Source: Flavipsychrobacter sp. (GTDB lineage Bacteria > Bacteroidota > Bacteroidia > Chitinophagales > Chitinophagaceae). From it: a stretch of 64,000 nucleotides of DNA. The stretch spans positions 62,001-126,000 of the forward strand of contig JAFIGV010000011.1 in the NCBI GenBank assembly GCA_017849575.1. The letters are read 5' to 3'. The stretch's first letter is position 1. Every line of letters starts with the position of its first letter. Positions 1 through 64,000 of the stretch are shown here, one piece after another. The position numbers and the translations under genes were made by a program. The notes beneath the pieces are model-generated. The model was not told the DNA's origin. It saw nothing but the letters and a program-made list of their open reading frames with translations, and searched no databases.

Positions 1-424
1 GTGCCAGTTCGCGGTCGAGCGGCGTAGCTTTTACTTTCAGTTCCTCATGCGCTTTAAAACGGCGGGCCGTTTCTTTTACTACTGCAAATGCTTCGGGCAA
101 AATTTCGCGCAGTACTTCCTCTAAGTGCTCATCCTTTTTCTTACGGAGTTTGTCGATATCGTCATAAATGGCTTCACGGCCGTGCAGGTCTTCTCCCGCG
201 TAGGCATCCGCTTCTGCCTTTTTTGTATTGATCTCTGAGTCTATGGCCGCAAGATGTTCGCGTATTCTGCTGCGAAAATCCTGCGTTTTATTTCGAAGCT
301 CATCGTGTGTGAGCGACTCATATTCACTGAAGTAACGGTTAATTTCTGTAACGAGGGGCTGAATGCGTTTTACATCCTTGTCAGACTTGCTACCACCGAA
401 GATTTTTGAAAGAAAGCCAATCAT
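1..424 (-). CDS. secA: Preprotein translocase ATPase SecA, N-terminal part (partial)
   Basis: The reverse strand is open from an ATG at 424 to the window edge, giving the first ~141 residues of a protein that continues outside. It begins MIGFLSKIFGGSKSDKD and then reads TEINRYFSEYESLTHDELRNK, which is the typical Bacteroidota SecA N-terminus; the family is usually over 1000 residues. SecA is the cytoplasmic motor that drives unfolded preproteins through SecYEG. The charged helical insertion rich in Lys, Glu and Asp around residues 60-110 is common in SecA of this phylum. The nucleotide-binding motifs lie beyond the fragment, so the identification rests on this N-terminal block. Confidence 0.93.
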   Translation of the reverse strand, partial: MIGFLSKIFGGSKSDKDVKRIQPLVTEINRYFSEYESLTHDELRNKTQDFRSRIREHLAAIDSEINTKKAEADAYAGEDLHGREAIYDDIDKLRKKKDEHLEEVLREILPEAFAVVKETARRFKAHEELKVKATPLDRELA

Positions 425-677
425 TGTTGTTGTTATTATTCCAGTTCTGCCGGCAGCTATTGGCCGGTTTTGGTTGTTTTATGAGTAGATATGTGTATCA
501 AAACTTGTGCAGCTTTTCGGGGCTGTCACCCTGACATGCGAAAGTGTTCAAAACTAAGCCAAATGCAGGATTTCGCAAAGGTCGGGCCCCTTGCGAATAA
601 GGGGGCGGGAAATTTTTTTAACTCAGCTCTTGCAGGGCAAGAAAATTTTTATGTATTTTGGAAACCAATTCGAAAAA

Positions 678-1229
678 ATGCGCTCAATTATGAAAAAAAC
701 CTTCGTCCTCATTACAACTGTGTTGGCTACGGTATTATTTGCGAATAAAAGTTTTGCTCAGAGTGAAGAACTTGTAAGAGTTTACCGTTGGTACAATCCC
801 GAGGATAAAAATTATGTGACGGTAGCCGATGGTGAATATCAGGAAGGACAAATGCTTAACTGGGGATGGAAGGATAAGAACCTTATGTTCTTTGCTTATC
901 GTACTCCGGGTCCGGACCGTGTAGCTGTGAATAGCTGGTTCAATCCTGTTACTAAAGATTATGTAAGCATCGCAGAAGACGAGTACACTGACGATCAGAT
1001 GATTAAAATGGGCTACAAAGACAAAAAGCCTCAGTTCTACGCTCTGACCCGCCGCGGCCCAAATACGGTTGCAGTTTATCGTTGGAGAATAGAACGCAAC
1101 AGCGACTGGGTGACCATTCCTGAAGAGGGAGACACTGATCCTTACATTAAAAAAGGCTACAAGCACAAGACATTCCAATACTTCGGTATTCCGCGCAGTG
1201 TAGATGCTTCTATCTACAATCAGCTTTAA
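678..1229 (+). CDS. Secreted triple-repeat protein of unknown function
   Basis: This encodes about 183 residues starting MRSIMKKTF; the second Met at 690 is an equally good start. A signal peptide ends at SFAQ. The mature part is three tandem units of about 48 residues, each with the pattern (V)xVYRWYNP...DYVTIAEDEY...GYKDKxxQFYA. The third unit is the most diverged. The pattern of an aromatic-rich strand, an acidic turn and a GYK...F element resembles small lectin-like YRWYNP repeats such as those in DUF5648 proteins, but I cannot assign a family. It is probably periplasmic or extracellular. It stands alone, ends in its own terminator and converges on rlmI. Confidence 0.8.
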   Translation: MRSIMKKTFVLITTVLATVLFANKSFAQSEELVRVYRWYNPEDKNYVTVADGEYQEGQMLNWGWKDKNLMFFAYRTPGPDRVAVNSWFNPVTKDYVSIAEDEYTDDQMIKMGYKDKKPQFYALTRRGPNTVAVYRWRIERNSDWVTIPEEGDTDPYIKKGYKHKTFQYFGIPRSVDASIYNQL

Positions 1230-1256
1230 AGAAAAACCAATAACAGATGAAAAAAG

Positions 1257-1284
1257 AAAGGGCTGCTTTTGCGGCCCTTTTCTG
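1257..1284 (+). terminator. Rho-independent terminator, convergent region
   Basis: A 10 bp stem (AAAGGGCTGC / GCGGCCCTTT, one G-T pair) closes a TTTT loop and is followed by TTCTGTTTT. It sits 27 nt after the stop of the secreted repeat protein and could also serve rlmI, which converges on it. Confidence 0.75.
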
Positions 1285-1309
1285 TTTTCCTGATTAACCC
1301 CTGAACTCA

Positions 1310-2482
1310 CTATAATACCTGCACGATCAAAAACTTCAGATACTGAGTATTGGGTACATGCCAAAGTATGGGATGGTCTGAAGCCTGAGTCTGCCAGGAA
1401 ACCTGACGGAGCTTACGCCGGGCATCCTTTGCAGCCATGTCTATCGTCTTTAAAAACAACGTCGGGTCCACCAAATTGGTGCAGGAAGCCGTAACCAGAA
1501 AACCACCGGGCCTGGTGAGCTTCATGCCTCGGAGGTTGATCTCCTTATACCCTGTAATAGCCTTCTGAATATTCTCGCGGCTTTTCGTAAAAGCGGGAGG
1601 GTCGAGCATGACGACATCATATTTTTTACCCTCTTTCCCCCATTGCTTTAAAACATCAAATGCATTTACAGCATCAAATGTGCAAACGTCGTCAAAACCG
1701 TTGAGCGTTGCATTTCTCCGTGCAGTGTTTACTGCATGCTCCGATATATCGAGCCCCAATACAGACTTTGCTCCATAGTGGGCCGCATGGAGGGAGAAAG
1801 TGCCGGTATAACAAAATGCTTCCAAAACATCAGCGCCTTTCACAATATGCTGAATGGCCCGCCGGTTATCCTGCTGATCAAGAAAATAACCGGTTTTCTG
1901 TCCGTTTTCAATGTCCACATGAAATTTCAAACCATTCTCTCTGAGAATGATCTGCGTATCGAAGGGCTCTGATAAAAATCCCTTTTGCTGCGGCAAGCCT
2001 TCCAGCTCCCGCACCGGCACATCATTTCGCTCATAAATTCCTTTGGGAGAAAAGATTTTGTTTAGCGCAGCAACTATGGCAGATTTCCAACGATCCACGC
2101 CGAGAGCCAGCGTCTGCAAAACCAGATAATCATTGAATTTGTCAATAATCAAAGCCGGCAGTTCATCGGCCTCGCCAAAAACCAGCCTGCAATTTTCGAC
2201 ATAGCCGATCTGCTGACGATATTCCCAGGCCTTCAAAAGCCTTTTGTAAAAAAATTCTTCATTGATCTGCTCTGCCTTATCTCGGGAAAGCAGGCGGATA
2301 CGAATCTGAGATGCGGGATTGATATAGCCTTTGCCTACAAAAGACCCATTGTAGGAATATACTTCCACCACATCTCCCGCAGCATATTCGCCTTCGCTGT
2401 CGCCCAGTTCGTTTGCGAATATCCAGGGATGTCCGTTGACCACACGATCTCCGATCTTCTTCCTCAGAAAAAATTTTGCCAT
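1310..2482 (-). CDS. rlmI: 23S rRNA (cytosine-C5)-methyltransferase, RlmI family
   Basis: The product is a 390-residue class I SAM-dependent methyltransferase. An N-terminal PUA-like RNA-binding domain (about residues 1-75, with NGHPWIFANEL) precedes a linker and the Rossmann domain. The SAM-binding motif is VLEAFCYTGTFSLHA, followed by LDISEHAV, the catalytic MLDPPAFTKS and the motif VTASCTNLVD with the Cys expected of m5C methyltransferases. The length matches RlmI/RlmK-type enzymes, which methylate 23S rRNA (C1962 in E. coli). The gene is divergent from recN, and its -10-like box (2487-2494) lies so close to the ATG that the transcript would have almost no leader. Exact rRNA target is inferred from the family. 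Confidence 0.9.
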   Translation of the reverse strand: MAKFFLRKKIGDRVVNGHPWIFANELGDSEGEYAAGDVVEVYSYNGSFVGKGYINPASQIRIRLLSRDKAEQINEEFFYKRLLKAWEYRQQIGYVENCRLVFGEADELPALIIDKFNDYLVLQTLALGVDRWKSAIVAALNKIFSPKGIYERNDVPVRELEGLPQQKGFLSEPFDTQIILRENGLKFHVDIENGQKTGYFLDQQDNRRAIQHIVKGADVLEAFCYTGTFSLHAAHYGAKSVLGLDISEHAVNTARRNATLNGFDDVCTFDAVNAFDVLKQWGKEGKKYDVVMLDPPAFTKSRENIQKAITGYKEINLRGMKLTRPGGFLVTASCTNLVDPTLFLKTIDMAAKDARRKLRQVSWQTQASDHPILWHVPNTQYLKFLIVQVL

Positions 2483-2486
2483 GCTG

Positions 2487-2494
2487 CAAATATA
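2487..2494 (-). promoter_or_regulatory. Promoter -7 box of rlmI
   Basis: On the minus strand this reads TATATTTG, an exact TAnnTTTG Bacteroidota -7 element. Its last base is only 4 nt from the rlmI ATG, so transcription should start at or within a base or two of the start codon. The -33 element is weak (a T-rich run about 16 nt upstream). Confidence 0.6.
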
Positions 2495-2524
2495 GAACGG
2501 GGCACCGCGAAAAACGGAGCTGGT

Positions 2525-2554
2525 TTTGCAAACCTGCGAGGTTTGATAACTTTG
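2525..2554 (+). promoter_or_regulatory. Promoter of recN (TTTG-18-TAACTTTG)
   Basis: TTTG at 2525-2528 and TAACTTTG at 2547-2554 are separated by 18 nt, matching the Bacteroidota housekeeping sigma consensus. Only 5 nt separate the -7 box from the recN ATG, which predicts a leaderless message. Confidence 0.7.
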
Positions 2555-2559
2555 GGATT

Positions 2560-4218
2560 ATGCTGCAGAAACTGGTGATCAGAAATTATGCGATCATTGA
2601 CTATCTGATCTTCGAACCCGGAAAAAACTTTAACACCCTTACCGGGGAGACCGGGGCCGGAAAAAGTATTATACTGGGTGCACTTTCGTTGATTCTGGGT
2701 GAGCGTGCAGACACTTCCGTACTCATCAACAAGACGGAAAAATGCGTTGTAGAAGCCCTATTCGATGTTCGCAACTTTCAGTCGTTCAGGGCCATCCTCC
2801 GCGAAAACGATCTTGATGATGATGAGCAATGCATTATACGCAGAGAAATCTCTACCGGTGGAAAATCGCGTGCTTTTGTAAATGACACTCCGGTAACCCT
2901 TCATCTCCTGAACAGCCTCACCTCGTTGCTGGTGGACCTTCATCAGCAATTTGGTCATCTGGCCCTCGAAGACGACCGATTCCAGATGGATGTAATAGAT
3001 GCCATAGCAGGAAACGAAAAACTGCTGCTTGAATTTCAGGAGCATTATCGCGAATGGCAAAGATGCAGCCAGCAGTTGCAGGAACTACAGCACAGGCAGG
3101 AGGAATGGCAGAAGGAAGCCGACTACAAGCAGTTTCTATATGACGAACTGGCGGCGGCGGCATTTGCAGAGCATGAGATTGAAGAGGCGGAAGCTGCTCA
3201 GCAAAAGCTGATGCATAGCGAACGTATCCTATCCGTGTTGGAAAGCTCGGTAGCACAGCTTGAAGAGGGCGAGCAGCCTATGCTCGTACTGCTGAAGAAA
3301 ACTTTGCAGCAGTTGCAGGGTATAGCCGATGTGGTTCCGGAAACGCAGCCGCTTGCGCTAAGGGTGTCCGGAGCTTATGAAGAACTGAAAGATGTAGCTG
3401 CCGAACTCGGCATGCTTCGCTCAAACATTGATCTCGACCCGGCGGGACTTCTCAAATTGCAGGATCGGCTCGACCTCGCCTACCGCCTGTTGAAAAAGCA
3501 TGCTTTGAAAACTACCGCAGATCTGCTGGCCCTGCAGCAAAGCCTCGGCCAGGAGCTTCAGGCCACTCAAAACCTTTCGATGGATATCGAAACTTTGAGA
3601 GTGAAAAAAAATGAGGTATTTGAACAGGCGCGCGCCCTGGCAGTAGAACTCAGTAAACGCCGCCATGCAGTGGCCTCCACCTTCAGCGACCGTGTGAACG
3701 AACGGTTGCAATGGGTAGGTATGCCCAATAGCCGTTTTGCGGTGGAACTTTCTGAAGTAAAAACTCTCCAGGCCACCGGGCAGGATAACGTGCACTTCCT
3801 GCTGGATGCCAACAAAACCGGACAAATGCTGCCCGTATATAAAGTGGCATCCGGCGGAGAGCTGAGCCGCATTATGCTCTGCATTAAATCGCTTACCGCA
3901 GAAGCCATGCAACTGCCCACGCTGATCTTCGATGAAGTAGATACAGGCATTTCGGGCGAAGCTGCCCGACAGGTAGGGCTGCTGCTGCAAAGTCTTGGCA
4001 AACATCATCAGATCATCTCCATTACCCATCAGCCTCAGGTGGCAGCAAAAGGCAGCACCCACTTTTTTGTGTACAAGGACATTACGCCCGAAGGAAAAAT
4101 CACAACAAGAGTAAAACAACTCAATGACGAGGAAAGAATAAAAGCCGTGGCACAAATGATAGGGGGAGAGGCACCGAGTGAGGCGGCGTTTCAGAGTGCG
4201 CGCGAACTAGTGGCTTGA
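2560..4218 (+). CDS. recN: DNA repair protein RecN
   Basis: This is a 552-residue SMC-like ATPase that acts in double-strand break repair. Starting at ATG 2560 it opens MLQKLVIRNYAIID, the standard RecN N-terminus; upstream in-frame Met codons extend into the promoter and are not used. Walker A is GETGAGKS at residues 29-36. A long Glu/Gln-rich coiled coil fills the middle (about residues 150-350). The C-terminal ABC signature is ASGGELSRIML, and Walker B is LIFDEVDTGISGEA, followed by SITHQPQVAA. Length and motif order are normal for the family. In many Bacteroidota recN sits next to coaBC and porD; here those genes are almost 40 kb away. Confidence 0.97.
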   Translation: MLQKLVIRNYAIIDYLIFEPGKNFNTLTGETGAGKSIILGALSLILGERADTSVLINKTEKCVVEALFDVRNFQSFRAILRENDLDDDEQCIIRREISTGGKSRAFVNDTPVTLHLLNSLTSLLVDLHQQFGHLALEDDRFQMDVIDAIAGNEKLLLEFQEHYREWQRCSQQLQELQHRQEEWQKEADYKQFLYDELAAAAFAEHEIEEAEAAQQKLMHSERILSVLESSVAQLEEGEQPMLVLLKKTLQQLQGIADVVPETQPLALRVSGAYEELKDVAAELGMLRSNIDLDPAGLLKLQDRLDLAYRLLKKHALKTTADLLALQQSLGQELQATQNLSMDIETLRVKKNEVFEQARALAVELSKRRHAVASTFSDRVNERLQWVGMPNSRFAVELSEVKTLQATGQDNVHFLLDANKTGQMLPVYKVASGGELSRIMLCIKSLTAEAMQLPTLIFDEVDTGISGEAARQVGLLLQSLGKHHQIISITHQPQVAAKGSTHFFVYKDITPEGKITTRVKQLNDEERIKAVAQMIGGEAPSEAAFQSARELVA

Positions 4219-4229
4219 ATAAAAACAAT

Positions 4230-4251
4230 AAGGCGCCAGGAATGACGCCTT
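4230..4251 (+). terminator. Possible weak terminator after recN
   Basis: AAGGCG and CGCCTT form a 6 bp stem around a 10 nt loop, 12 nt after the recN stop. The following tract (TCTCC) is poor in T, so efficiency is doubtful. Confidence 0.4.
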
Positions 4252-4415
4252 CTCCATTGCAATATGAACTAAACTAAAGCATCGGTTAGGATGCCTTCAC
4301 AAAAATGTTTTTCTTTCCCAGGAAGTTGTGCATTTCACCGGCCCTTAACAAACGCTTTACGAGCTATTAACAAACATTCTGACTCAGATCTTTGCAACCT
4401 TAAGGCATCCTAAGC

Positions 4416-5465
4416 GTGAAATACGATTACATTATTGTTGGACAAGGACTTTGCGGCAGCTTACTAAGTTATGAGCTGATGAAACGCGGGAAACAGTGCC
4501 TCGTGTACGACCCACACCATTTGCCCGGTGCCTCTGCTATTGCCTGCGGATTGATCAACCCCGTAACCGGAAAACGATTCGTACGATCGTGGTGGTATGA
4601 CAAGCTGCTCGAAAAAGCGCAGGAAACATATGAGCACATCGGAGCTTTGCTGGGCAACTGCCTTATCCGCACTCATGAACTCTACCATATTTTCAGCAGC
4701 GAGGCAGATCGCTCTGCTTTTTGCAGTCGCGAGGATAATGAACTTCATTTGATGGATGTTGATATAGCCCCGCATCCTTTTCGTGCACCCTATGGCGTAG
4801 GTCGTATTGCTCCTTGCTTTTCGATTAATACATCGGCCTTGATCGAAGGGTGGAAAGCTGAACTGGACCGGCACAATCTAATGTGCCCTGAGCCATTCGA
4901 CTGGCAGCAGCTTGAACAAACCGGAGAGGGCATTCGGTACAAAAATATTGAGGCCCAAAAACTGATTTGCTGTGGCGGTGCTTCTGATGCCCACAATCCC
5001 TTTTTCAAAAACCTCCCTTTTTCACTGAATAAAGGAGAGGCCCTGGTAGTCAGCCTGCCCCTCACAGATCAACAAACGATCATTCAGGAAAAGTATAAGC
5101 TGGTGCCGCTTGGAGAGGGTCTTTTTTGGGTGGGTTCCTCTTTTGAATGGTCATATGATTCGGCACGGCCTGGCGCAGCATTTGGTGCCGCAGTGGAGGC
5201 CTGGCTTCGAAACGATCTGCACCTGAATTTTTCCGTAGTACAACATGGCGCAGCCATACGACCCTCCACCATAGACTACAGACCTTTTGTGGGCCTGCAC
5301 CCTACGCACTCCGCTATCGGCATCTTCAACGGAATGGGCACGAAAGGATTTTTGCTTGCGCCGCTTTTTGCCTGCCACTTCGCAGACTTCCTTTGCCAGG
5401 GCACGCCCCTTCCCGCTGAGGCAGACCTGACAAGGTTTGCCAAAGCACTACTGCGTCATCCGTAG
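4416..5465 (+). CDS. FAD-dependent oxidoreductase, DAO family
   Basis: The protein has 349 residues and starts at GTG 4416. The N-terminal dinucleotide-binding motif is YIIVGQGLCGSLLSYEL (GxGxxG), followed by an acidic strand end YDP and GLINPVTGKRF. The C-terminus carries the second FAD-contacting segment (IRPSTIDYRPFVGLHP...GMGTKGFLLAP). This layout matches the D-amino-acid oxidase/glycine oxidase superfamily and is closest in style to the short MnmC-C-like oxidoreductases common in Bacteroidota. The substrate cannot be read from the sequence. A near-consensus -7 box (GATCTTTG, 4387-4394) lies 21 nt upstream. It appears monocistronic. Confidence 0.85.
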   Translation: MKYDYIIVGQGLCGSLLSYELMKRGKQCLVYDPHHLPGASAIACGLINPVTGKRFVRSWWYDKLLEKAQETYEHIGALLGNCLIRTHELYHIFSSEADRSAFCSREDNELHLMDVDIAPHPFRAPYGVGRIAPCFSINTSALIEGWKAELDRHNLMCPEPFDWQQLEQTGEGIRYKNIEAQKLICCGGASDAHNPFFKNLPFSLNKGEALVVSLPLTDQQTIIQEKYKLVPLGEGLFWVGSSFEWSYDSARPGAAFGAAVEAWLRNDLHLNFSVVQHGAAIRPSTIDYRPFVGLHPTHSAIGIFNGMGTKGFLLAPLFACHFADFLCQGTPLPAEADLTRFAKALLRHP

Positions 5466-5572
5466 GCGGAAAAAACTCCTGCTATCCGCGGCCAGAGTTG
5501 CTTTATGGCTATGGCTCATCCCTACAGTATGTTGAAAAGAAGAGGGGCCGCTGCAAATGCTTTAAAAATCTA

Positions 5573-5603
5573 TTTGTTAGTTGTCTTTAGCGAATTATCT
5601 TTG
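5573..5603 (+). promoter_or_regulatory. Promoter of tRNA-Leu
   Basis: TTTG at 5573-5576 and TATCTTTG at 5596-5603, with a 19 nt spacer, match the Bacteroidota promoter consensus. The mature tRNA begins 26 nt downstream. Confidence 0.75.
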
Positions 5604-5629
5604 CAGCCCTTAGTTCTTTAGGAAACGAT

Positions 5630-5716
5630 GCCCAGGTGGCGAAATTGGTAGACGCACTGTGTTCAGGTCGCAGCGCCTGCAAGGGTGTGCTGGTTCGAAT
5701 CCAGTCCTGGGCACCA
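5630..5716 (+). tRNA. tRNA-Leu (anticodon CAG)
   Basis: An 87 nt type II tRNA. The acceptor stem is GCCCAGG/CCTGGGC, the discriminator is A, and CCA is encoded (5714-5716). The D-arm contains AAATTGGTAGA. The anticodon stem CTGTG/CGCAG holds the 7 nt loop TTCAGGT with anticodon CAG. A variable arm and a T-arm (GCTGG-TTCGAAT-CCAGT) follow. Confidence 0.97.
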
Positions 5717-5719
5717 TGA

Positions 5720-5746
5720 AACCCGCTCTCGGAGCGGGTTTTGTTA
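5720..5746 (+). terminator. Terminator of tRNA-Leu
   Basis: A 9 bp perfect stem (AACCCGCTC/GAGCGGGTT) with a 3 nt TCG loop is followed by TTGTTATTT, starting 4 nt after the CCA end of the tRNA. Confidence 0.85.
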
Positions 5747-6595
5747 TTTAACGAACCGAATAAGAAAACTCTATTTCGGATTGCAAATCCGAATTATCCT
5801 TATGTTCCGGATGCGCTTTGCTAACATCCGGAACAACGGAAATGCCCCTCGGAAAAGTTATTTGCCATTTACGATCTTTCCAGGAAGCAATTCTACTCTA
5901 AGTTCAAATCATCCGAAGACTCATGCAACTTTTTCAGCCGTATCCTCTCGTAATTGCGGATGCGCCCCTGATTTTTCTTGCTTCTTCTTTCGATCAAGCA
6001 AAAAGAAGAAGAGGAAATGAGGGCGTTGATTTGTTTTGTCTTCGTGTAGAGATTTCATTTTTGAGATTTTGATAGTCATGACACACCCCTGCCCGGCGCC
6101 AGGCCACCGCACGTCCCCTCTCAAGAGGGGAGATCGTGGAGCCCGGAATTTCATTCAACATTGGGAATTGTCTCATTATTTTCAAATCAGCACATCTTCA
6201 AATCTTCAAATCGAAATAGATTGCTTCGTCGCTCCGCTTTGCTGAGTTCCTCGCAAAGACGCGAGTAATATGTGTGCCTTTGCCACATTGACTAAGTGCC
6301 GCAGGCATGACGGATGCGGGCCTTGGGTAAAAAGCCGTTAAGAAGTTAGAGTTCTGGAGCGTTGAGCAATGAAGATGATGCATAGCGTTAAGCAGTTGAT
6401 GACTAAAAGGTTGGGAACTGCACAAGTGCCTCATAGTAAGCTTATTCTTCATTGTAGCGGAAGAAATTCAACTTTAGGCTTTTTATCCCAGCCCTTGATT
6501 TTTCTTGCTTCTTCTTTTGATCTAGCAAAAGAAGAAGAGGAAATTCAACTTTAGGCTGTTTATCCCAGTCTGGCTAACATCCGGAACAAGCGGTT
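5747..6595. repeat. Gene-free stretch made of intergenic repeat fragments
   Basis: No credible gene lies between the tRNA terminator and the dehydrogenase operon. The DNA consists of repeat pieces. There is a REP-like double hairpin (5775-5835). A 50 bp hairpin-forming unit starting TGATTTTTCTTGCTTCTTCT occurs at 5969-6018 and 6496-6544. A 31 bp direct repeat starting GAAATTCAACTTTAGGCT is at 6463-6493 and 6540-6570. A CCCCTC/GAGGGG hairpin lies at 6115-6130. A segment at 6220-6263 resembles, in reverse complement, the TTGCGAGGA...GACGAAGCAATC repeat seen in many bacterial intergenic regions. Open frames here have no recognisable protein features. Confidence 0.7.
5775..5835 (+). repeat. REP-like double-hairpin element, copy 1
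   Basis: Two adjacent hairpins are visible. Hairpin A is TTCGGATT-GCA-AATCCGAA (5775-5793). Hairpin B has an 11 bp stem TGTTCCGGATG/CATCCGGAACA (5803-5813 with 5825-5835) and an 11 nt loop. They are joined by TTATCCTTA. The same architecture, on the opposite strand and with compensatory base changes, occurs at 22889-22946. The 3' half of hairpin B, with the preceding GCTAA, is repeated at 6573-6589. Such paired hairpins resemble REP/BIME elements mobilised by RAYT (Y1) transposases. Confidence 0.7.
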
Positions 6596-7408
6596 TTATT
6601 TTTTAAGGCGGTTACTCATCATGTCAAAAAATTCCGGGTCGGTCATGTTCTTTCGTTTGTCCAGCAAGTAGTGAGCGTCATTTCCCGCCCGGTATCTTAA
6701 TTGATCTGTACCATCGGTTACTGCATTAAAAATTACTTCTGCAACTAAACCCGGTGGCGAAACTGTGTTATCCGGATCCCGCCATTGTGCCATCAAAGCT
6801 TCGATCAGAGAGCGATAATCTTCAACCGCTCCCGCTTGAAAATCGAAAGAACGTCCTCCAAAATCTGTCGCCACAAATCCTGGCTCTACAATTTTTACTT
6901 TCACTCCTATTGCAGCCATTTCATAATGCAACGACTCCGAAATGCCTTCCACGGCAAACTTGGTTCCGTGATAAAGCGAGCCCAATGCAAAAGTCATTTG
7001 CCCGCCGATTGAAGAAATATTGACAATAACTCCGTCTTTATTTTTTCTGAAATGAGGAATGATCGCCCGGGTAACATCCAACAATCCGAGGACATTTGTA
7101 TTGAACTGTCTGACAATATTTTCCTTCGGAAACGTTTCTAAGGGTCCATAAGCTCCATAACCTGCATTATTTACCAGGGCATCAATTTTGCCAAATTTTG
7201 CAATACCGCTCTTTATCGCCTGTTCGATGCTTGCTTCATCAAGTACATCTAACTTTTTCAGGTAAACGTTTTCTAACTCTCTTAAATTTTTTTCCTTTTC
7301 CGGCGAACGCATGGTGGCAATTACGTTCCAACCTTGTTGCTGAAAATAGATGGCGGTTGCTTTGCCGATGCCGCTGCTTGCTCCGGTAATCAATAAGGTT
7401 TTGCTCAT
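6596..7408 (-). CDS. SDR family oxidoreductase
   Basis: This encodes a 270-residue classical short-chain dehydrogenase. The cofactor motif TGASSGIG is near residue 7, NNAGYGAYGP follows, the catalytic Ser is in NISSIGG and the YxxxK pair is YHGTKFAVEG. The ATG at 7408 is preferred over an in-frame TTG at 7414, because it lies 2 nt after the stop of the upstream dehydrogenase. Both SDR genes probably form one transcript. The NADP- or NAD-dependent substrate is unknown. The AraC gene upstream suggests inducible expression, perhaps for detoxifying or reducing carbonyl compounds, which is an inference from context only. Confidence 0.9.
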   Translation of the reverse strand: MSKTLLITGASSGIGKATAIYFQQQGWNVIATMRSPEKEKNLRELENVYLKKLDVLDEASIEQAIKSGIAKFGKIDALVNNAGYGAYGPLETFPKENIVRQFNTNVLGLLDVTRAIIPHFRKNKDGVIVNISSIGGQMTFALGSLYHGTKFAVEGISESLHYEMAAIGVKVKIVEPGFVATDFGGRSFDFQAGAVEDYRSLIEALMAQWRDPDNTVSPPGLVAEVIFNAVTDGTDQLRYRAGNDAHYLLDKRKNMTDPEFFDMMSNRLKK

Positions 7409-7410
7409 TG

Positions 7411-8286
7411 TCAATCTTTGTTTAGGGTAAGTAAATTTTCCACAGCATTCGCTGTGTAAATGGCTTTTGTCGTATCGTTCAGCACTTTATTGTAGTTCTC
7501 AATAGGCTGTTTCAACCCTGAAAAATCAACAACGGTTCTAAACGGCTTTTCGCCAAAAGGTGTATTCACTAATTGCAGTACGGCTTCTGCCACTCGTTCA
7601 GGTCTTTGTTCGGGTATCGACTGTACATAGGCCACATATCCATGGATAGAGGTTTCGGGAAGGCTCGCCATTTCACCATATTGGTTCATTCTATCGGTGT
7701 CGCCCGGGCTTATCATTCCGCTCATAAAAGCCGTAGGAAATCCACCTGGTTCTACGATGCAAGATTCGATGCCAAATCCTGAAAGCTCTGCTCTATAACC
7801 TTCTGCCAGAGACTCTAACGCGTATTTTGAAGCGCAGTAAGATGCCAAAAACGGAGTGGTAACCCTACCGATGCAGCTCGAGGTGTGAATGATGGTTCCT
7901 TTTCTTTGCTGTCTTAAATACGGCAAGACCGCTCTCATCAGACGCTGTACACCAAAGACATTTACCTCAAACATATTCCGGAGGTCGGCTACAGTAAAGC
8001 ACTCAAGAATACCGTTGGCTCCGATACCAGCATTGTTAAAAACAGTATCGAGACCGCCCATCAATGCTATCGCCGATTGTACCCCTGCATTTACGCTGTC
8101 TTCGCGGGTTACATCCATCTCAACCAGGGCTACGCCTTTTGCCTGTAACTCACGTGCGATAGACTCATTTTTACCGGAAACGGAACGCATGGTGCCCACC
8201 ACCTGATGACCATTTTCTGCCAACTGAATACAGGTTAAACTTCCAAAAGCTCCGCTTGCACCCGTTACTAATACCTTTTGTTTCAT
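7411..8286 (-). CDS. SDR family oxidoreductase
   Basis: A 291-residue short-chain dehydrogenase starting MKQKVLVTGASGAFG at 8286; the open frame continues upstream without a supported start. It has the TGASGAFG cofactor loop, NNAGIGANG, TSSCIG with the catalytic Ser, and YCASKYALE (YxxxK). The C-terminal part after residue 190 resembles the extended tail of fungal/bacterial SDRs acting on larger substrates. It is the first gene of a two-gene SDR operon and lies 122 nt downstream of the AraC regulator on the same strand. The two SDRs are related but clearly distinct, so this is not a recent duplication. Confidence 0.9.
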   Translation of the reverse strand: MKQKVLVTGASGAFGSLTCIQLAENGHQVVGTMRSVSGKNESIARELQAKGVALVEMDVTREDSVNAGVQSAIALMGGLDTVFNNAGIGANGILECFTVADLRNMFEVNVFGVQRLMRAVLPYLRQQRKGTIIHTSSCIGRVTTPFLASYCASKYALESLAEGYRAELSGFGIESCIVEPGGFPTAFMSGMISPGDTDRMNQYGEMASLPETSIHGYVAYVQSIPEQRPERVAEAVLQLVNTPFGEKPFRTVVDFSGLKQPIENYNKVLNDTTKAIYTANAVENLLTLNKD

Positions 8287-8408
8287 TCTTTTTTTGATTA
8301 AATGATAAATCGAAACAAATATCCGGGTGATATAATCTGCCGATGAACACGAAAAAAGGAAGGTTAAACACAAATCGCAGAAAAAAGTGGCTGAGTGCTT
8401 CTCTCACA

Positions 8409-9323
8409 TCAGTTCAGGCGTCTGTACTCCTGGGGTGTTTTTCCGGTCTTCTGCTTGAAAAGCCTGCCAAAATAATGGGGATAATTGAAGCCCAAAGTAT
8501 AGGCTATTCCACTTATAGAATCTGTAGAACCCAGCAGCAAATGCTTCGCCTTGTCTATCAGGAAATCGTTTATGTGATCTTTAGCAGAACGTCCGGTTTC
8601 TTTCGTCAGAAGGTCGCTCAAATAACCTGGGGAAAGGCGGCAATGGTCGGCCAGATATTGAAGGGTCGGCTGCCCTTTTTCTATGAGTTGGCCTTCTGCA
8701 AAATACTCCTTTAGCAACAACTCGACCCTGGCAATTACATCACGATGCGTTGCTGCACGCGTGTTAAACTGCCGTTCATAAAATCGTTTGCTGTAATTGA
8801 GTAACAACTCGATGTTAGAAACGAGCACCTGCTGGCTATGGTTGTCGATACGCTCGTTTATTTCTGTTTGAATGAGTCTAACAATCTGATTCAGGGTATT
8901 TTGTTCGGCTCCGGAAAGGTGAAGTGCCTCGTGAACTTCGTAGTTAAAGAAGTTGTACGTGTGAATCTTTGAGCCGAGAGCGGTATTTCGGATCAGGTCC
9001 GGGTGAAAATATAGCATCCAACCGGTAACCTGATTCAATTGCTGTGGCTTCCTGACTGTAATGACCTGATGGGGTGCAGTAAAGATCAAAACCCCATCGT
9101 CAAAATCATAGGCATTTCTACCGTAATCAATTCCGCAACTTGAGTCCTTCAGGGCAATGAGATACAAATCGGACGAAAATCTTTTGCCTACGGTTTCCGC
9201 TCCATAAGCGAGTTTTCGGGTGTCGAGTATCGTAATCAAAGGGTGCGTGGGTTTGTCCAAACCAAATACAGCTCTGATTTCGGCAATGGATTTTGAATGT
9301 ACTATCGGACGCTCCGTTTTCAT
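8409..9323 (-). CDS. AraC family transcriptional regulator
   Basis: The 304-residue protein has an N-terminal cupin-like sensing region (about residues 30-170) and a C-terminal AraC DNA-binding domain with two helix-turn-helix units (about residues 205-303). The domain contains LADHCRLSPGYLSDLLTKETG and GIAYTLGFNYPHYFGRLFKQKTG, ending in PQEYRRLN. This is the signature order of the HTH_18 domain. Adjacent placement and common orientation with the two SDR genes suggest that it controls them, possibly in response to a small aldehyde or aromatic inducer; the inducer cannot be deduced. Confidence 0.93.
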   Translation of the reverse strand: MKTERPIVHSKSIAEIRAVFGLDKPTHPLITILDTRKLAYGAETVGKRFSSDLYLIALKDSSCGIDYGRNAYDFDDGVLIFTAPHQVITVRKPQQLNQVTGWMLYFHPDLIRNTALGSKIHTYNFFNYEVHEALHLSGAEQNTLNQIVRLIQTEINERIDNHSQQVLVSNIELLLNYSKRFYERQFNTRAATHRDVIARVELLLKEYFAEGQLIEKGQPTLQYLADHCRLSPGYLSDLLTKETGRSAKDHINDFLIDKAKHLLLGSTDSISGIAYTLGFNYPHYFGRLFKQKTGKTPQEYRRLN

Positions 9324-9382
9324 TGCCTACAAGTTTATTTCAATCGTCGGAACTACGCTAACACAAATCGCTGAAATTTTTT

Positions 9383-9589
9383 TCATGGTTCCGTAAGGAG
9401 GGTAGTCAGGGTACTGCTGACAGCTTCTGGAATAACCGGTAAGGGGAGATTAGATGCCTGCCTCGCCTTTATATATTCTTCGTAATAGTTTGGGTTTATT
9501 TCATACAAATTTGAGAGCATTAACAATACATTATTTGTTACCGTATTCTCGCTTTGTGAGTAATGTTGAAATTGGTTTAATACCGCCAT
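9383..9589 (-). pseudogene. Probable N-terminal remnant of a larger protein
   Basis: The frame encodes 68 residues: MAVLNQFQHYSQSENTVTNN followed by VLLMLSNLYEINPNYYEEYI and a short Pro-rich tail ending at a stop. The first ~50 residues look like genuine protein, in the style of the N-terminus of longer Bacteroidota accessory proteins that begin with a FxHYSQxEN stretch. The tail (SSTLTTLLTEP) does not. I read it as the surviving 5' end of a deleted gene. I do not recognise the parent family, and a genuine small protein cannot be excluded. Confidence 0.4.
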
Positions 9590-9788
9590 TTTACATTTTT
9601 AATTGTCTGTTTCGATGCCGTCCTAAGCTGACCGCTAACTATTTGCTGCTGCTTGTAAAAATGGGCATTTCATGTTCACGTAAGGATACAATATCTACGC
9701 AGCACACTGAATCCGATTGAACTGCCAGGCACTTTTTCGCCGGCTCGCGGCAAAAACTGCTTCATGAAAATCTGCGCCCAAAGAGGCA

Positions 9789-11591
9789 CTACACCACCGG
9801 CACATGAACCATCACTACGGTTCCTTTTCCCGGAGCTGCATCCCACTCCACGGTGCCTTTCAGATAGTCCACCCGGCTTTCAATATTCTTCAGGCCTATA
9901 CCTGACTTGGCTTGCGCTTCCTGTAGATTAAAACCCCGGCCATTGTCTTCGATGGTAAGGCTGATGCCTTCTTCATCTTTGATCAGTGAAATATCCAGTT
10001 GTGTGGCGCCTGCATGTTTGATCACATTGTTCACACACTCCTGCACTACCCGGTACAATACCGATTCTATATTGCCGTTGATGCGCTCATTCAGGCCTTC
10101 GGTGTAGAGATGTACTTTGATGACGCGTTGGTCAATTTTGTTCACAAACTCGCGGATGGCTGTTGATAAGCCCGATTTGAGCAGCGCATTGGGCATAATA
10201 TTGTGCGAAACCGTGCGCACCTCTCGGCAGCCTTCATCCACCAGCGACATGGCTTTATCGAAGGCAGTCCTCTGGTCGTCGTTCTCAAAGTTCAGCTCGC
10301 TTGCAACCATACTGAGGTTCATTTTCGCAGCACTCATCAACTGGCCTACTCCGTCGTGCAGGTCTCCGGCTATTCGCTTGCGCTCTCGTTCTTCTGCCTC
10401 GATCACCGCATGGGTGGCCAGTTCCTGCTGATAGATCACCGCTTCCTGAAGGCGTGCCTGCTGCCGAAGCCTGTAGCGACGGTACCAGGATACCGACAAA
10501 AGGGTAGCCAGCACAAGAATGCCTCCTGCACCGGCAATCATGTAGTCGCGCTTTTTGATTTGCACCGATTGGAGGGCGATCTGCTGCTCTTTCTTTTCTG
10601 TTTCGTAGCGTGTTTTCAGTTCAGAAATTTGCTGGTTTGTTTCATCGGTCATCAGAGAATCTTTCAGGCTGGCAAGCATTTTCTGGTAGGCAAGTGCTTG
10701 TTTGTAGTTACCCTGATCTTCTTCTACAATAGTGCGGATGGCATAGCAATAGGTGCGCTCGTGATTTAGCTTTTCCGCAAATGTCAGGGCCACTGCAGAG
10801 TCGGAATAGCGTATGGCCTCAGCGTAACGACCTAAGGCACTTAGTGTTCTTGCTACGTTATTGTACGAGATCACCATACCGGCTTTATCTTCATTCTCAC
10901 GGTCATAACGCAGGCTGCGGGTAAACATGCTTAGCGCCTCTTCCTGCTTTCCCATTTCGGTATATATGTCGCCCACATTGCTCAGGCAGGTAGAAATACT
11001 GTAGGGATCGTTCATTTCTTCCGACTGGGCAAGAGCGAGACGATAGTAAAACAAGGCCGTGTCGGGCTTATGCTTTTCGCGATAAATGGTGCCGATGTTA
11101 TTGTAGGTCATGGCCACACCTTTTTTCAGGGCCACTTTTTTGCAGAGTTCATTCGACTTCAGATAGTTTTCCAGCGCCTCGTCGAAACGGCCCATGATCT
11201 TGTACAAAACACCGATATCATTGTACGTGATGGCCTGCCCGTGTTCATCGTTGGTCCGCTCTTTTATACCGAGGGCTTTGAGGTGGTTTTTGAGCGCTTG
11301 TTCATAGTTGGCCCGGTTTTTCTCGATGACCCCCAGCACGGAGTAGTCTTCGGCCTCAATCTTCGTCATGCCTGTAGCTGTAGCGTAGGTCAGGGACTCG
11401 CGGATATAGCGCTCAGCCGTGTCTCCCGAAATTTGATGATAGTCCTTTCCTAACTGGAAATAAATTTTGGCTTTCGCCGAGTCGGACTGATGCCTTTGCA
11501 AGACCTGCAACAAACTGTCAATCCGCTCGCGCTGCGCCTGCGAACAGAGAGAGAGGAGCAGCATCACTACAGCTAAAAAAGAACGCTTCAT
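9789..11591 (-). CDS. TPR sensor histidine kinase, HisKA_3 (NarL-partner) type
   Basis: The 600-residue protein starts at MKRSFLAVVML, with a signal peptide ending CSQAQ. Residues ~25-330 are tetratricopeptide repeats (for example NDIGVLYKIMGRFDEALENYLK), followed by a short coiled coil and one membrane span (about residues 355-375). The kinase core has the HisKA_3 motif ERKRIAGDLHDGVGQLMSA with His412, then an HATPase with ECVNNVIKHA, EDNGRGF and SGIGLKNIESR. Periplasmic TPRs linked to this core are a common Bacteroidota architecture that normally signals to a LuxR-type response regulator. No such regulator is adjacent, so the partner must be elsewhere. Confidence 0.95.
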   Translation of the reverse strand: MKRSFLAVVMLLLSLCSQAQRERIDSLLQVLQRHQSDSAKAKIYFQLGKDYHQISGDTAERYIRESLTYATATGMTKIEAEDYSVLGVIEKNRANYEQALKNHLKALGIKERTNDEHGQAITYNDIGVLYKIMGRFDEALENYLKSNELCKKVALKKGVAMTYNNIGTIYREKHKPDTALFYYRLALAQSEEMNDPYSISTCLSNVGDIYTEMGKQEEALSMFTRSLRYDRENEDKAGMVISYNNVARTLSALGRYAEAIRYSDSAVALTFAEKLNHERTYCYAIRTIVEEDQGNYKQALAYQKMLASLKDSLMTDETNQQISELKTRYETEKKEQQIALQSVQIKKRDYMIAGAGGILVLATLLSVSWYRRYRLRQQARLQEAVIYQQELATHAVIEAEERERKRIAGDLHDGVGQLMSAAKMNLSMVASELNFENDDQRTAFDKAMSLVDEGCREVRTVSHNIMPNALLKSGLSTAIREFVNKIDQRVIKVHLYTEGLNERINGNIESVLYRVVQECVNNVIKHAGATQLDISLIKDEEGISLTIEDNGRGFNLQEAQAKSGIGLKNIESRVDYLKGTVEWDAAPGKGTVVMVHVPVV

Positions 11592-11631
11592 AAACAAGGG
11601 ACTTTCAGAGCATAAGATAGCAAATCCCCCC

Positions 11632-11668
11632 TGCAAAAAGAAAATCGCCGCCCCGAAGGAGCGACGAT
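11632..11668 (-). terminator. Terminator of ssb
   Basis: On the minus strand ATCGTCGC(T)CC-TTCG-GGGCGGCGAT forms a strong hairpin with a UUCG tetraloop, followed by TTTTCTTTTTG. It starts about 25 nt after the ssb stop. Confidence 0.8.
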
Positions 11669-11693
11669 TACACTATTCTATAAGAGGAAGAAC

Positions 11694-12029
11694 CTACTTC
11701 TTTTCGAGGGCAAGGAGTTCGTTTACCTGCACCTCGGTGATTTGTCTTTTCTGACCCGCTTTGTCGGTATATTCCCGGTGTATCAGCTTACCTTCTATCA
11801 TCACCTCCTTTCCTTTTTGCAGGGAGCGCTCTACTGCTTCTGCTGTTTTTCCCCAGGCAATCAGGTTATGCCATTGTGTTTCCTTCACCCACTCGCCTTT
11901 GTTGTTTTTGTAAGACTCGTTTGTGGCGATGCTCATACGCGCCATCTTTCTGCCGGTTTCTGTGGTCCGCACTTCGGGATCCATACCTAAATGTCCGATC
12001 AACTGTACTTTGTTCCTGAGCGTTGTCAT
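11694..12029 (-). CDS. ssb: Single-stranded DNA-binding protein, short form without acidic tail
   Basis: The protein has 111 residues from the ATG at 12029 (MTTLRNKVQLIGHLG). It is a single OB fold with the typical SSB blocks GxDPEVRTTETGRKMARMS, KETQWHNLIAWGK and LQKGKEVMIEGKLIHREY. It stops right after the fold (VNELLALEKK) and lacks the flexible linker and the acidic DDDIPF-like tip that recruits partner proteins in canonical SSBs. The chromosomal Bacteroidota SSB is usually longer, so this is likely an accessory SSB, for example for competence or recombination. The role is inferred. Confidence 0.93.
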   Translation of the reverse strand: MTTLRNKVQLIGHLGMDPEVRTTETGRKMARMSIATNESYKNNKGEWVKETQWHNLIAWGKTAEAVERSLQKGKEVMIEGKLIHREYTDKAGQKRQITEVQVNELLALEKK

Positions 12030-12205
12030 GTCTTTTCTTTTTTTAATCGTTAAAAATTCGGTTTCGAAATTTTGATGATTGTTGCAACGAATCACAACAC
12101 AAAGATGGGGGCACCGCAAAACGTTATCCGGCTTTTATTCGTTTAGTTTCGGATATAAGCGATTGTACCCGTTTGTTGTCGGATATTTTTCTTTAACTTA
12201 ACTGT

Positions 12206-12577
12206 ATGGACACTGTAAATAAGCAATGTATCTACTGCGGGAAGGATCTGAGAGGACGAGCAGACAAGAAATTTTGCGATGATTACTGTCGCAATGCCTA
12301 CAACAACAGTCAGAACAGTGATCGCACGCGGATGGTACGTAATATCAACAATGCACTCCGTAAAAACCGACGTATCCTCGAAAGCCTTCTGCCCGCTCAT
12401 GAGGCTACGGCCAAGGTATCGCGGCAGATACTCCAAACTGAAGGGTTCAACTTCAAGTTCTTTACTCATCAATACCAGACCAGAAAGGGCGATGTCTATC
12501 TGTTTTGTTACGAGTATGGTTATCTTCCTTTGGAGGGTGATATGTTTCTGCTCGTGCGGCAAAAAGAGGGACAATAG
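12206..12577 (+). CDS. Small zinc-ribbon protein of unknown function
   Basis: This encodes 123 residues. An N-terminal zinc ribbon has Cys8-x2-Cys11 (CIYCGKDL) and Cys24-x3-Cys28 (KKFCDDYCRNAYNN). A basic helical stretch (residues 40-70, IRKNRRILESLL style) and a C-terminal domain ending in YEYGYLPLEGDMFLLV follow. The ribbon resembles those of small DNA- or RNA-binding proteins annotated only as hypothetical in this phylum. It is divergent from ssb with 176 nt between the start codons, which raises the possibility of a shared role in nucleic acid handling. No function can be assigned. Confidence 0.8.
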   Translation: MDTVNKQCIYCGKDLRGRADKKFCDDYCRNAYNNSQNSDRTRMVRNINNALRKNRRILESLLPAHEATAKVSRQILQTEGFNFKFFTHQYQTRKGDVYLFCYEYGYLPLEGDMFLLVRQKEGQ

Positions 12578-12842
12578 ACTGGCAAAAAGAACTCAGGCCA
12601 GCCGCTCTGTCGCTTTGCGCCTACCGCCTTCGCTGACAAAGCTGACGGCAAAATCATTAACGAGCGAATAACAATTTTAGCGTTGCGAATACCGGCAAGC
12701 AGGGGGAAATAACCTCTTGGTCGTCTGAAGGATCGCCCTTTTTAAGCTTCTCGTTCCTCGTTCTCGTTTCCGGCGGTCGTGCCCTGCGTTTTGAGGGCGA
12801 TGAGCAGTTAACTATTTCGCCATGAGCGGATTAAAAAACAGT
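12578..12842. other. Gene-free interval
   Basis: Between the zinc-ribbon gene and the terminator of the next lipoprotein I see no coding frame with protein-like features. The left part (12582-12650, GAACTCAGGCCAGCCGCTCT and following) reads like repeat debris, but I found no second copy in the window. Confidence 0.4.
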
Positions 12843-12876
12843 GACAAAAAATTAAGCGCCCCGGAAGAGGCGCTTC
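12843..12876 (-). terminator. Terminator of the 12908-13552 lipoprotein gene
   Basis: On the minus strand AAGCGCC-TCTTCCGG-GGCGCTT is followed by AATTTTTTGT, 32 nt after the stop codon. The intervening A/C-only tract (plus strand CTTAATCAAAACAAAACAAA at 12876-12895) is repeated at 16267-16286. Confidence 0.75.
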
Positions 12877-12907
12877 TTAATCAAAACAAAACAAAAACAA
12901 AACGAAG

Positions 12908-13552
12908 TTACCATTTCAGGGTCAAATAATCAACATAACCCGTGGTGTTCGCCAGCACCATAAAGCCGGTCTGCGAGCCGCTGAGCGGGCGCGCCGGCGT
13001 TTGATAAACTTTGACTCCGTTGATATAGAAATACCAGTAGTCCGACACCTGCTCTACCTCCACATCGTTCCAGCCCTGACGAATGTTTTGATCATATTGC
13101 CAGCTTACAATAGCTTGGGGGTGCAGGCCTTCTTTATACACAGCAAAATAGCCGGAATTGTCAATAAAAATCGAATACCCATAGCTATTGGAGGAAGCCC
13201 CGAAAATCAAACCCATGGAGTAGTCTGATTTCATTTTTGTCTGAATCAGAAAGTCGCCGCCGGTGCGAACACCCGTACTTACCACAGCCACGTGATTGGT
13301 TCCCAGCCTTGAATAATCTACCATTTTGTAATATCCATTGGCCACAAGCCCAAAGGCAGAATCGGCAGGGTCATCAAAGGCCCATCCACGGTCATCGCTG
13401 TAAAATTCTTCATTGAAGCTATAACCATAACCGTTCTGATTAGGATTGGGATTCGTATTGTAGTAGTCATTGTCGTGTACCACACAGCTACCCAAACCAG
13501 AGATGGCGAATAATGCAAAAGCGCCCACTACGAAGTATTTTCTCTTTCTCAT
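12908..13552 (-). CDS. Lipoprotein with LamG/DUF1080-like beta-sandwich
   Basis: The 214-residue protein has a lipoprotein signal ending ISGLGSCVV (lipobox Cys ~23) and an Asn/Tyr-rich linker. A ~170-residue all-beta domain follows, with FNEEFYSDDRGWAFDDPADS, FLIQTKMKSDYSMGLIFGAS, GYSIFIDNSGYFAVYKEG and WYFYINGVKVYQTPARPLSG. This run of motifs is characteristic of concanavalin-like carbohydrate- or surface-binding domains. It is probably anchored in the outer membrane. No neighbouring enzyme indicates a ligand. A CCCC/CGGG motif lies about 220 nt upstream on the same strand. Confidence 0.85.
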   Translation of the reverse strand: MRKRKYFVVGAFALFAISGLGSCVVHDNDYYNTNPNPNQNGYGYSFNEEFYSDDRGWAFDDPADSAFGLVANGYYKMVDYSRLGTNHVAVVSTGVRTGGDFLIQTKMKSDYSMGLIFGASSNSYGYSIFIDNSGYFAVYKEGLHPQAIVSWQYDQNIRQGWNDVEVEQVSDYWYFYINGVKVYQTPARPLSGSQTGFMVLANTTGYVDYLTLKW

Positions 13553-13911
13553 ATCCTAAAAGGGAGTTTATGGTCAATGAGGCAAAAAGCAGGCCGAAAC
13601 CAGGAGTCCGGGTTAGAAAGGATATAAAAGCTTTATTTTCAATCGTTCCCTGCTGTTAGTAAGTCGGTCGCAGATCTATTAAGTAACAGGCAACCATCCT
13701 GTGTGCAAGCCTTTTGAACTGTAAAATCCTTGACCTTGTTTTCGGAAATCAGCTTATACAAAAGAACAAAAATCCCGAGAATGGGGGATTTCAGGCAGCA
13801 AAGCTAGTTTTTACTATTGGAGCCACCTAAAAGGCGGTTCTGCGCCCAACCCGTTGCAATCCATGCTTTTTTCGAGGTTATCAATTACCCAAAGGGTCTA
13901 ATTACGCACAA
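13553..13911. other. Intergenic region with a CCCC/CGGG motif
   Basis: This divergent interval separates the lipoprotein gene from the next plus-strand gene. It contains one copy of the CCCC-ATTTT-CGGG motif in reverse orientation (13771-13790) and otherwise nothing that I recognise. A long untranslated leader of about 200 nt for the lipoprotein gene would follow if the motif marks its promoter. Confidence 0.4.
13771..13790 (-). promoter_or_regulatory. CCCC/CGGG upstream motif, copy 1
   Basis: On the minus strand this is AATCCCCCATTCTCGGGATT, containing the dyad TCCC-N8-GGGA. It points toward the lipoprotein gene at 12908-13552. The sequence 21 nt downstream (ATTTCCGA) does not match TAnnTTTG, so this copy gives the weakest support for a promoter role. 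Confidence 0.4.
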
Positions 13912-14460
13912 ATGGAAAAGTTATTTTTCACTAGAAAAATTGCCGGCAGATATACGATACTAAAAAACGAAACGGAGGACATTGTCAGGATGTATCCCGC
14001 ACGGGGATGGTTTAAACGCAAAGTTGTTGTAGAAGGCCGACATACGTTTTTCATCAGGGGTATGGTGGCTGCCTTTAGCCCGTTCGGCGCTCGCGTGTAC
14101 AATGATTCCGGCGCCATCTTGTGGCGTACCCGTGGTTCGGGCTGGCTCTTTGACGCTGAGGGGCGAAAGCACAGGGTTTTAACGAGCAGGAAGGGACTTT
14201 ACAAAAATGCGGTAAGTTGTACAGGACAACGCGCCAATCTTTTTTTCTCAGGGAGTCATCGCCTTGCCTATTTTACTGAGCGTGGCCGGTTTAGTGTATT
14301 GCGCACCGAGCCCGAAATCTATGCTGCGCTATGCCTTGTTGTGCTGGTGTCGCGGCGGGCCTTGCTCCGGCGCTTGTTCCTGAGTATGGCTTGTGTGGCC
14401 ATTTTGGTTGCTCTTGGCATTCAGTACTGGAGGCCTGCCTTTAACCTTCTGTTTGGATAG
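13912..14460 (+). CDS. Hypothetical protein with C-terminal membrane segment
   Basis: The 182-residue product is unrecognised. The first ~130 residues are a beta-rich soluble part (RYTILKNETEDIVRMYPARG, GRHTFFIRG, ARVYNDSGAILWRTRG, WLFDAEGRKHRVL). The order and spacing look like a real fold of repeated strands, possibly two related halves of about 60 residues each. A hydrophobic C-terminal helix (about residues 155-178, LFLSMACVAILVALGIQYW) suggests a tail anchor. It is followed in the same direction by another unknown gene. Confidence 0.65.
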   Translation: MEKLFFTRKIAGRYTILKNETEDIVRMYPARGWFKRKVVVEGRHTFFIRGMVAAFSPFGARVYNDSGAILWRTRGSGWLFDAEGRKHRVLTSRKGLYKNAVSCTGQRANLFFSGSHRLAYFTERGRFSVLRTEPEIYAALCLVVLVSRRALLRRLFLSMACVAILVALGIQYWRPAFNLLFG

Positions 14461-14521
14461 GTCGCTCCGTCGGGCAACCGACAACCCATTTCACCCTATC
14501 GGTATGAACATGCAACAGGAC

Positions 14522-14569
14522 ACCCCCCATTTTCGGTATTTTCTAAAAAGATTCCAGATCATACTTTCG
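14522..14569 (+). promoter_or_regulatory. CCCC/CGGG motif, copy 2, with spaced -7 box
   Basis: ACCCCCCATTTTCGGTATT (14522-14540) is followed after exactly 21 nt by TACTTTCG (14562-14569), a one-mismatch TAnnTTTG. The motif therefore sits where the -33 element would be. Confidence 0.45.
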
Positions 14570-14708
14570 CGCTACATATATACAGTGAACCGTGTGCTGG
14601 TTTCGTCCGCATACGAAATGCTTCGATTTGGAGACGTCCGTTTTTCCGGGTGTCTCCTTTATTTTTTGCAAAGGCATGAGAATGAGCAAGGCGACAAAAA
14701 GATGGACG

Positions 14709-14756
14709 CCCCCCCGTTTTCGGGATTTCTAATCAGGCTTTTCTTTTGGACTTTTA
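14709..14756 (+). promoter_or_regulatory. CCCC/CGGG motif, copy 3
   Basis: CCCCCCCGTTTTCGGGATT (14709-14727) is preceded by GATGGACG and followed after 21 nt by GACTTTTA, a two-mismatch TAnnTTTG. The next gene begins at about 14874. Confidence 0.4.
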
Positions 14757-14873
14757 CGATCAAACACTTCCTATCCATCTGGTATTCAGCAAGTAGTGAC
14801 CTGCTTCAATACCATCCCAACCCGTTGGGCTTACAAGGGCAAATATGCAGGGTGTAATGACGAAATCTATTGT

Positions 14874-15323
14874 ATGGGCTTGTTACTAAAAGGAAGATTT
14901 GTTGTTTGCCGGTATTCGGGCGAGCTGGAAGAAATACTCGATCAACCGTCAGCAGCTAAAAAATTACTGCCCACGCTGGTCCGCATCCACAAAATTGGTC
15001 CAACACAGTGGCAGTTAATGTTTTCGGACGATACGGAGGTGACGGTGAGAAGGCTGGCCACCCATGTGGATCAGGAGATTATGTTTTTGCTCACGGATTT
15101 CGCTGCATCAAGGATCAGACGGGCCGTATGCAGTTACCACGCCGACCCCATGAGCGACGGAAGGTATTCCATCAGTTTCCGCGTCTCGGTTCAGTTACTC
15201 AAACGCAGGCCATTTTGGCTACTTCCGGTTGCCTGGTTCGCCATTCGTCGGTTTCTACACAGCCGCCATCGGGTCTTAAGCCAAAACCTATGGGTACAAC
15301 TAGAAACAAAAAGTGTACGCTAA
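14874..15323 (+). CDS. Hypothetical protein
   Basis: From ATG 14874 the frame encodes 149 residues (MGLLLKGRFVVCRYSGELEE); an upstream ATG at 14796 is possible, but its added residues look non-coding. The body has QWQLMFSDDTEVTVRRLATH, EIMFLLTDFAASRIRRAV and GRYSISFRVSVQLLKRRPFW, an alternation of strands and helices that looks genuine. I recognise no family. It follows motif copy 3 by about 120 nt. The 3' end is basic (RRFLHSRHR). The start and reality of the gene are uncertain. Confidence 0.5.
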   Translation: MGLLLKGRFVVCRYSGELEEILDQPSAAKKLLPTLVRIHKIGPTQWQLMFSDDTEVTVRRLATHVDQEIMFLLTDFAASRIRRAVCSYHADPMSDGRYSISFRVSVQLLKRRPFWLLPVAWFAIRRFLHSRHRVLSQNLWVQLETKSVR

Positions 15324-15693
15324 ATAAAACGACAATACTTCTGAAACGCGGGAAGGAATCTGCATTGAGTACAGGGCCGGATGGACAAATACCCCTCATT
15401 TTCGGGATTGATTTTTCCTGAACGATAAAAGATTTTTGTACCCGATTTAGGTCGGAACCATTGTATGGCAGCAGATTAAGCATAAATGCCGCTCCTTATC
15501 TCCGACCCGAACATGAATACTCGCGACCATTTTTCGATGAAGCACCTTTAGGTTGTACGAGATCCATTCCCTATCCATCCATGAAGACACCCATCAACAC
15601 GAAACCCGTGCCGGACAGTAAATCCGGACAAATAATACCGCAAAGACATGACGAATAAAATGGCTTTTGCTGTAGAAAATATTTTGGCGTGCG
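15324..15693. other. Intergenic region with CCCC/CGGG motif copy 4
   Basis: I see no gene here. The interval holds motif copy 4 and then about 255 nt before the first gene of the fibre-like trio, consistent with a long untranslated leader. No strong hairpin is apparent in that leader. Confidence 0.4.
15391..15438 (+). promoter_or_regulatory. CCCC/CGGG motif, copy 4, with spaced -7 box
   Basis: ACCCCTCATTTTCGGGATT (15391-15409) is followed after 21 nt by GATTTTTG (15431-15438), which differs from TAnnTTTG only at the first base. It is preceded by GATGGACAAAT, similar to copy 3. It lies upstream of the 15694-18476 exported protein genes. Confidence 0.5.
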
Positions 15694-16242
15694 ATGAGCA
15701 GAAAAACAAAAAACTACAGAAAATCAGGCAGGTGGATGAAGTGCGCACTTCTTGGGTGGACTGCTGTGGCTTTTGTTAGTACGGCAGCAGCACAGGTAAA
15801 GATTGGTGACAATCGAACCGTAGTTCATCCGGATGCCATTCTGGAACTGGAATCGAGCCATAAAGGGGTACTGCTCCCGAGGCTTCAGCTTGACTCAACA
15901 ACGAGCCCGGCTCCGCTTTCGGCATTTACCAAAGGAATGTTTGTGTACAACACTCATGTGGCCAACGACGTGGTGGAAGGTATCTATTACTCTGATGGAA
16001 CACGATGGTTTAAAATGCAGGTGAACACGCCGTCGCTGCAACAGGCCCAACGATCGGAGATAACGGTAAGCGTAAACGGACAAACCAATTTCAATACCCC
16101 GGGAACCATAACCGACCCCAACCTTATTACCCTATACAGAAACGGCGTAAGAATATCTTTTACTACTGTCGGAAACAATCAGATCGTAAGCAATGTACCC
16201 TGTATTGCAGGCGATGAGATCACAATAGTTCAATTGAATTAA
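15694..16242 (+). CDS. Exported fibre-like surface protein (first of three)
   Basis: The product has 182 residues with a signal peptide (basic start, then LLGWTAVAFVSTAAAQ). The mature N-terminus VKIGDNRTVVHPDAILELES, continuing KGVLLPRLQL and MFVYNT, is a block found at the start of many Bacteroidota surface proteins that resemble phage tail fibres. The last ~50 residues (LITLYRNGVRISFTT...IAGDEITIVQLN) form a terminal beta module that recurs at the end of the next gene (VWVYRNGAKLVAGTDYTVNG). I see no type IX sorting domain. The function is unknown; adhesin or surface fibre is an inference. Confidence 0.8.
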   Translation: MSRKTKNYRKSGRWMKCALLGWTAVAFVSTAAAQVKIGDNRTVVHPDAILELESSHKGVLLPRLQLDSTTSPAPLSAFTKGMFVYNTHVANDVVEGIYYSDGTRWFKMQVNTPSLQQAQRSEITVSVNGQTNFNTPGTITDPNLITLYRNGVRISFTTVGNNQIVSNVPCIAGDEITIVQLN

Positions 16243-16287
16243 AGCAATAGCGGAATAAACAATTTTCTTAATCAAAACAAAACAAAA

Positions 16288-17283
16288 ATGAGAAAGATTC
16301 TCCTGATCTTGCTGGCCACAGCAGTAGGACTGCCGGCACTGGCTCAACGCCGTACCACCCGTGTTATCGACAACAAGGGAACCATCAAAATGGTGCTGGA
16401 TTCCAGCTCACACTTTATTGACACTGCCTACAATGGTCTCACGGAGCTAAACGACTCTACCGTGATCCTCGGCGGCAAGCTCACACAGACAACGATAATT
16501 GACATCAACGGAAATTCTCTGCAAATAGCCAACCTGGTTTCCGGAGCCGGCACCGACAGCGTTGTCGTGGCCGATCCTTCTACCGGCGAGCTCAAAAGGG
16601 TGTCTGCATCGAGACTGTTTGGAAACCTTACAGCAAAAAATGGCCTCACCAAAATCGGCGACACGATAAAACTCGGCGGGGCACTTACCGAGCCCACCAG
16701 CATAGACGCGTCGGCCACCAACACCCTGACGATCAATGCCACTACGGCGGGCGCAATCCGGCTGGCAGGTATGACCTCCGGCTTGACCTCGGATAGCCTT
16801 GTAGTGGTGGATCCGGCAACGAGCAGCCTCCGCTATATCTCCGCATCAAAACTGCTCGCCGCGTTGCAAGCCAAAAATGGCCTGACGAAAAACGGTGATA
16901 CACTTGAGCTGGGCGGTACACTTACACGCGCCACAACCATTTCAACCAGTGCTACCAACACGCTCGCTATTGAAGGGCTGCAGTCGGGCAGCTTTGCTAC
17001 CGACAGCATCGTAGTGGCCAACCCGGCTTCCGGTGTCCTGAAAAGAGTGTCGGCCAGCTCGCTGCTGATCAGCAACGAAACAAGTTTTGCCGCCGTTACC
17101 GGCACATTGACCTATGCGGTAACCGCTATTCCTGCAGATGTAACGAGAGTGTGGGTGTACAGAAACGGAGCAAAACTGGTTGCAGGGACAGATTATACGG
17201 TTAACGGTACCGACGTGACGTTTATACAGAATGGCTACACCGTTACCACCGGCGATGTTATTGAAGTACAATGGGTGAAATAA
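16288..17283 (+). CDS. Exported repeat protein with fibre-like modules (second of three)
   Basis: This encodes 331 residues with signal peptide MRKILLILLATAVGLPALAQ. Three ~75-residue repeats share the pattern NGLTKxGDTxxLGGxLTxxT, then SATNTLxIxG, then TDSxVVxxPxSGxLKRVSAS. The C-terminal ~70 residues carry the YRNGAKLVAGTDYTVNG module seen in the preceding protein. The alternating short strands and Gly/Thr turns suggest a beta-helical or trimeric fibre. The leader is an A/C-only tract directly before the ATG, with no Shine-Dalgarno. Spacing to the neighbours is 45 and 188 nt, so it is probably part of one surface-protein locus. Confidence 0.8.
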   Translation: MRKILLILLATAVGLPALAQRRTTRVIDNKGTIKMVLDSSSHFIDTAYNGLTELNDSTVILGGKLTQTTIIDINGNSLQIANLVSGAGTDSVVVADPSTGELKRVSASRLFGNLTAKNGLTKIGDTIKLGGALTEPTSIDASATNTLTINATTAGAIRLAGMTSGLTSDSLVVVDPATSSLRYISASKLLAALQAKNGLTKNGDTLELGGTLTRATTISTSATNTLAIEGLQSGSFATDSIVVANPASGVLKRVSASSLLISNETSFAAVTGTLTYAVTAIPADVTRVWVYRNGAKLVAGTDYTVNGTDVTFIQNGYTVTTGDVIEVQWVK

Positions 17284-17471
17284 GAAGATTCTGAGATTGT
17301 CTCGACGGTAACCTTTCTGTTTTGTGCAGGCAAAGAGTAGCATCCGGGTACAGCCATCTTAATGGTACAATGGCCGGCATTCTTTTCATAGCATCGCAAC
17401 CAGAAAGAAGATCGTTGAGGCAATCTCCATTGTTAACTCTACCCTCTTCACCTACAATAGAAATCGTAGCC

Positions 17472-18476
17472 ATGGAAGGCGACTACCAAAAAAAGTTGAA
17501 ACACCTTGTTTTTTTACTGATGCTGCTCATGTCAGTAAACTTGTCCGCTCAGTCCTTAATAGACATGAAGGGTACGAGAATGATGGTGGACACCTCAAAA
17601 TGGCGATTGTCAGGTACGAACATCTATTCCAAAAATACCGGGAACGTGGGCATTTCCAACCCCTCGCCGAGCTACAAACTGGATGTAAGCGGCAAAGGTC
17701 GGTTTACGGACAGCCTGGTGGTGAACAGCGTCCGGATCATGGGTATTGCAGCAGGAACGGTCAATGACAGCCTTTTGGTCATAGAACCCGCTACCGGAAT
17801 CGTAAGAAGAATAGCGGTAAACCGGCTGCCCGGCGGCAGACCCGACTCTACCACTGCATCCAACGGACTTACCCTTACCGGAAAAGATGTTCAATTGGGC
17901 GGTGCCCTCACAAAGCCCACTACGATTGGCACCTCAGCTACCAACACACTCGCATTAAGCGGATTGTCCGGCGGCAACCTGACAACCGACAGTGTACTTG
18001 TAGTCAACAATGCGGGCGTGATAAAAAGAGCATCCATGGCAACTTTTCCGCGAGTGGACCTTGATGCAGACCGCACCAGCAATTATACACCAGGAGTGGC
18101 TTACGCCACCATTGTCTATAACACTGTGAACACCAACGTATCTTCACAATACAATTCAGGAACCGGAATATTTACCGCAGCTGAAGATGGTCTTTATCAG
18201 GTGATGGTAACCAACATGTATAACGGCAATATACAGGGCGATGCAATGTTCCGGAATCGTGTTATTCTTAACGGATCTGTTGTAGAGCTCGAAGGTTCAG
18301 TGGCGTTTTCGCCCTATAGTTCAGGTTCGGGTCTCGATGGCACAATAAGCCTCACCACAGTGCTATCATTGGCAGCCGGCGATAACCTGAGAATACAGGG
18401 AGGAGGTGAAGTGGGAAATATAAGGCCCCGCTATAGTACCGGACAGCACAAACTTCAAATCGTCCGCCTGCGATAA
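17472..18476 (+). CDS. Exported repeat protein with C1q/TNF-like C-terminal domain (third of three)
   Basis: The 334-residue product starts at ATG 17472, with a signal peptide ending VNLSAQ. It contains SKNTGNVGISNPSPSYKLDV, a short fibre motif, and one copy of the NGLTLTGKDVQLGGALTKPT repeat shared with the preceding gene. The C-terminal ~140 residues (FTAAEDGLYQVMVTNMY, RNRVILNGS, LSLAAGDNLRIQGGG, HKLQIVRL) match the jelly-roll strand order of C1q/TNF-like domains, which often form trimeric binding heads. Shaft repeat plus head domain fits a surface fibre, but the ligand is unknown. Confidence 0.8.
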   Translation: MEGDYQKKLKHLVFLLMLLMSVNLSAQSLIDMKGTRMMVDTSKWRLSGTNIYSKNTGNVGISNPSPSYKLDVSGKGRFTDSLVVNSVRIMGIAAGTVNDSLLVIEPATGIVRRIAVNRLPGGRPDSTTASNGLTLTGKDVQLGGALTKPTTIGTSATNTLALSGLSGGNLTTDSVLVVNNAGVIKRASMATFPRVDLDADRTSNYTPGVAYATIVYNTVNTNVSSQYNSGTGIFTAAEDGLYQVMVTNMYNGNIQGDAMFRNRVILNGSVVELEGSVAFSPYSSGSGLDGTISLTTVLSLAAGDNLRIQGGGEVGNIRPRYSTGQHKLQIVRLR

Positions 18477-18557
18477 ACAGGCTCCCATGCGCGCTCATTA
18501 ACCACCATCAGCCTCAGTTTCCTAACGAATGGAGCCGCATCATTCCACCATCAGAAC

Positions 18558-19034
18558 CTAAGGAACTAACTGTTGAAAGACCTGCTGCACTTCTGTTTCG
18601 AAAGGCTGCAGGTAACCGGGAAGGCTGGAAATATCGTCCGCAATGATATAACTGTATCGCTTTCCGTGTATAAATAACACCAGATATTTTGCGGTGCCAT
18701 CTACCTCAAACTTAGGTAAACCCAATACCGGTGCATTTTCCAGCAGAAGTGCGGAAGGCACCTTGCTGAGCAGCGGCACAGCATAGGCGGCCGTAGCCTC
18801 CGGCAAAGAAAATCCGAAATGGTAGGCGGTAAGCGTATCGTTGTAGGCTCTTGTGGTATCAGCCTTCACGCCAGCACGGCTGATTAGAAAAGCCTCGCGG
18901 ATGGGTATCATGCCTCCATAAGCCTGAAGGATTATCGAATCGGCAACCACGGTACTGCTCATTTGATCGGAGCATTTGCAGCAGGAGGATTGTAAAACAA
19001 CAACCACAGCAGCTAAGAAAATAAGATATCTCAT
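18558..19034 (-). CDS. Hypothetical lipoprotein
   Basis: Starting at MRYLIFLAAVVVVLQ (19034), this 158-residue protein has a hydrophobic signal and a Cys cluster SSCCKC that probably contains the lipidation site. The mature part has VVADSIILQAYGGMIPIREA, FGFSLPEATAAYAVPL and KFEVDGTAKYLVLFIHGKRY, probably a small alpha/beta fold. No family is recognised. It converges on the fibre-like trio and is divergent from etfB. Longer in-frame starts upstream are not supported by a signal peptide. Confidence 0.75.
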   Translation of the reverse strand: MRYLIFLAAVVVVLQSSCCKCSDQMSSTVVADSIILQAYGGMIPIREAFLISRAGVKADTTRAYNDTLTAYHFGFSLPEATAAYAVPLLSKVPSALLLENAPVLGLPKFEVDGTAKYLVLFIHGKRYSYIIADDISSLPGYLQPFETEVQQVFQQLVP

Positions 19035-19157
19035 AATATTAGTTTTGCTTGGTAAAAAAACGGGCTTCATACCGCCTGCCTATATAGACGAACTATGCGT
19101 TAACTTTCTTAGTAAGAGATATAAAATCCCTGCCGGGCATTTTTTTACAAAGAGCAT

Positions 19158-19195
19158 GAAGACCAGGAGCCAGGATTTTTCATCTCCTGGTCTTC
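19158..19195. other. 12 bp inverted repeat upstream of etfBA
   Basis: GAAGACCAGGAG (19158-19169) and CTCCTGGTCTTC (19184-19195) are perfect inverted repeats around a 14 nt loop. The repeat ends 27 nt before the etfB -7 box and is not followed by a T-run on the plus strand. It could be an operator or a minus-strand hairpin. Confidence 0.5.
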
Positions 19196-19221
19196 CGATT
19201 GGAGCGCAAAACATTTTGCAG

Positions 19222-19229
19222 TAGGTTTG
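19222..19229 (+). promoter_or_regulatory. Promoter -7 box of etfBA
   Basis: TAGGTTTG matches TAnnTTTG exactly, 52 nt before the etfB ATG. A TTGG sequence 19 nt upstream is a plausible -33 element. Confidence 0.55.
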
Positions 19230-19281
19230 CACACAAATTTTCCGGAGACTGCTCCGGCAATTCTTAAAACAAAAAATTCTG

Positions 19282-20025
19282 ATGAAGATTTTAGTTTGTA
19301 TCAGTCAGGTACCTGACACCACTACCAAAATCGCTTTCAGCGACAACAATACCACTTTTAATACCGCGGGTGTTACCATGATCATCAATCCTTACGATGA
19401 ATGGTATGCCCTGGTACGCGCGCTGGAGCTCAAGGAAAGCGGAGCTGCAACTGCTGTTCACCTGATTACAGTAGGTAAAGCCGACGCTGAACCCGTGATC
19501 CGCAAGGCGCTTGCGCTGGGCGGCGATGAAGCCATCCGTATTGACACGGAAAGCCACGATCCATTTGTAGTAGCTTCAGAAATTGCGGCTTATGCAAGAA
19601 CCGAAAATTATGATCTGGTGCTTTGCGGTAAAGAATCCATTGATTATAACAACGGGGTGATGGGAGCTATGCTGGCAGAAATGCTCGACATGAACTATGT
19701 AGGCTTCGCTACAAAACTTGACCTGAGCGGCAATACAGCGACTATCAACCGCGAAATAGAAGGGGGCGAAGAAACCGACACTGCCGGTCTGCCACTGGTA
19801 GTATCCTGCCAAAAGGGAATGTCGGAAGCGCGTATTCCCAATATGCGAGGCATTATGGCTGCCCGTACCAAGCCGCTGAAAGTAGTGGCGGCATCAGGCT
19901 TTGCGGCGGTAGCTACCATCGTATCTTACGAAATGCCACCTGCTAAGACCGGCGTTAAGATGTTTGATGCAGATAATATGGATGGACTGGTTGCAGCACT
20001 GCACAACGAAGCAAAGGTGATTTAG
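19282..20025 (+). CDS. etfB: Electron transfer flavoprotein, beta subunit
   Basis: The 247-residue protein begins MKILVCISQVPDTTTKIAF and carries the AMP-binding and interface motifs of EtfB (NPYDEWYALVRALELKE, LVLCGKESIDYNNGVMGAML). EtfAB is a soluble heterodimer that takes electrons from acyl-CoA and related dehydrogenases and passes them to the quinone pool through ETF:quinone oxidoreductase. The gene is followed 46 nt later by etfA on the same strand. Length and motif spacing are normal. Confidence 0.96.
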   Translation: MKILVCISQVPDTTTKIAFSDNNTTFNTAGVTMIINPYDEWYALVRALELKESGAATAVHLITVGKADAEPVIRKALALGGDEAIRIDTESHDPFVVASEIAAYARTENYDLVLCGKESIDYNNGVMGAMLAEMLDMNYVGFATKLDLSGNTATINREIEGGEETDTAGLPLVVSCQKGMSEARIPNMRGIMAARTKPLKVVAASGFAAVATIVSYEMPPAKTGVKMFDADNMDGLVAALHNEAKVI

Positions 20026-20071
20026 CCATTTGCAGGATCCTAAACATTAACAACTTACAATCATCAAGATA

Positions 20072-21049
20072 ATGTCAGTATTAGTATTCGCAGAACATAC
20101 ACAGGGAAGCTTCAAGAAAAAGACTTTTGAAGCGGTACAATATGCTGCGGCTATAGCACAACAAATGGGCTCCAGTACTACCGCCGTAGTGCTGGGTAAT
20201 GTAAGCGACAGCGCAGCCGCTGAATTAGGGAACTACGGTGCACAAAAAGTGATTGTAGTTGCCGATACGCGTCTCGACAATCTGAGCGCACGTGCCTATG
20301 CCAAAGCATTGGCTGCTGCCGCCGAAAAAGAAGGCGCCAAAGTAATAGTTGCCTCACACGATGTAACCGGAAAAGCCGTAGCTCCCCGCCTCGCGGCGCG
20401 CATGAAAGCCGGAATGGTTGCAGGTGCCATCGGTCATCCTGACACGAGCAACGGCTTTGTAGTAAAAAAAGCGGTATTTGCCGGAAAGGCTTTTGCTTTT
20501 GTAAATATCACCAGTGAGGTAAAAGTGATCACGCTAATGCCCAACACTTTCGCGGTTCAGAAAAATGAAGGTACTGCCAACGTAGAAAAGCTTGACGTTG
20601 CTTTTGATGACAAGGACTTTGGCGTACAGGTAAAAGAGGTGAATAAAGTAACCGGAACTGTTCCTCTTGCTGAAGCGGAACTGGTAGTTTCCGGCGGACG
20701 TGGAATGAAAGGTCCAGAGAACTGGCCTGTGCTGGAAGCGCTGGCGGGTGAACTGGGCGCAGCATTGGCATGCAGCCGTCCGGTAGCAGATAGCCATTGG
20801 CGTCCGCACCACGAACACGTGGGACAAACAGGCGGCACCATTCGTCCGAATCTGTATATCGCCGTGGGTATTTCAGGAGCTATCCAACATCTTGCGGGCG
20901 TAAACGGATCGAAGACGATTGTGGTGATCAATAAAGATCCCGAAGCTCCATTTTTCAAAGCTGCCGACTATGGAGTAGTGGGCGATGCGCTGGAGATTCT
21001 TCCAAAACTTACCGAAGCCGTAAAAAAGTTTAAAGCTTCGCATAACTAA
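20072..21049 (+). CDS. etfA: Electron transfer flavoprotein, alpha subunit
   Basis: A 325-residue EtfA. The N-terminal domain (MSVLVFAEHTQGSFKKKTFE) is followed by the FAD-binding C-terminal domain with VVSGGRGMKGPENWPVLEAL, ACSRPVADSHW, QTGGTIRPNLYIAVGISGAI and VVINKDPEAPFFKAADYGVVG. These are the classical FAD-contacting blocks. It forms the ETF heterodimer with the product of the preceding gene and shares its promoter. A strong terminator closes the operon. Confidence 0.96.
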   Translation: MSVLVFAEHTQGSFKKKTFEAVQYAAAIAQQMGSSTTAVVLGNVSDSAAAELGNYGAQKVIVVADTRLDNLSARAYAKALAAAAEKEGAKVIVASHDVTGKAVAPRLAARMKAGMVAGAIGHPDTSNGFVVKKAVFAGKAFAFVNITSEVKVITLMPNTFAVQKNEGTANVEKLDVAFDDKDFGVQVKEVNKVTGTVPLAEAELVVSGGRGMKGPENWPVLEALAGELGAALACSRPVADSHWRPHHEHVGQTGGTIRPNLYIAVGISGAIQHLAGVNGSKTIVVINKDPEAPFFKAADYGVVGDALEILPKLTEAVKKFKASHN

Positions 21050-21092
21050 ATGTGAACCACTAGTTCGCGTAGAACCACTTATAAAAGCCGTT

Positions 21093-21122
21093 AGTAGCTG
21101 TCGGAAGGCAGCTACTTTTTTT
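21093..21122 (+). terminator. Terminator of etfBA
   Basis: AGTAGCTG-TCGGAAGG-CAGCTACT followed by TTTTTTT, 43 nt after the etfA stop. This is a perfect 8 bp stem and U-tract. Confidence 0.9.
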
Positions 21123-21216
21123 ATGTTCATTATAAGTCTCCCGCCTTTCGACGGAAAACATTATTTTCATCTATCATATAGCTTTACCGTACATCACTTT
21201 TTAAAAAAAAATAAAG

Positions 21217-21777
21217 ATGACAAAGATTCTGATGACACTTTTATTGCTCTTAGCAAATGTTTGCATGGATGCGCAGGTCGTTTTTTCTGAAAGTTTCGAA
21301 GGCACTGCATTTCCTCCTGTAGGCTGGACTTTAGTTCCCTCCTCTGCATCATCTGCATACCTGGGAAAATGGCAAAAAAATACAAGAATTACACCAATGA
21401 TAAGGAGTGGACATGCCTCCGCTTTGTCCAGTACGGCAGATGATGCTACTCGATGCGATGTATTCCTATATACGCCAACTATCCCCGCACATGCCGGATG
21501 GATCAAAGTTAGCTGCTGGGTAAAACTTCGTACCACTGCATCACAAGCACGTGACACTTTTGCCATTAGTTACCAGCCAAACATAGCCGGGTCTCGTCCC
21601 GTGGTAATGAAAACAATATCCTCTTGGACTTCTCGCGATTGGATTCATGTGGAGTTTAAATACAAAATCCGTGTTATTTCTCCATTTAAAATCGCGTTTC
21701 GAAACGTGATAGCCGTTAGCCCTGCCCGACCCGACTATTCTTTCGCTCTCGATGACATCAAGATTGAGTTTCTGTAA
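21217..21777 (+). CDS. Exported choice-of-anchor/cleaved-adhesin-like domain protein
   Basis: The product has 186 residues with signal peptide MTKILMTLLLLLANVCMDAQ. The mature protein is one beta-sandwich domain opening with VFSESFEGTAFPPVGWTLV, the hallmark of cleaved-adhesin/choice-of-anchor J domains, and ending SFALDDIKIEFL. Such domains are usually modules of larger type IX secreted proteins. Here the domain stands alone without a sorting tail, so it may be a single-domain lipid-free exoprotein or a fragment of a longer ancestor. It is slightly more AT-rich than its neighbours. Confidence 0.75.
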   Translation: MTKILMTLLLLLANVCMDAQVVFSESFEGTAFPPVGWTLVPSSASSAYLGKWQKNTRITPMIRSGHASALSSTADDATRCDVFLYTPTIPAHAGWIKVSCWVKLRTTASQARDTFAISYQPNIAGSRPVVMKTISSWTSRDWIHVEFKYKIRVISPFKIAFRNVIAVSPARPDYSFALDDIKIEFL

Positions 21778-21868
21778 TTTGATCGACAAATCCTTAAGTT
21801 CCAGATCCCATATTTTGGTACATCTTAAGGGTAAAACCGGTTCACTCAACTTCAACGAATAACCTGCT

Positions 21869-22819
21869 ATGAAAAAAACAACCTCATGGTGCATCATGCT
21901 CCTGTTTATCGCCAACGTTTGCTTTGCACAAAATGGAAAACTTTTAAAGCAAAATCCGTATTACCTCCGCGACAGCATAGTTGCAAAATGGGCGTCAATG
22001 ATTCCAGATGTCAAACAACGCGTGGATCAGTCAGAATTCTACAGTATCAGCTATTTGTCCGACGGGTTGAAAGTGAATGGCTATCTGTCCCTTCCCAAAA
22101 AGTCCGGTGTGTACCCTGTTATCATTTTCAACCGCGGAGGCAATCGTGAATTCGGCAGTCTGAATGATGCACAGATCATTCGTATTCTGGCACTGGTGTC
22201 AAGCTGGGGATATGTATGCATTGCCAGCCAATACAGAGGGAATAGCGGCAGCGAAGGCATGGAAGAATTTGGCGGCAAGGATGTAAACGATGTGGTGAAT
22301 CTTATCCCCTGTCTGAATTATATACCAAAGGCGGACACATCGCGAATAGGCATGTGGGGCTGGAGCCGTGGGGGCATGATGACCTATCTTGCCCTTACCC
22401 AAACCTGCCGTATCAAAGCTGCTGTGGTGGGCTCCGGGCTGGCTAATGCATTTACGACCATAAGTAAAAGACCCGGGATGGAGTCCGTATTTGAAGAACT
22501 CGCTCCCGGCTATTCGCAACACAAAGATTCGATACTCAAAGCACGCAGTGCAGTATATCAGGCAGAGAAAATGTGCGCTTCCACACCTATACTCATTTTA
22601 GCCGGCACTGCCGACTGGCGTGTATCGCCGGAAGAACAATTTGAAATGGCGCGCCGGCTGTATGAGCTCAAACACCCGGTTCGCTTCGAACTGCTGGAAG
22701 GCGGGCAACACAGCCTAGCGGAGCATTTTGATGAAGTAAACCGTGCAACCCAAGATTTTTTCGATCAATACGTGCGGGATAGGAAAGCTATTCCTTCATT
22801 AGAGCCACATGGTAATTGA
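21869..22819 (+). CDS. Secreted alpha/beta hydrolase, prolyl oligopeptidase-like
   Basis: A 316-residue protein with a signal peptide ending NVCFAQ. The catalytic domain has the nucleophile elbow GWSRGG (Ser in GMWGWSRGGMMTY), an acid residue in LAGTADWRVSPEEQ and a His in LEGGQHSLAE, as in S9-type dipeptidyl or acylaminoacyl peptidases and related esterases. The N-terminal propeller of full-length S9 enzymes is absent, which is common for esterase-like members. It is likely periplasmic. No neighbouring transporter reveals a substrate. Confidence 0.88.
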   Translation: MKKTTSWCIMLLFIANVCFAQNGKLLKQNPYYLRDSIVAKWASMIPDVKQRVDQSEFYSISYLSDGLKVNGYLSLPKKSGVYPVIIFNRGGNREFGSLNDAQIIRILALVSSWGYVCIASQYRGNSGSEGMEEFGGKDVNDVVNLIPCLNYIPKADTSRIGMWGWSRGGMMTYLALTQTCRIKAAVVGSGLANAFTTISKRPGMESVFEELAPGYSQHKDSILKARSAVYQAEKMCASTPILILAGTADWRVSPEEQFEMARRLYELKHPVRFELLEGGQHSLAEHFDEVNRATQDFFDQYVRDRKAIPSLEPHGN

Positions 22820-22888
22820 CACAAACTGAGCTTTTTCATTGTTCAGGATCTTATTCCTAGTTCAGGCTCGATGTTCCGAAGGGTCGAT

Positions 22889-22946
22889 GTTCAGGATGTT
22901 CCGACGGGCATCCTGAACTTAAGGATGTCGCGGATTTGTAATCCGC
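22889..22946 (-). repeat. REP-like double-hairpin element, copy 2
   Basis: On the minus strand the order is hairpin A (GCGGATT-ACA-AATCCGC, 22946-22930), linker GACATCCTTAA, then hairpin B (GTTCAGGATG/CATCCTGAAC, 22918-22889, 10 nt loop). Compared with 5775-5835, both stems differ at paired positions (T-A to G-C in A, C-G to A-T in B) while the pairing is kept. An additional partial duplication (GATGTTCCGA at 22870 and GATGTTCCGA-like at 22896) precedes it. Confidence 0.7.
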
Positions 22947-22976
22947 CACAGGAATACGTTTATCAATTTCCGCTTG

Positions 22977-24758
22977 CTAAGCCATAGCCTTTGCTGGTGT
23001 TTCCTTGCGCTCGCCGATCTGCTGGCGCCACATAGCGTAATAAAGTCCCTTTTCATCGAGCAGGCTGTAGTGATTTCCGGTTTCGACAATATGCCCTTTT
23101 TCCAAGACAAAGATGCGGTCGGCATGCATGATGGTAGAAAGCCTGTGGGCGATCATAACGGTAATGTGCTCGCGTTGATCCGTGATGTGACGAATGGTCT
23201 TTGAAATTTCTTCTTCGGTGAGTGAATCGAGTGCCGAGGTGGCTTCGTCGAAAATCATAAGACGCGGATGGCGCAGCAATGCACGGGCTATCGAAAGCCT
23301 TTGCCTCTCGCCACCCGATAGTTTGAGACCACCCTCTCCGATCATCGTATTAATTCCATTTTCTGCCCGGGCTAAAAGATTCTGACAGGCAGCTTTTTCC
23401 AATACTTCGCTGATCTCTGCATCCGTAGCCGTGGGGTTGACAAACAATAGATTTTCTTTGATGGTACCCGAAAACAATTGCGTATCCTGAGTGACAAAAC
23501 CAATCTGCGTCCGCAATTCATCAAACTCAATTTCTTCATCAGCCACATTGTTATAAAAAATGCGTCCGCTGTTGGGATGATAAAGTCCTACGAGCAATTT
23601 TACTAGCGTGGTCTTACCCGATCCCGAAGGACCGACAAAAGCCACCGTCTCCCCAAGCTTCACCTCAAAAGATATTTGCTCCAAAGCAGGGCGCAGCGCA
23701 GTCTGATGTTGAAAGCTTACGTCGCTAAAGCGCAGATGCTGCACCATATTGATGGGCTGCGGATGAAGCGGCTTCCGCTCGGCAGGGCGCTGCATCAAAG
23801 TCTCCATATTATTGAGCGAAGCCTGGGCTTCCCGGTAAGCAAGTATTACATTGCCCAACTCCTGCAGTGGACCGAAAATAAAGAAGGAATAAAACTGCAT
23901 GGAAAAAAGTTGCCCCAGTGTGAGGGTATCGCGAAAAAGAAAAAACAGGAGCGAGAACATGATGCACTGCCGCAAAAAATTGACGAAGGTGCCTTGCACA
24001 AAGGATATGGCGCGGATACTGCGTACTTTTTTCAGTTCCAGCCCCAGTATTTTTATTGTGTTAGCATTGAGCCTGTTGATCTCCTGATTAGTTAATCCCA
24101 GGCTTTTTACGAGCTCGATGTTGCGCAGTGATTCGGTCGTGGAACCGGCAAGTGCATTGGTCTCCGCAACGATATTCTTCTGAATGAACTTGATCTTTTT
24201 ACTCAGAAAGGTGGTCAATAATGCCAGTGCGGTAGCGCCTCCTACAAAGATGATGGGCAGCCAGGGACTGAGACGAAAAGCATAAACCATCACAAAGGCA
24301 ATACCCACCAGGGGTATAAATACAAGGTTGATAAAGCTCATGATAAACTTCTCACAGTCGGTACGCACCTTGGTGAGTACTGAGAGGGTCTCTCCGCTTC
24401 GTTTATCCTCAAAATCCTGATACGGCAGGCTCATGGCGTGTTTCAGCCCATCGGTATAAATATTTGCGCCAAATTTCTGAATGACCACATTGGTTGTATA
24501 ATCCTGAAAAGCCTTGGCAATTCGCGATACCATTGCCGTGCCGACGAGCATTCCCAAAGCCATCATCACCCCCCGGAAATATTCATTATCGAGCCCGTGG
24601 CTCCGATAGTATTCTACCTTGTTGGCAAAAGGATCAATAAGATATTTACCAAAAATGTACGGATCAAAAAGGGAGAAAATCTGATTGATGGAAGCAAGCA
24701 ACAGCGTGACAAATATCATCAGCTTGTACTTACTCAGGTAGCGAAGAAGAAGTTTCAT
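22977..24758 (-). CDS. ABC exporter, fused permease and ATPase (MsbA-like)
   Basis: The 593-residue protein is a half-transporter. Residues ~1-310 form six membrane helices and residues ~340-580 the nucleotide-binding domain. Walker A is FVGPSGSGKTTLVK, the signature is LKLSGGERQRLSIARALL, Walker B is LMIFDEATSALD and the switch His is in VMIAHRLSTI. The fold and length suit a lipid, drug or peptide exporter working as a homodimer. The start at MKLLLRYLSKYKLM is the first Met before helix 1. No accessory genes adjoin, so the substrate is open. Confidence 0.93.
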   Translation of the reverse strand: MKLLLRYLSKYKLMIFVTLLLASINQIFSLFDPYIFGKYLIDPFANKVEYYRSHGLDNEYFRGVMMALGMLVGTAMVSRIAKAFQDYTTNVVIQKFGANIYTDGLKHAMSLPYQDFEDKRSGETLSVLTKVRTDCEKFIMSFINLVFIPLVGIAFVMVYAFRLSPWLPIIFVGGATALALLTTFLSKKIKFIQKNIVAETNALAGSTTESLRNIELVKSLGLTNQEINRLNANTIKILGLELKKVRSIRAISFVQGTFVNFLRQCIMFSLLFFLFRDTLTLGQLFSMQFYSFFIFGPLQELGNVILAYREAQASLNNMETLMQRPAERKPLHPQPINMVQHLRFSDVSFQHQTALRPALEQISFEVKLGETVAFVGPSGSGKTTLVKLLVGLYHPNSGRIFYNNVADEEIEFDELRTQIGFVTQDTQLFSGTIKENLLFVNPTATDAEISEVLEKAACQNLLARAENGINTMIGEGGLKLSGGERQRLSIARALLRHPRLMIFDEATSALDSLTEEEISKTIRHITDQREHITVMIAHRLSTIMHADRIFVLEKGHIVETGNHYSLLDEKGLYYAMWRQQIGERKETPAKAMA

Positions 24759-24818
24759 ACTGCGGACAAAGATAGCGCCACAGTCCGCTTGCCGCGCTGA
24801 TAACCGCTTAGGCGAATT

Positions 24819-25250
24819 CTATAACAGCGAGGATTGAACATACCGGGAGAGCATTTCGCCCACCTTGCGGTCTATAGGAAGCTGAAAAAGTCCGGCATGC
24901 ATCTGCGCAATGTCGAGCCAAAAGGTACGCTCGTTTTCCAGTTGGTTGACGATCACCTCCGGCACCGTTGGTGCGGCAACAAAATAATAAACACTGATCA
25001 CCTGCGATGCATCGAACGCGGAAAGCTGAAAAAAATCAGTGGTATAGAAATGGTCAAGAATATCAATGTCGAGTCCCAGCTCTTCCTTCCATTCTCTTTT
25101 CAGGCAGTCGGCTATACCCTCTCCCCACTCCAATCCGCCGCCGGGAAATTTTGTGATCTGTCTGCCCCTGATCAGTTCTTCATTTACAAGAATCTTTCCC
25201 TCGTGTATCCATATGCCATACACGCGGATATTAAAGCGTTTTGGCTGCAT
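24819..25250 (-). CDS. NUDIX hydrolase
   Basis: A 143-residue protein with a perfect Nudix box at residues 38-60 (GGLEWGEGIADCLKREWKEE, then LGL), matching Gx5Ex7REUxEExGU. The preceding FPGG and basic strand are typical of nucleotide-diphosphate or sugar-nucleotide hydrolases. The start codon shares one base with the stop of corA, so the two are translationally coupled. Substrate unknown. Confidence 0.92.
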   Translation of the reverse strand: MQPKRFNIRVYGIWIHEGKILVNEELIRGRQITKFPGGGLEWGEGIADCLKREWKEELGLDIDILDHFYTTDFFQLSAFDASQVISVYYFVAAPTVPEVIVNQLENERTFWLDIAQMHAGLFQLPIDRKVGEMLSRYVQSSLL

Positions 25251-26191
25251 CAGAACCAGCGTTTCTTATTAAAGTAGAGCACCATCACCACAGCGGTAAT
25301 GATAGAAAGGATAATGGCGAGATAAAAACCTTCGGGGCGCTCCTCGAAGGGCACCCGCACATTCATGCCAAAGAAGCTGGCAATGAGCGTTGGCAGGGAG
25401 ATGAGGATGGTGATGCTTGTAAGGCGTTTCATCACCAGGTTCATATTATTGTTGATGATGCTGGCAAAAGCATCGAGGGTACTGATAAGGATGGTAGAAT
25501 ATTTCTCCGCCATCTCAAGCGCCTGCGAATACTCGACGATCAGATCCGACAAAAACTCCCGCTCGTCTTCATCGCAATTCAGAAAGTTGGTGCGTTCCAT
25601 TTTCATCAACAGCAGTTCATTGCTGCGCAGCGCTGTGACGAAGTACACCAGACTTTTCTGTACCCGCATCAGGTAGAGCAACTCTTCATTCCGGTTAGAA
25701 TCATAGAGCTTTTGTTCAAGGATATTTCTGCGGTGATTGATCTCCTTGAGTACTTCCATAAAGTCGAGCACCACTTTTTCGAAGATCTTCAGCACCATCA
25801 TATTAGGGCGCTCGGGGTGTCGCTTGGCAAAAGTGTTGAGGAAGCGGCGAATGGCTACATTTTCAAAAGAGTTGACGGTAATAACCTGATTGCGCTCAGT
25901 GATGATGATGGAGATAGGAATGGTTACATAATAGGCATCGCTTTCATTGAGCGATTTGTTCTCCACAGGTGTTTTAAGGACAATGAGTTTTACCCCTTCG
26001 TCAATTTCATAGCGCGAGCGTTCTTCGATATCGAGGGTATCCGTCAGGAAATCGCGGGGAATATCAAGGTCGCGAGAAAGATTATCAATCTCGTTGTCCT
26101 GGAATGGCGGCGTCACGTTGATCCAATTAGCACCTTCGGGCTTCTCGATCTCCAGCGTCTGGCGGTTGATATTCTTGAAATATTGTACCAT
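25250..26191 (-). CDS. corA: CorA family divalent cation transporter
   Basis: This encodes 313 residues. A large cytoplasmic N-terminal domain (about residues 1-245, with helical DALFxxxxxE-like segments such as NNNMNLVMKRLTSITILISL) precedes two C-terminal membrane helices. The selectivity motif is present as FFGMNVRVPF after helix 1, and the protein ends with the basic tail FNKKRWF. CorA pentamers import Mg2+ and some Co2+ or Ni2+. The gene starts a two-gene unit with the NUDIX hydrolase and is divergent from fbp. Confidence 0.93.
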   Translation of the reverse strand: MVQYFKNINRQTLEIEKPEGANWINVTPPFQDNEIDNLSRDLDIPRDFLTDTLDIEERSRYEIDEGVKLIVLKTPVENKSLNESDAYYVTIPISIIITERNQVITVNSFENVAIRRFLNTFAKRHPERPNMMVLKIFEKVVLDFMEVLKEINHRRNILEQKLYDSNRNEELLYLMRVQKSLVYFVTALRSNELLLMKMERTNFLNCDEDEREFLSDLIVEYSQALEMAEKYSTILISTLDAFASIINNNMNLVMKRLTSITILISLPTLIASFFGMNVRVPFEERPEGFYLAIILSIITAVVMVLYFNKKRWF

Positions 26192-26328
26192 GCCCGTTTT
26201 CGAAGTTGTGCAAAGGTAGTTGCTGTGCCTTAGAATATGGTAGTGATTTGCAATAACCTTAAAAATTCACGAAAGGATAAAGCTGCCGTAAATGACGGTA
26301 AACATTAGCTTTTCAGCAATTGCTGCGT

Positions 26329-26336
26329 TAATTTTG
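26329..26336 (+). promoter_or_regulatory. Promoter -7 box of fbp
   Basis: TAATTTTG matches TAnnTTTG, 27 nt upstream of the fbp ATG. A TTTT run about 17-20 nt upstream may be the -33 element. Confidence 0.55.
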
Positions 26337-26363
26337 TAGCCTTATCGAAAAAAAATTATTCAA

Positions 26364-27389
26364 ATGAATTCCCGTCGGAAATTAATAACTCTGGATGAGT
26401 TTACGATTCAGGAAACCCGGAAGTTCCCACAGGCAACCGGCGAACTGTCCGCCATTCTCCGCGATATCGGATTAGCCTGTAAGATGATCAACAAGCAAGT
26501 GTTGAAAGCCGGGCTGGTAGATATCCTGGGCAAACACGGCGCTACCAACGTGCAGGGCGAAGAGCAAATGAAGCTGGATGTGTATGCCAACGAAACCTTG
26601 ATTGCCGTGTTGCAAAACAGCAGCGAATGCGCCGGCATAGCCTCCGAAGAAAATGATGAGTTTGTGTGTTTCGAAGATGAGTATTCTGTCCATTCAAAAT
26701 ATGTAGTTCTCTTCGATCCGCTCGACGGTTCGTCTAATATTGACGTCAACGCTCCTATCGGTACTATATTTTCTATCTACCGCCGTGTGAGCGAGTTAGG
26801 CAAACCCTGCACCGCAGAAGATTTTTTGCAGGAAGGCAATAAGCTGATGGCAGCGGGTTATGTAATCTACGGCTCAAGCACCATGATGGTGTATGCCACC
26901 AAACTGAGTGTGAACGGTTTTACACTCGAGCCCTCAATTGGTGAATTCTGCCTTTCGCATCCGGATATGAAATGTCCGGAAAAAGGAAAGATCTACTCCA
27001 TCAATCAGGGGAATACGTCCAAATATTCCGAAGGCATGAAGAGCTTTCTCGACTATTGCATGGAGAGCAATAAGGAAGAAGGTCGTCCCTATTCGCACCG
27101 CTACATAGGTTCTATGGTAGCAGACATGCATCGTACTTTGATCAAAGGCGGCATCTTTATGTATCCAGCCGACAAGAGCAATGCAAAGGGAAAACTGCGC
27201 CTGCAATACGAATGCAACCCTATGGCTTTTCTTATCGAAGCGGCTGGCGGTGAAGCAAGCGATGGTACGCAGCGCATCCTTGATGTGCAGCCTGCTGAGC
27301 TGCATGAGCGTTGTCCCATTTACATTGGTTCAAAAAATCTGGTAAACAAAGCAGTGGCCTTTGCCAACGAGGCAGCTACAGTGGCGTAA
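26364..27389 (+). CDS. fbp: Class 1 fructose-1,6-bisphosphatase
   Basis: The 341-residue enzyme shows the class 1 metal-binding block VLFDPLDGSSNIDVNAPIGT, SSECAGIASEEND upstream of it, and KLRLQYECNPMAFLIEAAGG near the C-terminus. It converts fructose 1,6-bisphosphate to fructose 6-phosphate in gluconeogenesis and is cytoplasmic. Length and motifs are normal. The gene is monocistronic, with its own promoter and terminator. Confidence 0.97.
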   Translation: MNSRRKLITLDEFTIQETRKFPQATGELSAILRDIGLACKMINKQVLKAGLVDILGKHGATNVQGEEQMKLDVYANETLIAVLQNSSECAGIASEENDEFVCFEDEYSVHSKYVVLFDPLDGSSNIDVNAPIGTIFSIYRRVSELGKPCTAEDFLQEGNKLMAAGYVIYGSSTMMVYATKLSVNGFTLEPSIGEFCLSHPDMKCPEKGKIYSINQGNTSKYSEGMKSFLDYCMESNKEEGRPYSHRYIGSMVADMHRTLIKGGIFMYPADKSNAKGKLRLQYECNPMAFLIEAAGGEASDGTQRILDVQPAELHERCPIYIGSKNLVNKAVAFANEAATVA

Positions 27390-27410
27390 GCAGATGAATA
27401 CAGTATGCGC

Positions 27411-27444
27411 AAAGCCGGAGGATAGCATCTTCGGCTTTTTTTTT
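27411..27444 (+). terminator. Terminator of fbp
   Basis: AAAGCCG...CGGCTTT with partly paired inner bases around AGC, followed by a run of nine T (27435-27443). It begins 21 nt after the stop. Confidence 0.85.
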
Positions 27445-27498
27445 CTCATCTTTTCCCGGTATCACCTTTGTGAAAGCAGGACAAAGCTAACCTCCCTG

Positions 27499-28569
27499 CT
27501 ATAATCGGCTTACCAGCATCACCGATGCTGTGTTGAGCACATAATGGTTGATAATCAGGATATTTCTAAACCGATGATCATTACCCGGGCGGTAAAGCAA
27601 TGCCTCCGGAACCTGCCGGGTATGGAGTACATGCTGCGCGAGCCAAAGCGCAAAACCCGAAGCGGTAGGATACTCACCCGTAAACTGTTTAAAAGCAAGT
27701 ACAGGAACCGACTGCGGAACTTGCTGTATCGCGCCTACATACAAAGGTTGAAACCGGGCATCTCCATTCATACCCGTCACCACGAGGTCAATATCATTGG
27801 CGGTAAGCGCGTTTTCGTTCAAAAGTTCAGCGATTGCCTGCGGAACATTTTCGGGGCATGCATCCTGTAACATCCGAACTCCGCGCAATATTGCCCGTGC
27901 ACCTCCGGGCTTATTCGACAGCGTAAAGAATGCTGTTCCCTCGCCTGCAATGCTTCCGGGAGTATCTGCATGTTGTAGCAAATCAAGGCTATGGGGCAAT
28001 TCCTTTTTCCAGTAACCGATCTTTTCTTTTACAATAAAATAATCGGGCGTTAATTCATCAAAACAGCCCACCAGCGCCACTTTCCGATCCTTTTCTTCCG
28101 ATAGAAACAACTGTGCGTCAAACAAAGAAAGCTCAAAAGATAGTCCACGGTTTACATAGGTTTGATTGTAACCTGTGCTTTTCGATTGCAAGGCAATCCA
28201 TCCGTTGATACTGTTGTAGGTTGATTGTATGAAATAGGTTGGGTTCAGCGCTTCTTCTTTCAGTTGGATCATATCCTTAAGAAAATGCTCCATATCGGTC
28301 ATGCTGCCCAGCCCTGTGCCTGTAATGATCGCATCAGGCTGTTCCACCCCTGCGTTTTGGAGCGCTTTCATTCCTGCACTAATGCCCATTTTCATTTGCC
28401 GGCTCATCCTGCGGATGGCTACCGGGTTAATGAACTGCCGGTAATCCGGATCGACGACGAAAAGTTTTCCATTATCCGAACTTTCGATTGGCTGCAGGAA
28501 CTCCGAAGGTTCGAAGCTATGCTGCGGACTAATGGCACTGGCAGACAATATGTAGATGGGTTGCATCAT
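27499..28569 (-). CDS. Degenerate beta-ketoacyl synthase (chain-length-factor-like)
   Basis: This 356-residue protein has a thiolase-fold ketosynthase sequence (for example INPVAIRRMSRQMKMGISAG, DAIITGTGLGSM, GSIAGEGTAFFTLS). All three catalytic residues are replaced. The Cys region reads TYVNRGLSFE, the first His region GMNGDARF instead of NAHGT, and the second FTGEYPTASG instead of GHTLAAAG. It overlaps the active ketosynthase gene by 4 nt (ATGATG). An active KS followed by an inactive KS partner is the arrangement of type II polyketide, flexirubin and aryl-polyene systems, where the partner sets chain length. The product is unknown. Confidence 0.85.
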   Translation of the reverse strand: MMQPIYILSASAISPQHSFEPSEFLQPIESSDNGKLFVVDPDYRQFINPVAIRRMSRQMKMGISAGMKALQNAGVEQPDAIITGTGLGSMTDMEHFLKDMIQLKEEALNPTYFIQSTYNSINGWIALQSKSTGYNQTYVNRGLSFELSLFDAQLFLSEEKDRKVALVGCFDELTPDYFIVKEKIGYWKKELPHSLDLLQHADTPGSIAGEGTAFFTLSNKPGGARAILRGVRMLQDACPENVPQAIAELLNENALTANDIDLVVTGMNGDARFQPLYVGAIQQVPQSVPVLAFKQFTGEYPTASGFALWLAQHVLHTRQVPEALLYRPGNDHRFRNILIINHYVLNTASVMLVSRL

Positions 28570-29777
28570 GCCTTGCTGAATATCAGTGAAACATTGTTGC
28601 CGCCAAATCCGAAAGAATTACTGAGCACATGACGAATATTTTCTCCTTCCTTCCAGACAGTAGCCGGCGCAATACTGAGTTCGTCCATCTGCGTTTCAAA
28701 ATTAAGATTGGGATAAACGATGCCTTGCTGCAGCGACCAAATCGAAAATATCGCTTCAATAGACCCCGCGGCTGCAAGGGTATGACCCGTAAAGGCTTTG
28801 GTAGAACTAAAAGCAGGGGGCTTTTCTCCAAACAGTCGCTCAATAGCTCTTCCCTCTGCCGCATCGTTATTGATTGTAGCGGTGCCATGAGCGTTGATAT
28901 ATCCGATGTCGGCAGGTTGTAGCGCTGCCTTGTGCAGTGCCTGAGTCATGGTGCGGTGCGCACCGGCTCCATCGGGCGAGGGGGCTGTGGGATGGTAGGC
29001 ATCGTTGCTATTGGCATAACCGCTGAAATAAGCGAGTATCTCCGCGCCCCGCTTTTTTGCGTCCGATTCCTTTTCCAGCAGCAAATAGCCGGCACCTTCG
29101 CCCAGATTTAAGCCCATACGATTTTGATCGAAGGGCTTACAAGGTGCTTTGTCCACATTTTTTAAGGATAGAAAACCATTTACCGTAAACCGGCTCATGG
29201 CATCGCAGCCGCCGCAGATAGCGCGTTCCACCAAGCCTTGCTGTATCATTCTCGAGCCGAGGATGAGCGCATTTGCCGATGACGAACAAGCGGTGGAAAT
29301 GGTAGCCATAAAAGGCTTAAGCCCAAAATAATTGGCTACATTCTGTGTACTTTCTGCGCAGTCGAGCGTATCGATATACTTTAGAAATTCCCCTTCTTTC
29401 TGCTCCGAAATAAAGTCGAGATACATATTTTCGACCGAACACATACCGCCCACGGTGTTGGCATTAATGAAGGCAAACCGATTATCTGCAAGCAAAGACC
29501 GGTCAACATAGCGCAAGAGTTCGCGCATAGCAGTGAGTGCCAGTAAGGTGGTACGCGTATAACCATTGGCGCCTGTGGGCAAACTCAGCCCGGCAGCAAG
29601 ATCGTTGTCGCTTTTCTTTACCTCAGCCATCACAAATTCGGGCGCATGAACCGTTTGCAGGAATTCGGGATGCTGCAAGCCGGAACTGCCTGATTTCAGG
29701 GCATGCAAGTGCTGGTCCTTACCAAGACCAAGGGCAGAAAAAATTCCGACAGAGCTGACAACAATACGATCCGCCAT
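28566..29777 (-). CDS. Beta-ketoacyl-ACP synthase, FabF-like
   Basis: The 403-residue enzyme carries the full Cys-His-His triad: Cys164 in STACSSSANA, His297 in INAHGTATINND and His332 in FTGHTLAAAG. It condenses malonyl-ACP with an acyl-ACP. It sits between an acyl carrier protein gene (15 nt upstream) and a degenerate ketosynthase gene (4 nt overlap), so it is probably dedicated to a specialised fatty-acyl or polyene product rather than to bulk fatty acid synthesis. No reductase, dehydratase or thioesterase gene accompanies it here. Confidence 0.93.
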   Translation of the reverse strand: MADRIVVSSVGIFSALGLGKDQHLHALKSGSSGLQHPEFLQTVHAPEFVMAEVKKSDNDLAAGLSLPTGANGYTRTTLLALTAMRELLRYVDRSLLADNRFAFINANTVGGMCSVENMYLDFISEQKEGEFLKYIDTLDCAESTQNVANYFGLKPFMATISTACSSSANALILGSRMIQQGLVERAICGGCDAMSRFTVNGFLSLKNVDKAPCKPFDQNRMGLNLGEGAGYLLLEKESDAKKRGAEILAYFSGYANSNDAYHPTAPSPDGAGAHRTMTQALHKAALQPADIGYINAHGTATINNDAAEGRAIERLFGEKPPAFSSTKAFTGHTLAAAGSIEAIFSIWSLQQGIVYPNLNFETQMDELSIAPATVWKEGENIRHVLSNSFGFGGNNVSLIFSKA

Positions 29778-29792
29778 TAGTTATGCGGCTAT

Positions 29793-30050
29793 CTAAGCTT
29801 TTTGATGCAGTTGGATGTATTCAGCCATCGATTGAACAGAAGACAATACCCGACGTCCTTCGCGGGCATCTTCTATTTTAATGCCATAGTTGCGCTCCAA
29901 TAGTACCATCAGTTCGAGCGAATCAATGCTATCTAATCCCAAACCTTCGCCAAACAAGGGCGCATTGTCGTCGATATCTTTGGGCTCCATACCCTGTAGA
30001 TTCAGGCTTTCGATGATTTGTTGCTTCAGTTTCAGTTTCAATTCTTCCAT
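29793..30050 (-). CDS. Acyl carrier protein
   Basis: An 85-residue ACP with the phosphopantetheine attachment Ser41 in GLGLDSIDSLELMVLLE and a typical four-helix pattern. It differs from housekeeping AcpP in the LDSID motif (AcpP usually has ADSLD) and resembles ACPs of aryl polyene, flexirubin or dialkylresorcinol clusters. It is the first gene of a three-gene unit with two ketosynthase-type proteins. Confidence 0.9.
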   Translation of the reverse strand: MEELKLKLKQQIIESLNLQGMEPKDIDDNAPLFGEGLGLDSIDSLELMVLLERNYGIKIEDAREGRRVLSSVQSMAEYIQLHQKA

Positions 30051-30205
30051 GAGGTAAAATGAATGTGCCGCAAAAATAATTATTAGTTGTTAGCCAGAGG
30101 ATTTTGTTTAAGGGCGAAAGACGCGAAAGGTAATTTTAGCTGTAAACTGAGATTTTTAGAAGGACGTGGACACTTTAAAATATCGGTCTGAACAAAAAAC
30201 TGTCA

Positions 30206-30263
30206 TTTTGTATGGAAGGGGACGCTTCAAAATATTGGTCTGAGCGAGACGCGCAGACCAGAT
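30206..30263 (+). repeat. 58 bp direct repeat, left copy
   Basis: The unit starts TTTTGTATGGAAG, contains CGCTTCAAAATATTGG and ends in the hairpin GGTCTG-AGCGAGACGCG-CAGACC. It is identical at 55 of 58 positions to 31305-31362, in the same orientation. Confidence 0.85.
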
Positions 30264-30332
30264 AGTGAAAATTTGCTCTGAGCGGGATGCTCAGACTAGT
30301 AAAGGCTGAATAATGCCGCAAAAACATTTGAA

Positions 30333-30482
30333 AGCTCCGTAGGAGCGCCATCCTAATGGAGAAAAACGCACCCCAGCCATTGAGCTCTGTAGGAGCGCCA
30401 TCCTAATAGAAAAAAGCAAAGCTCAGTCATTGAGCTCCGTAGGAGCGGTACCCCGAAATAAAGAAACCGAACATTCCATCGG
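30333..30482 (+). repeat. Tandem repeat, three units of 50 bp
   Basis: The palindromic core AGCTCCGTAGGAGCG starts at 30333, 30383 (one change, C to T) and 30433, exactly 50 bp apart. Units 1 and 2 share about 40 of 50 positions; unit 3 diverges after the core. The core hairpin (GCTCC-GTA-GGAGC) is of the kind widespread in Bacteroidota intergenic DNA. The array ends just before the promoter region of the next gene. It is not a CRISPR, because the spacers are also related. Confidence 0.75.
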
Positions 30483-30517
30483 TTCAAAAAATAGTAATTT
30501 TAATACTTTGGTATTCA

Positions 30518-31225
30518 ATGAAAAAAATCACCGTCATACTTCTATCATTCTGGTGTGCTACGCTTTTCGCTCAAAGTCCTTCTGCCAGAATACCCGCATG
30601 GAGCGCCTATATTACTCCCACAGCCCTGCTTGACCTTTATGGTGCCCGCATTCCTGTAGGTCTGGAATATCAACCGGGCAATCGCTGGGCATATTCGCTG
30701 GAGGCGAGTATTCCTTTAAAAACCTATCTCTTAACTCCTGTCAACCGTGAACGATACAAGATCAATTTTGACTTGTATCTGCGCGCCGAAGCGAAACATT
30801 TTCTTTCCACTGAACATAAGAATTTTGTAGGGCTGGAATTTTTCTGGAGAAATCAGGAGCTAAAGGGCAATAATTATTCCTTGCAACAAGTAAATGATGG
30901 TACGCATCGCGAGCTAAATTATAGAAGTGCTGACATCTTCAAAAATGTTTTCGGACTTGGTGTCATTATAGGAACGAATCGCCCAATCGCTAACCAAATT
31001 TTTCTGCAACCTTATATCGGGCTTGGCGTAAGGCATAATGCATTGCATGCACTAAATATCGAAGACGAGCGGGCTAGTAGCAGCCATATCAGCTACAATT
31101 TTCCAACCTTCAATTTTCTAAATGCTTTTGAAGATCAAAACGCCCGAGATGGCGAACATACGGCTCTCTATGCATCATGGGGCTTAAAGCTCAGTGTTCT
31201 GCTTTCCAGAAGGCGGTCTGAGTAA
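30518..31225 (+). CDS. Outer-membrane beta-barrel-like protein (DUF3575-like)
   Basis: The 235-residue protein has signal peptide MKKITVILLSFWCATLFAQ. The mature part alternates short amphipathic strands (DLYGARIPVGLEYQPGNRWA, FDLYLRAEAKHFL, IFLQPYIGLGVRHNALH), as in small 8-12 strand barrels of the DUF3575 kind. It ends ASWGLKLSVLLSRRRSE. The stop codon lies inside a GGTCTGAG hairpin repeat, so the last residues are supplied by the repeat. A 58 bp direct repeat brackets the gene. Confidence 0.75.
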   Translation: MKKITVILLSFWCATLFAQSPSARIPAWSAYITPTALLDLYGARIPVGLEYQPGNRWAYSLEASIPLKTYLLTPVNRERYKINFDLYLRAEAKHFLSTEHKNFVGLEFFWRNQELKGNNYSLQQVNDGTHRELNYRSADIFKNVFGLGVIIGTNRPIANQIFLQPYIGLGVRHNALHALNIEDERASSSHISYNFPTFNFLNAFEDQNARDGEHTALYASWGLKLSVLLSRRRSE

Positions 31226-31237
31226 GACGCTTAGTCC
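31215..31237 (+). repeat. GGTCTGAG hairpin repeat overlapping the gene end
   Basis: GGTCTGAG-TAAGACG-CTTAGTCC is a degenerate hairpin of the same family as those at 30238-30259 and 31337-31359. The TAA at 31223-31225 in its loop is the stop codon of the outer-membrane-like gene. Confidence 0.6.
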
Positions 31238-31304
31238 AACGACGATATGTGCACTTGAAGCGTATGAGTACGAACAAAAAAGCATAGTAAAAATGTAAAC
31301 TGGC

Positions 31305-31362
31305 TTTTGTATGGAAGCGGACGCTTCAAAATATTGGTCTGAGCGAGACGCTCGGACCAGAT
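31305..31362 (+). repeat. 58 bp direct repeat, right copy
   Basis: Same unit as 30206-30263 with three substitutions. Its hairpin GGTCTGAGCG-AGA-CGCTCGGACC is more complete (10 bp, one G-T). The upstream TGTAAACTGG (31294-31303) also matches the degenerate copy at 30141, so the full element is about 68 bp. Confidence 0.85.
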
Positions 31363-31397
31363 GATGCATTCGTATTTCGAAATAGCAACCTCTAACC

Positions 31398-32327
31398 TCA
31401 AAAACTCAGCACACTCATAAACTGCGCACGCTCTCTTTTTTTTGTTGCCACATGCCAGTTGCCACCGTAGCTGATGCGCACGGGCATTAGCCTTCCATTG
31501 ATTTCTTTAAGGCGGACCTTCATCCGCACATCAAAATCGTAAATCCAGGTTTTGTAAGAAAGCGAATAGTCTCTGGCTACGATTGCATAGTCCGACTTCC
31601 GAAACCAGGTGGAGAGTTCATTATACACTACTTCGTTTCGGAATTCCTTTTTGGGTGTCGCCATAAAAAGGTAGCAGTCCTCACCATCATATTCGGCAAG
31701 CACAAGTTTGAAGTTGTACCTTTTTGCAATATCCTCGTCAAATATCGCCGCTTTATTTCCTGCAAATGGCACCCCTGCTACCCTGCTTCCGGGGTTAAAG
31801 ATGAGTTGTTTCAACTGCCATTTGCGTTTTTCCAATTCTCCCTTGCCGCGCTCATTTTCCGAACCGGCTACAATGTTATTTTCGCCGCAAACCGGCTTAG
31901 AGGTAAAGAACAGATAGGCAAATAGCTCGGCAGTATAGTAATTGTACCCGCCCTTGTTGTCGTAAAAGTCGCCGGTAGTTTTTTCTTCCAGCACCTTCAT
32001 GCTGCGGCAACCGTTTGCAACAAATTGTTGCGTTTTGCTATGAAGCGAAGCTATGGTTTCATTGTCCCTGCCTAGGATACGGATATCGTTGGTAGCTGTA
32101 TAAGGCACAATATGGAGGGTCTTGAAAGCTTTGTAAAAGGTGGTATCCTGCTGAATACGGCGAATGAAGCCAGCAATATCCCAGCCTTCCCTCGATGCTT
32201 TCAGGGTATATTCATCAAGTTGTATGGGAAAGGCGAAGATGCTCGTGTCCTTCCCCTGCGCGGCTGCAAAATGAGGCTGCATTCCTAACCCATACATTGC
32301 CAAAAAAAATCCTATAAAACGCTTCAT
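31398..32327 (-). CDS. Exported protein of unknown function
   Basis: The product has 309 residues with a signal peptide ending HFAAAQ. The mature protein has a helical N-terminal part (REGWDIAGFIRRIQQDTTFY) and a beta-rich C-terminal half ending YDFDVRMKVRLKEINGRLMP, VRISYGGNWH, then KRERAQF. This tail resembles that of LolA-like and carboxypeptidase-regulatory-like Bacteroidota proteins in which strands pack on a helix. Its start codon shares one base with the stop of ispD, and ispD likewise with the POT transporter, so all three are one transcript. No function can be assigned. Confidence 0.75.
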   Translation of the reverse strand: MKRFIGFFLAMYGLGMQPHFAAAQGKDTSIFAFPIQLDEYTLKASREGWDIAGFIRRIQQDTTFYKAFKTLHIVPYTATNDIRILGRDNETIASLHSKTQQFVANGCRSMKVLEEKTTGDFYDNKGGYNYYTAELFAYLFFTSKPVCGENNIVAGSENERGKGELEKRKWQLKQLIFNPGSRVAGVPFAGNKAAIFDEDIAKRYNFKLVLAEYDGEDCYLFMATPKKEFRNEVVYNELSTWFRKSDYAIVARDYSLSYKTWIYDFDVRMKVRLKEINGRLMPVRISYGGNWHVATKKRERAQFMSVLSF

Positions 32328-33013
32328 TATTCCTGCCTTGCTTTAAGTAGCGCTTCGGCTACCAACAGATCTTCGGGTGTGGTGATCTTCAGGTTTGCTT
32401 TTTCACCTTCAACCAGAAAAACCGGAGTACCGCTGTGCTCCACCACCGTAGCCTCGTCCGTAAAGGCGGCACGATAGGGCTGCTGCATGGCAGGCAGCAA
32501 AATTGATGCCCTGAAGGTTTGGGGTGTTTGTATCAGTCGAATTTCAGAACGGTCGAGCGGAAAAGAGCCTGCTTCGGTAACCCGTCGCATACTATCGGTG
32601 GCGGCAATGGCGGGGATGGCGCTGCCATTTTCCAAAGCCTGTTCATAACACCTTTGAATCAAATCTGACGTTACCAGCGGGCGCACGCCATCATGAACAA
32701 AAACAATAGCCTGGTCGGGAATGTCTTTCAGCCCGTTCTGCACACTGTGGAAGCGGGTTTCTCCACCGGCAACAATAGTCATATCAATCCTCTCGGGAAA
32801 AGACTGCAGCACTATTTGTGCATAACTGATCTGATGGGCAGGCAATACAAGCACTATGTGTATGCCCACAATCGCTTCCGTAAAGGCGCGAAGCGTATGA
32901 TATAGAACAGGACGACCATTGAGGGGCAAAAATTGTTTGGGTATGGCTGTTCCCATCCGGGTGCCTTGGCCGCCCGCTACGATTACTGCATATGCTGGTA
33001 GTGACCCGTCCAT
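32327..33013 (-). CDS. ispD: 2-C-methyl-D-erythritol 4-phosphate cytidylyltransferase
   Basis: A 228-residue nucleotidyltransferase of the MEP isoprenoid pathway. It has the CTP-binding loop AVIVAGGQGTRMGTAIPKQF, then FVHDGVRPLVT, AATDSMRRVT and IRLIQTPQTFRA, and a C-terminal KITTPEDLLVAEALL. These are diagnostic of IspD. It forms CDP-ME from MEP and CTP in the cytoplasm. One-base stop/start overlaps with both neighbours indicate translational coupling. Confidence 0.96.
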   Translation of the reverse strand: MDGSLPAYAVIVAGGQGTRMGTAIPKQFLPLNGRPVLYHTLRAFTEAIVGIHIVLVLPAHQISYAQIVLQSFPERIDMTIVAGGETRFHSVQNGLKDIPDQAIVFVHDGVRPLVTSDLIQRCYEQALENGSAIPAIAATDSMRRVTEAGSFPLDRSEIRLIQTPQTFRASILLPAMQQPYRAAFTDEATVVEHSGTPVFLVEGEKANLKITTPEDLLVAEALLKARQE

Positions 33014-34569
33014 TATTTTACCTCGTGCATTAACTTTCTCACGAACGGAGAAATAACAATAATCAACACTCCGGCAATGAGTGCGTAGATAGCAAACTGA
33101 TGATATCCTGCGCTGTAAACTTCAAGCTTTTGGGCAGGGGTCGCATTTTTATCCGGCGAAATTTCTGCCCCGAACAGCCCCGCCACATATTGCCCGTAGG
33201 CACTGGCCAAAAACCACATGCCCATCATAAAGCCCTGCAGCTTCGGTGTAGCCAGTTTTGTCATCAATGATAAGCCAATGGGAGATAATGCAAGCTCAGC
33301 GAAAGTGACAACAAAATAAGCCAGGGTAAATACATTCAGTGATGCAACACCATCGGCTCCGGCGGTAAACTTTCCGGTAAAAAACGTGTAGAAGCCAAGT
33401 CCTAAAAGCAGAAATCCGATACCGAACTTGATAATTCCATTCGGCTCCATCTTCTTTCTGTTCAGCCAGAGCCACACCAGCCCCACCAGCGGCGCGAAGA
33501 TGATCACGAAGAGAGAGTTTGCAGAATTGTTCACCATGTTGGGATCAATATGCAAGCCCAAAAGATTGGCTTTAAGGTGCTCTGCTGCATACAGGCTGAG
33601 GGATCCGCCTGCCTGTTCGAAAATCGCCCAAAACACTACGGAGAATATGATAAACACAAAAGCTGCGATTAGCTTTTCATTTTCCTTCCGGCTCAGTTTC
33701 GTCATTTCATAAATGAGGTAAACAATACTGAAGGGACCAATGAAATACATGAAATAATCGGTGTATTGGGTATTGGACACCATGGTGATGATGAGCGGAA
33801 TAGATGCCAGCGCCCCGATATACACCGCATACTCATACCATTTTTTCTGACGAAATTTCTGGTAGTCGATAGGCGCCTTCCCAATAGGTCCAAGTCCTTT
33901 ATGAGTAAACAGAAAAGTAAGCAGGCTGATGGTCATCACCAGTGCCACAAGTCCAAAAGCTACATTCCATCTCAAAGCTTCTGGTATCAGCGACGAAAAA
34001 ATTTCACCCTTGCCCACCCCAATCATCAGAATACCTCCCAAAAATGCTCCGATATTGATGCCGGAATAAAACAATGAAAAACCCGCATCGCGGCGCGCAT
34101 CTCCGGGCTGATAGAGCTGGCCTACCATCGACGAAATATTGGGCTTAAAAAAACCGGTTCCGATAATAAGAAAGGCAATACCCGTGAAAAAGAAAGCTTT
34201 GGGATCTACCATCAGAATAACACTGCCGGCGATCATAAGTAGCCCTCCCCAAAACAATGATTTTCTAAACCCGAGAATTTTATCGGCAAATAATCCGCCG
34301 ATGAAGGTAAAGGCATACACCCAGGCTTGTGTGGCTCCATATTGAAGATTGGCAGTGTCTTTAGCCATACCCAATTGATAAACCATGAAGAAAGTGAGCA
34401 TGCCCCGCATTCCGTAAAAACAGAAACGCTCCCACATTTCGGAGAAAAACAAGGCCCAGATTTGCTTTGGGTATTTTCCCTGGAAATTCTGGATTTGATC
34501 CAGTGCAGGATCGTTGGTGCTACTGATCAGCTCCGTACCTTCATTATTGCCTACTGCAGATGGTTGCAT
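33013..34569 (-). CDS. Proton-dependent oligopeptide transporter (POT/PTR2 family)
   Basis: The 518-residue protein is an MFS-type di/tripeptide-proton symporter with about 14 membrane helices. Family motifs include FFSEMWERFCFYGMRGMLTF (the ExxERFxYY-type motif of helix 1), GLFADKILGFRKSLFWGG, GTGFFKPNISSMVGQLY and FYSGINIGAFLG. It imports small peptides across the inner membrane. It is the first gene of an operon with ispD, an association without obvious metabolic logic. A second POT gene starts beyond the right end of the window. Confidence 0.95.
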   Translation of the reverse strand: MQPSAVGNNEGTELISSTNDPALDQIQNFQGKYPKQIWALFFSEMWERFCFYGMRGMLTFFMVYQLGMAKDTANLQYGATQAWVYAFTFIGGLFADKILGFRKSLFWGGLLMIAGSVILMVDPKAFFFTGIAFLIIGTGFFKPNISSMVGQLYQPGDARRDAGFSLFYSGINIGAFLGGILMIGVGKGEIFSSLIPEALRWNVAFGLVALVMTISLLTFLFTHKGLGPIGKAPIDYQKFRQKKWYEYAVYIGALASIPLIITMVSNTQYTDYFMYFIGPFSIVYLIYEMTKLSRKENEKLIAAFVFIIFSVVFWAIFEQAGGSLSLYAAEHLKANLLGLHIDPNMVNNSANSLFVIIFAPLVGLVWLWLNRKKMEPNGIIKFGIGFLLLGLGFYTFFTGKFTAGADGVASLNVFTLAYFVVTFAELALSPIGLSLMTKLATPKLQGFMMGMWFLASAYGQYVAGLFGAEISPDKNATPAQKLEVYSAGYHQFAIYALIAGVLIIVISPFVRKLMHEVK

Positions 34570-34647
34570 GCGCCGGTTTTTTTGAAGGGTACAAGATATT
34601 TACTTTTTCGGAACCAAATTTGCCCGTTGCAGGACAGCGTTTGCAAA

Positions 34648-34965
34648 ATGACTCGCATTTACATCAAAGAGAATTCTATGCTGGCAAAAATGGCCGCAGG
34701 CTATCGCAAATCCGGAAGGATGGCCATGGTGTTGGGTAAAACCATCCATCTTTATGGCGTTAGTCGCAAGCAGTTTCTGGCAGAGAAAAATTGGGTTCAG
34801 CACGAACTAAAACATATTGAACAGTTTGAGCGATTGGGATACCTGAGATTTTTGGCCCGGTACGCCTGGCTTTCATACAAATACGGCTACTACAATCACC
34901 CCATGGAGCAAGAGGCGAGACGTGCAGAAAAAGAACCCCTCGGAACGCAGAAATATTATTGGTAA
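34648..34965 (+). CDS. Small HExxH protein (minigluzincin-like)
   Basis: From ATG 34648 the gene encodes 105 residues. Residues 52-56 are HELKH, an HExxH zinc-protease motif preceded by WVQ, and a downstream acidic residue in NHPMEQEARRAE (Glu87 or Glu89) could be the third ligand. This spacing and the FERLGYLRFLARY segment match tiny gluzincin-fold proteins found widely in bacteria without a signal peptide. Whether it is proteolytic is unproven. The open frame continues upstream into the divergent POT gene, but those residues are not protein-like. A very small leader precedes the ATG. Confidence 0.7.
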   Translation: MTRIYIKENSMLAKMAAGYRKSGRMAMVLGKTIHLYGVSRKQFLAEKNWVQHELKHIEQFERLGYLRFLARYAWLSYKYGYYNHPMEQEARRAEKEPLGTQKYYW

Positions 34966-35007
34966 AAAATCCAAAAGACCTCATTTCATTTTGTGGCTGC
35001 ACCCTAT

Positions 35008-35015
35008 TATCTTTG
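35008..35015 (+). promoter_or_regulatory. Promoter -7 box of the 2TM gene
   Basis: TATCTTTG matches TAnnTTTG, 20 nt before ATG 35036. A TTTG 14 nt upstream (34990-34993) is closer than the usual spacing. Confidence 0.5.
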
Positions 35016-35035
35016 CGCAAAATCAAAAAGTTACG

Positions 35036-35287
35036 ATGCCTCGTAAAGTTGTTCCTACTGCCGGCCAAAAGCGCACGTTCTTCATTCATTTTGTTGTATT
35101 TGCCATTGCTACGGTGATTATGGTGATGATTCACAAAAAACAAGGCGAACATCATTGGGCTTATCCCTGGCATGCATGGATCATTGCTGCATGGGGACTG
35201 TCGCTGATCGGGCATGGCTGCGCTGTATTTACCAGCTACGAAGACAAAGGAATGGAAGAATACCATCGCCAGGAACATAACGGTTAA
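35036..35287 (+). CDS. 2TM domain-containing protein
   Basis: An 83-residue protein with two predicted membrane helices (FFIHFVVFAIATVIMVMIH and WHAWIIAAWGLSLIGHGCAV) joined by a short loop with YPWH, ending in an acidic amphipathic tail (YEDKGMEEYHRQ). It fits the small 2TM family, which often occurs in Bacteroidota next to histidine kinases or fused to LytTR domains. The ATG at 35036 is preferred because of the promoter directly upstream. It lies 75 nt before the hybrid kinase gene on the same strand. Confidence 0.75.
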   Translation: MPRKVVPTAGQKRTFFIHFVVFAIATVIMVMIHKKQGEHHWAYPWHAWIIAAWGLSLIGHGCAVFTSYEDKGMEEYHRQEHNG

Positions 35288-35362
35288 TCCTTGACCGGAA
35301 TAACCGGTGAAACTAAAATAACATGATGACCTCTTGCATGAACGCAGGGGGTTTTTATTTTT

Positions 35363-38014
35363 ATGAAAACGAATATCGCTATCATGGACACGCCACGTCT
35401 TAAACAGTTGCAGCAGGAATTTGACGCTTTAACCGACGATGTAGAAAAAATAGATAAGATGGTGGACATGGCCGTTGAGCTCCGCAATTTTGATGTGGAG
35501 CGTGCAGCCACGCTGGCAGATGAGATCATCGAACAGTCGAAGAAAATAGCCTACAAGCGGGGCGAAGGAAGGGGTTACAACCTGAAAGGGTCTTGCTACT
35601 GGCTGCAGGGCGATTATGAGCTGGGACTGGAGACTCTGCACCGGGCCAGCGCGCTTGCCAAAAAAGCCCACGACCGGAGTCTCGAAGCCCGTATCCTCGC
35701 CAACTTCGGAAATATATACCGCGACCTGGGCGACCTGAGCAATGCCTTAAGTTATTACGAAAGCGCTCTTGCCATCAACGAAGAACTTGGCGATGAATTC
35801 TTACAGTCTGTAAACCTCACCAGCATCTCAAATCTGCTGTACGATCTTAATGATTACGACAGTGCGCTGGAATATGCGCTGCGCTGCCTGCCAATCTTCG
35901 AAAAGGCTCATGACTCAAGCCGGCTTATTTCTATCTACAATACGCTTGGAAACATCTACTTTAAGCAGGAGCAGTTTCGTGAGGCCCTCCGTTACTTCGA
36001 AGAGAATCGCCGGCAATCGGAGCCCGAAACCGCGGCATGCATCATGGCTGAAAGCGGCATGGGTAAGGTGTACTACAAGATGCACGACTTTCCCAATGCA
36101 GATCGTTATCTGAGGGAGGCGCTCGACAAGGCGCAAAAAATGGGCAATGTAGAAGTGCAGATCATTTGCCATTTCTACCTGGGTCGTATGCTCATGGATG
36201 AAAGCGATCAGCGTCAGGCTTTGCACTACCTGGAATCTGCTTTGATACTGGCCGACGAATACTCCAGACGACATGATGTAATGAGCGTACATGAGTTGCT
36301 TTCGGCCTTATACGATCAGATGGGAAATATCCCTAAGGCTTTCCACCACCTTAAAGCTTATGAAAAACTGAAAGAAGAAATTTTCAAACAAACCACGTTC
36401 AATAAACTGCGCAATTTGCAGATAAGGCAACAAATAGAGCTGGCACGAAAAGAGAAAGAAGTTGCCGAAAAAACAGCGCAGCTAAAACAACAGTTCATGG
36501 CCAATATGAGCCATGAAATCCGCACACCGATGAATGCCATTGTGGGCATGACCCGGCTGCTGCTGGGTAAAGAACCCCGCGAAGATCAGATGCGCTATCT
36601 GCGCGCCATTCAGCAGTCTGCAGACAACCTGCTGGTCATCATAAACGACATCCTTGATCTTTCTAAGATCGAAGCCGGCAAAATTGTGATCGAACAAACA
36701 GATTTTTCGCTGCGCGAAGTGGTGCAAAGTGTGCGCGATATGCTGATGCTGAAAGCAGAAGAAAAACAAATAGGACTGAAGATTGACATGGATGAATCCA
36801 TCCCTCAAAGATTGGTGGGCGACCCTACACGTATCAATCAGATATTGATCAACCTGGCGGGAAACGCCGTGAAATTTACCGACAAAGGTTTCGTTGAAGT
36901 AAAAACCACGATCATTAAGCAGGAAGAAAAACGGTATTGGCTTCAGTTCGACATCATCGACACCGGCATTGGCATAGCCCCCGACTACGTGGATAAGATA
37001 TTCGAAAGCTTCACACAGGCAGGCACTGATGTAGCCCGAAAATTTGGCGGTACGGGTTTGGGGCTGACCATCTCCAAACAACTTGCTACCTTGATGCATG
37101 GAGACATCAGCGTTCGTAGCGAACTGGGCAAAGGCACAACTTTTACGGTGGTCATACCCATGGACGAATCGGAAATACAGACCGCAAGAGGTAACCACAA
37201 AGTAGTGGATGAGGATACGATGAAGAAACTGAACAAGGTGAAACTATTGCTGGTAGAAGACAATGAGTTTAACCGAATGGTGGCTGAAGACACGCTGAAG
37301 GAGTTGATACCGGACATTATCATAGACATTGCTGTAAATGGCAAAGAGGCGGTAGCCAGAGTGCAGGACAATAACTACGACGTAGTGCTGATGGATATCC
37401 AGATGCCGGTCATGGATGGCGTAGCTGCCACACGGGCGATCCGGGAGCTCAACGCACCTGCGAAAGAAACGCGCATTATCGCCATGACTGCCAATGTGCT
37501 GCAGGAGGACGTGCAGCAATACTTCAAAGCAGGCATGAATGCGTATGTTTCCAAACCCTTCCATACGGATGAGCTGCTGTTGAAAATGGCAAATGTGCTG
37601 GAAGGCAAATCTCTGCATACTGCCAAACCTCTGCAGGCCGCTGCGGAGCCGGCGCCGCAGGCACCCGCCCTTCCGGATATCGTTACCGACATGCAGTTTT
37701 TACGTCAGTTTACAGGCGGCAATAAAGAGAAAATGAACAAATACATTGGGATGTTTCTCGAAAACGGTCCCCGTTTGCTCAAACAAATAGACGATGCCTT
37801 TGCGATAAAAGATTTCAACAACGTGAAGATTGCCGCACACTCGCTCAAACCACAGCTTTCGTACATGGGCGTAAAGGAAGAGATCAGTCATATTTTTCTG
37901 ATTGAGCAAACCGCCAGTGAGGCGGGCCATTCAGACCGGTTACCTCCGCTTATTGCCAATCTCAATCGCGTATGCTCCAAAGCATTTGATGAACTGAATC
38001 AGTTTAAGGGCTGA
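35363..38014 (+). CDS. Hybrid TPR sensor histidine kinase with receiver and HPt domains
   Basis: The 883-residue protein has no signal peptide. Residues ~40-345 are tetratricopeptide repeats, then a coiled coil (~345-375). HisKA has His384 in MANMSHEIRTPMNAIVG; the HATPase carries NQILINLAGNAVKFTD, DTGIGI and FGGTGLGLTIS. The receiver domain (about 625-745) has LLLVEDNEFNRM and phospho-acceptor Asp678 in VLMDIQMPVMDG. The C-terminal HPt domain has His826 in IAAHSLKPQLSYMG. This is a complete cytoplasmic phosphorelay. ATG 35384 is an alternative start. The next gene, a membrane-anchored receiver, is a plausible target. Confidence 0.95.
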   Translation: MKTNIAIMDTPRLKQLQQEFDALTDDVEKIDKMVDMAVELRNFDVERAATLADEIIEQSKKIAYKRGEGRGYNLKGSCYWLQGDYELGLETLHRASALAKKAHDRSLEARILANFGNIYRDLGDLSNALSYYESALAINEELGDEFLQSVNLTSISNLLYDLNDYDSALEYALRCLPIFEKAHDSSRLISIYNTLGNIYFKQEQFREALRYFEENRRQSEPETAACIMAESGMGKVYYKMHDFPNADRYLREALDKAQKMGNVEVQIICHFYLGRMLMDESDQRQALHYLESALILADEYSRRHDVMSVHELLSALYDQMGNIPKAFHHLKAYEKLKEEIFKQTTFNKLRNLQIRQQIELARKEKEVAEKTAQLKQQFMANMSHEIRTPMNAIVGMTRLLLGKEPREDQMRYLRAIQQSADNLLVIINDILDLSKIEAGKIVIEQTDFSLREVVQSVRDMLMLKAEEKQIGLKIDMDESIPQRLVGDPTRINQILINLAGNAVKFTDKGFVEVKTTIIKQEEKRYWLQFDIIDTGIGIAPDYVDKIFESFTQAGTDVARKFGGTGLGLTISKQLATLMHGDISVRSELGKGTTFTVVIPMDESEIQTARGNHKVVDEDTMKKLNKVKLLLVEDNEFNRMVAEDTLKELIPDIIIDIAVNGKEAVARVQDNNYDVVLMDIQMPVMDGVAATRAIRELNAPAKETRIIAMTANVLQEDVQQYFKAGMNAYVSKPFHTDELLLKMANVLEGKSLHTAKPLQAAAEPAPQAPALPDIVTDMQFLRQFTGGNKEKMNKYIGMFLENGPRLLKQIDDAFAIKDFNNVKIAAHSLKPQLSYMGVKEEISHIFLIEQTASEAGHSDRLPPLIANLNRVCSKAFDELNQFKG

Positions 38015-38149
38015 TGCAGAGCAGCATATTCCGAAATGGCGTATTGCAACTTTGTAGCCGTTTTTCCGGGTGTGATGAACATCATCCATAAACCATTTTA
38101 GTTTCTGATATTTTTTTCTATTTTTCTACGAAATTGAACTTCACAAATC

Positions 38150-38671
38150 ATGGCAGACAAGCGCTATATATTTCTGGTCGATGACGAACCGATACAGAAT
38201 GAAATGCTGAAAGATTACCTGAACGAACGTTTTATCTACGAAATAAAAACTTTCGATAATGGTGAAGAAATGTTGAAAAGTATGGATCTCAAACCCGAGA
38301 TCATGGTGCTCGACTACCACCTCAGCGCCCACAAACCCGACGCAAAAAACGGCGTTGAAATCCTGAAACTGGTAAAGGAGAGACACCCGGAGGTACAGGT
38401 CATCATGCTGTCGGGGCAGGATAAGATAGATGTAGCCATTGATAGTATGAAGTATGGCGCCTACGACTATGTTGTAAAAGGTGAAACCGCTTTTTCGCGA
38501 ACCGAAAACATCATCAATAATATCAGCGAGCTGCACAAAGTAAAAACGATCAACAAAGCCTATCGCAATACGATAGCACTACTGGGCGGAGCCATCATTT
38601 TGATCATCGCCATCACACTTTGGCTCTACTTTTTCACGGATGCATTCAGTCATGCGTATGTGAATCCATAA
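38150..38671 (+). CDS. Receiver-domain protein with C-terminal membrane anchor
   Basis: A 173-residue protein. Residues 4-125 are a receiver domain with acidic pair Asp11/Asp12, phospho-acceptor Asp55 in IMVLDYHLS, the Ser in LSGQD and Lys in YVVKGE. Instead of an output domain, it has a linker helix and a strongly hydrophobic segment (about residues 142-166, TIALLGGAIILIIAITLWLY) with a short polar tail. A response regulator tethered to the membrane with no DNA-binding part is unusual. It could act as a phosphate sink or a signalling partner for the hybrid kinase gene 136 nt upstream. Confidence 0.9.
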   Translation: MADKRYIFLVDDEPIQNEMLKDYLNERFIYEIKTFDNGEEMLKSMDLKPEIMVLDYHLSAHKPDAKNGVEILKLVKERHPEVQVIMLSGQDKIDVAIDSMKYGAYDYVVKGETAFSRTENIINNISELHKVKTINKAYRNTIALLGGAIILIIAITLWLYFFTDAFSHAYVNP

Positions 38672-38710
38672 ATCTTTCTCAACTTACATAGAGTATAGGC
38701 AGCACTTCTT

Positions 38711-38718
38711 TAGATTTG
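38711..38718 (+). promoter_or_regulatory. Promoter -7 box of the aminotransferase gene
   Basis: TAGATTTG matches TAnnTTTG, 34 nt before ATG 38753. Confidence 0.5.
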
Positions 38719-38752
38719 CTGCTTATTTATTTCTGTATCTCAAAACAGCAAG

Positions 38753-39943
38753 ATGATTTTAGCCAGCCGACTTGATAGAATTCAGGAACCGCAAACCATA
38801 AAAATGGCCAAACTCGGCCGGGAACTGAGAGCGGGTGGTGCCAATATTATAGACCTCAGCCTGGGTGAGCCAGACTTTATTACCCCTGCACATATCTGCC
38901 AGGCAGCTACGCAAGCCATGGAACAGGGCTTTACCAAATACACCCCTGTAGTGGGCATTCCCGAACTACGGACGGCGATTTGTGAAAAACTGAAACGAGA
39001 TAATAACCTTGACTATACACCGGAGCAGATTATTGTTTCCACGGGCGCAAAACAATCTTTGGCCAACGCGGTCTTATGCCTCATCAATCCCGGCGACGAA
39101 GTAATCATACCTACACCATATTGGGTTACTTACAGCGCACTGGTTGCTTTGGCCGAGGGTACGGTAAAGTACATTCCCTGCACTATAGACGCTGATTTCA
39201 AGCTTACGCCCGGTCAGCTCGAGGCCGCTATTACTCCTGCTACCCGCTTATTTATTTTTTCCTCCCCCTGCAACCCTACCGGCAGCGTTTATAGTCGCGA
39301 AGAACTGGAAGCCCTGGCAGACGTCTTTTTGCGGCATCCCCATGTGGCCATCATCAGCGATGAGATATATGAGTACATCAACTACTCAGGCGCACACCAA
39401 AGTATCGCTCAGTTCCAAGGATTAAAGGACCGTGTGATTATTGTCAATGGCATGTCTAAAGGATTTGCCATGACCGGCTGGCGACTGGGATACCTTGCAG
39501 GGCCGGTAGATCTGGTGCAGGCTTGTGAAAAGTTTCAGGGTCAGTTCACTTCCGGTGCCAACTCCATTACACAACGTGCCGCCATTACGGCGCTCCGCAG
39601 CTCGCTGGAGCCCACACAGACCATGACAAAAGCCTTTCGCGAAAGAAGAGATTATGTAATAGACGCTCTTGCCAAAATGCCTGGCATAAAGATCAACAAG
39701 CCCGAAGGTGCTTTTTATGCGTTTCCGAACGTTTCGAGCTTTTTCGGAAAAACTGATGGCAGCACAGTCATAAAAAACGATGAGGACTTGTCTATGTACC
39801 TTCTTCACAAAGCCCATGTGAGCACTGTCAATGGTGCCGCTTTTGGCAATGATCAGTGTATCCGCATTTCATTCGCCACTTCAATGGAAAACCTCCGTGA
39901 GGCGATGGACAGAATGGCCAAAGCGCTTGCTGCGCTTCACTAA
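38753..39943 (+). CDS. aspC: Class I/II pyridoxal-phosphate aminotransferase (aspartate-type)
   Basis: A 396-residue fold-type I aminotransferase. It shows LSLGEPDFITPAHI, STGAKQSLANAVLCL, PTPYWVTYSALV, SSPCNPTGSVYS, ISDEIYEYINYS, and the PLP-lysine motif NGMSKGFAMTGWRLGY; the C-terminus has IRISFATSMENLREAM with the substrate Arg. This is the I-gamma aspartate aminotransferase type widespread in Bacteroidota. It interconverts aspartate and oxaloacetate with 2-oxoglutarate; substrate range cannot be fixed from sequence. It is monocistronic. Confidence 0.93.
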   Translation: MILASRLDRIQEPQTIKMAKLGRELRAGGANIIDLSLGEPDFITPAHICQAATQAMEQGFTKYTPVVGIPELRTAICEKLKRDNNLDYTPEQIIVSTGAKQSLANAVLCLINPGDEVIIPTPYWVTYSALVALAEGTVKYIPCTIDADFKLTPGQLEAAITPATRLFIFSSPCNPTGSVYSREELEALADVFLRHPHVAIISDEIYEYINYSGAHQSIAQFQGLKDRVIIVNGMSKGFAMTGWRLGYLAGPVDLVQACEKFQGQFTSGANSITQRAAITALRSSLEPTQTMTKAFRERRDYVIDALAKMPGIKINKPEGAFYAFPNVSSFFGKTDGSTVIKNDEDLSMYLLHKAHVSTVNGAAFGNDQCIRISFATSMENLREAMDRMAKALAALH

Positions 39944-40003
39944 TGACCCTTAGCGTTGCCTGTTCTGAAAGTGTATAAGCAACATTCGGCTGAGTGCCGG
40001 CAT

Positions 40004-40360
40004 TTAGTTCCTGTTGTATCTGCTGGCTTCTTCGTTGATCTGTGGTATCATGCGGATGTATATTGTATCAAGATCTTCGGGGTGTTTCTTATACCAGTCG
40101 AGCGCTTGTAAGAAGCCTTCGGGTGTTAGCTTGTAGTGTGTGAAAATAGCCTGATAGTAAGCGGCAAGCGAATCGAGGTTACGCTCCTGATTATGGTGGT
40201 TGCTATCCTTCGGCAATTGCATACTGTAGGCTTCGGCAAGATGGATATCGTACAGAACCTGTTGCATTTTTTCGGGCGTCAGCGGAGGCTGTTCCCGGGT
40301 GCTGCAAGCGTTAAATATTGCTGCTGCAAGCATGCTGAAGAAAAGTGTCTTTCGTTGCAT
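40004..40360 (-). CDS. DUF4296 lipoprotein
   Basis: The product has 118 residues with a lipoprotein signal (AAAIFNACST, Cys19) and the DUF4296 domain: LTPEKMQQVLYDIHLAEAYS, AAYYQAIFTHYKLTPEGFLQ and ALDWYKKHPEDL. The family is restricted largely to Bacteroidota and has no established function. It begins 1 nt after the porD stop, so it is probably translated from the same message. Confidence 0.9.
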   Translation of the reverse strand: MQRKTLFFSMLAAAIFNACSTREQPPLTPEKMQQVLYDIHLAEAYSMQLPKDSNHHNQERNLDSLAAYYQAIFTHYKLTPEGFLQALDWYKKHPEDLDTIYIRMIPQINEEASRYNRN

Positions 40361-40361
40361 A

Positions 40362-41282
40362 TTATCTGATCAATGCCTGGTATTTGGTAGTATTAGGCAC
40401 ATCCATGGCAGAGAGCATATTGACGAATGGTGTGCGTTGCTCGCGCTGTAGCTGACCGACCACTTTGGCTACCTCGTCGCTTTTGGCATTGAAGAAAAAT
40501 TGTATCAAAAGAGAGCTGGGATTCTCGCGGTTTACCTGATTAAGTTTGGGTATGCTACCGAGCATCATCTGCCGCGCCTCTTCCGGTTTGGCATACATAT
40601 TATCGAGGCCCTGCCGGTGCCACGAATAAAGTGTTTTTCTTACTTCAGAAAAGCGCGGACTTTGTATCTGATCGACCAGCCAATATCTGTTTTTGTTGCC
40701 TTCTACCGCCTTCCATCCCGACACGCCCTTATCTTCGGGTGCATTGTTGACTACATTCTGAGCACGTTTATAAAAAGCAGAGCCGCCGTTCAGAGCGTAG
40801 CTGTCATAGTCCAAACCCAGCACCATATAGGCGTAGTAGGCGAGAATGGCTGTGAGGTTTGAGGCCAGCGGATCGTTACCCACTACGCGGTTGTCATCAA
40901 ACTGAAAGGGAGTAAACTGTGAATAACGAAATACCACATCACGATCTACATAATTAATCAGCGGGCTGGTGTAGCTGGAATTAAATACAGGCCTCGAAGA
41001 CTGAATCGTAAGCGTCGCATTGTAGATGTCATCGTCTGCCGACTTGCTCGTAAGATTCAGCATCAGGTTGACTTCTATCCGCTCATTTATTCCATAGTCA
41101 TCGGTCGTCCACTTCCGGGTATTCATAAAGTCGGAAATAGACTTTTCCATTGTTTTAAAAACCTGCTTATCTACATTGAGTATGGCAGCACTCAGCACTT
41201 TTACCTTGCAGTTAAGCTCCTGAGCTCCCGCAAGGCCATAACACATAAGCGCCAACATACAACTAAACAACTTCTTCAACAT
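40362..41282 (-). CDS. porD: Type IX secretion system protein PorD (DUF4835)
   Basis: A 306-residue periplasmic protein with signal peptide ending GLAGAQELNCKV. The features of DUF4835/PorD are visible: KVLSAAILNVDKQVFKTMEK, NRVVGNDPLASNLTAILAYY, YMVLGLDYDSYALNGG and VSGWKAVEG. Family work links PorD to the type IX secretion system, which exports proteins across the outer membrane in this phylum. The gene starts 20 nt inside the end of coaBC, so the two are coupled. Confidence 0.93.
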   Translation of the reverse strand: MLKKLFSCMLALMCYGLAGAQELNCKVKVLSAAILNVDKQVFKTMEKSISDFMNTRKWTTDDYGINERIEVNLMLNLTSKSADDDIYNATLTIQSSRPVFNSSYTSPLINYVDRDVVFRYSQFTPFQFDDNRVVGNDPLASNLTAILAYYAYMVLGLDYDSYALNGGSAFYKRAQNVVNNAPEDKGVSGWKAVEGNKNRYWLVDQIQSPRFSEVRKTLYSWHRQGLDNMYAKPEEARQMMLGSIPKLNQVNRENPSSLLIQFFFNAKSDEVAKVVGQLQREQRTPFVNMLSAMDVPNTTKYQALIR

Positions 41283-42480
41283 GTCTCAGCTTCAAAATAT
41301 AGTTTACAATTTCGCCAGCAATACGGGCTTTCGTATCAAGCGGCAAGGGAATCACATTCCCTTCTTTGTCAATCATGGTTACTTTATTGGTTTCGTGTCC
41401 AAAACCAGCACCCTCGTCTTTGAGTGAATTCAGAATAACAAGATCGGCATTTTTAGTCGCGAGTTTCTTTCGGGCATTCTCCAGTTCGTTGCTGGTTTCC
41501 AGCGCAAACCCCACAAGCAATTGTCCGGAACGTTTACTTGCCCCCAGCGATGATAGTATATCTGTGGTCTTTACCAATGATAGTTCTAACGCATCTCCGG
41601 TCTTCTTTATTTTGTCTTCGGCCTTGTTTGCCGGGCGGTAATCGGCTACGGCTGCGGCTAAAACGCTTATGGCAGCCCGGGGAAACACCTCCTGGCAGGC
41701 TTCATACATTTGGGCGGCACTTTCCACAGGCACTGTATGTATGCGGGGATGTACTGCCGATAAGGTGGTAGGGCCGAGTACGAGGGTCACCTCTGCGCCC
41801 TTTTTTGCAAGGGCTTCCGCCAGGGCTATCCCCATTTTCCCGGTCGAAAAATTACCTATGAAACGAACCGGATCGAGCCTCTCATAGGTTGGCCCTGCAG
41901 TAACTAATGCGTGGAGGCCACTCAGAGGCAAATCTTCCCGATCAGAAAAATATTCTTCAAGATATCGAACGATATTTTCCGGCTGTGCCATCCTGCCGGC
42001 CCCAATGAGGCCACTGGCCAATTCGCCGTGCTCTACCGGAATGATGATATTGCCATACTCCTGCAACTGTGACAAATTTCTCCGAGTGGCGGGATGCATC
42101 CACATATCTTCATCCATAGCTGGCGCAACAAACACAGGACAGGCGGCGGAAAGGTAAACCGCACAAACAAGATTGTCGCAGAGTCCACCAGCTAACCGGG
42201 CCATAGTGTTGGCACTGCATGGCGCCACCAGTATGGCATCTGCCCATCTGCCCATTTCTACATGGTTATTCCATGCGTCACCATCGCTAACGTTGCTATG
42301 AACTTTGTGTTTGGATACTGTAGATAGTGCCAGAGGGCTCACAAACTGGGTTGATGCTGGTGTCATGATCACCCGGACATCGGCACCGCTTTTTATCAGC
42401 AGTCGCACCAGCTCGGGTGTCTTGTATGCTGCTATACTTCCCGTAACGGCGAGTATTATTTTTTTGCCTTCCAATTGCAT
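41263..42480 (-). CDS. coaBC: Bifunctional CoaBC (phosphopantothenoylcysteine synthetase/decarboxylase)
   Basis: The 405-residue enzyme from ATG 42480 opens MQLEGKKIILAVTGSIAAYK. The N-terminal flavin-dependent decarboxylase (CoaC, residues ~1-185) has APCSANTMARLAGGLCDNL and VAPAMDEDMWMHP. The C-terminal synthetase (CoaB) has VTAGPTYERLDPVRFIGNFS, TGKMG, then KIKKTGD and VGFALETSN. It makes 4'-phosphopantetheine precursor for coenzyme A. In many Bacteroidota, rpoZ and bamD lie directly upstream; here the upstream neighbour is a cytochrome peroxidase gene. Confidence 0.96.
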   Translation of the reverse strand: MQLEGKKIILAVTGSIAAYKTPELVRLLIKSGADVRVIMTPASTQFVSPLALSTVSKHKVHSNVSDGDAWNNHVEMGRWADAILVAPCSANTMARLAGGLCDNLVCAVYLSAACPVFVAPAMDEDMWMHPATRRNLSQLQEYGNIIIPVEHGELASGLIGAGRMAQPENIVRYLEEYFSDREDLPLSGLHALVTAGPTYERLDPVRFIGNFSTGKMGIALAEALAKKGAEVTLVLGPTTLSAVHPRIHTVPVESAAQMYEACQEVFPRAAISVLAAAVADYRPANKAEDKIKKTGDALELSLVKTTDILSSLGASKRSGQLLVGFALETSNELENARKKLATKNADLVILNSLKDEGAGFGHETNKVTMIDKEGNVIPLPLDTKARIAGEIVNYILKLRHVEEVV

Positions 42481-42564
42481 GGAGCGTTCTCCCGGCTCTT
42501 GTTTTTTGCCGTGCTGCAAGGTACATCTTTTTCAAAATGACAATGGGAAAGACAAGTTAATATG

Positions 42565-43617
42565 CTACCTGGCGGCAGGCCGTTGTGCAAACGCAGTGTC
42601 CTGCAAAAATTCTTCGTCCGTGAGAGTTTTCAGGAATGCCACGAGCTGATATTTTTGCTGTGGCGTAAGCCCCAGTCCATTTTCCTTTCCCGGCTTGGTC
42701 ATGATCGGGTCGAGGTTGTTCACCTTGTGCACTCCGCTGTTATAAAACTCCACCACCTCTTCCAGTGTGGTAAATCGCCCATCGTGCATGAAGTAGGCAC
42801 GCCGGGCTACGTTCCTGAGGTTGGGTGTCCGAAATTTTCCTTTGTCTGTAGCGATGCCTGTCACCCTGTACAGACCAAGGTCAGCCTCTTTGTTATACAC
42901 ACTATCCAATCCGGTATTATGAAAGTCATCGTCAGTCATCATCGGGTTTGAGTGGCAATGAAAACAATCTCCTTTTTCGGTAAAGAACAGATTGCGGCCT
43001 TCCATTTCATCATAGCTCAGATCTTCGCGGCCTGTAATATACCTGTCGTACTTCGAATTGCGGGAAATCAAAGTGCGGACAAACTGGGCGAGGGCCTCTG
43101 CCAGGTGCTGATGGGTAATGGTATTGACACCAAAATATTTTTTGAAAAGAGAATGATAGGCCGAGTCTGCATTGATCTTGTTCAGGTCGGCCTGAAAAAA
43201 GTCCCGCACTTCAAAGAGCATAACGTCTTCGAGCGTGCCCGTTTGGGACCCATTCCACATAAATTTTGAGTACCATCCCAGGTTAACATGGGGTAACACC
43301 GGCATTCCGTCCACAAGCCTGGGAGAAGTGAAGCCATGGGCCTGTATATGGCAGCCGGCACAGCTCCTGCCATCATTCGACAGGCGGGGGTCATAATACA
43401 GCATTTTTCCCAAGGCAATCTTCTCTACATAGGGCTTATTAGTTTCGGGGATGATCATGTTGGGGAAATGTGCCGGCACCGCTATTTCGTAGGGAGTCAG
43501 CACTATTGTACTGTCCACAGGTGGATGCGGTTCATTATTTCCTGACTCCTCCTTTTTGCAGGCACTTACAAATAGAAATGTTGCGAAAAGCAGTATGTAG
43601 ATCTTGTTTGACACCAT
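42565..43617 (-). CDS. Di-haem cytochrome c peroxidase of the MauG/MbnH family
   Basis: A 350-residue lipoprotein (LFVSACKK, Cys20). It has two c-type haem sites: CAGCH at 86-90 and CFHCH at 218-222. Supporting blocks are LGKMLYYDPRLSNDGRSCAG, QFVRTLISRNSKYD, FRTPNLRNVARRAYFMHDGR and LVAFLKTLTD. It starts 3 nt after a MbnP-family gene. In characterised MbnP/MbnH pairs, the di-haem enzyme oxidises a Trp of the partner to kynurenine to build a copper site. That function here is by family and context. Confidence 0.9.
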   Translation of the reverse strand: MVSNKIYILLFATFLFVSACKKEESGNNEPHPPVDSTIVLTPYEIAVPAHFPNMIIPETNKPYVEKIALGKMLYYDPRLSNDGRSCAGCHIQAHGFTSPRLVDGMPVLPHVNLGWYSKFMWNGSQTGTLEDVMLFEVRDFFQADLNKINADSAYHSLFKKYFGVNTITHQHLAEALAQFVRTLISRNSKYDRYITGREDLSYDEMEGRNLFFTEKGDCFHCHSNPMMTDDDFHNTGLDSVYNKEADLGLYRVTGIATDKGKFRTPNLRNVARRAYFMHDGRFTTLEEVVEFYNSGVHKVNNLDPIMTKPGKENGLGLTPQQKYQLVAFLKTLTDEEFLQDTAFAQRPAAR

Positions 43618-43620
43618 GAC

Positions 43621-44343
43621 TCAGGGCACTTTAAACTGAAGCACATCGGCTCCATTGTGAGCAATCTTGGTCATCAGCATCATGTCGCCCATGGTATAAA
43701 CACCATCCTGATCAAAACTATAGTTCGCCGGATTCCTATACCATTCGTTGAGATTCATGACGAGGTTGATACTATTTGTTGCTCCGGACCTTACCGTGTA
43801 GCCCACAAAGCTGCCTGCATGTACCAGCATCATATTTGTTCCCAGGTGCATGGCATAGCCCGGTGTGCCCGCGGTATCCTGCCAGTGCCCTTCCAGCTTT
43901 AAGAAGTGATAGCCCCCGCCCATCATATCCGGCCACTCCATTCCAACGATTTCCGTGGTTTGTGGCAGCTTGCCGTGCACATTACTCGCTGAGTCAATAC
44001 CGATATAACATGCTATGGAATCGAAGCTGCCTACCGGCAATTGATGGAGTAGAAAAGAGCCCGTGTTGCGTGCATTCACATAGATCGTAGTATCCTTAGA
44101 AAACAACGGCAACCCGTTCTTGTAGAATCTGAAATGGCTTAGGAAATACTCAAGCCGGGTTACAGAATATTGTTCACCTGCAGCGTTAATATAGCGCATG
44201 GTATCAAAAACAAGAGGAGCTCCATCGACTTCAAAGCTGAGATTGATGCTGAGGTCGGTGAATCCGACGTCAGTCGAATCTTCCTTTTTGCAGGCAGAAA
44301 ACAACAAAGTGATCAGCGAGAAGGCGAAAAAAACTGGTTTCAT
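43621..44343 (-). CDS. MbnP family lipoprotein
   Basis: A 240-residue lipoprotein (ITLLFSACKKEDS, Cys18) starting at ATG 44343. MbnP-like features are LSFEVDGAPLVFDTMRYINA, YSVTRLEYFLSHFRFYKNG, CYIGIDSASNVHG, EWPDMMGGGYHFLKLEGHW and VMNLNEWY. Several conserved Trp residues are available for oxidation by the MbnH-like partner. The protein is predicted to be periplasmic-facing and copper-binding. A Crp/Fnr-like palindrome lies about 110 nt upstream. Confidence 0.88.
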   Translation of the reverse strand: MKPVFFAFSLITLLFSACKKEDSTDVGFTDLSINLSFEVDGAPLVFDTMRYINAAGEQYSVTRLEYFLSHFRFYKNGLPLFSKDTTIYVNARNTGSFLLHQLPVGSFDSIACYIGIDSASNVHGKLPQTTEIVGMEWPDMMGGGYHFLKLEGHWQDTAGTPGYAMHLGTNMMLVHAGSFVGYTVRSGATNSINLVMNLNEWYRNPANYSFDQDGVYTMGDMMLMTKIAHNGADVLQFKVP

Positions 44344-44453
44344 ATTTCCGAAGGTTTGAACACATGAAATTATTGCGTGCAGATACCGGGCTAAATTGAG
44401 TAGGGCCGCTAGCGGGTTACTTTGCGAAGTAAGCCAATAAAGTGCTGAAAGAG

Positions 44454-44469
44454 AGTGACAAAGGTCACT
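44454..44469 (-). promoter_or_regulatory. Crp/Fnr-like palindrome upstream of the MbnP/MbnH genes
   Basis: AGTGAC-AAAG-GTCACT is a perfect 6-4-6 palindrome, similar in layout to the TTGAC/TTGAT-N4 operators of Crp/Fnr-family regulators. A second palindrome TTACTT-TGCG-AAGTAA lies at 44417-44432. Both are between the divergent MbnP and PID-CTERM-like genes, so either could be controlled. The regulator is not in the window. Confidence 0.45.
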
Positions 44470-44626
44470 TTGAAAATTAATGCCGGTCAAAACCCGCAAT
44501 TAAGCCACTAAGGCAATATTAATACAGTAGTAAAGTTGCTGTTAATGGCGGCGCAACAGGCTGCCGATAGGTTGCAGGAAAAGACCTTTGTTCTGCTTCT
44601 GGAAGCTTATTTTTTTAAACTTTAAA

Positions 44627-44896
44627 ATGAAAACCATGAAAAAAATGATCCTATGTGGGCTGCTCTTAACGGCCAGTCTTGCCATACCACATACAGCATC
44701 AGCCGGCAACTGGTGGGATTGGTGGATGTATGGCGGAGGCGGAGGTAGTGGTTCCGGAGGAGGCTCTGGTGGGAGTGGGGGCGGTGGTGGCAACGCTGTT
44801 CCCCTCGATGGCGGACTAAGCCTTTTGCTCATAGCCGGCGCCGGCTATGGCCTTAAGCGGTTTGCTGCTAATGCCGGAGATTCCGGAGAAGGATAG
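44627..44896 (+). CDS. Small Gly-rich secreted peptide with PID-CTERM-like sorting signal
   Basis: From ATG 44627 this encodes 89 residues. A signal peptide ends at TASA (residue 26). A Trp-rich segment NWWDWWMY leads into a Gly/Ser run (residues 36-55). The C-terminus has PLDGG (59-63), a hydrophobic helix LSLLLIAGAGYGL and a basic KRF stop. This tripartite tail (Pro-x-Asp-Gly-Gly, membrane helix, basic patch) matches PID-CTERM protein-sorting signals in Bacteroidota, which are analogous to PEP-CTERM. I infer processing by a membrane sorting enzyme, but none is encoded nearby. An alternative start is 44636. Confidence 0.75.
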   Translation: MKTMKKMILCGLLLTASLAIPHTASAGNWWDWWMYGGGGGSGSGGGSGGSGGGGGNAVPLDGGLSLLLIAGAGYGLKRFAANAGDSGEG

Positions 44897-44931
44897 ACCT
44901 ATTTACCTTCAGCCCAAGACGTCTTGCAAAA

Positions 44932-44966
44932 ATCAAAAAGCCTCCCGTTTGCGGAGGCTTTTTGAT
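44932..44966. terminator. Bidirectional terminator between the PID-CTERM-like gene and rny
   Basis: A 14 bp perfect inverted repeat (ATCAAAAAGCCTCC/GGAGGCTTTTTGAT) with a 7 nt loop. It has A-tract and T-tract on both sides and serves both convergent genes. Confidence 0.92.
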
Positions 44967-45003
44967 CTATTATCGCCGGCGTTCATACGCGGCAGTTTTT
45001 TAT

Positions 45004-46578
45004 TTATCGTGCAATATTTACTGCCCGGAGCTCGCGTATCACGGTCACTTTTATCTGCCCGGGGTATTGCATTTCTTTCTGAATCTTGTCTGCAATTTCA
45101 AAGGAAAGACGATCGCTATCTGCATCACTCACTTTTTCCGCCTCCACAATGACGCGCAGTTCTCTGCCCGCCTGTATCGCATAGGCCTTTTCCACACCGT
45201 TATAAGCCATAGCGAGGCTCTCAAGGTCTTTGATGCGCTGCAGATAGCTTTGCATCATTTCTCTCCGCGCGCCCGGCCGTGCACCGCTTATGGCATCGCA
45301 GGCCTGGATGATCGGTGAAATTATAAAGCTCATCTCCATTTCATCATGGTGGGCACCGATAGCGTTGACAACAGCCGGATGTTCACCACATTTTTCAGCC
45401 AGCCGCGCACCCAGCAGCGCATGGCTCAGTTCGGTCTCTTCGTCGGGCACTTTTCCAATATCGTGCAGCAGACCCGCCCGCTTCGCCAGCTTCACCACTT
45501 TCTGACCCAGTCCTAATTCGGAGGCCATAATGGCGCAAAGATTTGCCGTCTCCTTTGAGTGCATGAGCAGGTTTTGACCGTAGGACGAACGGAAGCGCAT
45601 CTTACCAACCATACGTACCAGGTCTTTGTGCAAACCATGAATGCCCAGCTCAATAATCGTACGCTCACCGATTTCCATTACCTGCTCTTCGAGTTGCTTT
45701 CTGGTTTTTTCCACAATCTCCTCGATACGTGCAGGATGGATGCGTCCGTCTTGCACAAGACGTTGCAGTGACAGGCGGGCTACCTCTCTCCGCAGCGGGT
45801 CAAAACAGCTTAGCACAATGGCTTCAGGCGTATCGTCAATGATCAGGTCCACACCGGTGGCCGCTTCAAGCGCCCGGATATTCCTGCCTTCCCGACCAAT
45901 GATCTGACCTTTCAGTTCATCACTTTCAAGGTTAAACACCGTAATGGCATTCTCAATAGTTTGTTCTGCTGCTGTACGCTGAATGGTTTGGATGACGATC
46001 TTCTTGGCCTCTTTGGTAGCATTAAGCTTGGCCTCCTCCATGATCTCTTTGACATGCGCCATGGCTTTGGTGCGGGCCTCTTCCTTAACCAGTTCCACCA
46101 GTTCCGACTTGGCCTCTTCTGCACTCAAATTGGCCACTTTCTCCAGGCGGCGAATATGTTCTTCCTGATGTCTTTCCAGCTCTGTGCGCTTAATATTTAC
46201 GACTTCAAGCTGCTTATCGAGGTTCTGACGCAGTTGTTCGTTTTCGTTGATCTGCTTCTGAAGGTTGGCATTCTTGTCGTTCCAGCTCTGCTGTTGTTGC
46301 TTCAGTCGATGTTCCGATTCGCCAATCTTTTGATTTCTGAGGATTACTTCTTTTTCATGCTCACTCTTTAATTGTAGAAAATGCTCCTTTGCTTCCAGTA
46401 TCTTCTTCTCCTTCAGCGTTTCCGCGTGTGCCTTTGCATCATCAACGATCTTCTTTGCAGTTTGTTCCGCTTCTTCAATTTGTTTCTGAGTGTTTTTAGC
46501 AAATATTATTTTACCAAGAAATATACCTATTAAAATAGCCACCACACCTATGATGGAGGCAACAATTGTGGGTTCCAT
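45004..46578 (-). CDS. rny: Ribonuclease Y
   Basis: The 524-residue endoribonuclease has an N-terminal membrane anchor (about residues 5-25, [19 protein letters not shown]). A long Glu/Lys/Gln-rich coiled coil runs to about residue 200. The KH RNA-binding domain has [20 protein letters not shown]. The HD domain has [25 protein letters not shown], and HHDEMEM. RNase Y initiates decay of many mRNAs. The length and domain order are canonical. Monocistronic. Confidence 0.97.
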
Positions 46579-46759
46579 AACCTTTTTGTAACTTTTTGTC
46601 TGATAAATAATTCCATTTACGCCTGCCCAATATATGTTAGTCTCATTTGGTCGGACATAGATTAGTGGGCTAAATTAAGAAAAGATTTCGGTTGCCGAAA
46701 TGCGGCGCTCGGGCCGTTTTGAAACCGTGCCAACAGGTCGTAATTTGCGACGCTAACAA

Positions 46760-47542
46760 ATGGTCATGACGATTTCTTACGCCTTCTGTAACGTTTCGGT
46801 ACTTCCCGTTCGCAGCGAACCCTCACACCGAGCTGAACAGGTTACGCAATTGCTGTTTGGTGAGAAAGCTGAGATATTGGAAACCAACGCCAAGGAATGG
46901 GTAAGAATCCGAAATAGCTGGGATGGGTATATAGGCTGGTGCCGTCTGTCGCAATTGACCTCCATACACCGGAAAGATTTTCTGAAACCAGCCCGCGCCC
47001 TGGCAGCCGATAGTAAGGGCTATCTTCTTTTTGAACAGGGCCAGCTCTGGTTGCCCGCCGGCGCTGAGCTGATGAAATTGAAATTTACCCTTCATCAGGA
47101 AGCCGGAAAATTTAAAGGCAGAAAGCTTAAGCCGGAGGATGGCGTGGCCGACGGCACACGGCTGCGTGAAGCTGCCCTGCAATTTCTGCATGCACCCTAC
47201 CAGTGGGGCGGCAAAAGCATTGCAGGTATTGATTGCTCAGGACTTACACAGCTTGCTTACCGGCTTAGCAACATCCGCCTGCCTCGCGATGCTTCTCAAC
47301 AGGCAGCGGAAGGAACTACGGTTGATTTTCTACAGCATGCGGCATGCGGCGATCTTGCCTTTTTTGACGATCACGAAGGACGGATTGTGCATGTAGGGAT
47401 GCTGCTGGACGAGCATAACATCATACATGCCACAGAAACCAGTGGAAGAGTGGTCATTGACCGTATAGACCCGGGAGGAATTATCAGTGTATCGTTGCGG
47501 AAACGAACCCACAACCTGCGTATGGTTAAGCGCTATCTCTAA
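46760..47542 (+). CDS. C40 (NlpC/P60) family peptidase with SH3 domains
   Basis: A 260-residue protein. Residues ~1-120 are two bacterial SH3-like units (SVLPVRSEPSHRAEQVTQLL...WVRIRNSWDGYIGWC). The C-terminal NlpC/P60 domain has catalytic Cys159 in GIDCSGLTQLAYR, His211 in GRIVHVGMLL and His223 in NIIHATE. Such enzymes cleave D-Glu-diaminopimelate bonds in peptidoglycan peptides. No signal peptide is evident, as in cytoplasmic muropeptide-recycling YkfC-type homologues. It overlaps the convergent next gene by 4 nt. Confidence 0.93.
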   Translation: MVMTISYAFCNVSVLPVRSEPSHRAEQVTQLLFGEKAEILETNAKEWVRIRNSWDGYIGWCRLSQLTSIHRKDFLKPARALAADSKGYLLFEQGQLWLPAGAELMKLKFTLHQEAGKFKGRKLKPEDGVADGTRLREAALQFLHAPYQWGGKSIAGIDCSGLTQLAYRLSNIRLPRDASQQAAEGTTVDFLQHAACGDLAFFDDHEGRIVHVGMLLDEHNIIHATETSGRVVIDRIDPGGIISVSLRKRTHNLRMVKRYL

Positions 47543-48636
47543 TATTCGTTGCCTTTGTAAAAAATCCTGAAAAGATTGGCGCCCACTTTGTAGCGGAGCA
47601 CATCGTAAGTAAGTTGCCAGCCTTCGCTGGTGGATGCATCACCATTGCTAAAGATGGTCGATACATCATACACTTCACCTTCAGACATCAGGCGGAGCAC
47701 GTTTGCGCGGTTTACGTAAGCAATAGAGTTGTATTGCACTACATAATTGTCGGGGTAATAACTTTCGAGTGTGATGATATCCCCTTTATAGAAGGCTTTA
47801 AAGTAGCCGCCGCCATCGCGATAGGCCACAACATAATCTCCCACCCGATAGTCTGGCCGAAAGAAACCAATGGTGGTAACGGTATCGTCGTAAAAAACTT
47901 TGAAATATCCGTCATTAGAAACATAGGCCACCACATTATCGCCCACGGCGTAGTTCTGTGGTGGAAAAGCTTCTGCAACTATTGTATTGCCGTTATGAAA
48001 AATTTTGAACTGCCGATTGATATCCACATAGGCCACAGTATTGCGGCCCACATCGAAACTACTCACTGCATAATTTTCCTGCGCGAAAACAGTGCCGTGA
48101 AAAAATATCCGGAACTGATTGGCGTAATTGTCGTAGGCGGCAATATTATCCGAAACTTTCACCACCTCAATAGCCTCTGCAGCCAGAAAATTTTCAATCG
48201 GGTAGATATCGCCGTTGTAATAAGCCTTCCATTCACTGCGAATACCGTCGAGAAATAAGAGTACGCTATCGCCAAGAAAGTACTGTTGAACCATGGGTGA
48301 CAAATTGCGCGTAGCACCGTTGTCGAACACATTGAGCGACCGGGCATTGATGTAGGCAACGAGATTGTCACTTACAAAATAGTCATTGGTAAAGCCGGCA
48401 TTGATGGTGCGCATCCCGCCTCCATAATATATTTTGAAGGAGCGCGAATTGTCGAGATAAGGAATAGCCGTGCGGCCAATCTTAAGTGATATGGGCGTCA
48501 GATAATCAATCTTGCGGATAATTCCATCGTCCCACACCATTACCTGATTTTGCAGATTGACATAGGCGGATAGCGGTTGAGCAAATGAAAAGACGGACAA
48601 CAGAATGGTAGAAAGGAAACTTAAAAACTTCAGCAT
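47539..48636 (-). CDS. Exported beta-repeat protein of unknown function
   Basis: The product has 365 residues with a signal peptide ending FSFAQ. The mature protein is built of about seven to eight units of ~42 residues with the pattern VGDNxVAYVDxxxxFKVFYxGxxxxLE. The clearest are VGRNTVAYVDINRQFKIFHN, VGDNVVAYVSNDGYFKVFYD and VGDYVVAYRDGGGYFKAFYK. The periodic strand-turn-strand layout suggests a beta-propeller. I do not recognise a named family. It is probably periplasmic or surface exposed. The 3' end overlaps the convergent NlpC/P60 gene by 4 nt. Confidence 0.82.
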   Translation of the reverse strand: MLKFLSFLSTILLSVFSFAQPLSAYVNLQNQVMVWDDGIIRKIDYLTPISLKIGRTAIPYLDNSRSFKIYYGGGMRTINAGFTNDYFVSDNLVAYINARSLNVFDNGATRNLSPMVQQYFLGDSVLLFLDGIRSEWKAYYNGDIYPIENFLAAEAIEVVKVSDNIAAYDNYANQFRIFFHGTVFAQENYAVSSFDVGRNTVAYVDINRQFKIFHNGNTIVAEAFPPQNYAVGDNVVAYVSNDGYFKVFYDDTVTTIGFFRPDYRVGDYVVAYRDGGGYFKAFYKGDIITLESYYPDNYVVQYNSIAYVNRANVLRLMSEGEVYDVSTIFSNGDASTSEGWQLTYDVLRYKVGANLFRIFYKGNEY

Positions 48637-48670
48637 GTGCAGCAGAAATGTTTGGTAAGTTAAAATAAAA

Positions 48671-48722
48671 AAGCCAGCCTGAGAACAGGCCAGCCCCTAT
48701 AAACCCTATCACTATGAAAACT
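48671..48722 (+). repeat. 52 bp hairpin-and-leader repeat, copy 1
   Basis: The unit contains hairpin GCCTG-AGAA-CAGGC and then CCCTATAAACCCTATCAC followed by TATGAAAACT. On the minus strand the hairpin (GCTGGCCTG-TTCT-CAGGCTGGC) is followed by TTTTTTATTTT, as in an intrinsic terminator. Copy 2 at 48963-49014 differs at 3 of 52 positions, two of which compensate each other in the stem. Confidence 0.75.
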
Positions 48723-48962
48723 GTTGCAAAAATAATATTTTTTTAAAAAAACAATAGCGCGGTAAAAAATTATTTCAAAACAATCTCTATTGAAATTACT
48801 GAAAACAATTCCGTTAAGAATTAAATAATATTTTCTATTGGATTTGATAGCCATATGTTTATCTGCACCTCAGAGCGACCTTAAAGGGATCGAAAAAAAA
48901 CGCATGGAAGGAATATGAAGATGGGCAACTGGTGCGGCTTTGATGAGCTATGTACAAAGAGA

Positions 48963-49014
48963 AAGCCAGTCTGAGAACAGACCAGCCCCTATAAACCCTA
49001 TCACCATGAAAACT
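48963..49014 (+). repeat. 52 bp hairpin-and-leader repeat, copy 2
   Basis: Same unit as 48671-48722 with stem GTCTG-AGAA-CAGAC instead of GCCTG/CAGGC. On the minus strand it lies 124 nt beyond the infC stop and is followed by a T-rich run, so it could be the infC terminator. On the plus strand, ATGAAAACT is followed by a stop after five codons. Confidence 0.75.
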
Positions 49015-49137
49015 TTTTTATAATGGATGGAAACGCTACATCGGCATTGATTACAGGTACAAAAATAAAAATGGCATTAAAAAATGCCAATTTATTTTTG
49101 TTAACAAAATGTTAAAGTATTAAACCGAGATTAAAAT

Positions 49138-49692
49138 CTACTTCTTCTTTTTCGGTGTAAAAATGGCGATCATCCGCTTGCCTTCCATCTTGGGCATAGA
49201 CTCCAGCGAGCCTACTTCGGCAAGGCGCTCGGCAAACTTCAGCAGCAGTAGTTCGCCGCGTTCCTGAAACATTATGGCGCGACCCTTGAACTGCACATAA
49301 CACTTCACCTTGTTGCCATCCTGAAGAAATTTTTCGGCATGCTTTGACTTAAAGTCGAAATCATGTTCGTCGGTATTGGGTGTGAAGCGAATTTCTTTCA
49401 CTTCCGACTGTTTCGATTTGGCCTTTTGTTCTTTATCCTTTTTCTTCTTTTCGTACAGAAACTTTTGATAGTCGATCAACCGACAAACCGGGGGTACGGC
49501 ATTTGGAGAAATCTCCACAAGGTCAACCTCCAGCTCTGTAGCCATCTGAAGCGCTTTGGCGAGCGGGTAAACACCGGGTTCGATGTTTTCGCCTACCACG
49601 CGCACTTCCTGCGCTGTTATTTCATTATTGAGCTTGTGCTCACGCTGTACTTGTCTTGGTCTTATGAAAGGTCCTCTGCTTCTTTTTTGCAT
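49138..49692 (-). CDS. infC: Translation initiation factor IF-3
   Basis: A 184-residue IF-3. The N-terminal domain includes KLNNEITAQEVRVVGENIEP and QMATELEVDLVEISPNAVPP, then VCRLIDYQKFLYEKKKK. A basic linker joins it to the C-terminal domain (KEIRFTPNTDEHDFDFK, KVKCYVQFKGRAIMFQERG). IF-3 binds the 30S subunit and checks the start codon. It starts with ATG here, whereas many bacteria use a rare codon for autoregulation. It has its own promoter between thrS and infC. rpmI and rplT are absent downstream. Confidence 0.96.
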   Translation of the reverse strand: MQKRSRGPFIRPRQVQREHKLNNEITAQEVRVVGENIEPGVYPLAKALQMATELEVDLVEISPNAVPPVCRLIDYQKFLYEKKKKDKEQKAKSKQSEVKEIRFTPNTDEHDFDFKSKHAEKFLQDGNKVKCYVQFKGRAIMFQERGELLLLKFAERLAEVGSLESMPKMEGKRMIAIFTPKKKK

Positions 49693-49714
49693 TAAAATTT
49701 ATTAATAACGATGG

Positions 49715-49744
49715 CAAAAATAGCGTATTTGTAATATCAACAAA
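49715..49744 (-). promoter_or_regulatory. Promoter of infC
   Basis: On the minus strand TTTG (49744-49741) and TATTTTTG (49722-49715) are separated by 18 nt, an excellent Bacteroidota promoter. The -7 box ends 22 nt before the infC ATG and lies downstream of the thrS stop. Confidence 0.7.
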
Positions 49745-49764
49745 CTAATCCAGTTTGAAAAAAG

Positions 49765-51723
49765 TTATGCCACTGCCTCCGGCTTTCTGCCGTTCGTCTG
49801 CTGGTTAACAATTGATTTTAGCAGGTCCGTAAACTCGCCGCTGGTCATGGATCCCTTATCGCCCTCTCCATGTTTGCGCACGGCAACGGTTCCTTCGTTC
49901 ATTTCTTTCTCTCCTACAACTAACATATAGGGTACCTTCATCAGCTCGGTGTCGCGAATCTTTTTACCGATTTTTTCGCTCCTGTCGTCCACCTCTGCGC
50001 GGATGTCTGATGTACGAAGATGGGCAGCTACCGAATGTGCATACTCGCTGAACTTGTCGCTGATAGGCAGCACTTTTACCTGCAGGGGGGCCAGCCAAAG
50101 GGGAAGATTGCCGGCACAATGCTCCAGTAGCACGGCTATAAACCGCTCCATAGATCCAAAGGGCGCCCGGTGAATCATCACCGGTCTTTTGCGGCTGTTA
50201 TCTGCATCAACATATTCCAGCTCAAACCTTTCGGGCAGATTGTAATCTACCTGAATCGTTCCCAATTGCCAGCTACGTCCCAGTGCATCCCGAACCATAA
50301 AGTCGAGCTTCGGCCCATAAAATGCGGCTTCACCATACTCTATCACGGTTTTCAGACCTTTCTCCTCTGCCGCTTCCATTATGGAGCGCTCTGCAATCTC
50401 CCAGTTTTCTTCGCTGCCAATGTATTTGCTGCGGTCTTCCTGATCGCGAAGTGATATCTGCGCCGTGTAATTTTCAAAATCGAGCGAAGCAAACACAAAC
50501 ATGACGAGGTCTATTACCTTTTTAAATTCATCTTTTACCTGATCGGCTCTGCAAAACAGGTGCGCATCATCCTGAGTAAATCCTCTCACCCGTGTAAGCC
50601 CGTGCAACTCTCCCGACTGCTCATAGCGATACACAGTGCCAAACTCTGCAAGACGCAGGGGCAGATCGCGATAAGAGCGCGGCGAAGACTTATAGATCTC
50701 GCAGTGATGCGGACAGTTCATGGGTTTTAGCAAAAACACTTCGCCCTCCTGGGGTGTGGTGATGGGCTGAAAGGAATCTTTACCATACTTTTCCCAGTGG
50801 CCCGAGGTAACATAGAGTTGCTTGCTGCCAATATGTGGTGTAATGACCGGAAGGTAGCCACTATCCAATTGCGCACGCTGCAAAAACTGCTGTAAGCGCT
50901 CACGCAGCATAGCACCCTTGGGCAGCCACAAGGGCAACCCGCTGCCCACTTTTTCAGAGAAAGCAAACAGATCGAGTTCGCGACCCAGTTTACGATGGTC
51001 GCGCTTTTTTGCTTCTTCCATCATCAGCAGGTATTCATCCAGCTCTTTTTGATTTGGGAAGGTCACACCGTAGATGCGTGTCAACATCTTATTTTTCTCA
51101 CTTCCCCTCCAATAAGCACCGGCAATATTGGTAAGCTTGATGGCCTTAATAAAACCGGTGTGAGGAATATGCGGGCCCCGACAGAGATCCGTAAAATTTC
51201 CCTGAGTATAGAAGGTAATCTCTCCGTCTTTCAGATCCTGCAAGAGTTCGATTTTGTAAGGATCTTCTTTGGCAGTGAAATAGCCAATGGCTTCTTCTTT
51301 GGGTACCGACCGGCGCTGATAAGCATTGCTCTGGCGGGCCAGTTCCTTCATTTTATCTTCAATCTTTTTCAGATCGTCTTCGCTTATCGCCCTTCCTCCC
51401 AGATCAATATCATAATAAAAACCATTTTCGATGGGAGGCCCGATACCGAACTTGGTTTCCGGAAAGATAGATTCCAATGCTTCAGCCATCAGGTGTGCCG
51501 AGGAATGCCAGAAAGTAGATTTACCACTTTTGTCGTCCCAGGTCAGCAGGCGCAGACTCGAATCTTTAGAAATGGGCCTTGTAGCGTCCCACACTTCTCC
51601 GTCTACTTCGGCGGCCAACACTTTGCGCGCCAGGCCCTCACTAATTGATTTTGCGATCTCCAGCGCCGAGATGCCTTCTTCGTAAGAACGTACGGCGCCG
51701 TCGGGGAAAGAAATATGTATCAT
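49765..51723 (-). CDS. thrS: Threonyl-tRNA synthetase
   Basis: The 652-residue class II synthetase has an N-terminal TGS domain (1-60) and an editing domain with the zinc motif HSSAH (73-77) and [10 protein letters not shown]. The catalytic core has [56 protein letters not shown] and [14 protein letters not shown], and the anticodon-binding domain ends the protein. It charges tRNA-Thr. Length and domains are standard. A promoter box lies 28 nt upstream. Confidence 0.98.
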
Positions 51724-51751
51724 AAAATGAACTCGCTTGATTTGATGGCTG

Positions 51752-51759
51752 CAAATGTA
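51752..51759 (-). promoter_or_regulatory. Promoter -7 box of thrS
   Basis: The minus strand reads TACATTTG (TAnnTTTG), 28 nt upstream of the thrS ATG. TTTC 17 nt further upstream is a near-consensus -33 element. Confidence 0.6.
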
Positions 51760-51789
51760 CTAATTGCGCCTATGATGAAATATATTGAA

Positions 51790-51817
51790 CAAAAAACCAC
51801 CGGCATGCACCAGTGGT
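51790..51817 (-). terminator. Terminator of the 51840-52331 lipoprotein gene
   Basis: On the minus strand ACCACTGG-TGCATG-CCGGTGGT (8 bp, one G-T) is followed by TTTTTTG. It begins 22 nt after the stop codon. Confidence 0.85.
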
Positions 51818-51839
51818 CTTTATGAAAAAAAGTTACTGG

Positions 51840-52331
51840 TTACTGTTTTCGAAAGGTGTACGTATAGGTCATCGTATCGTTTTTACCGGGAGCATTCGTA
51901 CTTGCCATCAACTCTACATAACGAATCGTAAACTCGTTGGGGCCAAAGCTTACAAACGGCGCACTTACTGCACTTTGATGAAGAAAGGTCTGCGTAGCGT
52001 TGTAAAAGTTGATCTTGCTTCCGTTATTTTCCAAAAACCACTTAAAATCCACAACATCGGGTTCGCTGGGGTCGCATTTTTCACCACTGTTCTGCGTGCC
52101 GTCCATGTTTTCAGAAAAAACGAGATAATCGTCTTTTGCGCAGAGCGCCAGCGAATCGTAATAATGATAAATGGTGTCCATCCCTACGGCAGGATCGAGT
52201 CTTTGCGTACCGGCTACCATCTTCCATTTACCGCCGCGCAGGTCATCTTCCTTGCTTGGAGAGTTTTCAGGAGCCTTGCTGCAAGCTGAAAAAACAAGCA
52301 CTAAGGTTGCGAATGCTAACAAATACCTCAT
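51840..52331 (-). CDS. Lipocalin-like lipoprotein
   Basis: A 163-residue lipoprotein (LVFSACSKAP, Cys17). After a short linker it has GGKWKMVAGTQRLDPAVGMD, YDSLALCAKDDYLVFSENMD and FTIRYVELMAST, ending with TMTYTYTFRKQ. A GxW motif near the N-terminus followed by a run of about eight short strands is the pattern of the small lipocalin-like domains common among Bacteroidota lipoproteins. Ligand and role are unknown. It is a single gene between thrS and the LolA-like operon. Confidence 0.8.
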   Translation of the reverse strand: MRYLLAFATLVLVFSACSKAPENSPSKEDDLRGGKWKMVAGTQRLDPAVGMDTIYHYYDSLALCAKDDYLVFSENMDGTQNSGEKCDPSEPDVVDFKWFLENNGSKINFYNATQTFLHQSAVSAPFVSFGPNEFTIRYVELMASTNAPGKNDTMTYTYTFRKQ

Positions 52332-52392
52332 ACTAAATACAGAAAATTTCAGCTAAAGCTAATGAATTGAAATGATGTTTAAAAATGGTGGC

Positions 52393-53109
52393 TTAATTCT
52401 TTTCGCTGGTGAAGATCCGGTCGTCGAGGCCTTTATTTATTTCATAACTGAGATAGCTGATCTTAATGGTTCCTTTTCGGGGTTTTCCGGTGGCAGATGC
52501 TTCTACAGGGCGGGTTTCTGCCTGCGGGTCATAGTCCATAGCCACACCCTTTGGCACTTTAAATTCTTTCACATCCACATAAAATATCACTTCGTCGGGC
52601 AGAGCCAGCGCAGCATATTTTCCAAACTTAAGATCCATTGTCACCGTACCGTTGTCTCTTGTGGTGGTTTCTGTACGTATGGCCAGAAGTCTTTGCTCAT
52701 CCACCCAGATTTTGGTGAGTACAATATCCGTTTGGTCACTGTCCGGTATCACTTTAATCACCCGCAGGCTTTTCCCGTTTATTATCTGGCGGCCTGCATC
52801 GATTACGGTAGCCTCGCCGCCGGGCACCAGGTTGTTGAGGGTGAGGCTGATACTCTTTTTGGGTAAGATAGAAATGCCTCCGTTTCTTTCCAGCTTCATT
52901 TTGTCGGGGCTTTTGAAATACAGTTTTCCGTGCAGCACCGGCACCCGCATAAAGGAGATATTTATTTTCATCTTTACCTCGGCCACATAGTCATGTACCT
53001 GCTCCAGCTTGTCGCGCATGCCGTAAAAAAGCTCTTCTGCCGACAAAGACTGAGCACCGGCCGCTACGCTTCCCCAAAGCAGCGCGATCATCAAAATCAA
53101 CTTTCTCAT
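52393..53109 (-). CDS. LolA-like outer membrane lipoprotein-sorting protein
   Basis: A 238-residue exported protein with a signal peptide ending SVAAGAQ. The mature sequence opens SLSAEELFYGMRDKLEQVHD with AEVKMKINISFMRVPVLHGK and LYFKSPDKMKLERNGGISIL, the half-barrel start of LolA/LolB-type lipid-binding proteins. The C-terminal part has a ATVIDAGRQI and RTETTTRDNGTVTMDLKFGK. It probably binds lipids or lipoproteins in the periplasm. The start overlaps the end of the ABC permease gene by 4 nt, so the three genes form one operon. Confidence 0.8.
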   Translation of the reverse strand: MRKLILMIALLWGSVAAGAQSLSAEELFYGMRDKLEQVHDYVAEVKMKINISFMRVPVLHGKLYFKSPDKMKLERNGGISILPKKSISLTLNNLVPGGEATVIDAGRQIINGKSLRVIKVIPDSDQTDIVLTKIWVDEQRLLAIRTETTTRDNGTVTMDLKFGKYAALALPDEVIFYVDVKEFKVPKGVAMDYDPQAETRPVEASATGKPRKGTIKISYLSYEINKGLDDRIFTSEKN

Positions 53110-53945
53110 GTCTTAATATCCTTCTTACTAAAAACTATTATGGTGGTGAGCACAAAGCCAAAGATATAGGCGGTGAGCACCAGCGCCGACTTCAAAATGG
53201 CGCCATAGGGCACCGGATCGTTGAAAAAACCTTTCCACGCTATCATATGTGTCGTCATCAGGTAGGGTTTGATTACCTCAAATGAGGGCAGCCCCAGATT
53301 GGTAATGATGGTAAAAAACAGAATCACACCCATAGTACTCACAATAGGTCCGATAGAGTTTTCGGCAAACACGGAAAGCAGCACGGACAATGCGGCCACG
53401 GAGGTCATAGCTAATGCGGCAAAGCCAAAGGCCGCCAGGTAACGCCAGGGCACATCGTCTTTGAGCAGCAACACCATCGCATCACTTTTCATATTGATCA
53501 GATCGCCGGTGCCGAAGATAAGGAGTGACAAACCGAGCGATACTATAGCCAGCCACAGCAGCAGGAGCAAAGTGTACACTACGCTGGCCAGAAACTTTGC
53601 CCAGACCAGCTTAGCCCGCGTTATCGGTTTGGTGAGCAAGAGGCGCAGGGTTCCGTTATTGGCCTCACCGGCAATGGCATCGCCCGCTACCAGTGCCACC
53701 AGCAACGGAATATTGACGATGAGCGACTGCAGAACGATGTAGGTAACGAGGTAACCATTGATGATATTGCCCTGCAGATCGAACTGCTCCGTGACGCTGG
53801 CCAGGGCAAACTGAATAAAGCTGTTGCCATCGGCATACAACGCGGCTTCTATAATCAACGTAACAGCGGCTATAACGCCAAAGGCTATATAGGTGCGCGG
53901 TCGCCGGAAAATCTTATACAGTTCAAGTTTAACGAGCTGCTTCAT
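53106..53945 (-). CDS. ABC transporter permease (ABC-2 type)
   Basis: The product has 279 residues with six membrane helices (for example TYIAFGVIAAVTLIIEAALY, SVVYTLLLLLWLAIVSLGLS and PIVSTMGVILFFTIITNLGL). The GDAIAGEANNGTLRLLLTKP segment is the hallmark of ABC-2/NosY-type permeases. The start ATG at 53945 overlaps the ATPase gene by 17 nt. With the ATPase and the LolA-like protein it forms an export or membrane-maintenance system of unknown substrate. Confidence 0.9.
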   Translation of the reverse strand: MKQLVKLELYKIFRRPRTYIAFGVIAAVTLIIEAALYADGNSFIQFALASVTEQFDLQGNIINGYLVTYIVLQSLIVNIPLLVALVAGDAIAGEANNGTLRLLLTKPITRAKLVWAKFLASVVYTLLLLLWLAIVSLGLSLLIFGTGDLINMKSDAMVLLLKDDVPWRYLAAFGFAALAMTSVAALSVLLSVFAENSIGPIVSTMGVILFFTIITNLGLPSFEVIKPYLMTTHMIAWKGFFNDPVPYGAILKSALVLTAYIFGFVLTTIIVFSKKDIKT

Positions 53946-54864
53946 GCGTGAGTGACAAAAAATATGCTTCGAGTGAATGACGAGAACGGATCTCGAGAAT
54001 GGCAGCATGCTGATGTACCAGCCAGCGATTGAGTTCCGGCATCTGCCTGGGGTGCATCTTCATGGTGAGCATACCCTGCCCGGCTTCTGCCACATAGGGT
54101 TGCCAGCGGCTCTCCCTCAGCGAGCGCAGCACCATATCGTCGGGTTCCATTCTGATGTCGAAAAGGGTTTCCTTAGGGTCAAGCAACTCCGCCACATTGC
54201 CTTCGATCACCTTTTTGCCCCTGTGAATAATAAGCATCTGCGTGGCGATCTGTTCTATTTCATACAGCAAATGCGAGCTCACCAATATCGTTTTCTGATG
54301 TTCCCGGCTGAGCTTCAGTATCAGTGACCGCATTTCGGCAATACCCTGCGGATCGAGGCCGTTTGTAGGCTCGTCGAGAATGAGCAGATCGGGCTCATGC
54401 ACCAAAGCAATAGCAATGCCCAGCCTTTGCTTCATGCCCTGGGAGTAGTCTTTTACTTTGTCTTGTTCCCTGCCCCTCAGACCCACAAGTTCTAACACCT
54501 CATAGAGCTGCTTTCTTCTTATCGGCTTACGACTCAACAAAGCCATCATCCGCAGGTTATCCCAGCCTGAAAGAAAGCCGTAAAGATCGGGCCGTTCAAT
54601 GATAGCTCCCACATACTTCAGCAGGTACCTCCTGCGGCTCGTAAACTCGCGGCCTTTAATAAACACCTGCCCGGCATCGGGCCTGATGAGCCCCAGCAAC
54701 ATGCGCATAGTGGTGCTTTTACCGGCACCATTTTCTCCAAGGAAACCATAAACGGAACCTTGTTCGATAGAAAAGCTCAAATCGTCGACGGCTTTAAACT
54801 CTTTAAAAGATTTCGTAAGATTTTTTGCGCTGATTACCGGTTTCAAAAGCGATATTGTTGACAC
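53929..54864 (-). CDS. ABC transporter ATP-binding protein
   Basis: A 311-residue ATPase. Walker A is FLGENGAGKSTTMRM, the Q-loop follows, the signature is DYSQGMKQRLGIAIALVHEP, Walker B is LLILDEPTNGLDPQG, and the switch His is in VSSHLLYEIEQ. The C-terminal ~80 residues carry a regulatory extension (FDIRMEPDDMVLRSL) typical of CcmA/NatA-type ATPases that pair with ABC-2 permeases. It is the first gene of the ATPase, permease and LolA-like operon. Confidence 0.94.
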   Translation of the reverse strand: MSTISLLKPVISAKNLTKSFKEFKAVDDLSFSIEQGSVYGFLGENGAGKSTTMRMLLGLIRPDAGQVFIKGREFTSRRRYLLKYVGAIIERPDLYGFLSGWDNLRMMALLSRKPIRRKQLYEVLELVGLRGREQDKVKDYSQGMKQRLGIAIALVHEPDLLILDEPTNGLDPQGIAEMRSLILKLSREHQKTILVSSHLLYEIEQIATQMLIIHRGKKVIEGNVAELLDPKETLFDIRMEPDDMVLRSLRESRWQPYVAEAGQGMLTMKMHPRQMPELNRWLVHQHAAILEIRSRHSLEAYFLSLTHEAAR

Positions 54865-55014
54865 TGTAAGTTAATCCAGATGGAAGAAAGTGAAAGGAAA
54901 AACTAATTTTTTTTAAGAAAAGTTTACGAGGAACCTGAGGGCGATGCTGCGGGCCGCCACCCGGGGTATATTATTTTTACAGATCATGGTGCTCACTGAG
55001 CCAAACCTTTTTGG

Positions 55015-56280
55015 ATGAAAAAAGTTTTTCCTGTTATCGTATTGTTGATCACGCTTTCGGTGCTGGGCATCATTTTCATCCAGATCTCCTGGATACGCAG
55101 TGCCATAAGCCTCCGCAAGCAGCAACACGAACAAGACATAAACACTGCCGTAAACCGTATTAAGGAGGAGTTTTACCAAAATTACTTCAACGTCATCGGC
55201 CAGTATCCACAGGATGAAAAATCAAAGAACTGGTACTTGTCCAATTTCACGACCAGCTTCATGGAGCAAAAGGATGTGGACCGGCTCATCAGCGGTTCCA
55301 TCAAACGTACGGGCATCAAAGAAAAATACGAATACATCATCACCGATATTTTTCAGAATACCCTTTTTCGCTCACCGGGCTACCGGCCTGAGGAAAGCCA
55401 TGCCGCAATAAGAGTGCAGCTCACAACAGAAAACTCGCCCTTCAAGGAAACGCTGATTCTATACTTCAGAGAGAATAACAACTACATCGTCAGCAGACTG
55501 GGCTGGATCATTGCAGGGTCTATCATTTTTACCATCATCATTATATCGGCCTTTGCGCTAACGGTTCGTCAGATGTTTACGCAGAAAAAACTTTCTGAGA
55601 TCAAGTCAGACTTTATCAACAATATGACCCATGAGCTCAAAACTCCGCTGGCCACCATATCGCTCGCTATTGATGCACTGACGAACGAAAAAGTGATCCA
55701 CGACACAGAGAAGATACGGTACTACAGCAGCATGATCAAAGACGAGAATAAAAGAATGAATAAGCAGGTGGAAAAAATATTGCAGGCTGCACGTATAGAG
55801 CGACAGGAAGTGAGACTGAACCTGCAAACACTTAATGCGCATGATATTATTCAAAAGGTAACGGACAACCTTTCGCTGCAGATACAGGAACGCAACGGAT
55901 CGCTCACCCTGAAGCTTGCGGCGCACAACCACAACGTCAACGCCGACGATGTGCACTTTTCTAACATCATTTTCAACCTGCTGGACAACGCCATAAAATA
56001 CTCTAAAGACCAGCCCAAAATAGAAGTAGAAACGGTGAACCAAAGCGGAATGCTTGTTATCAAAGTGAAGGACAACGGTATCGGTATGAATAAGGAAACA
56101 CAGTCGAGAGTGTTTGAAAAATTTTACCGGGCACACACCGGCAACCTACATGATGTAAAGGGCTTCGGACTGGGTCTTAGCTATGTAAAAGCCATGGCAG
56201 AAGCGCACGGTGGAAAGGTGAAGGTGGAAAGCGCTCCGGGTAAAGGCAGCACTTTTTCAATATTATTGCCCGTAGCCTGA
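55015..56280 (+). CDS. Sensor histidine kinase (two transmembrane segments)
   Basis: A 421-residue membrane kinase. The first helix is at residues ~5-24 (VIVLLITLSVLGIIFIQISW), followed by a periplasmic sensor of ~135 residues and a second helix at ~162-187. HisKA has His206 in NNMTHELKTPLATIS, and the HATPase has NIIFNLLDNAIKYS, VKDNGIGM and GFGLGLSYVKAMAEA. Genes of this type in Bacteroidota are usually followed by an OmpR-family regulator. Here the next gene is nadB on the opposite strand, 5 nt away, so the partner is elsewhere. It is divergent from the ABC operon. Confidence 0.95.
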   Translation: MKKVFPVIVLLITLSVLGIIFIQISWIRSAISLRKQQHEQDINTAVNRIKEEFYQNYFNVIGQYPQDEKSKNWYLSNFTTSFMEQKDVDRLISGSIKRTGIKEKYEYIITDIFQNTLFRSPGYRPEESHAAIRVQLTTENSPFKETLILYFRENNNYIVSRLGWIIAGSIIFTIIIISAFALTVRQMFTQKKLSEIKSDFINNMTHELKTPLATISLAIDALTNEKVIHDTEKIRYYSSMIKDENKRMNKQVEKILQAARIERQEVRLNLQTLNAHDIIQKVTDNLSLQIQERNGSLTLKLAAHNHNVNADDVHFSNIIFNLLDNAIKYSKDQPKIEVETVNQSGMLVIKVKDNGIGMNKETQSRVFEKFYRAHTGNLHDVKGFGLGLSYVKAMAEAHGGKVKVESAPGKGSTFSILLPVA

Positions 56281-56285
56281 TCGTA

Positions 56286-57884
56286 CTACAACACTACATT
56301 TTGCAGTAAACTACTTTTGGCAGGATAGTCTGTGTTGTAATGGAGTCCCCGGCTTTCTTTACGAAACTGTGCTCCCTTTACGATCAGGAATCCGATAGTA
56401 ATCAGGTTGCGCAGCTCCAGTAACTGTGGCGATACAGAAGTGGTTTTGTACAGTTCTTCGGTTTCTTCATGCAGCAGATCGAGCCGGCGCATGGCCCGTT
56501 GCAGACGCACGTCATTGCGCACAATCCCCACATAGTCGCTCATAACCTGCTGAAGCTCTTTAAGACTTTGGGTGATCAGGATCATTTCACGCGGATCTGT
56601 CGTTCCGGAAGCGTTCCAGTCGGGAAGATCCGGATGTCCTACGATCTGATCAATTCTTTCTGCAGCATGGGCCGCACACCGATGGGCAAATACCAATGCC
56701 TCCAGCAGCGAATTGGAAGCCAGCCGGTTGGCACCGTGCAGACCTGTGCTGCTGCATTCACCACAGGCGTAGAAGTTGCGAATAGAGGAGCATCCGTGTT
56801 CATCGACCTTTATTCCGCCACAGCAATAGTGAGCAGCGGGCGCCACCGGTATCATCTGCTGAGCCACGTCAATACCTGTTTGCAGGCATTTCTCGTAGAT
56901 GTTGGGAAAATGCGCACGAAACTTTTCCATATCCATATGCCTGCAATCGAGGTACACATGTTCGGTTCCGGTGCGTTTCATCTCGTTGTCTATAGCACGG
57001 GCCACAATATCGCGCGGAGCAAGATCGCGGCGCGCATCGTAGCGTTGCATGAAGGCCTCGCCATCTTTGTTGCGCAATATTCCACCGTCGCCGCGCACGG
57101 CCTCTGTGATCAGGAATGATGGACTTACACCCGCCTCATACAGCGCAGTGGGGTGAAACTGTATGAACTCCATATTCTCGATCCGGGCTTTGGCACGGTA
57201 GGCCATAGCTATGCCGTCGCCGGTGGCTATGCGCGGATTGGTAGTGGTGCGATACACCTGCCCTGTGCCTCCGGAGGCCATCAGCGTGATCCTCGACAGT
57301 ATCTTTTCGATGCCGCCCGTGGTCAGGTTGAGCGCATATACGCCATAGCATTCAATGTCTGGAGTAGATTTGGTGACCAAAAAACCCAGATGGTGTTGTG
57401 TGAGCAGGTCCACTACAAACCAATGGTTGTGGATCTCAATATTCGGGTAACGCCGGGTTTCCTCCACCAGGGCGCGTTCTATCTCAAAGCCCGTAACGTC
57501 TTTATGATGCAATATTCTAAACTCCGAATGACCTCCTTCCTTTCCTCTGAGAAATCCACCGGCCTCGTCTTTGTCGAAATTGGTGCCCCAATCAATTATC
57601 TCGTTCACCCTTTCCGGTCCTTCCTTCACAACGATCTCTACCACCGCAGGGTTGCAAAGGCCATCGCCGGCCACAAGGGTATCGTCAATATGCTTTTGGA
57701 AACTGTCATTTTCCAGATCGTTTACTACAGCAATACCACCCTGAGCATATTTGGTATTCGTCTCATCGGTATTGGCTTTGGTAAGGATCACAATTTTCTT
57801 GTCCGGAAATCGTCTTGCGGTCTTCACCGCGAACGTAAGACCTGCTATGCCCGAGCCAATAATCAGAAAATCTGTTTGCAGCAT
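56286..57884 (-). CDS. nadB: L-aspartate oxidase
   Basis: The 532-residue flavoenzyme has an FAD motif DFLIIGSGIAGLTFAVKTAR, active-site regions TKYAQGGIAVV, GGHSEFRILHHKDVTG, EFIQFHPTALYE and IPVAPAAHYCCGGI, and the C-terminal helical domain. It oxidises aspartate to iminoaspartate for NAD synthesis and uses oxygen or fumarate. The substrate-binding His and Arg of the family are in place. The partner nadA is not in the window. A promoter box is 43 nt upstream. Confidence 0.96.
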   Translation of the reverse strand: MLQTDFLIIGSGIAGLTFAVKTARRFPDKKIVILTKANTDETNTKYAQGGIAVVNDLENDSFQKHIDDTLVAGDGLCNPAVVEIVVKEGPERVNEIIDWGTNFDKDEAGGFLRGKEGGHSEFRILHHKDVTGFEIERALVEETRRYPNIEIHNHWFVVDLLTQHHLGFLVTKSTPDIECYGVYALNLTTGGIEKILSRITLMASGGTGQVYRTTTNPRIATGDGIAMAYRAKARIENMEFIQFHPTALYEAGVSPSFLITEAVRGDGGILRNKDGEAFMQRYDARRDLAPRDIVARAIDNEMKRTGTEHVYLDCRHMDMEKFRAHFPNIYEKCLQTGIDVAQQMIPVAPAAHYCCGGIKVDEHGCSSIRNFYACGECSSTGLHGANRLASNSLLEALVFAHRCAAHAAERIDQIVGHPDLPDWNASGTTDPREMILITQSLKELQQVMSDYVGIVRNDVRLQRAMRRLDLLHEETEELYKTTSVSPQLLELRNLITIGFLIVKGAQFRKESRGLHYNTDYPAKSSLLQNVVL

Positions 57885-57901
57885 AAAATGTTCATTAACA
57901 A

Positions 57902-57926
57902 AAACGGCTCCGGAAAGGAACCGTTT
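57902..57926 (-). terminator. Terminator of the DUF6029 gene, overlapping the nadB start region
   Basis: On the minus strand AAACGGTTCC-TTTCC-GGAGCCGTTT (10 bp, one G-T) is followed by TTGTTAATG. The nadB -7 box lies immediately upstream, so transcripts from that promoter would begin within the hairpin. Confidence 0.6.
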
Positions 57927-57927
57927 T

Positions 57928-57935
57928 CAAAGGTA
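57928..57935 (-). promoter_or_regulatory. Promoter -7 box of nadB
   Basis: The minus strand reads TACCTTTG, an exact TAnnTTTG, 43 nt before the nadB ATG. A TTTC 15 nt upstream is a weak -33 element. Confidence 0.5.
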
Positions 57936-57958
57936 AAATTCGTGTGTGGTGAAACAGG

Positions 57959-59563
57959 CTAAAAACTCGACGTCACCGAAAATTTCACACCGCTGAAGGC
58001 GGGTTCATACCGGCACACACCGCCTGTACAGTTAATACCATCCACCTGACGCACATATTGCAGCGTGAACCGGTGAGGGCCCTGCGTGTGTGCCATAAAA
58101 ATATTGTAATAATGCTGGGGTTCTTTGAGCCCGCTCAGATTGTGCGGATTGAGATCTACCGTGTACATATCCGATACGGCAAACGACCATTTGGGTGCTA
58201 TATTGAACTCGATCAGACCAAAGAGCCAGCTACCATAGTCCTGCTCGGTATGCATATATTCCCACTCAGTCCTTATGGATTTCTTTGGGTCGATTTTGTA
58301 CACCACTTCCAAAAAGGGTGTAAGGGCTTCTACCAGCGGCACATTCGGCTTTACCTGATAGAGCGCCTGATTGTACTTAAGGTATTGCACCCCCAGTTGA
58401 AATTGCCAGTTTTTCACCCCCCGATAGTTTACTTCGGCATAGGCTTCGCGATACAGTGTAGTATCGGCAAGCGTATTGATATGAGTATAGTTCAGCGAAA
58501 TATCAAGATCGTCGTTGGGAGATATCAGTACATCACCACCCAGCGCCATCTCAGAAAGGTCTTGTGAAGCGGGTGTGTACCGCGCCATAAGTCTTTGCGG
58601 ACGAATGCGCGCAATAACCGGCTGCCAGGCTATAGAACCGCGCTGGGCCAGTACATCCTCACCCTGCAGATTAGCCCGGAAAGAAAAATTCTCCGTGCGT
58701 TTGCCATTCAGATTGACGGCAATACCTTTTCGGGCATAGCCAACAGATGTGTACAAAACGCTTCCTGAAAGATCTTCAAAGTGTGTGTTTTTCAGAATAG
58801 CCTCATGCGTTTTATAGGCACCTTCTGCATACCAGGAAAAAGCACCAGCCGTAAGAGTATTGTAGGCTGTAAACGCATAGGTATTGTAGGTAGGCACAAA
58901 TCTGTTACTTACTTCCGGCTCGTTATTGATGGCCGTGGCAATCTGATTTACTCTTTCTGCATCAAGTGTACGGTTGACCGCTCCGATACCCGGCGACAAA
59001 TGAATGTCTTTCCCTACCTGAAAATCGCCCTCTGCATTGATACCCTTTACGATGGGATCATAACGGCCGAAGGTTGCGATATTCTTCATCTGCCCGGTGA
59101 ATCCCTTCACCATGATATTATCCGTAAGCTGATAGCGCAAATGAAGGCCCACAAGTGCGTTATCAATGAGCAGACCGCGGTCTTCGTACGCCCGGAAAAT
59201 GATGCCACTACCAATCTGATCGTAGATGTAGCCGCCGGTAATGGTTAGGTTTTTCACGTCTTTACTCACACTCCACGCGCCCACACCCCATTGAGTAAAA
59301 GCTGTACCCGGAAGATATAAGTTGGAATTGTGAAAGGCATCGGCCCGTACAAAAGCGTGAAATCCTTTGTAGGAATAGCGCAGCGTAAGCCAGGCATCTC
59401 CGCCACTGAGCAAGTTGTCATAAAGCGGATTGTTGGCAGCATTGATGGATGAATCGCGCTGATAAAAATTTACATTGGCCATCAGATCGCCCGACAGGTT
59501 TCCCTGAGCCGAAGCGCGCAGGGCCAGCCCCGACAACAAACAGAATAGAACTGCTTTCTTCAT
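57959..59563 (-). CDS. DUF6029 family outer-membrane-like protein
   Basis: The 534-residue protein has signal peptide MKKAVLFCLLSGLALRASAQ. Alternating aromatic-rich strands fill the sequence (for example AWLTLRYSYKGFHAFVRADA, LNLNGKRTENFSFRANL, KSIRTEWEYMHTEQDYGSWL, IAPKWSFAVSDMYTVDLNPH), as in a beta-barrel of roughly 18 strands. The repertoire matches DUF6029. It ends SGVKFSVTSSF. The family often neighbours TlpA-like thioredoxins, and here it is divergent from one, suggesting a shared envelope-redox role. Function unknown. Confidence 0.85.
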   Translation of the reverse strand: MKKAVLFCLLSGLALRASAQGNLSGDLMANVNFYQRDSSINAANNPLYDNLLSGGDAWLTLRYSYKGFHAFVRADAFHNSNLYLPGTAFTQWGVGAWSVSKDVKNLTITGGYIYDQIGSGIIFRAYEDRGLLIDNALVGLHLRYQLTDNIMVKGFTGQMKNIATFGRYDPIVKGINAEGDFQVGKDIHLSPGIGAVNRTLDAERVNQIATAINNEPEVSNRFVPTYNTYAFTAYNTLTAGAFSWYAEGAYKTHEAILKNTHFEDLSGSVLYTSVGYARKGIAVNLNGKRTENFSFRANLQGEDVLAQRGSIAWQPVIARIRPQRLMARYTPASQDLSEMALGGDVLISPNDDLDISLNYTHINTLADTTLYREAYAEVNYRGVKNWQFQLGVQYLKYNQALYQVKPNVPLVEALTPFLEVVYKIDPKKSIRTEWEYMHTEQDYGSWLFGLIEFNIAPKWSFAVSDMYTVDLNPHNLSGLKEPQHYYNIFMAHTQGPHRFTLQYVRQVDGINCTGGVCRYEPAFSGVKFSVTSSF

Positions 59564-59770
59564 TGAATTGTGTTGTGTTTAATTGGCAATTGGTTGCCTT
59601 AGAAATGCAGTACAAACCAGCCCGGTATGCCACCACCGCCAGGCCTGACCGCCCGCTGCGGGCCTGCACTTCTTTAATTTACACTGGTGATTATCAAAAA
59701 TTTTCCGAATTTAGAACACTTGTTAAGAAATGGCAAGGTTTTGGATTAATATTTTAAAAACTACTCGTTT

Positions 59771-60262
59771 ATGAAGAAATTTTTTGCAACCGTAGCCGGC
59801 CTTGCATTTTCGATGTCCCTGTTTGCGCAGAGCGAACTGCCCGATACACAGGTAAAAGATGTGAACACCGGTAAAAAGGTTGCATTTGGCGAAACTTTTG
59901 AAAAAGGGAAAGTTACGCTGGTGAGCTTCTGGGCTACCTGGTGTGTGCCCTGCAAAAAAGAAATAAAAAATATCCGCGAAAAAATGGCAGCCTGGAAACA
60001 GGAAGCCGACTTCAATTACGTTACTGTATCCATTGATGAATCGAGAGCCGAGGGTTTGGTACGCAGCTACGCAAAATCACAAGGATGGGATTTTCCTTAC
60101 TATATTGATCCGAACTCAGATCTAAAGCGCTCCCTCAATTTTCAAACCGTGCCGTTTACACTGATCGTGGACAAGAATGGGAAGGTGGCCTACATGCATA
60201 CCGGTTATGAAGAAGGAGGTGAAAATGAGGTATTTGAGAAAGTTAAAGAGCTTGCTCAATAA
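59771..60262 (+). CDS. TlpA-like thioredoxin family protein
   Basis: A 163-residue exported protein with signal peptide ending MSLFAQ. The thioredoxin fold shows the redox motif WCVPC in VSFWATWCVPCKKEIKNI and the cis-Pro in VPFTLIVDKNG. TlpA/ResA-type proteins reduce or isomerise disulfides, for example in cytochrome c maturation. The gene has its own terminator and a DUF6029 gene divergent on the other side. Confidence 0.93.
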   Translation: MKKFFATVAGLAFSMSLFAQSELPDTQVKDVNTGKKVAFGETFEKGKVTLVSFWATWCVPCKKEIKNIREKMAAWKQEADFNYVTVSIDESRAEGLVRSYAKSQGWDFPYYIDPNSDLKRSLNFQTVPFTLIVDKNGKVAYMHTGYEEGGENEVFEKVKELAQ

Positions 60263-60283
60263 AGTTTGGGAATAAATTGTTGA

Positions 60284-60311
60284 AGCCGTGCCGCAAGCGC
60301 GGCTTTTTTTT
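60284..60311 (+). terminator. Terminator of the TlpA-like gene
   Basis: AGCCGTGC-CGCAA-GCGCGGCT (8 bp, one G-T) followed by eight T, 22 nt after the stop. Confidence 0.9.
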
Positions 60312-60363
60312 GCGGAAAGCTTTTTCTATTTTTTGAAGATGAAAACGATCAACGCCTAAACTT

Positions 60364-61083
60364 ATGACCCCCGGAAAATACGCTCTTTACAAACTATCGG
60401 CACACAAGATATTCAGGCCGCTCACGGACCGGCTCTTTAAAGTGCTGCACTTCCTGCGTTTCGCCCAATGGGTGGAGGAAAATCAGCAGCTCGAATACAA
60501 CGATTTCAGAGCAGACGGAAGTGTGTATAAACGCCGCTACAACGTGCATGAACTCATCGCCGCAAAGCTGAAGGATGAGCCCATTCACTATCTGGAATTT
60601 GGCGTCGCCGATTGCGAAACATTACTGTGGTGGATCAGTCAGAACAAACATCCTGAGTCTTTATTCTTTGGCTTCGACACCTTTACCGGACTTCCGGAAG
60701 ACTGGGGTCATTACAAAAAAGGAACTTTTGACTTGCAGGGGGTGATACCGACCGTAGCCGACAAAAGAGTAACCCTTATTAAAGGACTTTTTCAGGAAAC
60801 GCTTTTCAATTTCTTAAAGACCTTTCCCAACGATAAAAAAAAGTTCATTTCGCTCGATGCGGATCTTTACAGCGCAACACTGTTCGTACTTACTACCCTT
60901 GCACCGTGGCTCCGAGTGGGCGATATTCTGGTCTTTGACGAATTCTCTGCACAAGAGCACGAATATCTCGCTTACACCCATTTCTGCAAGGCATTTCCGC
61001 ATATCGGTCTCAAAGCTTTTGCAGCCGCTAACAATTATGCCTGCGTAGCCTTTGAAGTGATCTCTATATCGGCCGCGCCATAA
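60364..61083 (+). CDS. Class I SAM-dependent methyltransferase, TylF-like
   Basis: The 239-residue protein has a TylF/MycF-like core: HYLEFGVADCETLLWWISQN, FFGFDTFTGLPEDWGHYKKG, VTLIKGLFQETL and metal-binding FISLDADLYSATLFVL with VFDEFSAQEHEY. Family members O-methylate sugars or secondary metabolites. It lies 43 nt upstream of a radical SAM gene on the same strand and likely shares its transcript. Substrate unknown. Confidence 0.85.
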   Translation: MTPGKYALYKLSAHKIFRPLTDRLFKVLHFLRFAQWVEENQQLEYNDFRADGSVYKRRYNVHELIAAKLKDEPIHYLEFGVADCETLLWWISQNKHPESLFFGFDTFTGLPEDWGHYKKGTFDLQGVIPTVADKRVTLIKGLFQETLFNFLKTFPNDKKKFISLDADLYSATLFVLTTLAPWLRVGDILVFDEFSAQEHEYLAYTHFCKAFPHIGLKAFAAANNYACVAFEVISISAAP

Positions 61084-61126
61084 CCGTTACTTTTTCAGCC
61101 CGTACTTTTGAAGAAACTTAACTGGC

Positions 61127-63319
61127 TTGTCTCCTTCCATACTGCTCCTTACGCCGCCGTTCACACAACTCAACACACCCTATCCGGCCACAACCTATTT
61201 AAAGGGATTTCTCAACACCCGAAACATACCGTCCTTTCAATGCGACCTGGGCATAGAAGTGACCCTGAGGTTATTTTCAAAATCTGGCCTAACGCGTCTG
61301 TTCGCAAGGCTGAGAGAAGCTGACCTCACCGAGGATTATAGCCGAATGTATGAGTTGCGCGAACGCTACTGCAATACTATCGAGGCTACGGTGGAATTTT
61401 TACAGGGAAAGAACCCAACCCTGGCCCATCTGATCTGCAGTAGAAATTTGCTACCGGAAGGACCACGCTTTGCGCAAATGGATGATCTTGTGCACGCCTT
61501 TGGGAAAATGGGCATACAAGATAAAGCCAAGCACCTGGCGACCATGTATCTTGAAGACCTGTCGGACCTGATACAACAGGCTGTGGACCCCCACTTCGGA
61601 TTGAGCAGATATGCCGAGCGGCTGGGAAGAAGTGCGGCAAGCTTCGACGAACTTTACACTGCCCTGCAACAGCCTTTGAGCCTGATCGACCAGCTCACCA
61701 TCGAAACGCTTTCCGAAAAACTGGCCGTTATGCAACCGGCAATAGCGGGATTCTCCGTGCCCTTTCCGGGAAATTTGTTCTCCGCCTTCCGGTGTGCTCA
61801 ATGGCTAAAACAGGAACACCCTGCTGTGAAAGTGGTGATGGGCGGAGGTTTTCCCAACACCGAACTACGCTCCCTCAGCGACCCGCGTGTTTTTGAGTTT
61901 TTTGATTTCATCACGCTCGATGATGGTGAAGCTCCTTTAGAAAACCTGATCCATTTTGTGCAGGGCACTAAAAGCGAAGCCGAACTAAAACGAACTTACC
62001 TGCTACTCAACGACGGCGTTGTGTATAGAAATAATCAACAATGCAGCGATTACCGACAGGGGCAGGTGGGCACACCCGACTATAGCGATCTGCTGCTCGA
62101 CCAATACATATCGGTAATAGAAGTGACCAACCCCATGCACAGCATGTGGAGCGATGGAAGGTGGAACAAACTGACGATGGCCCATGGATGTTACTGGGGC
62201 AAATGTACTTTTTGCGATACCTCGCTGCCCTATATCGCCGCTTACGAGCCTGTGGCAGCTTCTTTGCTGGCAGACAGAATGGAAGAACTGATTGCACAAA
62301 CCGGAACTACGGGTTTCCATTTTGTGGACGAAGCTGCCCCCCCGGCATTGATGCGTGCGCTGGCACTGGAAATCATCAGGCGCAAAATGGTGGTGAGCTG
62401 GTGGACCAATATCCGCTTCGAAAAAGCCTTTACCCGCGACCTTTGTATGCTGCTCAAAGCCTCTGGCTGCATAGCCGTAAGCGGCGGATTGGAGGTGGCT
62501 TCCGACCGGTTGCTTGCGCTGATACAAAAAGGCATTACAGTAAAACAAGTGGCACAGGTCAACCAACACTTTACCGAAGCCGGTATAATGGTGCACGCCT
62601 ACCTCATGTATGGATTTCCTACGCAGACCGCGCAAGAAACAATTGACTCGCTGGAAATGGTGCGCCAAATGTTTGCGGCGGGAATCTTACAGTCGGCCTT
62701 CTGGCATCAGTTTGCCATGACGGCCCATAGCCCGGTAGGCCTTGCACCCGAACAATATCAGGTAACCATCGAAAACGCAGAACCAGGGAGCTTTGCGAAC
62801 AATGACAGAGTACACCATGACCCCGGCGGAGCAGATCACGAGAGCTTTTCTTTTGGCTTAAAAAAGTCCCTTTTCAACTATATGCACGGAGCATGTCTCG
62901 ACCACCCTTTGCATAAATGGTTTGACTTTAAGACGCCGAAGACTACTGTTGCGGCTGGCTATATCACGGCCGCATTGGCAGATGATGCGCTGCCTGAATA
63001 TAAAGCAAACACCAAAGTCATCTTCCTCGGCACACTGCCTGCGGTGCAATACCAGACTAAATCGAAAAAAGGTGCAACCTGGGAAAATGCACTGCTAACA
63101 TTTTATACTTCATCGGGCGAAATGACCATCAACCTGGACAAAGAAAAAGGGAACTGGCTGTGCGCATTACTACCTGCCCTGATGCTATACCATGAGCAAA
63201 CATGGACTATGCAGGAAGTGAAAACCCGATACGAACAAGCGGACTTTGAAGACTTCGAAATGTTCTGGTTCAACAAGCCTGTAAATCAACTATACAAGGC
63301 GGGATTATTGACGGTATAA
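61127..63319 (+). CDS. B12-binding-type radical SAM protein
   Basis: The 730-residue enzyme most likely starts at TTG 61127; no in-frame ATG or GTG exists before the upstream stop at 61109. The N-terminal domain (SILLLTPPFTQLNTPYPATT, YLKGFL) resembles a cobalamin-binding domain. Residues ~225-275 have VVMGGGFPNTELR. The radical SAM core has Cys355, Cys360 and Cys363 in GCYWGKCTFCDTS, giving CX4CX2C instead of CX3CX2C. Later blocks are HFVDEAAPPALMRAL, GGLEVASDRLLALIQKGIT and AYLMYGFPTQTAQETIDSLE. The substrate is unknown; pairing with a methyltransferase suggests modification of a metabolite or peptide. Confidence 0.88.
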   Translation: MSPSILLLTPPFTQLNTPYPATTYLKGFLNTRNIPSFQCDLGIEVTLRLFSKSGLTRLFARLREADLTEDYSRMYELRERYCNTIEATVEFLQGKNPTLAHLICSRNLLPEGPRFAQMDDLVHAFGKMGIQDKAKHLATMYLEDLSDLIQQAVDPHFGLSRYAERLGRSAASFDELYTALQQPLSLIDQLTIETLSEKLAVMQPAIAGFSVPFPGNLFSAFRCAQWLKQEHPAVKVVMGGGFPNTELRSLSDPRVFEFFDFITLDDGEAPLENLIHFVQGTKSEAELKRTYLLLNDGVVYRNNQQCSDYRQGQVGTPDYSDLLLDQYISVIEVTNPMHSMWSDGRWNKLTMAHGCYWGKCTFCDTSLPYIAAYEPVAASLLADRMEELIAQTGTTGFHFVDEAAPPALMRALALEIIRRKMVVSWWTNIRFEKAFTRDLCMLLKASGCIAVSGGLEVASDRLLALIQKGITVKQVAQVNQHFTEAGIMVHAYLMYGFPTQTAQETIDSLEMVRQMFAAGILQSAFWHQFAMTAHSPVGLAPEQYQVTIENAEPGSFANNDRVHHDPGGADHESFSFGLKKSLFNYMHGACLDHPLHKWFDFKTPKTTVAAGYITAALADDALPEYKANTKVIFLGTLPAVQYQTKSKKGATWENALLTFYTSSGEMTINLDKEKGNWLCALLPALMLYHEQTWTMQEVKTRYEQADFEDFEMFWFNKPVNQLYKAGLLTV

Positions 63320-63347
63320 AAAAATCCCGGTTGTTTAAACCGGGACC
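63320..63347 (-). terminator. Terminator between the radical SAM and POT genes
   Basis: TCCCGGTT-GTTTA-AACCGGGA forms an 8 bp stem. On the minus strand it is followed by seven T and lies 17 nt after the POT stop; on the plus strand the downstream tract is weaker. Confidence 0.85.
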
Positions 63348-63364
63348 TAAAAGTTGAGTGGTGA

Positions 63365-64000
63365 CTACTTAACACCATGCATCATTTTCTGGATCGGCTT
63401 ATTAAGCGCTATTAACACGAGTCCTAAAACAATTACGAAACCTGAAATAGTGGAAAAAATTAACTGGGCTCCCATGCTTTCGACGAAAGAGGCAAGGAAA
63501 CCTCCAACAATGTTTGCCACGAAAGTTGCCAAAAGCCAAACACCCATCATCAACGACGCAAATTTTGGATGAGCTAACTTGGTTACAACAGACAAACCAA
63601 CAGGAGAAAGGCATAGTTCCCCTATTGTATGTACGAGATAAGTCATCACAAGCCAAAATAAACTAGCCTTAATTGTCTCATCAGCTACATCACCGCCTCG
63701 TTGGGCAATCGCACCCAACATAAAAAAGAATCCAACTCCCAGTAATACCATCCCTAACCCCATTTTTACGGGGGTAGAAATTTTCTTTCCTAGCCTGGAA
63801 GTCCAGAAAATACTAAATAGTGGCGCCAACAGTACTATAAAGAGCGGATTAACAGATTGAAACCATGAAGTTGGTATAACAAAGTTACCCACAGACCTGT
63901 CTATAAATTTATCGGTATAAAGGCTAAGCGAAGAACCTGCTTGTTCGAAACCTGCCCAGAAAAAAATAACGAAAGCAGTCAAAATAAAGATGACTGTCAT
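63365..64000 (-). CDS. Proton-dependent oligopeptide transporter (POT family), C-terminal part
   Basis: The frame is open to the window edge, giving the last 211 residues of a POT transporter. It has FFWAGFEQAGSSLSLYTDKF, SVNPLFIVLLAPLFSIFWTS, HTIGELCLSPVGLSVVTKLA and four to five membrane helices, ending MMHGVK. It is clearly related to the POT gene at 33013-34569 (EQAGGSLSLY, VNSLFVIIFAPL, LALSPIGLSL, KLMHEVK), but diverged. The true start lies beyond the window. Confidence 0.93.
   Translation of the reverse strand: MTVIFILTAFVIFFWAGFEQAGSSLSLYTDKFIDRSVGNFVIPTSWFQSVNPLFIVLLAPLFSIFWTSRLGKKISTPVKMGLGMVLLGVGFFFMLGAIAQRGGDVADETIKASLFWLVMTYLVHTIGELCLSPVGLSVVTKLAHPKFASLMMGVWLLATFVANIVGGFLASFVESMGAQLIFSTISGFVIVLGLVLIALNKPIQKMMHGVK

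Follow-up and report, generated by a model that had tools for sequence, protein, structure and literature searches.

A putative 17-base promoter element at a fixed distance from a -7 box at twelve sites of a Flavipsychrobacter genome

The 64,000-nucleotide stretch of Flavipsychrobacter DNA analyzed here (the window; positions 62001-126000 of contig C30, in a genome of 3,610,633 bases on 32 contigs) carries four copies of a dyad-like motif within 1.7 kb. Judged by the proteins it encodes, the DNA belongs to the Bacteroidota, probably near Chitinophagaceae. The locus raises the question of whether these copies are promoter elements and, if so, what kind of regulator would read them. The motif was searched as the 17-base pattern CCCCNATTTTCGGGATT with up to two mismatches, the reversed pattern serving as control, and the search made no use of the -7 box. 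Four matches are obtained in the window, each with a single mismatch, whereas 100 dinucleotide shuffles average 0.04 and never exceed 1. Their positions agree with the preliminary description, and they are the sole window matches at this threshold. A 16-base form of the motif with three mismatches yields six matches against 2.5 expected, so the two extra ones carry no meaning. What had been said of the -7 box also holds: it follows copies 2 and 4 after exactly 21 nt, is weaker at copy 3, and is missing at copy 1, where ATTTCCGA occupies the box position; copy 1, lacking the box, may be inactive. The strict dyad TCCC-N8-GGGA, by contrast, had been ascribed to all four copies and occurs at copy 1 alone, since the first T varies (T at eight and C at four of the 12 genome sites described below).

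Non-overlapping ORFs of at least 120 aa cover about 87% of the window. Copies 1 and 4 lie outside these ORFs, and copies 2 and 3 inside a mechanical 154-aa ORF (14393-14857), which begins with GTG within the end of the preceding gene, has no Pfam match and is therefore not taken as a gene. Copies 1, 3 and 4 precede genes, as had been proposed for every copy; copy 2 has no convincing gene behind it and runs into a strong terminator.

That the motif occurs nowhere else is true of the window but not of the genome, where eight further sites bring the set to 12 at up to two mismatches, versus none for the reversed pattern. At three mismatches 45 sites compare with 22 for the control, so the clear signal stops at two. 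Contigs C18, C19, C23 and C32 hold one site each; two sites lie 91 kb apart on C7, and two lie 2.4 kb apart in identical orientation on C24 (Table 1). A sequence-only profile of 48 columns, built from the 12 sites, gives 18 matches in its own genome at E <=10: the 12 sites at E <=3.2e-5 and six others between 0.17 and 4.55. The sites match this profile by construction, and the informative part is the gap beneath them. Two of the weak matches (L081 and L084) resemble, by eye, terminators of similar sequence. Judged from the letters, the motif is a real, sharply bounded promoter element.

Table 1. Positions of the element, its -7 boxes and neighboring features in the window (numbered from the first base of the window) and of the further sites in the genome (contig:position)
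Feature	Position	Strand	Remarks
Copy 1 of the element	13771..13787	-	Points at lipoprotein gene 12908-13552; profile E 3.2e-5, model positions 1-39 only
Predicted lipoprotein, 214 aa, after copy 1	12908..13552	-	By eye; no Pfam or NCBIfam match
Copy 2 of the element	14524..14540	+	1 mismatch; profile E 4.3e-6
-7 box of copy 2	14562..14569	+	TACTTTCG, after 21 nt
Candidate small RNA, ~95 nt	14574..14667	+	Start inferred from the box; end at the terminator T-run
Intrinsic terminator stem-loop behind copy 2	14630..14657	+	11 pairs and T-run
Copy 3 of the element	14711..14727	+	1 mismatch; profile E 3.4e-6
-7 box of copy 3	14749..14756	+	GACTTTTA, weaker; after 21 nt
149-aa protein after copy 3	14874..15323	+	No Pfam match; start codon chosen by eye
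Copy 4 of the element	15393..15409	+	1 mismatch; profile E 8.7e-7
-7 box of copy 4	15431..15438	+	GATTTTTG, after 21 nt
Fibre-like exported protein, 182 aa, after copy 4	15694..16242	+	Export by eye
Exported repeat protein, 331 aa	16288..17283	+	Probable operon with 15694-16242
ORF with C1q-type domain	17322..18476	+	PF00386, E 4.2e-6; probable operon with 15694-16242
Site C7a	C7:1617	-	Pattern match; downstream, exported protein of 349 aa (by eye)
Site C7b	C7:92319	+	Pattern match; downstream, exported protein of 348 aa (by eye)
Site C18	C18:30304	+	Pattern match; downstream, exported protein of 378 aa (by eye)
Site C19	C19:159937	-	Pattern match; downstream, exported protein of 693 aa (export by eye) with type IX sorting domain
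Site C23	C23:71566	-	Pattern match; downstream, exported fibre-like protein of 294 aa (export by eye)
Site C24a	C24:57241	+	Pattern match
Site C24b	C24:59625	+	Pattern match
Site C32	C32:153209	+	Pattern match; downstream, exported protein of 224 aa (by eye)

The geometry of the sites supports a promoter function. The -7 core A..TT stands at a spacer of 21 in 11 of the 12 sites, and at no other spacer from 8 to 44 do more than four share it. The fuller box [TC]AnnTT[TC]G is present at that spacer in seven sites and at none of the other spacers in this range. The motif holds 23.9 bits of information and the box 5.5 bits, against a maximum of 2.8 in 2000 random sets. For the spacer the value is 5.6 bits (random mean 3.45, sd 0.62, maximum 5.95 of 2000), the excess falling mainly in its first three columns; the spacer is thus not wholly free, and the element may extend one to three bases rightward into it. 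No site has a -33 TTTG box; in six, ATTG stands at the motif's right edge. The -7 box opens with C in six sites, T in three, G in two and A in one, and the trinucleotide CGT occurs in none of the 12 box regions.

These features relate the sites to the promoters of the Bacteroidota primary sigma factor, sigma-A (sigma-ABfr), whose TAnnTTTG box is placed at -12 to -5 for F. psychrophilum in an excerpt of PMC9723704. The boxes seen here are of the same -7 type and, by analogy, would occupy the same positions, so that the motif would cover about -50 to -34, with the center of its dyad near -43.5. Unlike the sigma-A promoters, the sites would have the 17-bp motif in place of the usual -33 TTTG, and their spacing is fixed at 21, whereas that between the sigma-A boxes of B. 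thetaiotaomicron is variable according to an excerpt of PMC7366714. The likeness of the box to TAnnTTTG speaks for the primary sigma factor, and the missing TTTG together with the frequent C at the first box position suggests a weak core promoter.

Of the two regulators that had been suggested initially, a dedicated activator or an alternative sigma factor, the activator fits better, and the promoter element at the -33 position itself is strongly supported. An alternative sigma factor would recognize two elements, the motif as one of -35 type and the box as that at -10. It would impose just such a constant spacing, unlike the variable one between the sigma-A boxes of B. thetaiotaomicron, and it would be at ease with a box that opens with C twice as often as with T. 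The box nevertheless has the sigma-A core A..TTT(G), and the conserved bases run to about -50, past the usual footprint of sigma region 4, for which a 17-bp element is long. Moreover, the ECF -10 element of F. psychrophilum carries the CGT that is missing here, as described in part of PMC9723704. The type of the box, the absence of CGT and the length of the element thus favor the activator, and an alternative sigma factor appears unlikely.

The same work also bears on promoter classes with comparable targets. SM5 and SM6 are ECF-type motifs of F. psychrophilum and, like the element, belong to promoters whose genes include cell-surface functions (excerpt of PMC9723704). One box, TACATTGC at site C24a, fits the SM5 form TAnnTTGY; the others do not, and unlike SM5 and SM6 none of the 12 box regions has CGT. 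For neither motif does the excerpt of PMC9723704 describe a 17-bp upstream element of the kind found here.

Could the site instead bind a repressor? The motif would then be an operator overlapping the -33 region, as repressor operators often do with the -35 region, and its dyad-like form would suit this role. A repressor, however, does not require the constant distance to the -7 box that 11 of the 12 promoters keep, and the lack of TTTG, with ATTG at half of the sites, suggests promoters that need help; we therefore regard a repressor, too, as improbable. The dyad itself, ATCCC-N8-GGGAT, is imperfect and only mildly unusual: six of nine pairs form in the consensus, a number reached by 2.2% of shuffled consensuses. 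A dyad-like element of 17 bp at a rigid distance just upstream of the box suggests a dimeric activator in contact with the polymerase.

We therefore consider it probable, from the sequence features described, that the motif is the operator of one putative activator of class II type, itself probably dimeric, which works with the housekeeping sigma factor. At class II promoters CRP is centered near -41.5 and LuxR-type boxes near -42.5. The sites share with such promoters an imperfect dyad-like site over the predicted -35 region, here centered near -43.5 by analogy, a rigid spacing to the -7 box and a predicted weak core. The operator sequence fits no consensus known to us, and we know of few Bacteroidota operator sequences outside Bacteroides and Flavobacterium. 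In the mechanism we propose, a single sequence-specific activator, probably as a dimer, would bind about -50 to -34 in place of the -33 box and hold RNA polymerase, carrying the housekeeping sigma factor of the Bacteroidota, on the weak -7 box 21 nt further on. It would thereby turn on a regulon of about 12 sites, whose products would be a lipoprotein, fibre-like proteins and others for export, an HU-like protein and the type IX-sorted protein encoded after it, small unknown proteins and perhaps a small RNA.

Two further readings deserve mention. In the first, the copies would be a degenerate family of terminators, their C-runs, T-runs and G-runs forming hairpins. Copy 1 does appear in a terminator scan as an 8-pair hairpin, and the two terminator-like weak profile matches point the same way. 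Across the 12 sites, however, the loop bases of the motif are conserved as much as the stem bases; the scan's list of 14 sites (shuffles mean 7.0) includes copy 1 but none of the other three window copies; and the elements are directed at the transcription unit that comes next, 11 of the 12 being followed by a -7 box. This reading is extremely improbable. In the second, the copies would be recombination sites of a surface-protein switch with invertible promoters, or remnants of a repeated element. Invertible promoters are known in Bacteroides (excerpts of PMC8748976 and PMC4747536), copy 1 has the opposite orientation to copies 2 to 4, and exported proteins are encoded nearby. Against this, the flanks differ among sites and most of the spacer is unconserved while the -7 box at 21 nt is kept, the other sites are single, 91 kb apart or in the same orientation, and no recombinase was noticed among the scanned proteins around the four copies; a switch or repeat of this kind is very improbable.

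Copy 2 and its box are followed by the terminator and not by a convincing gene, which predicts a transcript of about 95 nt, and copy 2 may thus drive a small RNA. The fold z-score of 14574-14670 is -3.25, the terminator included in this segment. The terminator could equally serve the 182-aa gene at 13912-14460 that precedes copy 2. The candidate RNA has no Rfam match at gathering scores, and its pairing with 11 leaders is nowhere significant (in the best case, 14 of 200 shuffles are as good).

Eight of the 12 sites directly precede a gene for an exported protein or a lipoprotein, the N-termini being judged by eye. The 182-aa protein after copy 4 is a relative of the genes behind sites C19 and C23, and the true start of the C1q-type ORF in its probable operon probably lies further in. 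Site C24a precedes a gene for a 122-aa protein with a GIY-YIG match below the curated cut-off (19.7 vs 22.6 bits). The gene after C24b encodes an HU-like protein of 102 aa (PF00216, E 4.9e-23), and behind it follows a protein of 427 aa carrying PKD and type IX sorting domains. Leaders, from inferred start to start codon, measure about 30 to 250 nt over 11 sites.

The preliminary description suggested that the element serves the control of surface proteins and proposed to ask by a genome scan whether hits cluster upstream of secreted ones. The count by eye agrees with this, and so does the fibre-like family, which has five matches in the genome; the four short ones lie in motif-led gene groups, and the fifth (on contig C11, in an ORF of 1689 aa) is not behind the element. 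The protein family of C7a and C7b likewise has only two genome matches at E <=1e-5, both with the element; the proteins are 48% identical, and the sites agree at 15/17 bases of the motif, 13/21 of the spacer and 7/8 of the box. On the other side, a crude signal-peptide rule accepts seven of 11 first genes (copy 2 having none), and of 50 other ORFs in the window with 120 aa or more it accepts 18, so that enrichment of exported products behind the element is not significant in this test (p = 0.09). The background left out ORFs starting from 13,900 to 18,500 and the gene of copy 1, and the rule is weak both ways, missing the 182-aa protein of copy 4 and passing some cytosolic-looking proteins. 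Type IX sorting domains have 113 matches in the genome (E <=0.001), and only two of these are found downstream of the element, which is thus no general switch of type IX cargo. Control of surface or exported proteins is therefore only a tendency.

The set was then compared with other genomes. With no more than two mismatches, the pattern is present in 55 of 59 genomes, the own genome included, and the 58 others together hold 163 matches versus 124 for the reversed control, 32 of them lying above their own control and 13 below. The slight overall excess may be due in part to terminators of similar sequence. Six congeners total 10 matches and 10 control matches, and the largest count in any other genome is likewise 10, where the control gives 17. 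With the profile at E <=0.1, 18 of the 59 genomes are matched (own included), the best foreign E being 0.0044; this run used stricter filters, by which some weak matches are lost. By pattern and profile, none of the 58 other genomes has a second clear motif set. Exact pattern plus -7 core is found in 75 scattered stretches of a species-genome collection, which may omit records very near the own genome, against about 30 expected (an estimate from uniform bases); two genomes have two stretches each and the rest one. In viral contigs there are 22 such stretches, with one match each.

The neighborhoods of related genes were compared as well. Homologues of the C7b protein exist in three of the 58 other genomes (28, 25 and 28% identity), and the upstream 330 nt of those in G031 and G006 contain no visible motif. 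Words shared among upstream regions were compared in two relatives with many fibre-like matches, G016 (25) and G047 (20), the own genome serving as positive control. In the latter, motif words of k = 11 occur in 7 of 57 upstream regions versus 3 in shuffles. The 31 regions of G016 give up to 6 versus 4-5 (at k = 9, 15 versus 9-10), and the 25 regions of G047 give 4 versus 4 (at k = 9, 9 versus 7-9). The top words of both relatives are nearly all A/T-only and are therefore read as composition, so this approach reveals no obvious counterpart of the element in either. G016 is a small relative (2.5 Mb), and many of its fibre-like matches are clustered (loci L291-L303). In the literature, as far as the portions of text covered by the search go, neither the motif string nor a description of such an element was found. 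The element appears private to this species or to close kin outside the genomes searched, and by its sequence it looks like the mark of a lineage-specific regulon. It links proteins whose functions are unknown and whose production probably answers to one and the same condition, and the 12 sites with their rigid geometry are directly testable and could serve as bait for fishing out the regulator.

The gene neighborhoods of the sites hold several regulator-like genes. The genome has 12 GerE and nine LytTR matches, none within 10 kb of any site. A Crp/Fnr-like gene (L033:6333-6920) lies about 250 bp from the motif of the C23 site, in divergent orientation; Pfam assigns it a cNMP-binding domain only, and nothing ties it to the other sites. 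An AraC-type gene in the window (8409-9323) and a response-regulator-like ORF about 4.7 kb from the C18 site (L037:10070-10999, by eye) show no link to the motif. A bolder version of the regulatory reading is conceivable but doubtful: a circuit private to this species, run either by an activator with a 17-bp operator or by an unusual sigma factor, which would direct some twelve promoters for exported fibre-like proteins plus one or more small RNAs, its operator having changed too quickly to be shared by any congener searched.

Several other features were noted in passing. About 1.3 kb past the lipoprotein gene of copy 1, the window encodes a TPR sensor kinase with HisKA_3 and HATPase domains (9789-11636, minus strand); by eye, no response regulator adjoins it among ORFs of at least 180 aa. 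Two adjoining NarL-type response regulators with weak GerE scores (L212 and L214) lie elsewhere in the genome, at C25:102426-103242, and a neighboring pair of similar matches occurs on contig C190 of genome G001. Dispersed repeats occupy about 1-410 and 1826-2485 of locus L031 on contig C7, with translated pieces such as LPFKREGARRAEGLK, and recur repeatedly toward the end of the contig, next to the C7a site. Finally, the window contains two similar genes for POT-type transporters, judged by eye, at 33013-34569 and 63365-64000, both on the minus strand.
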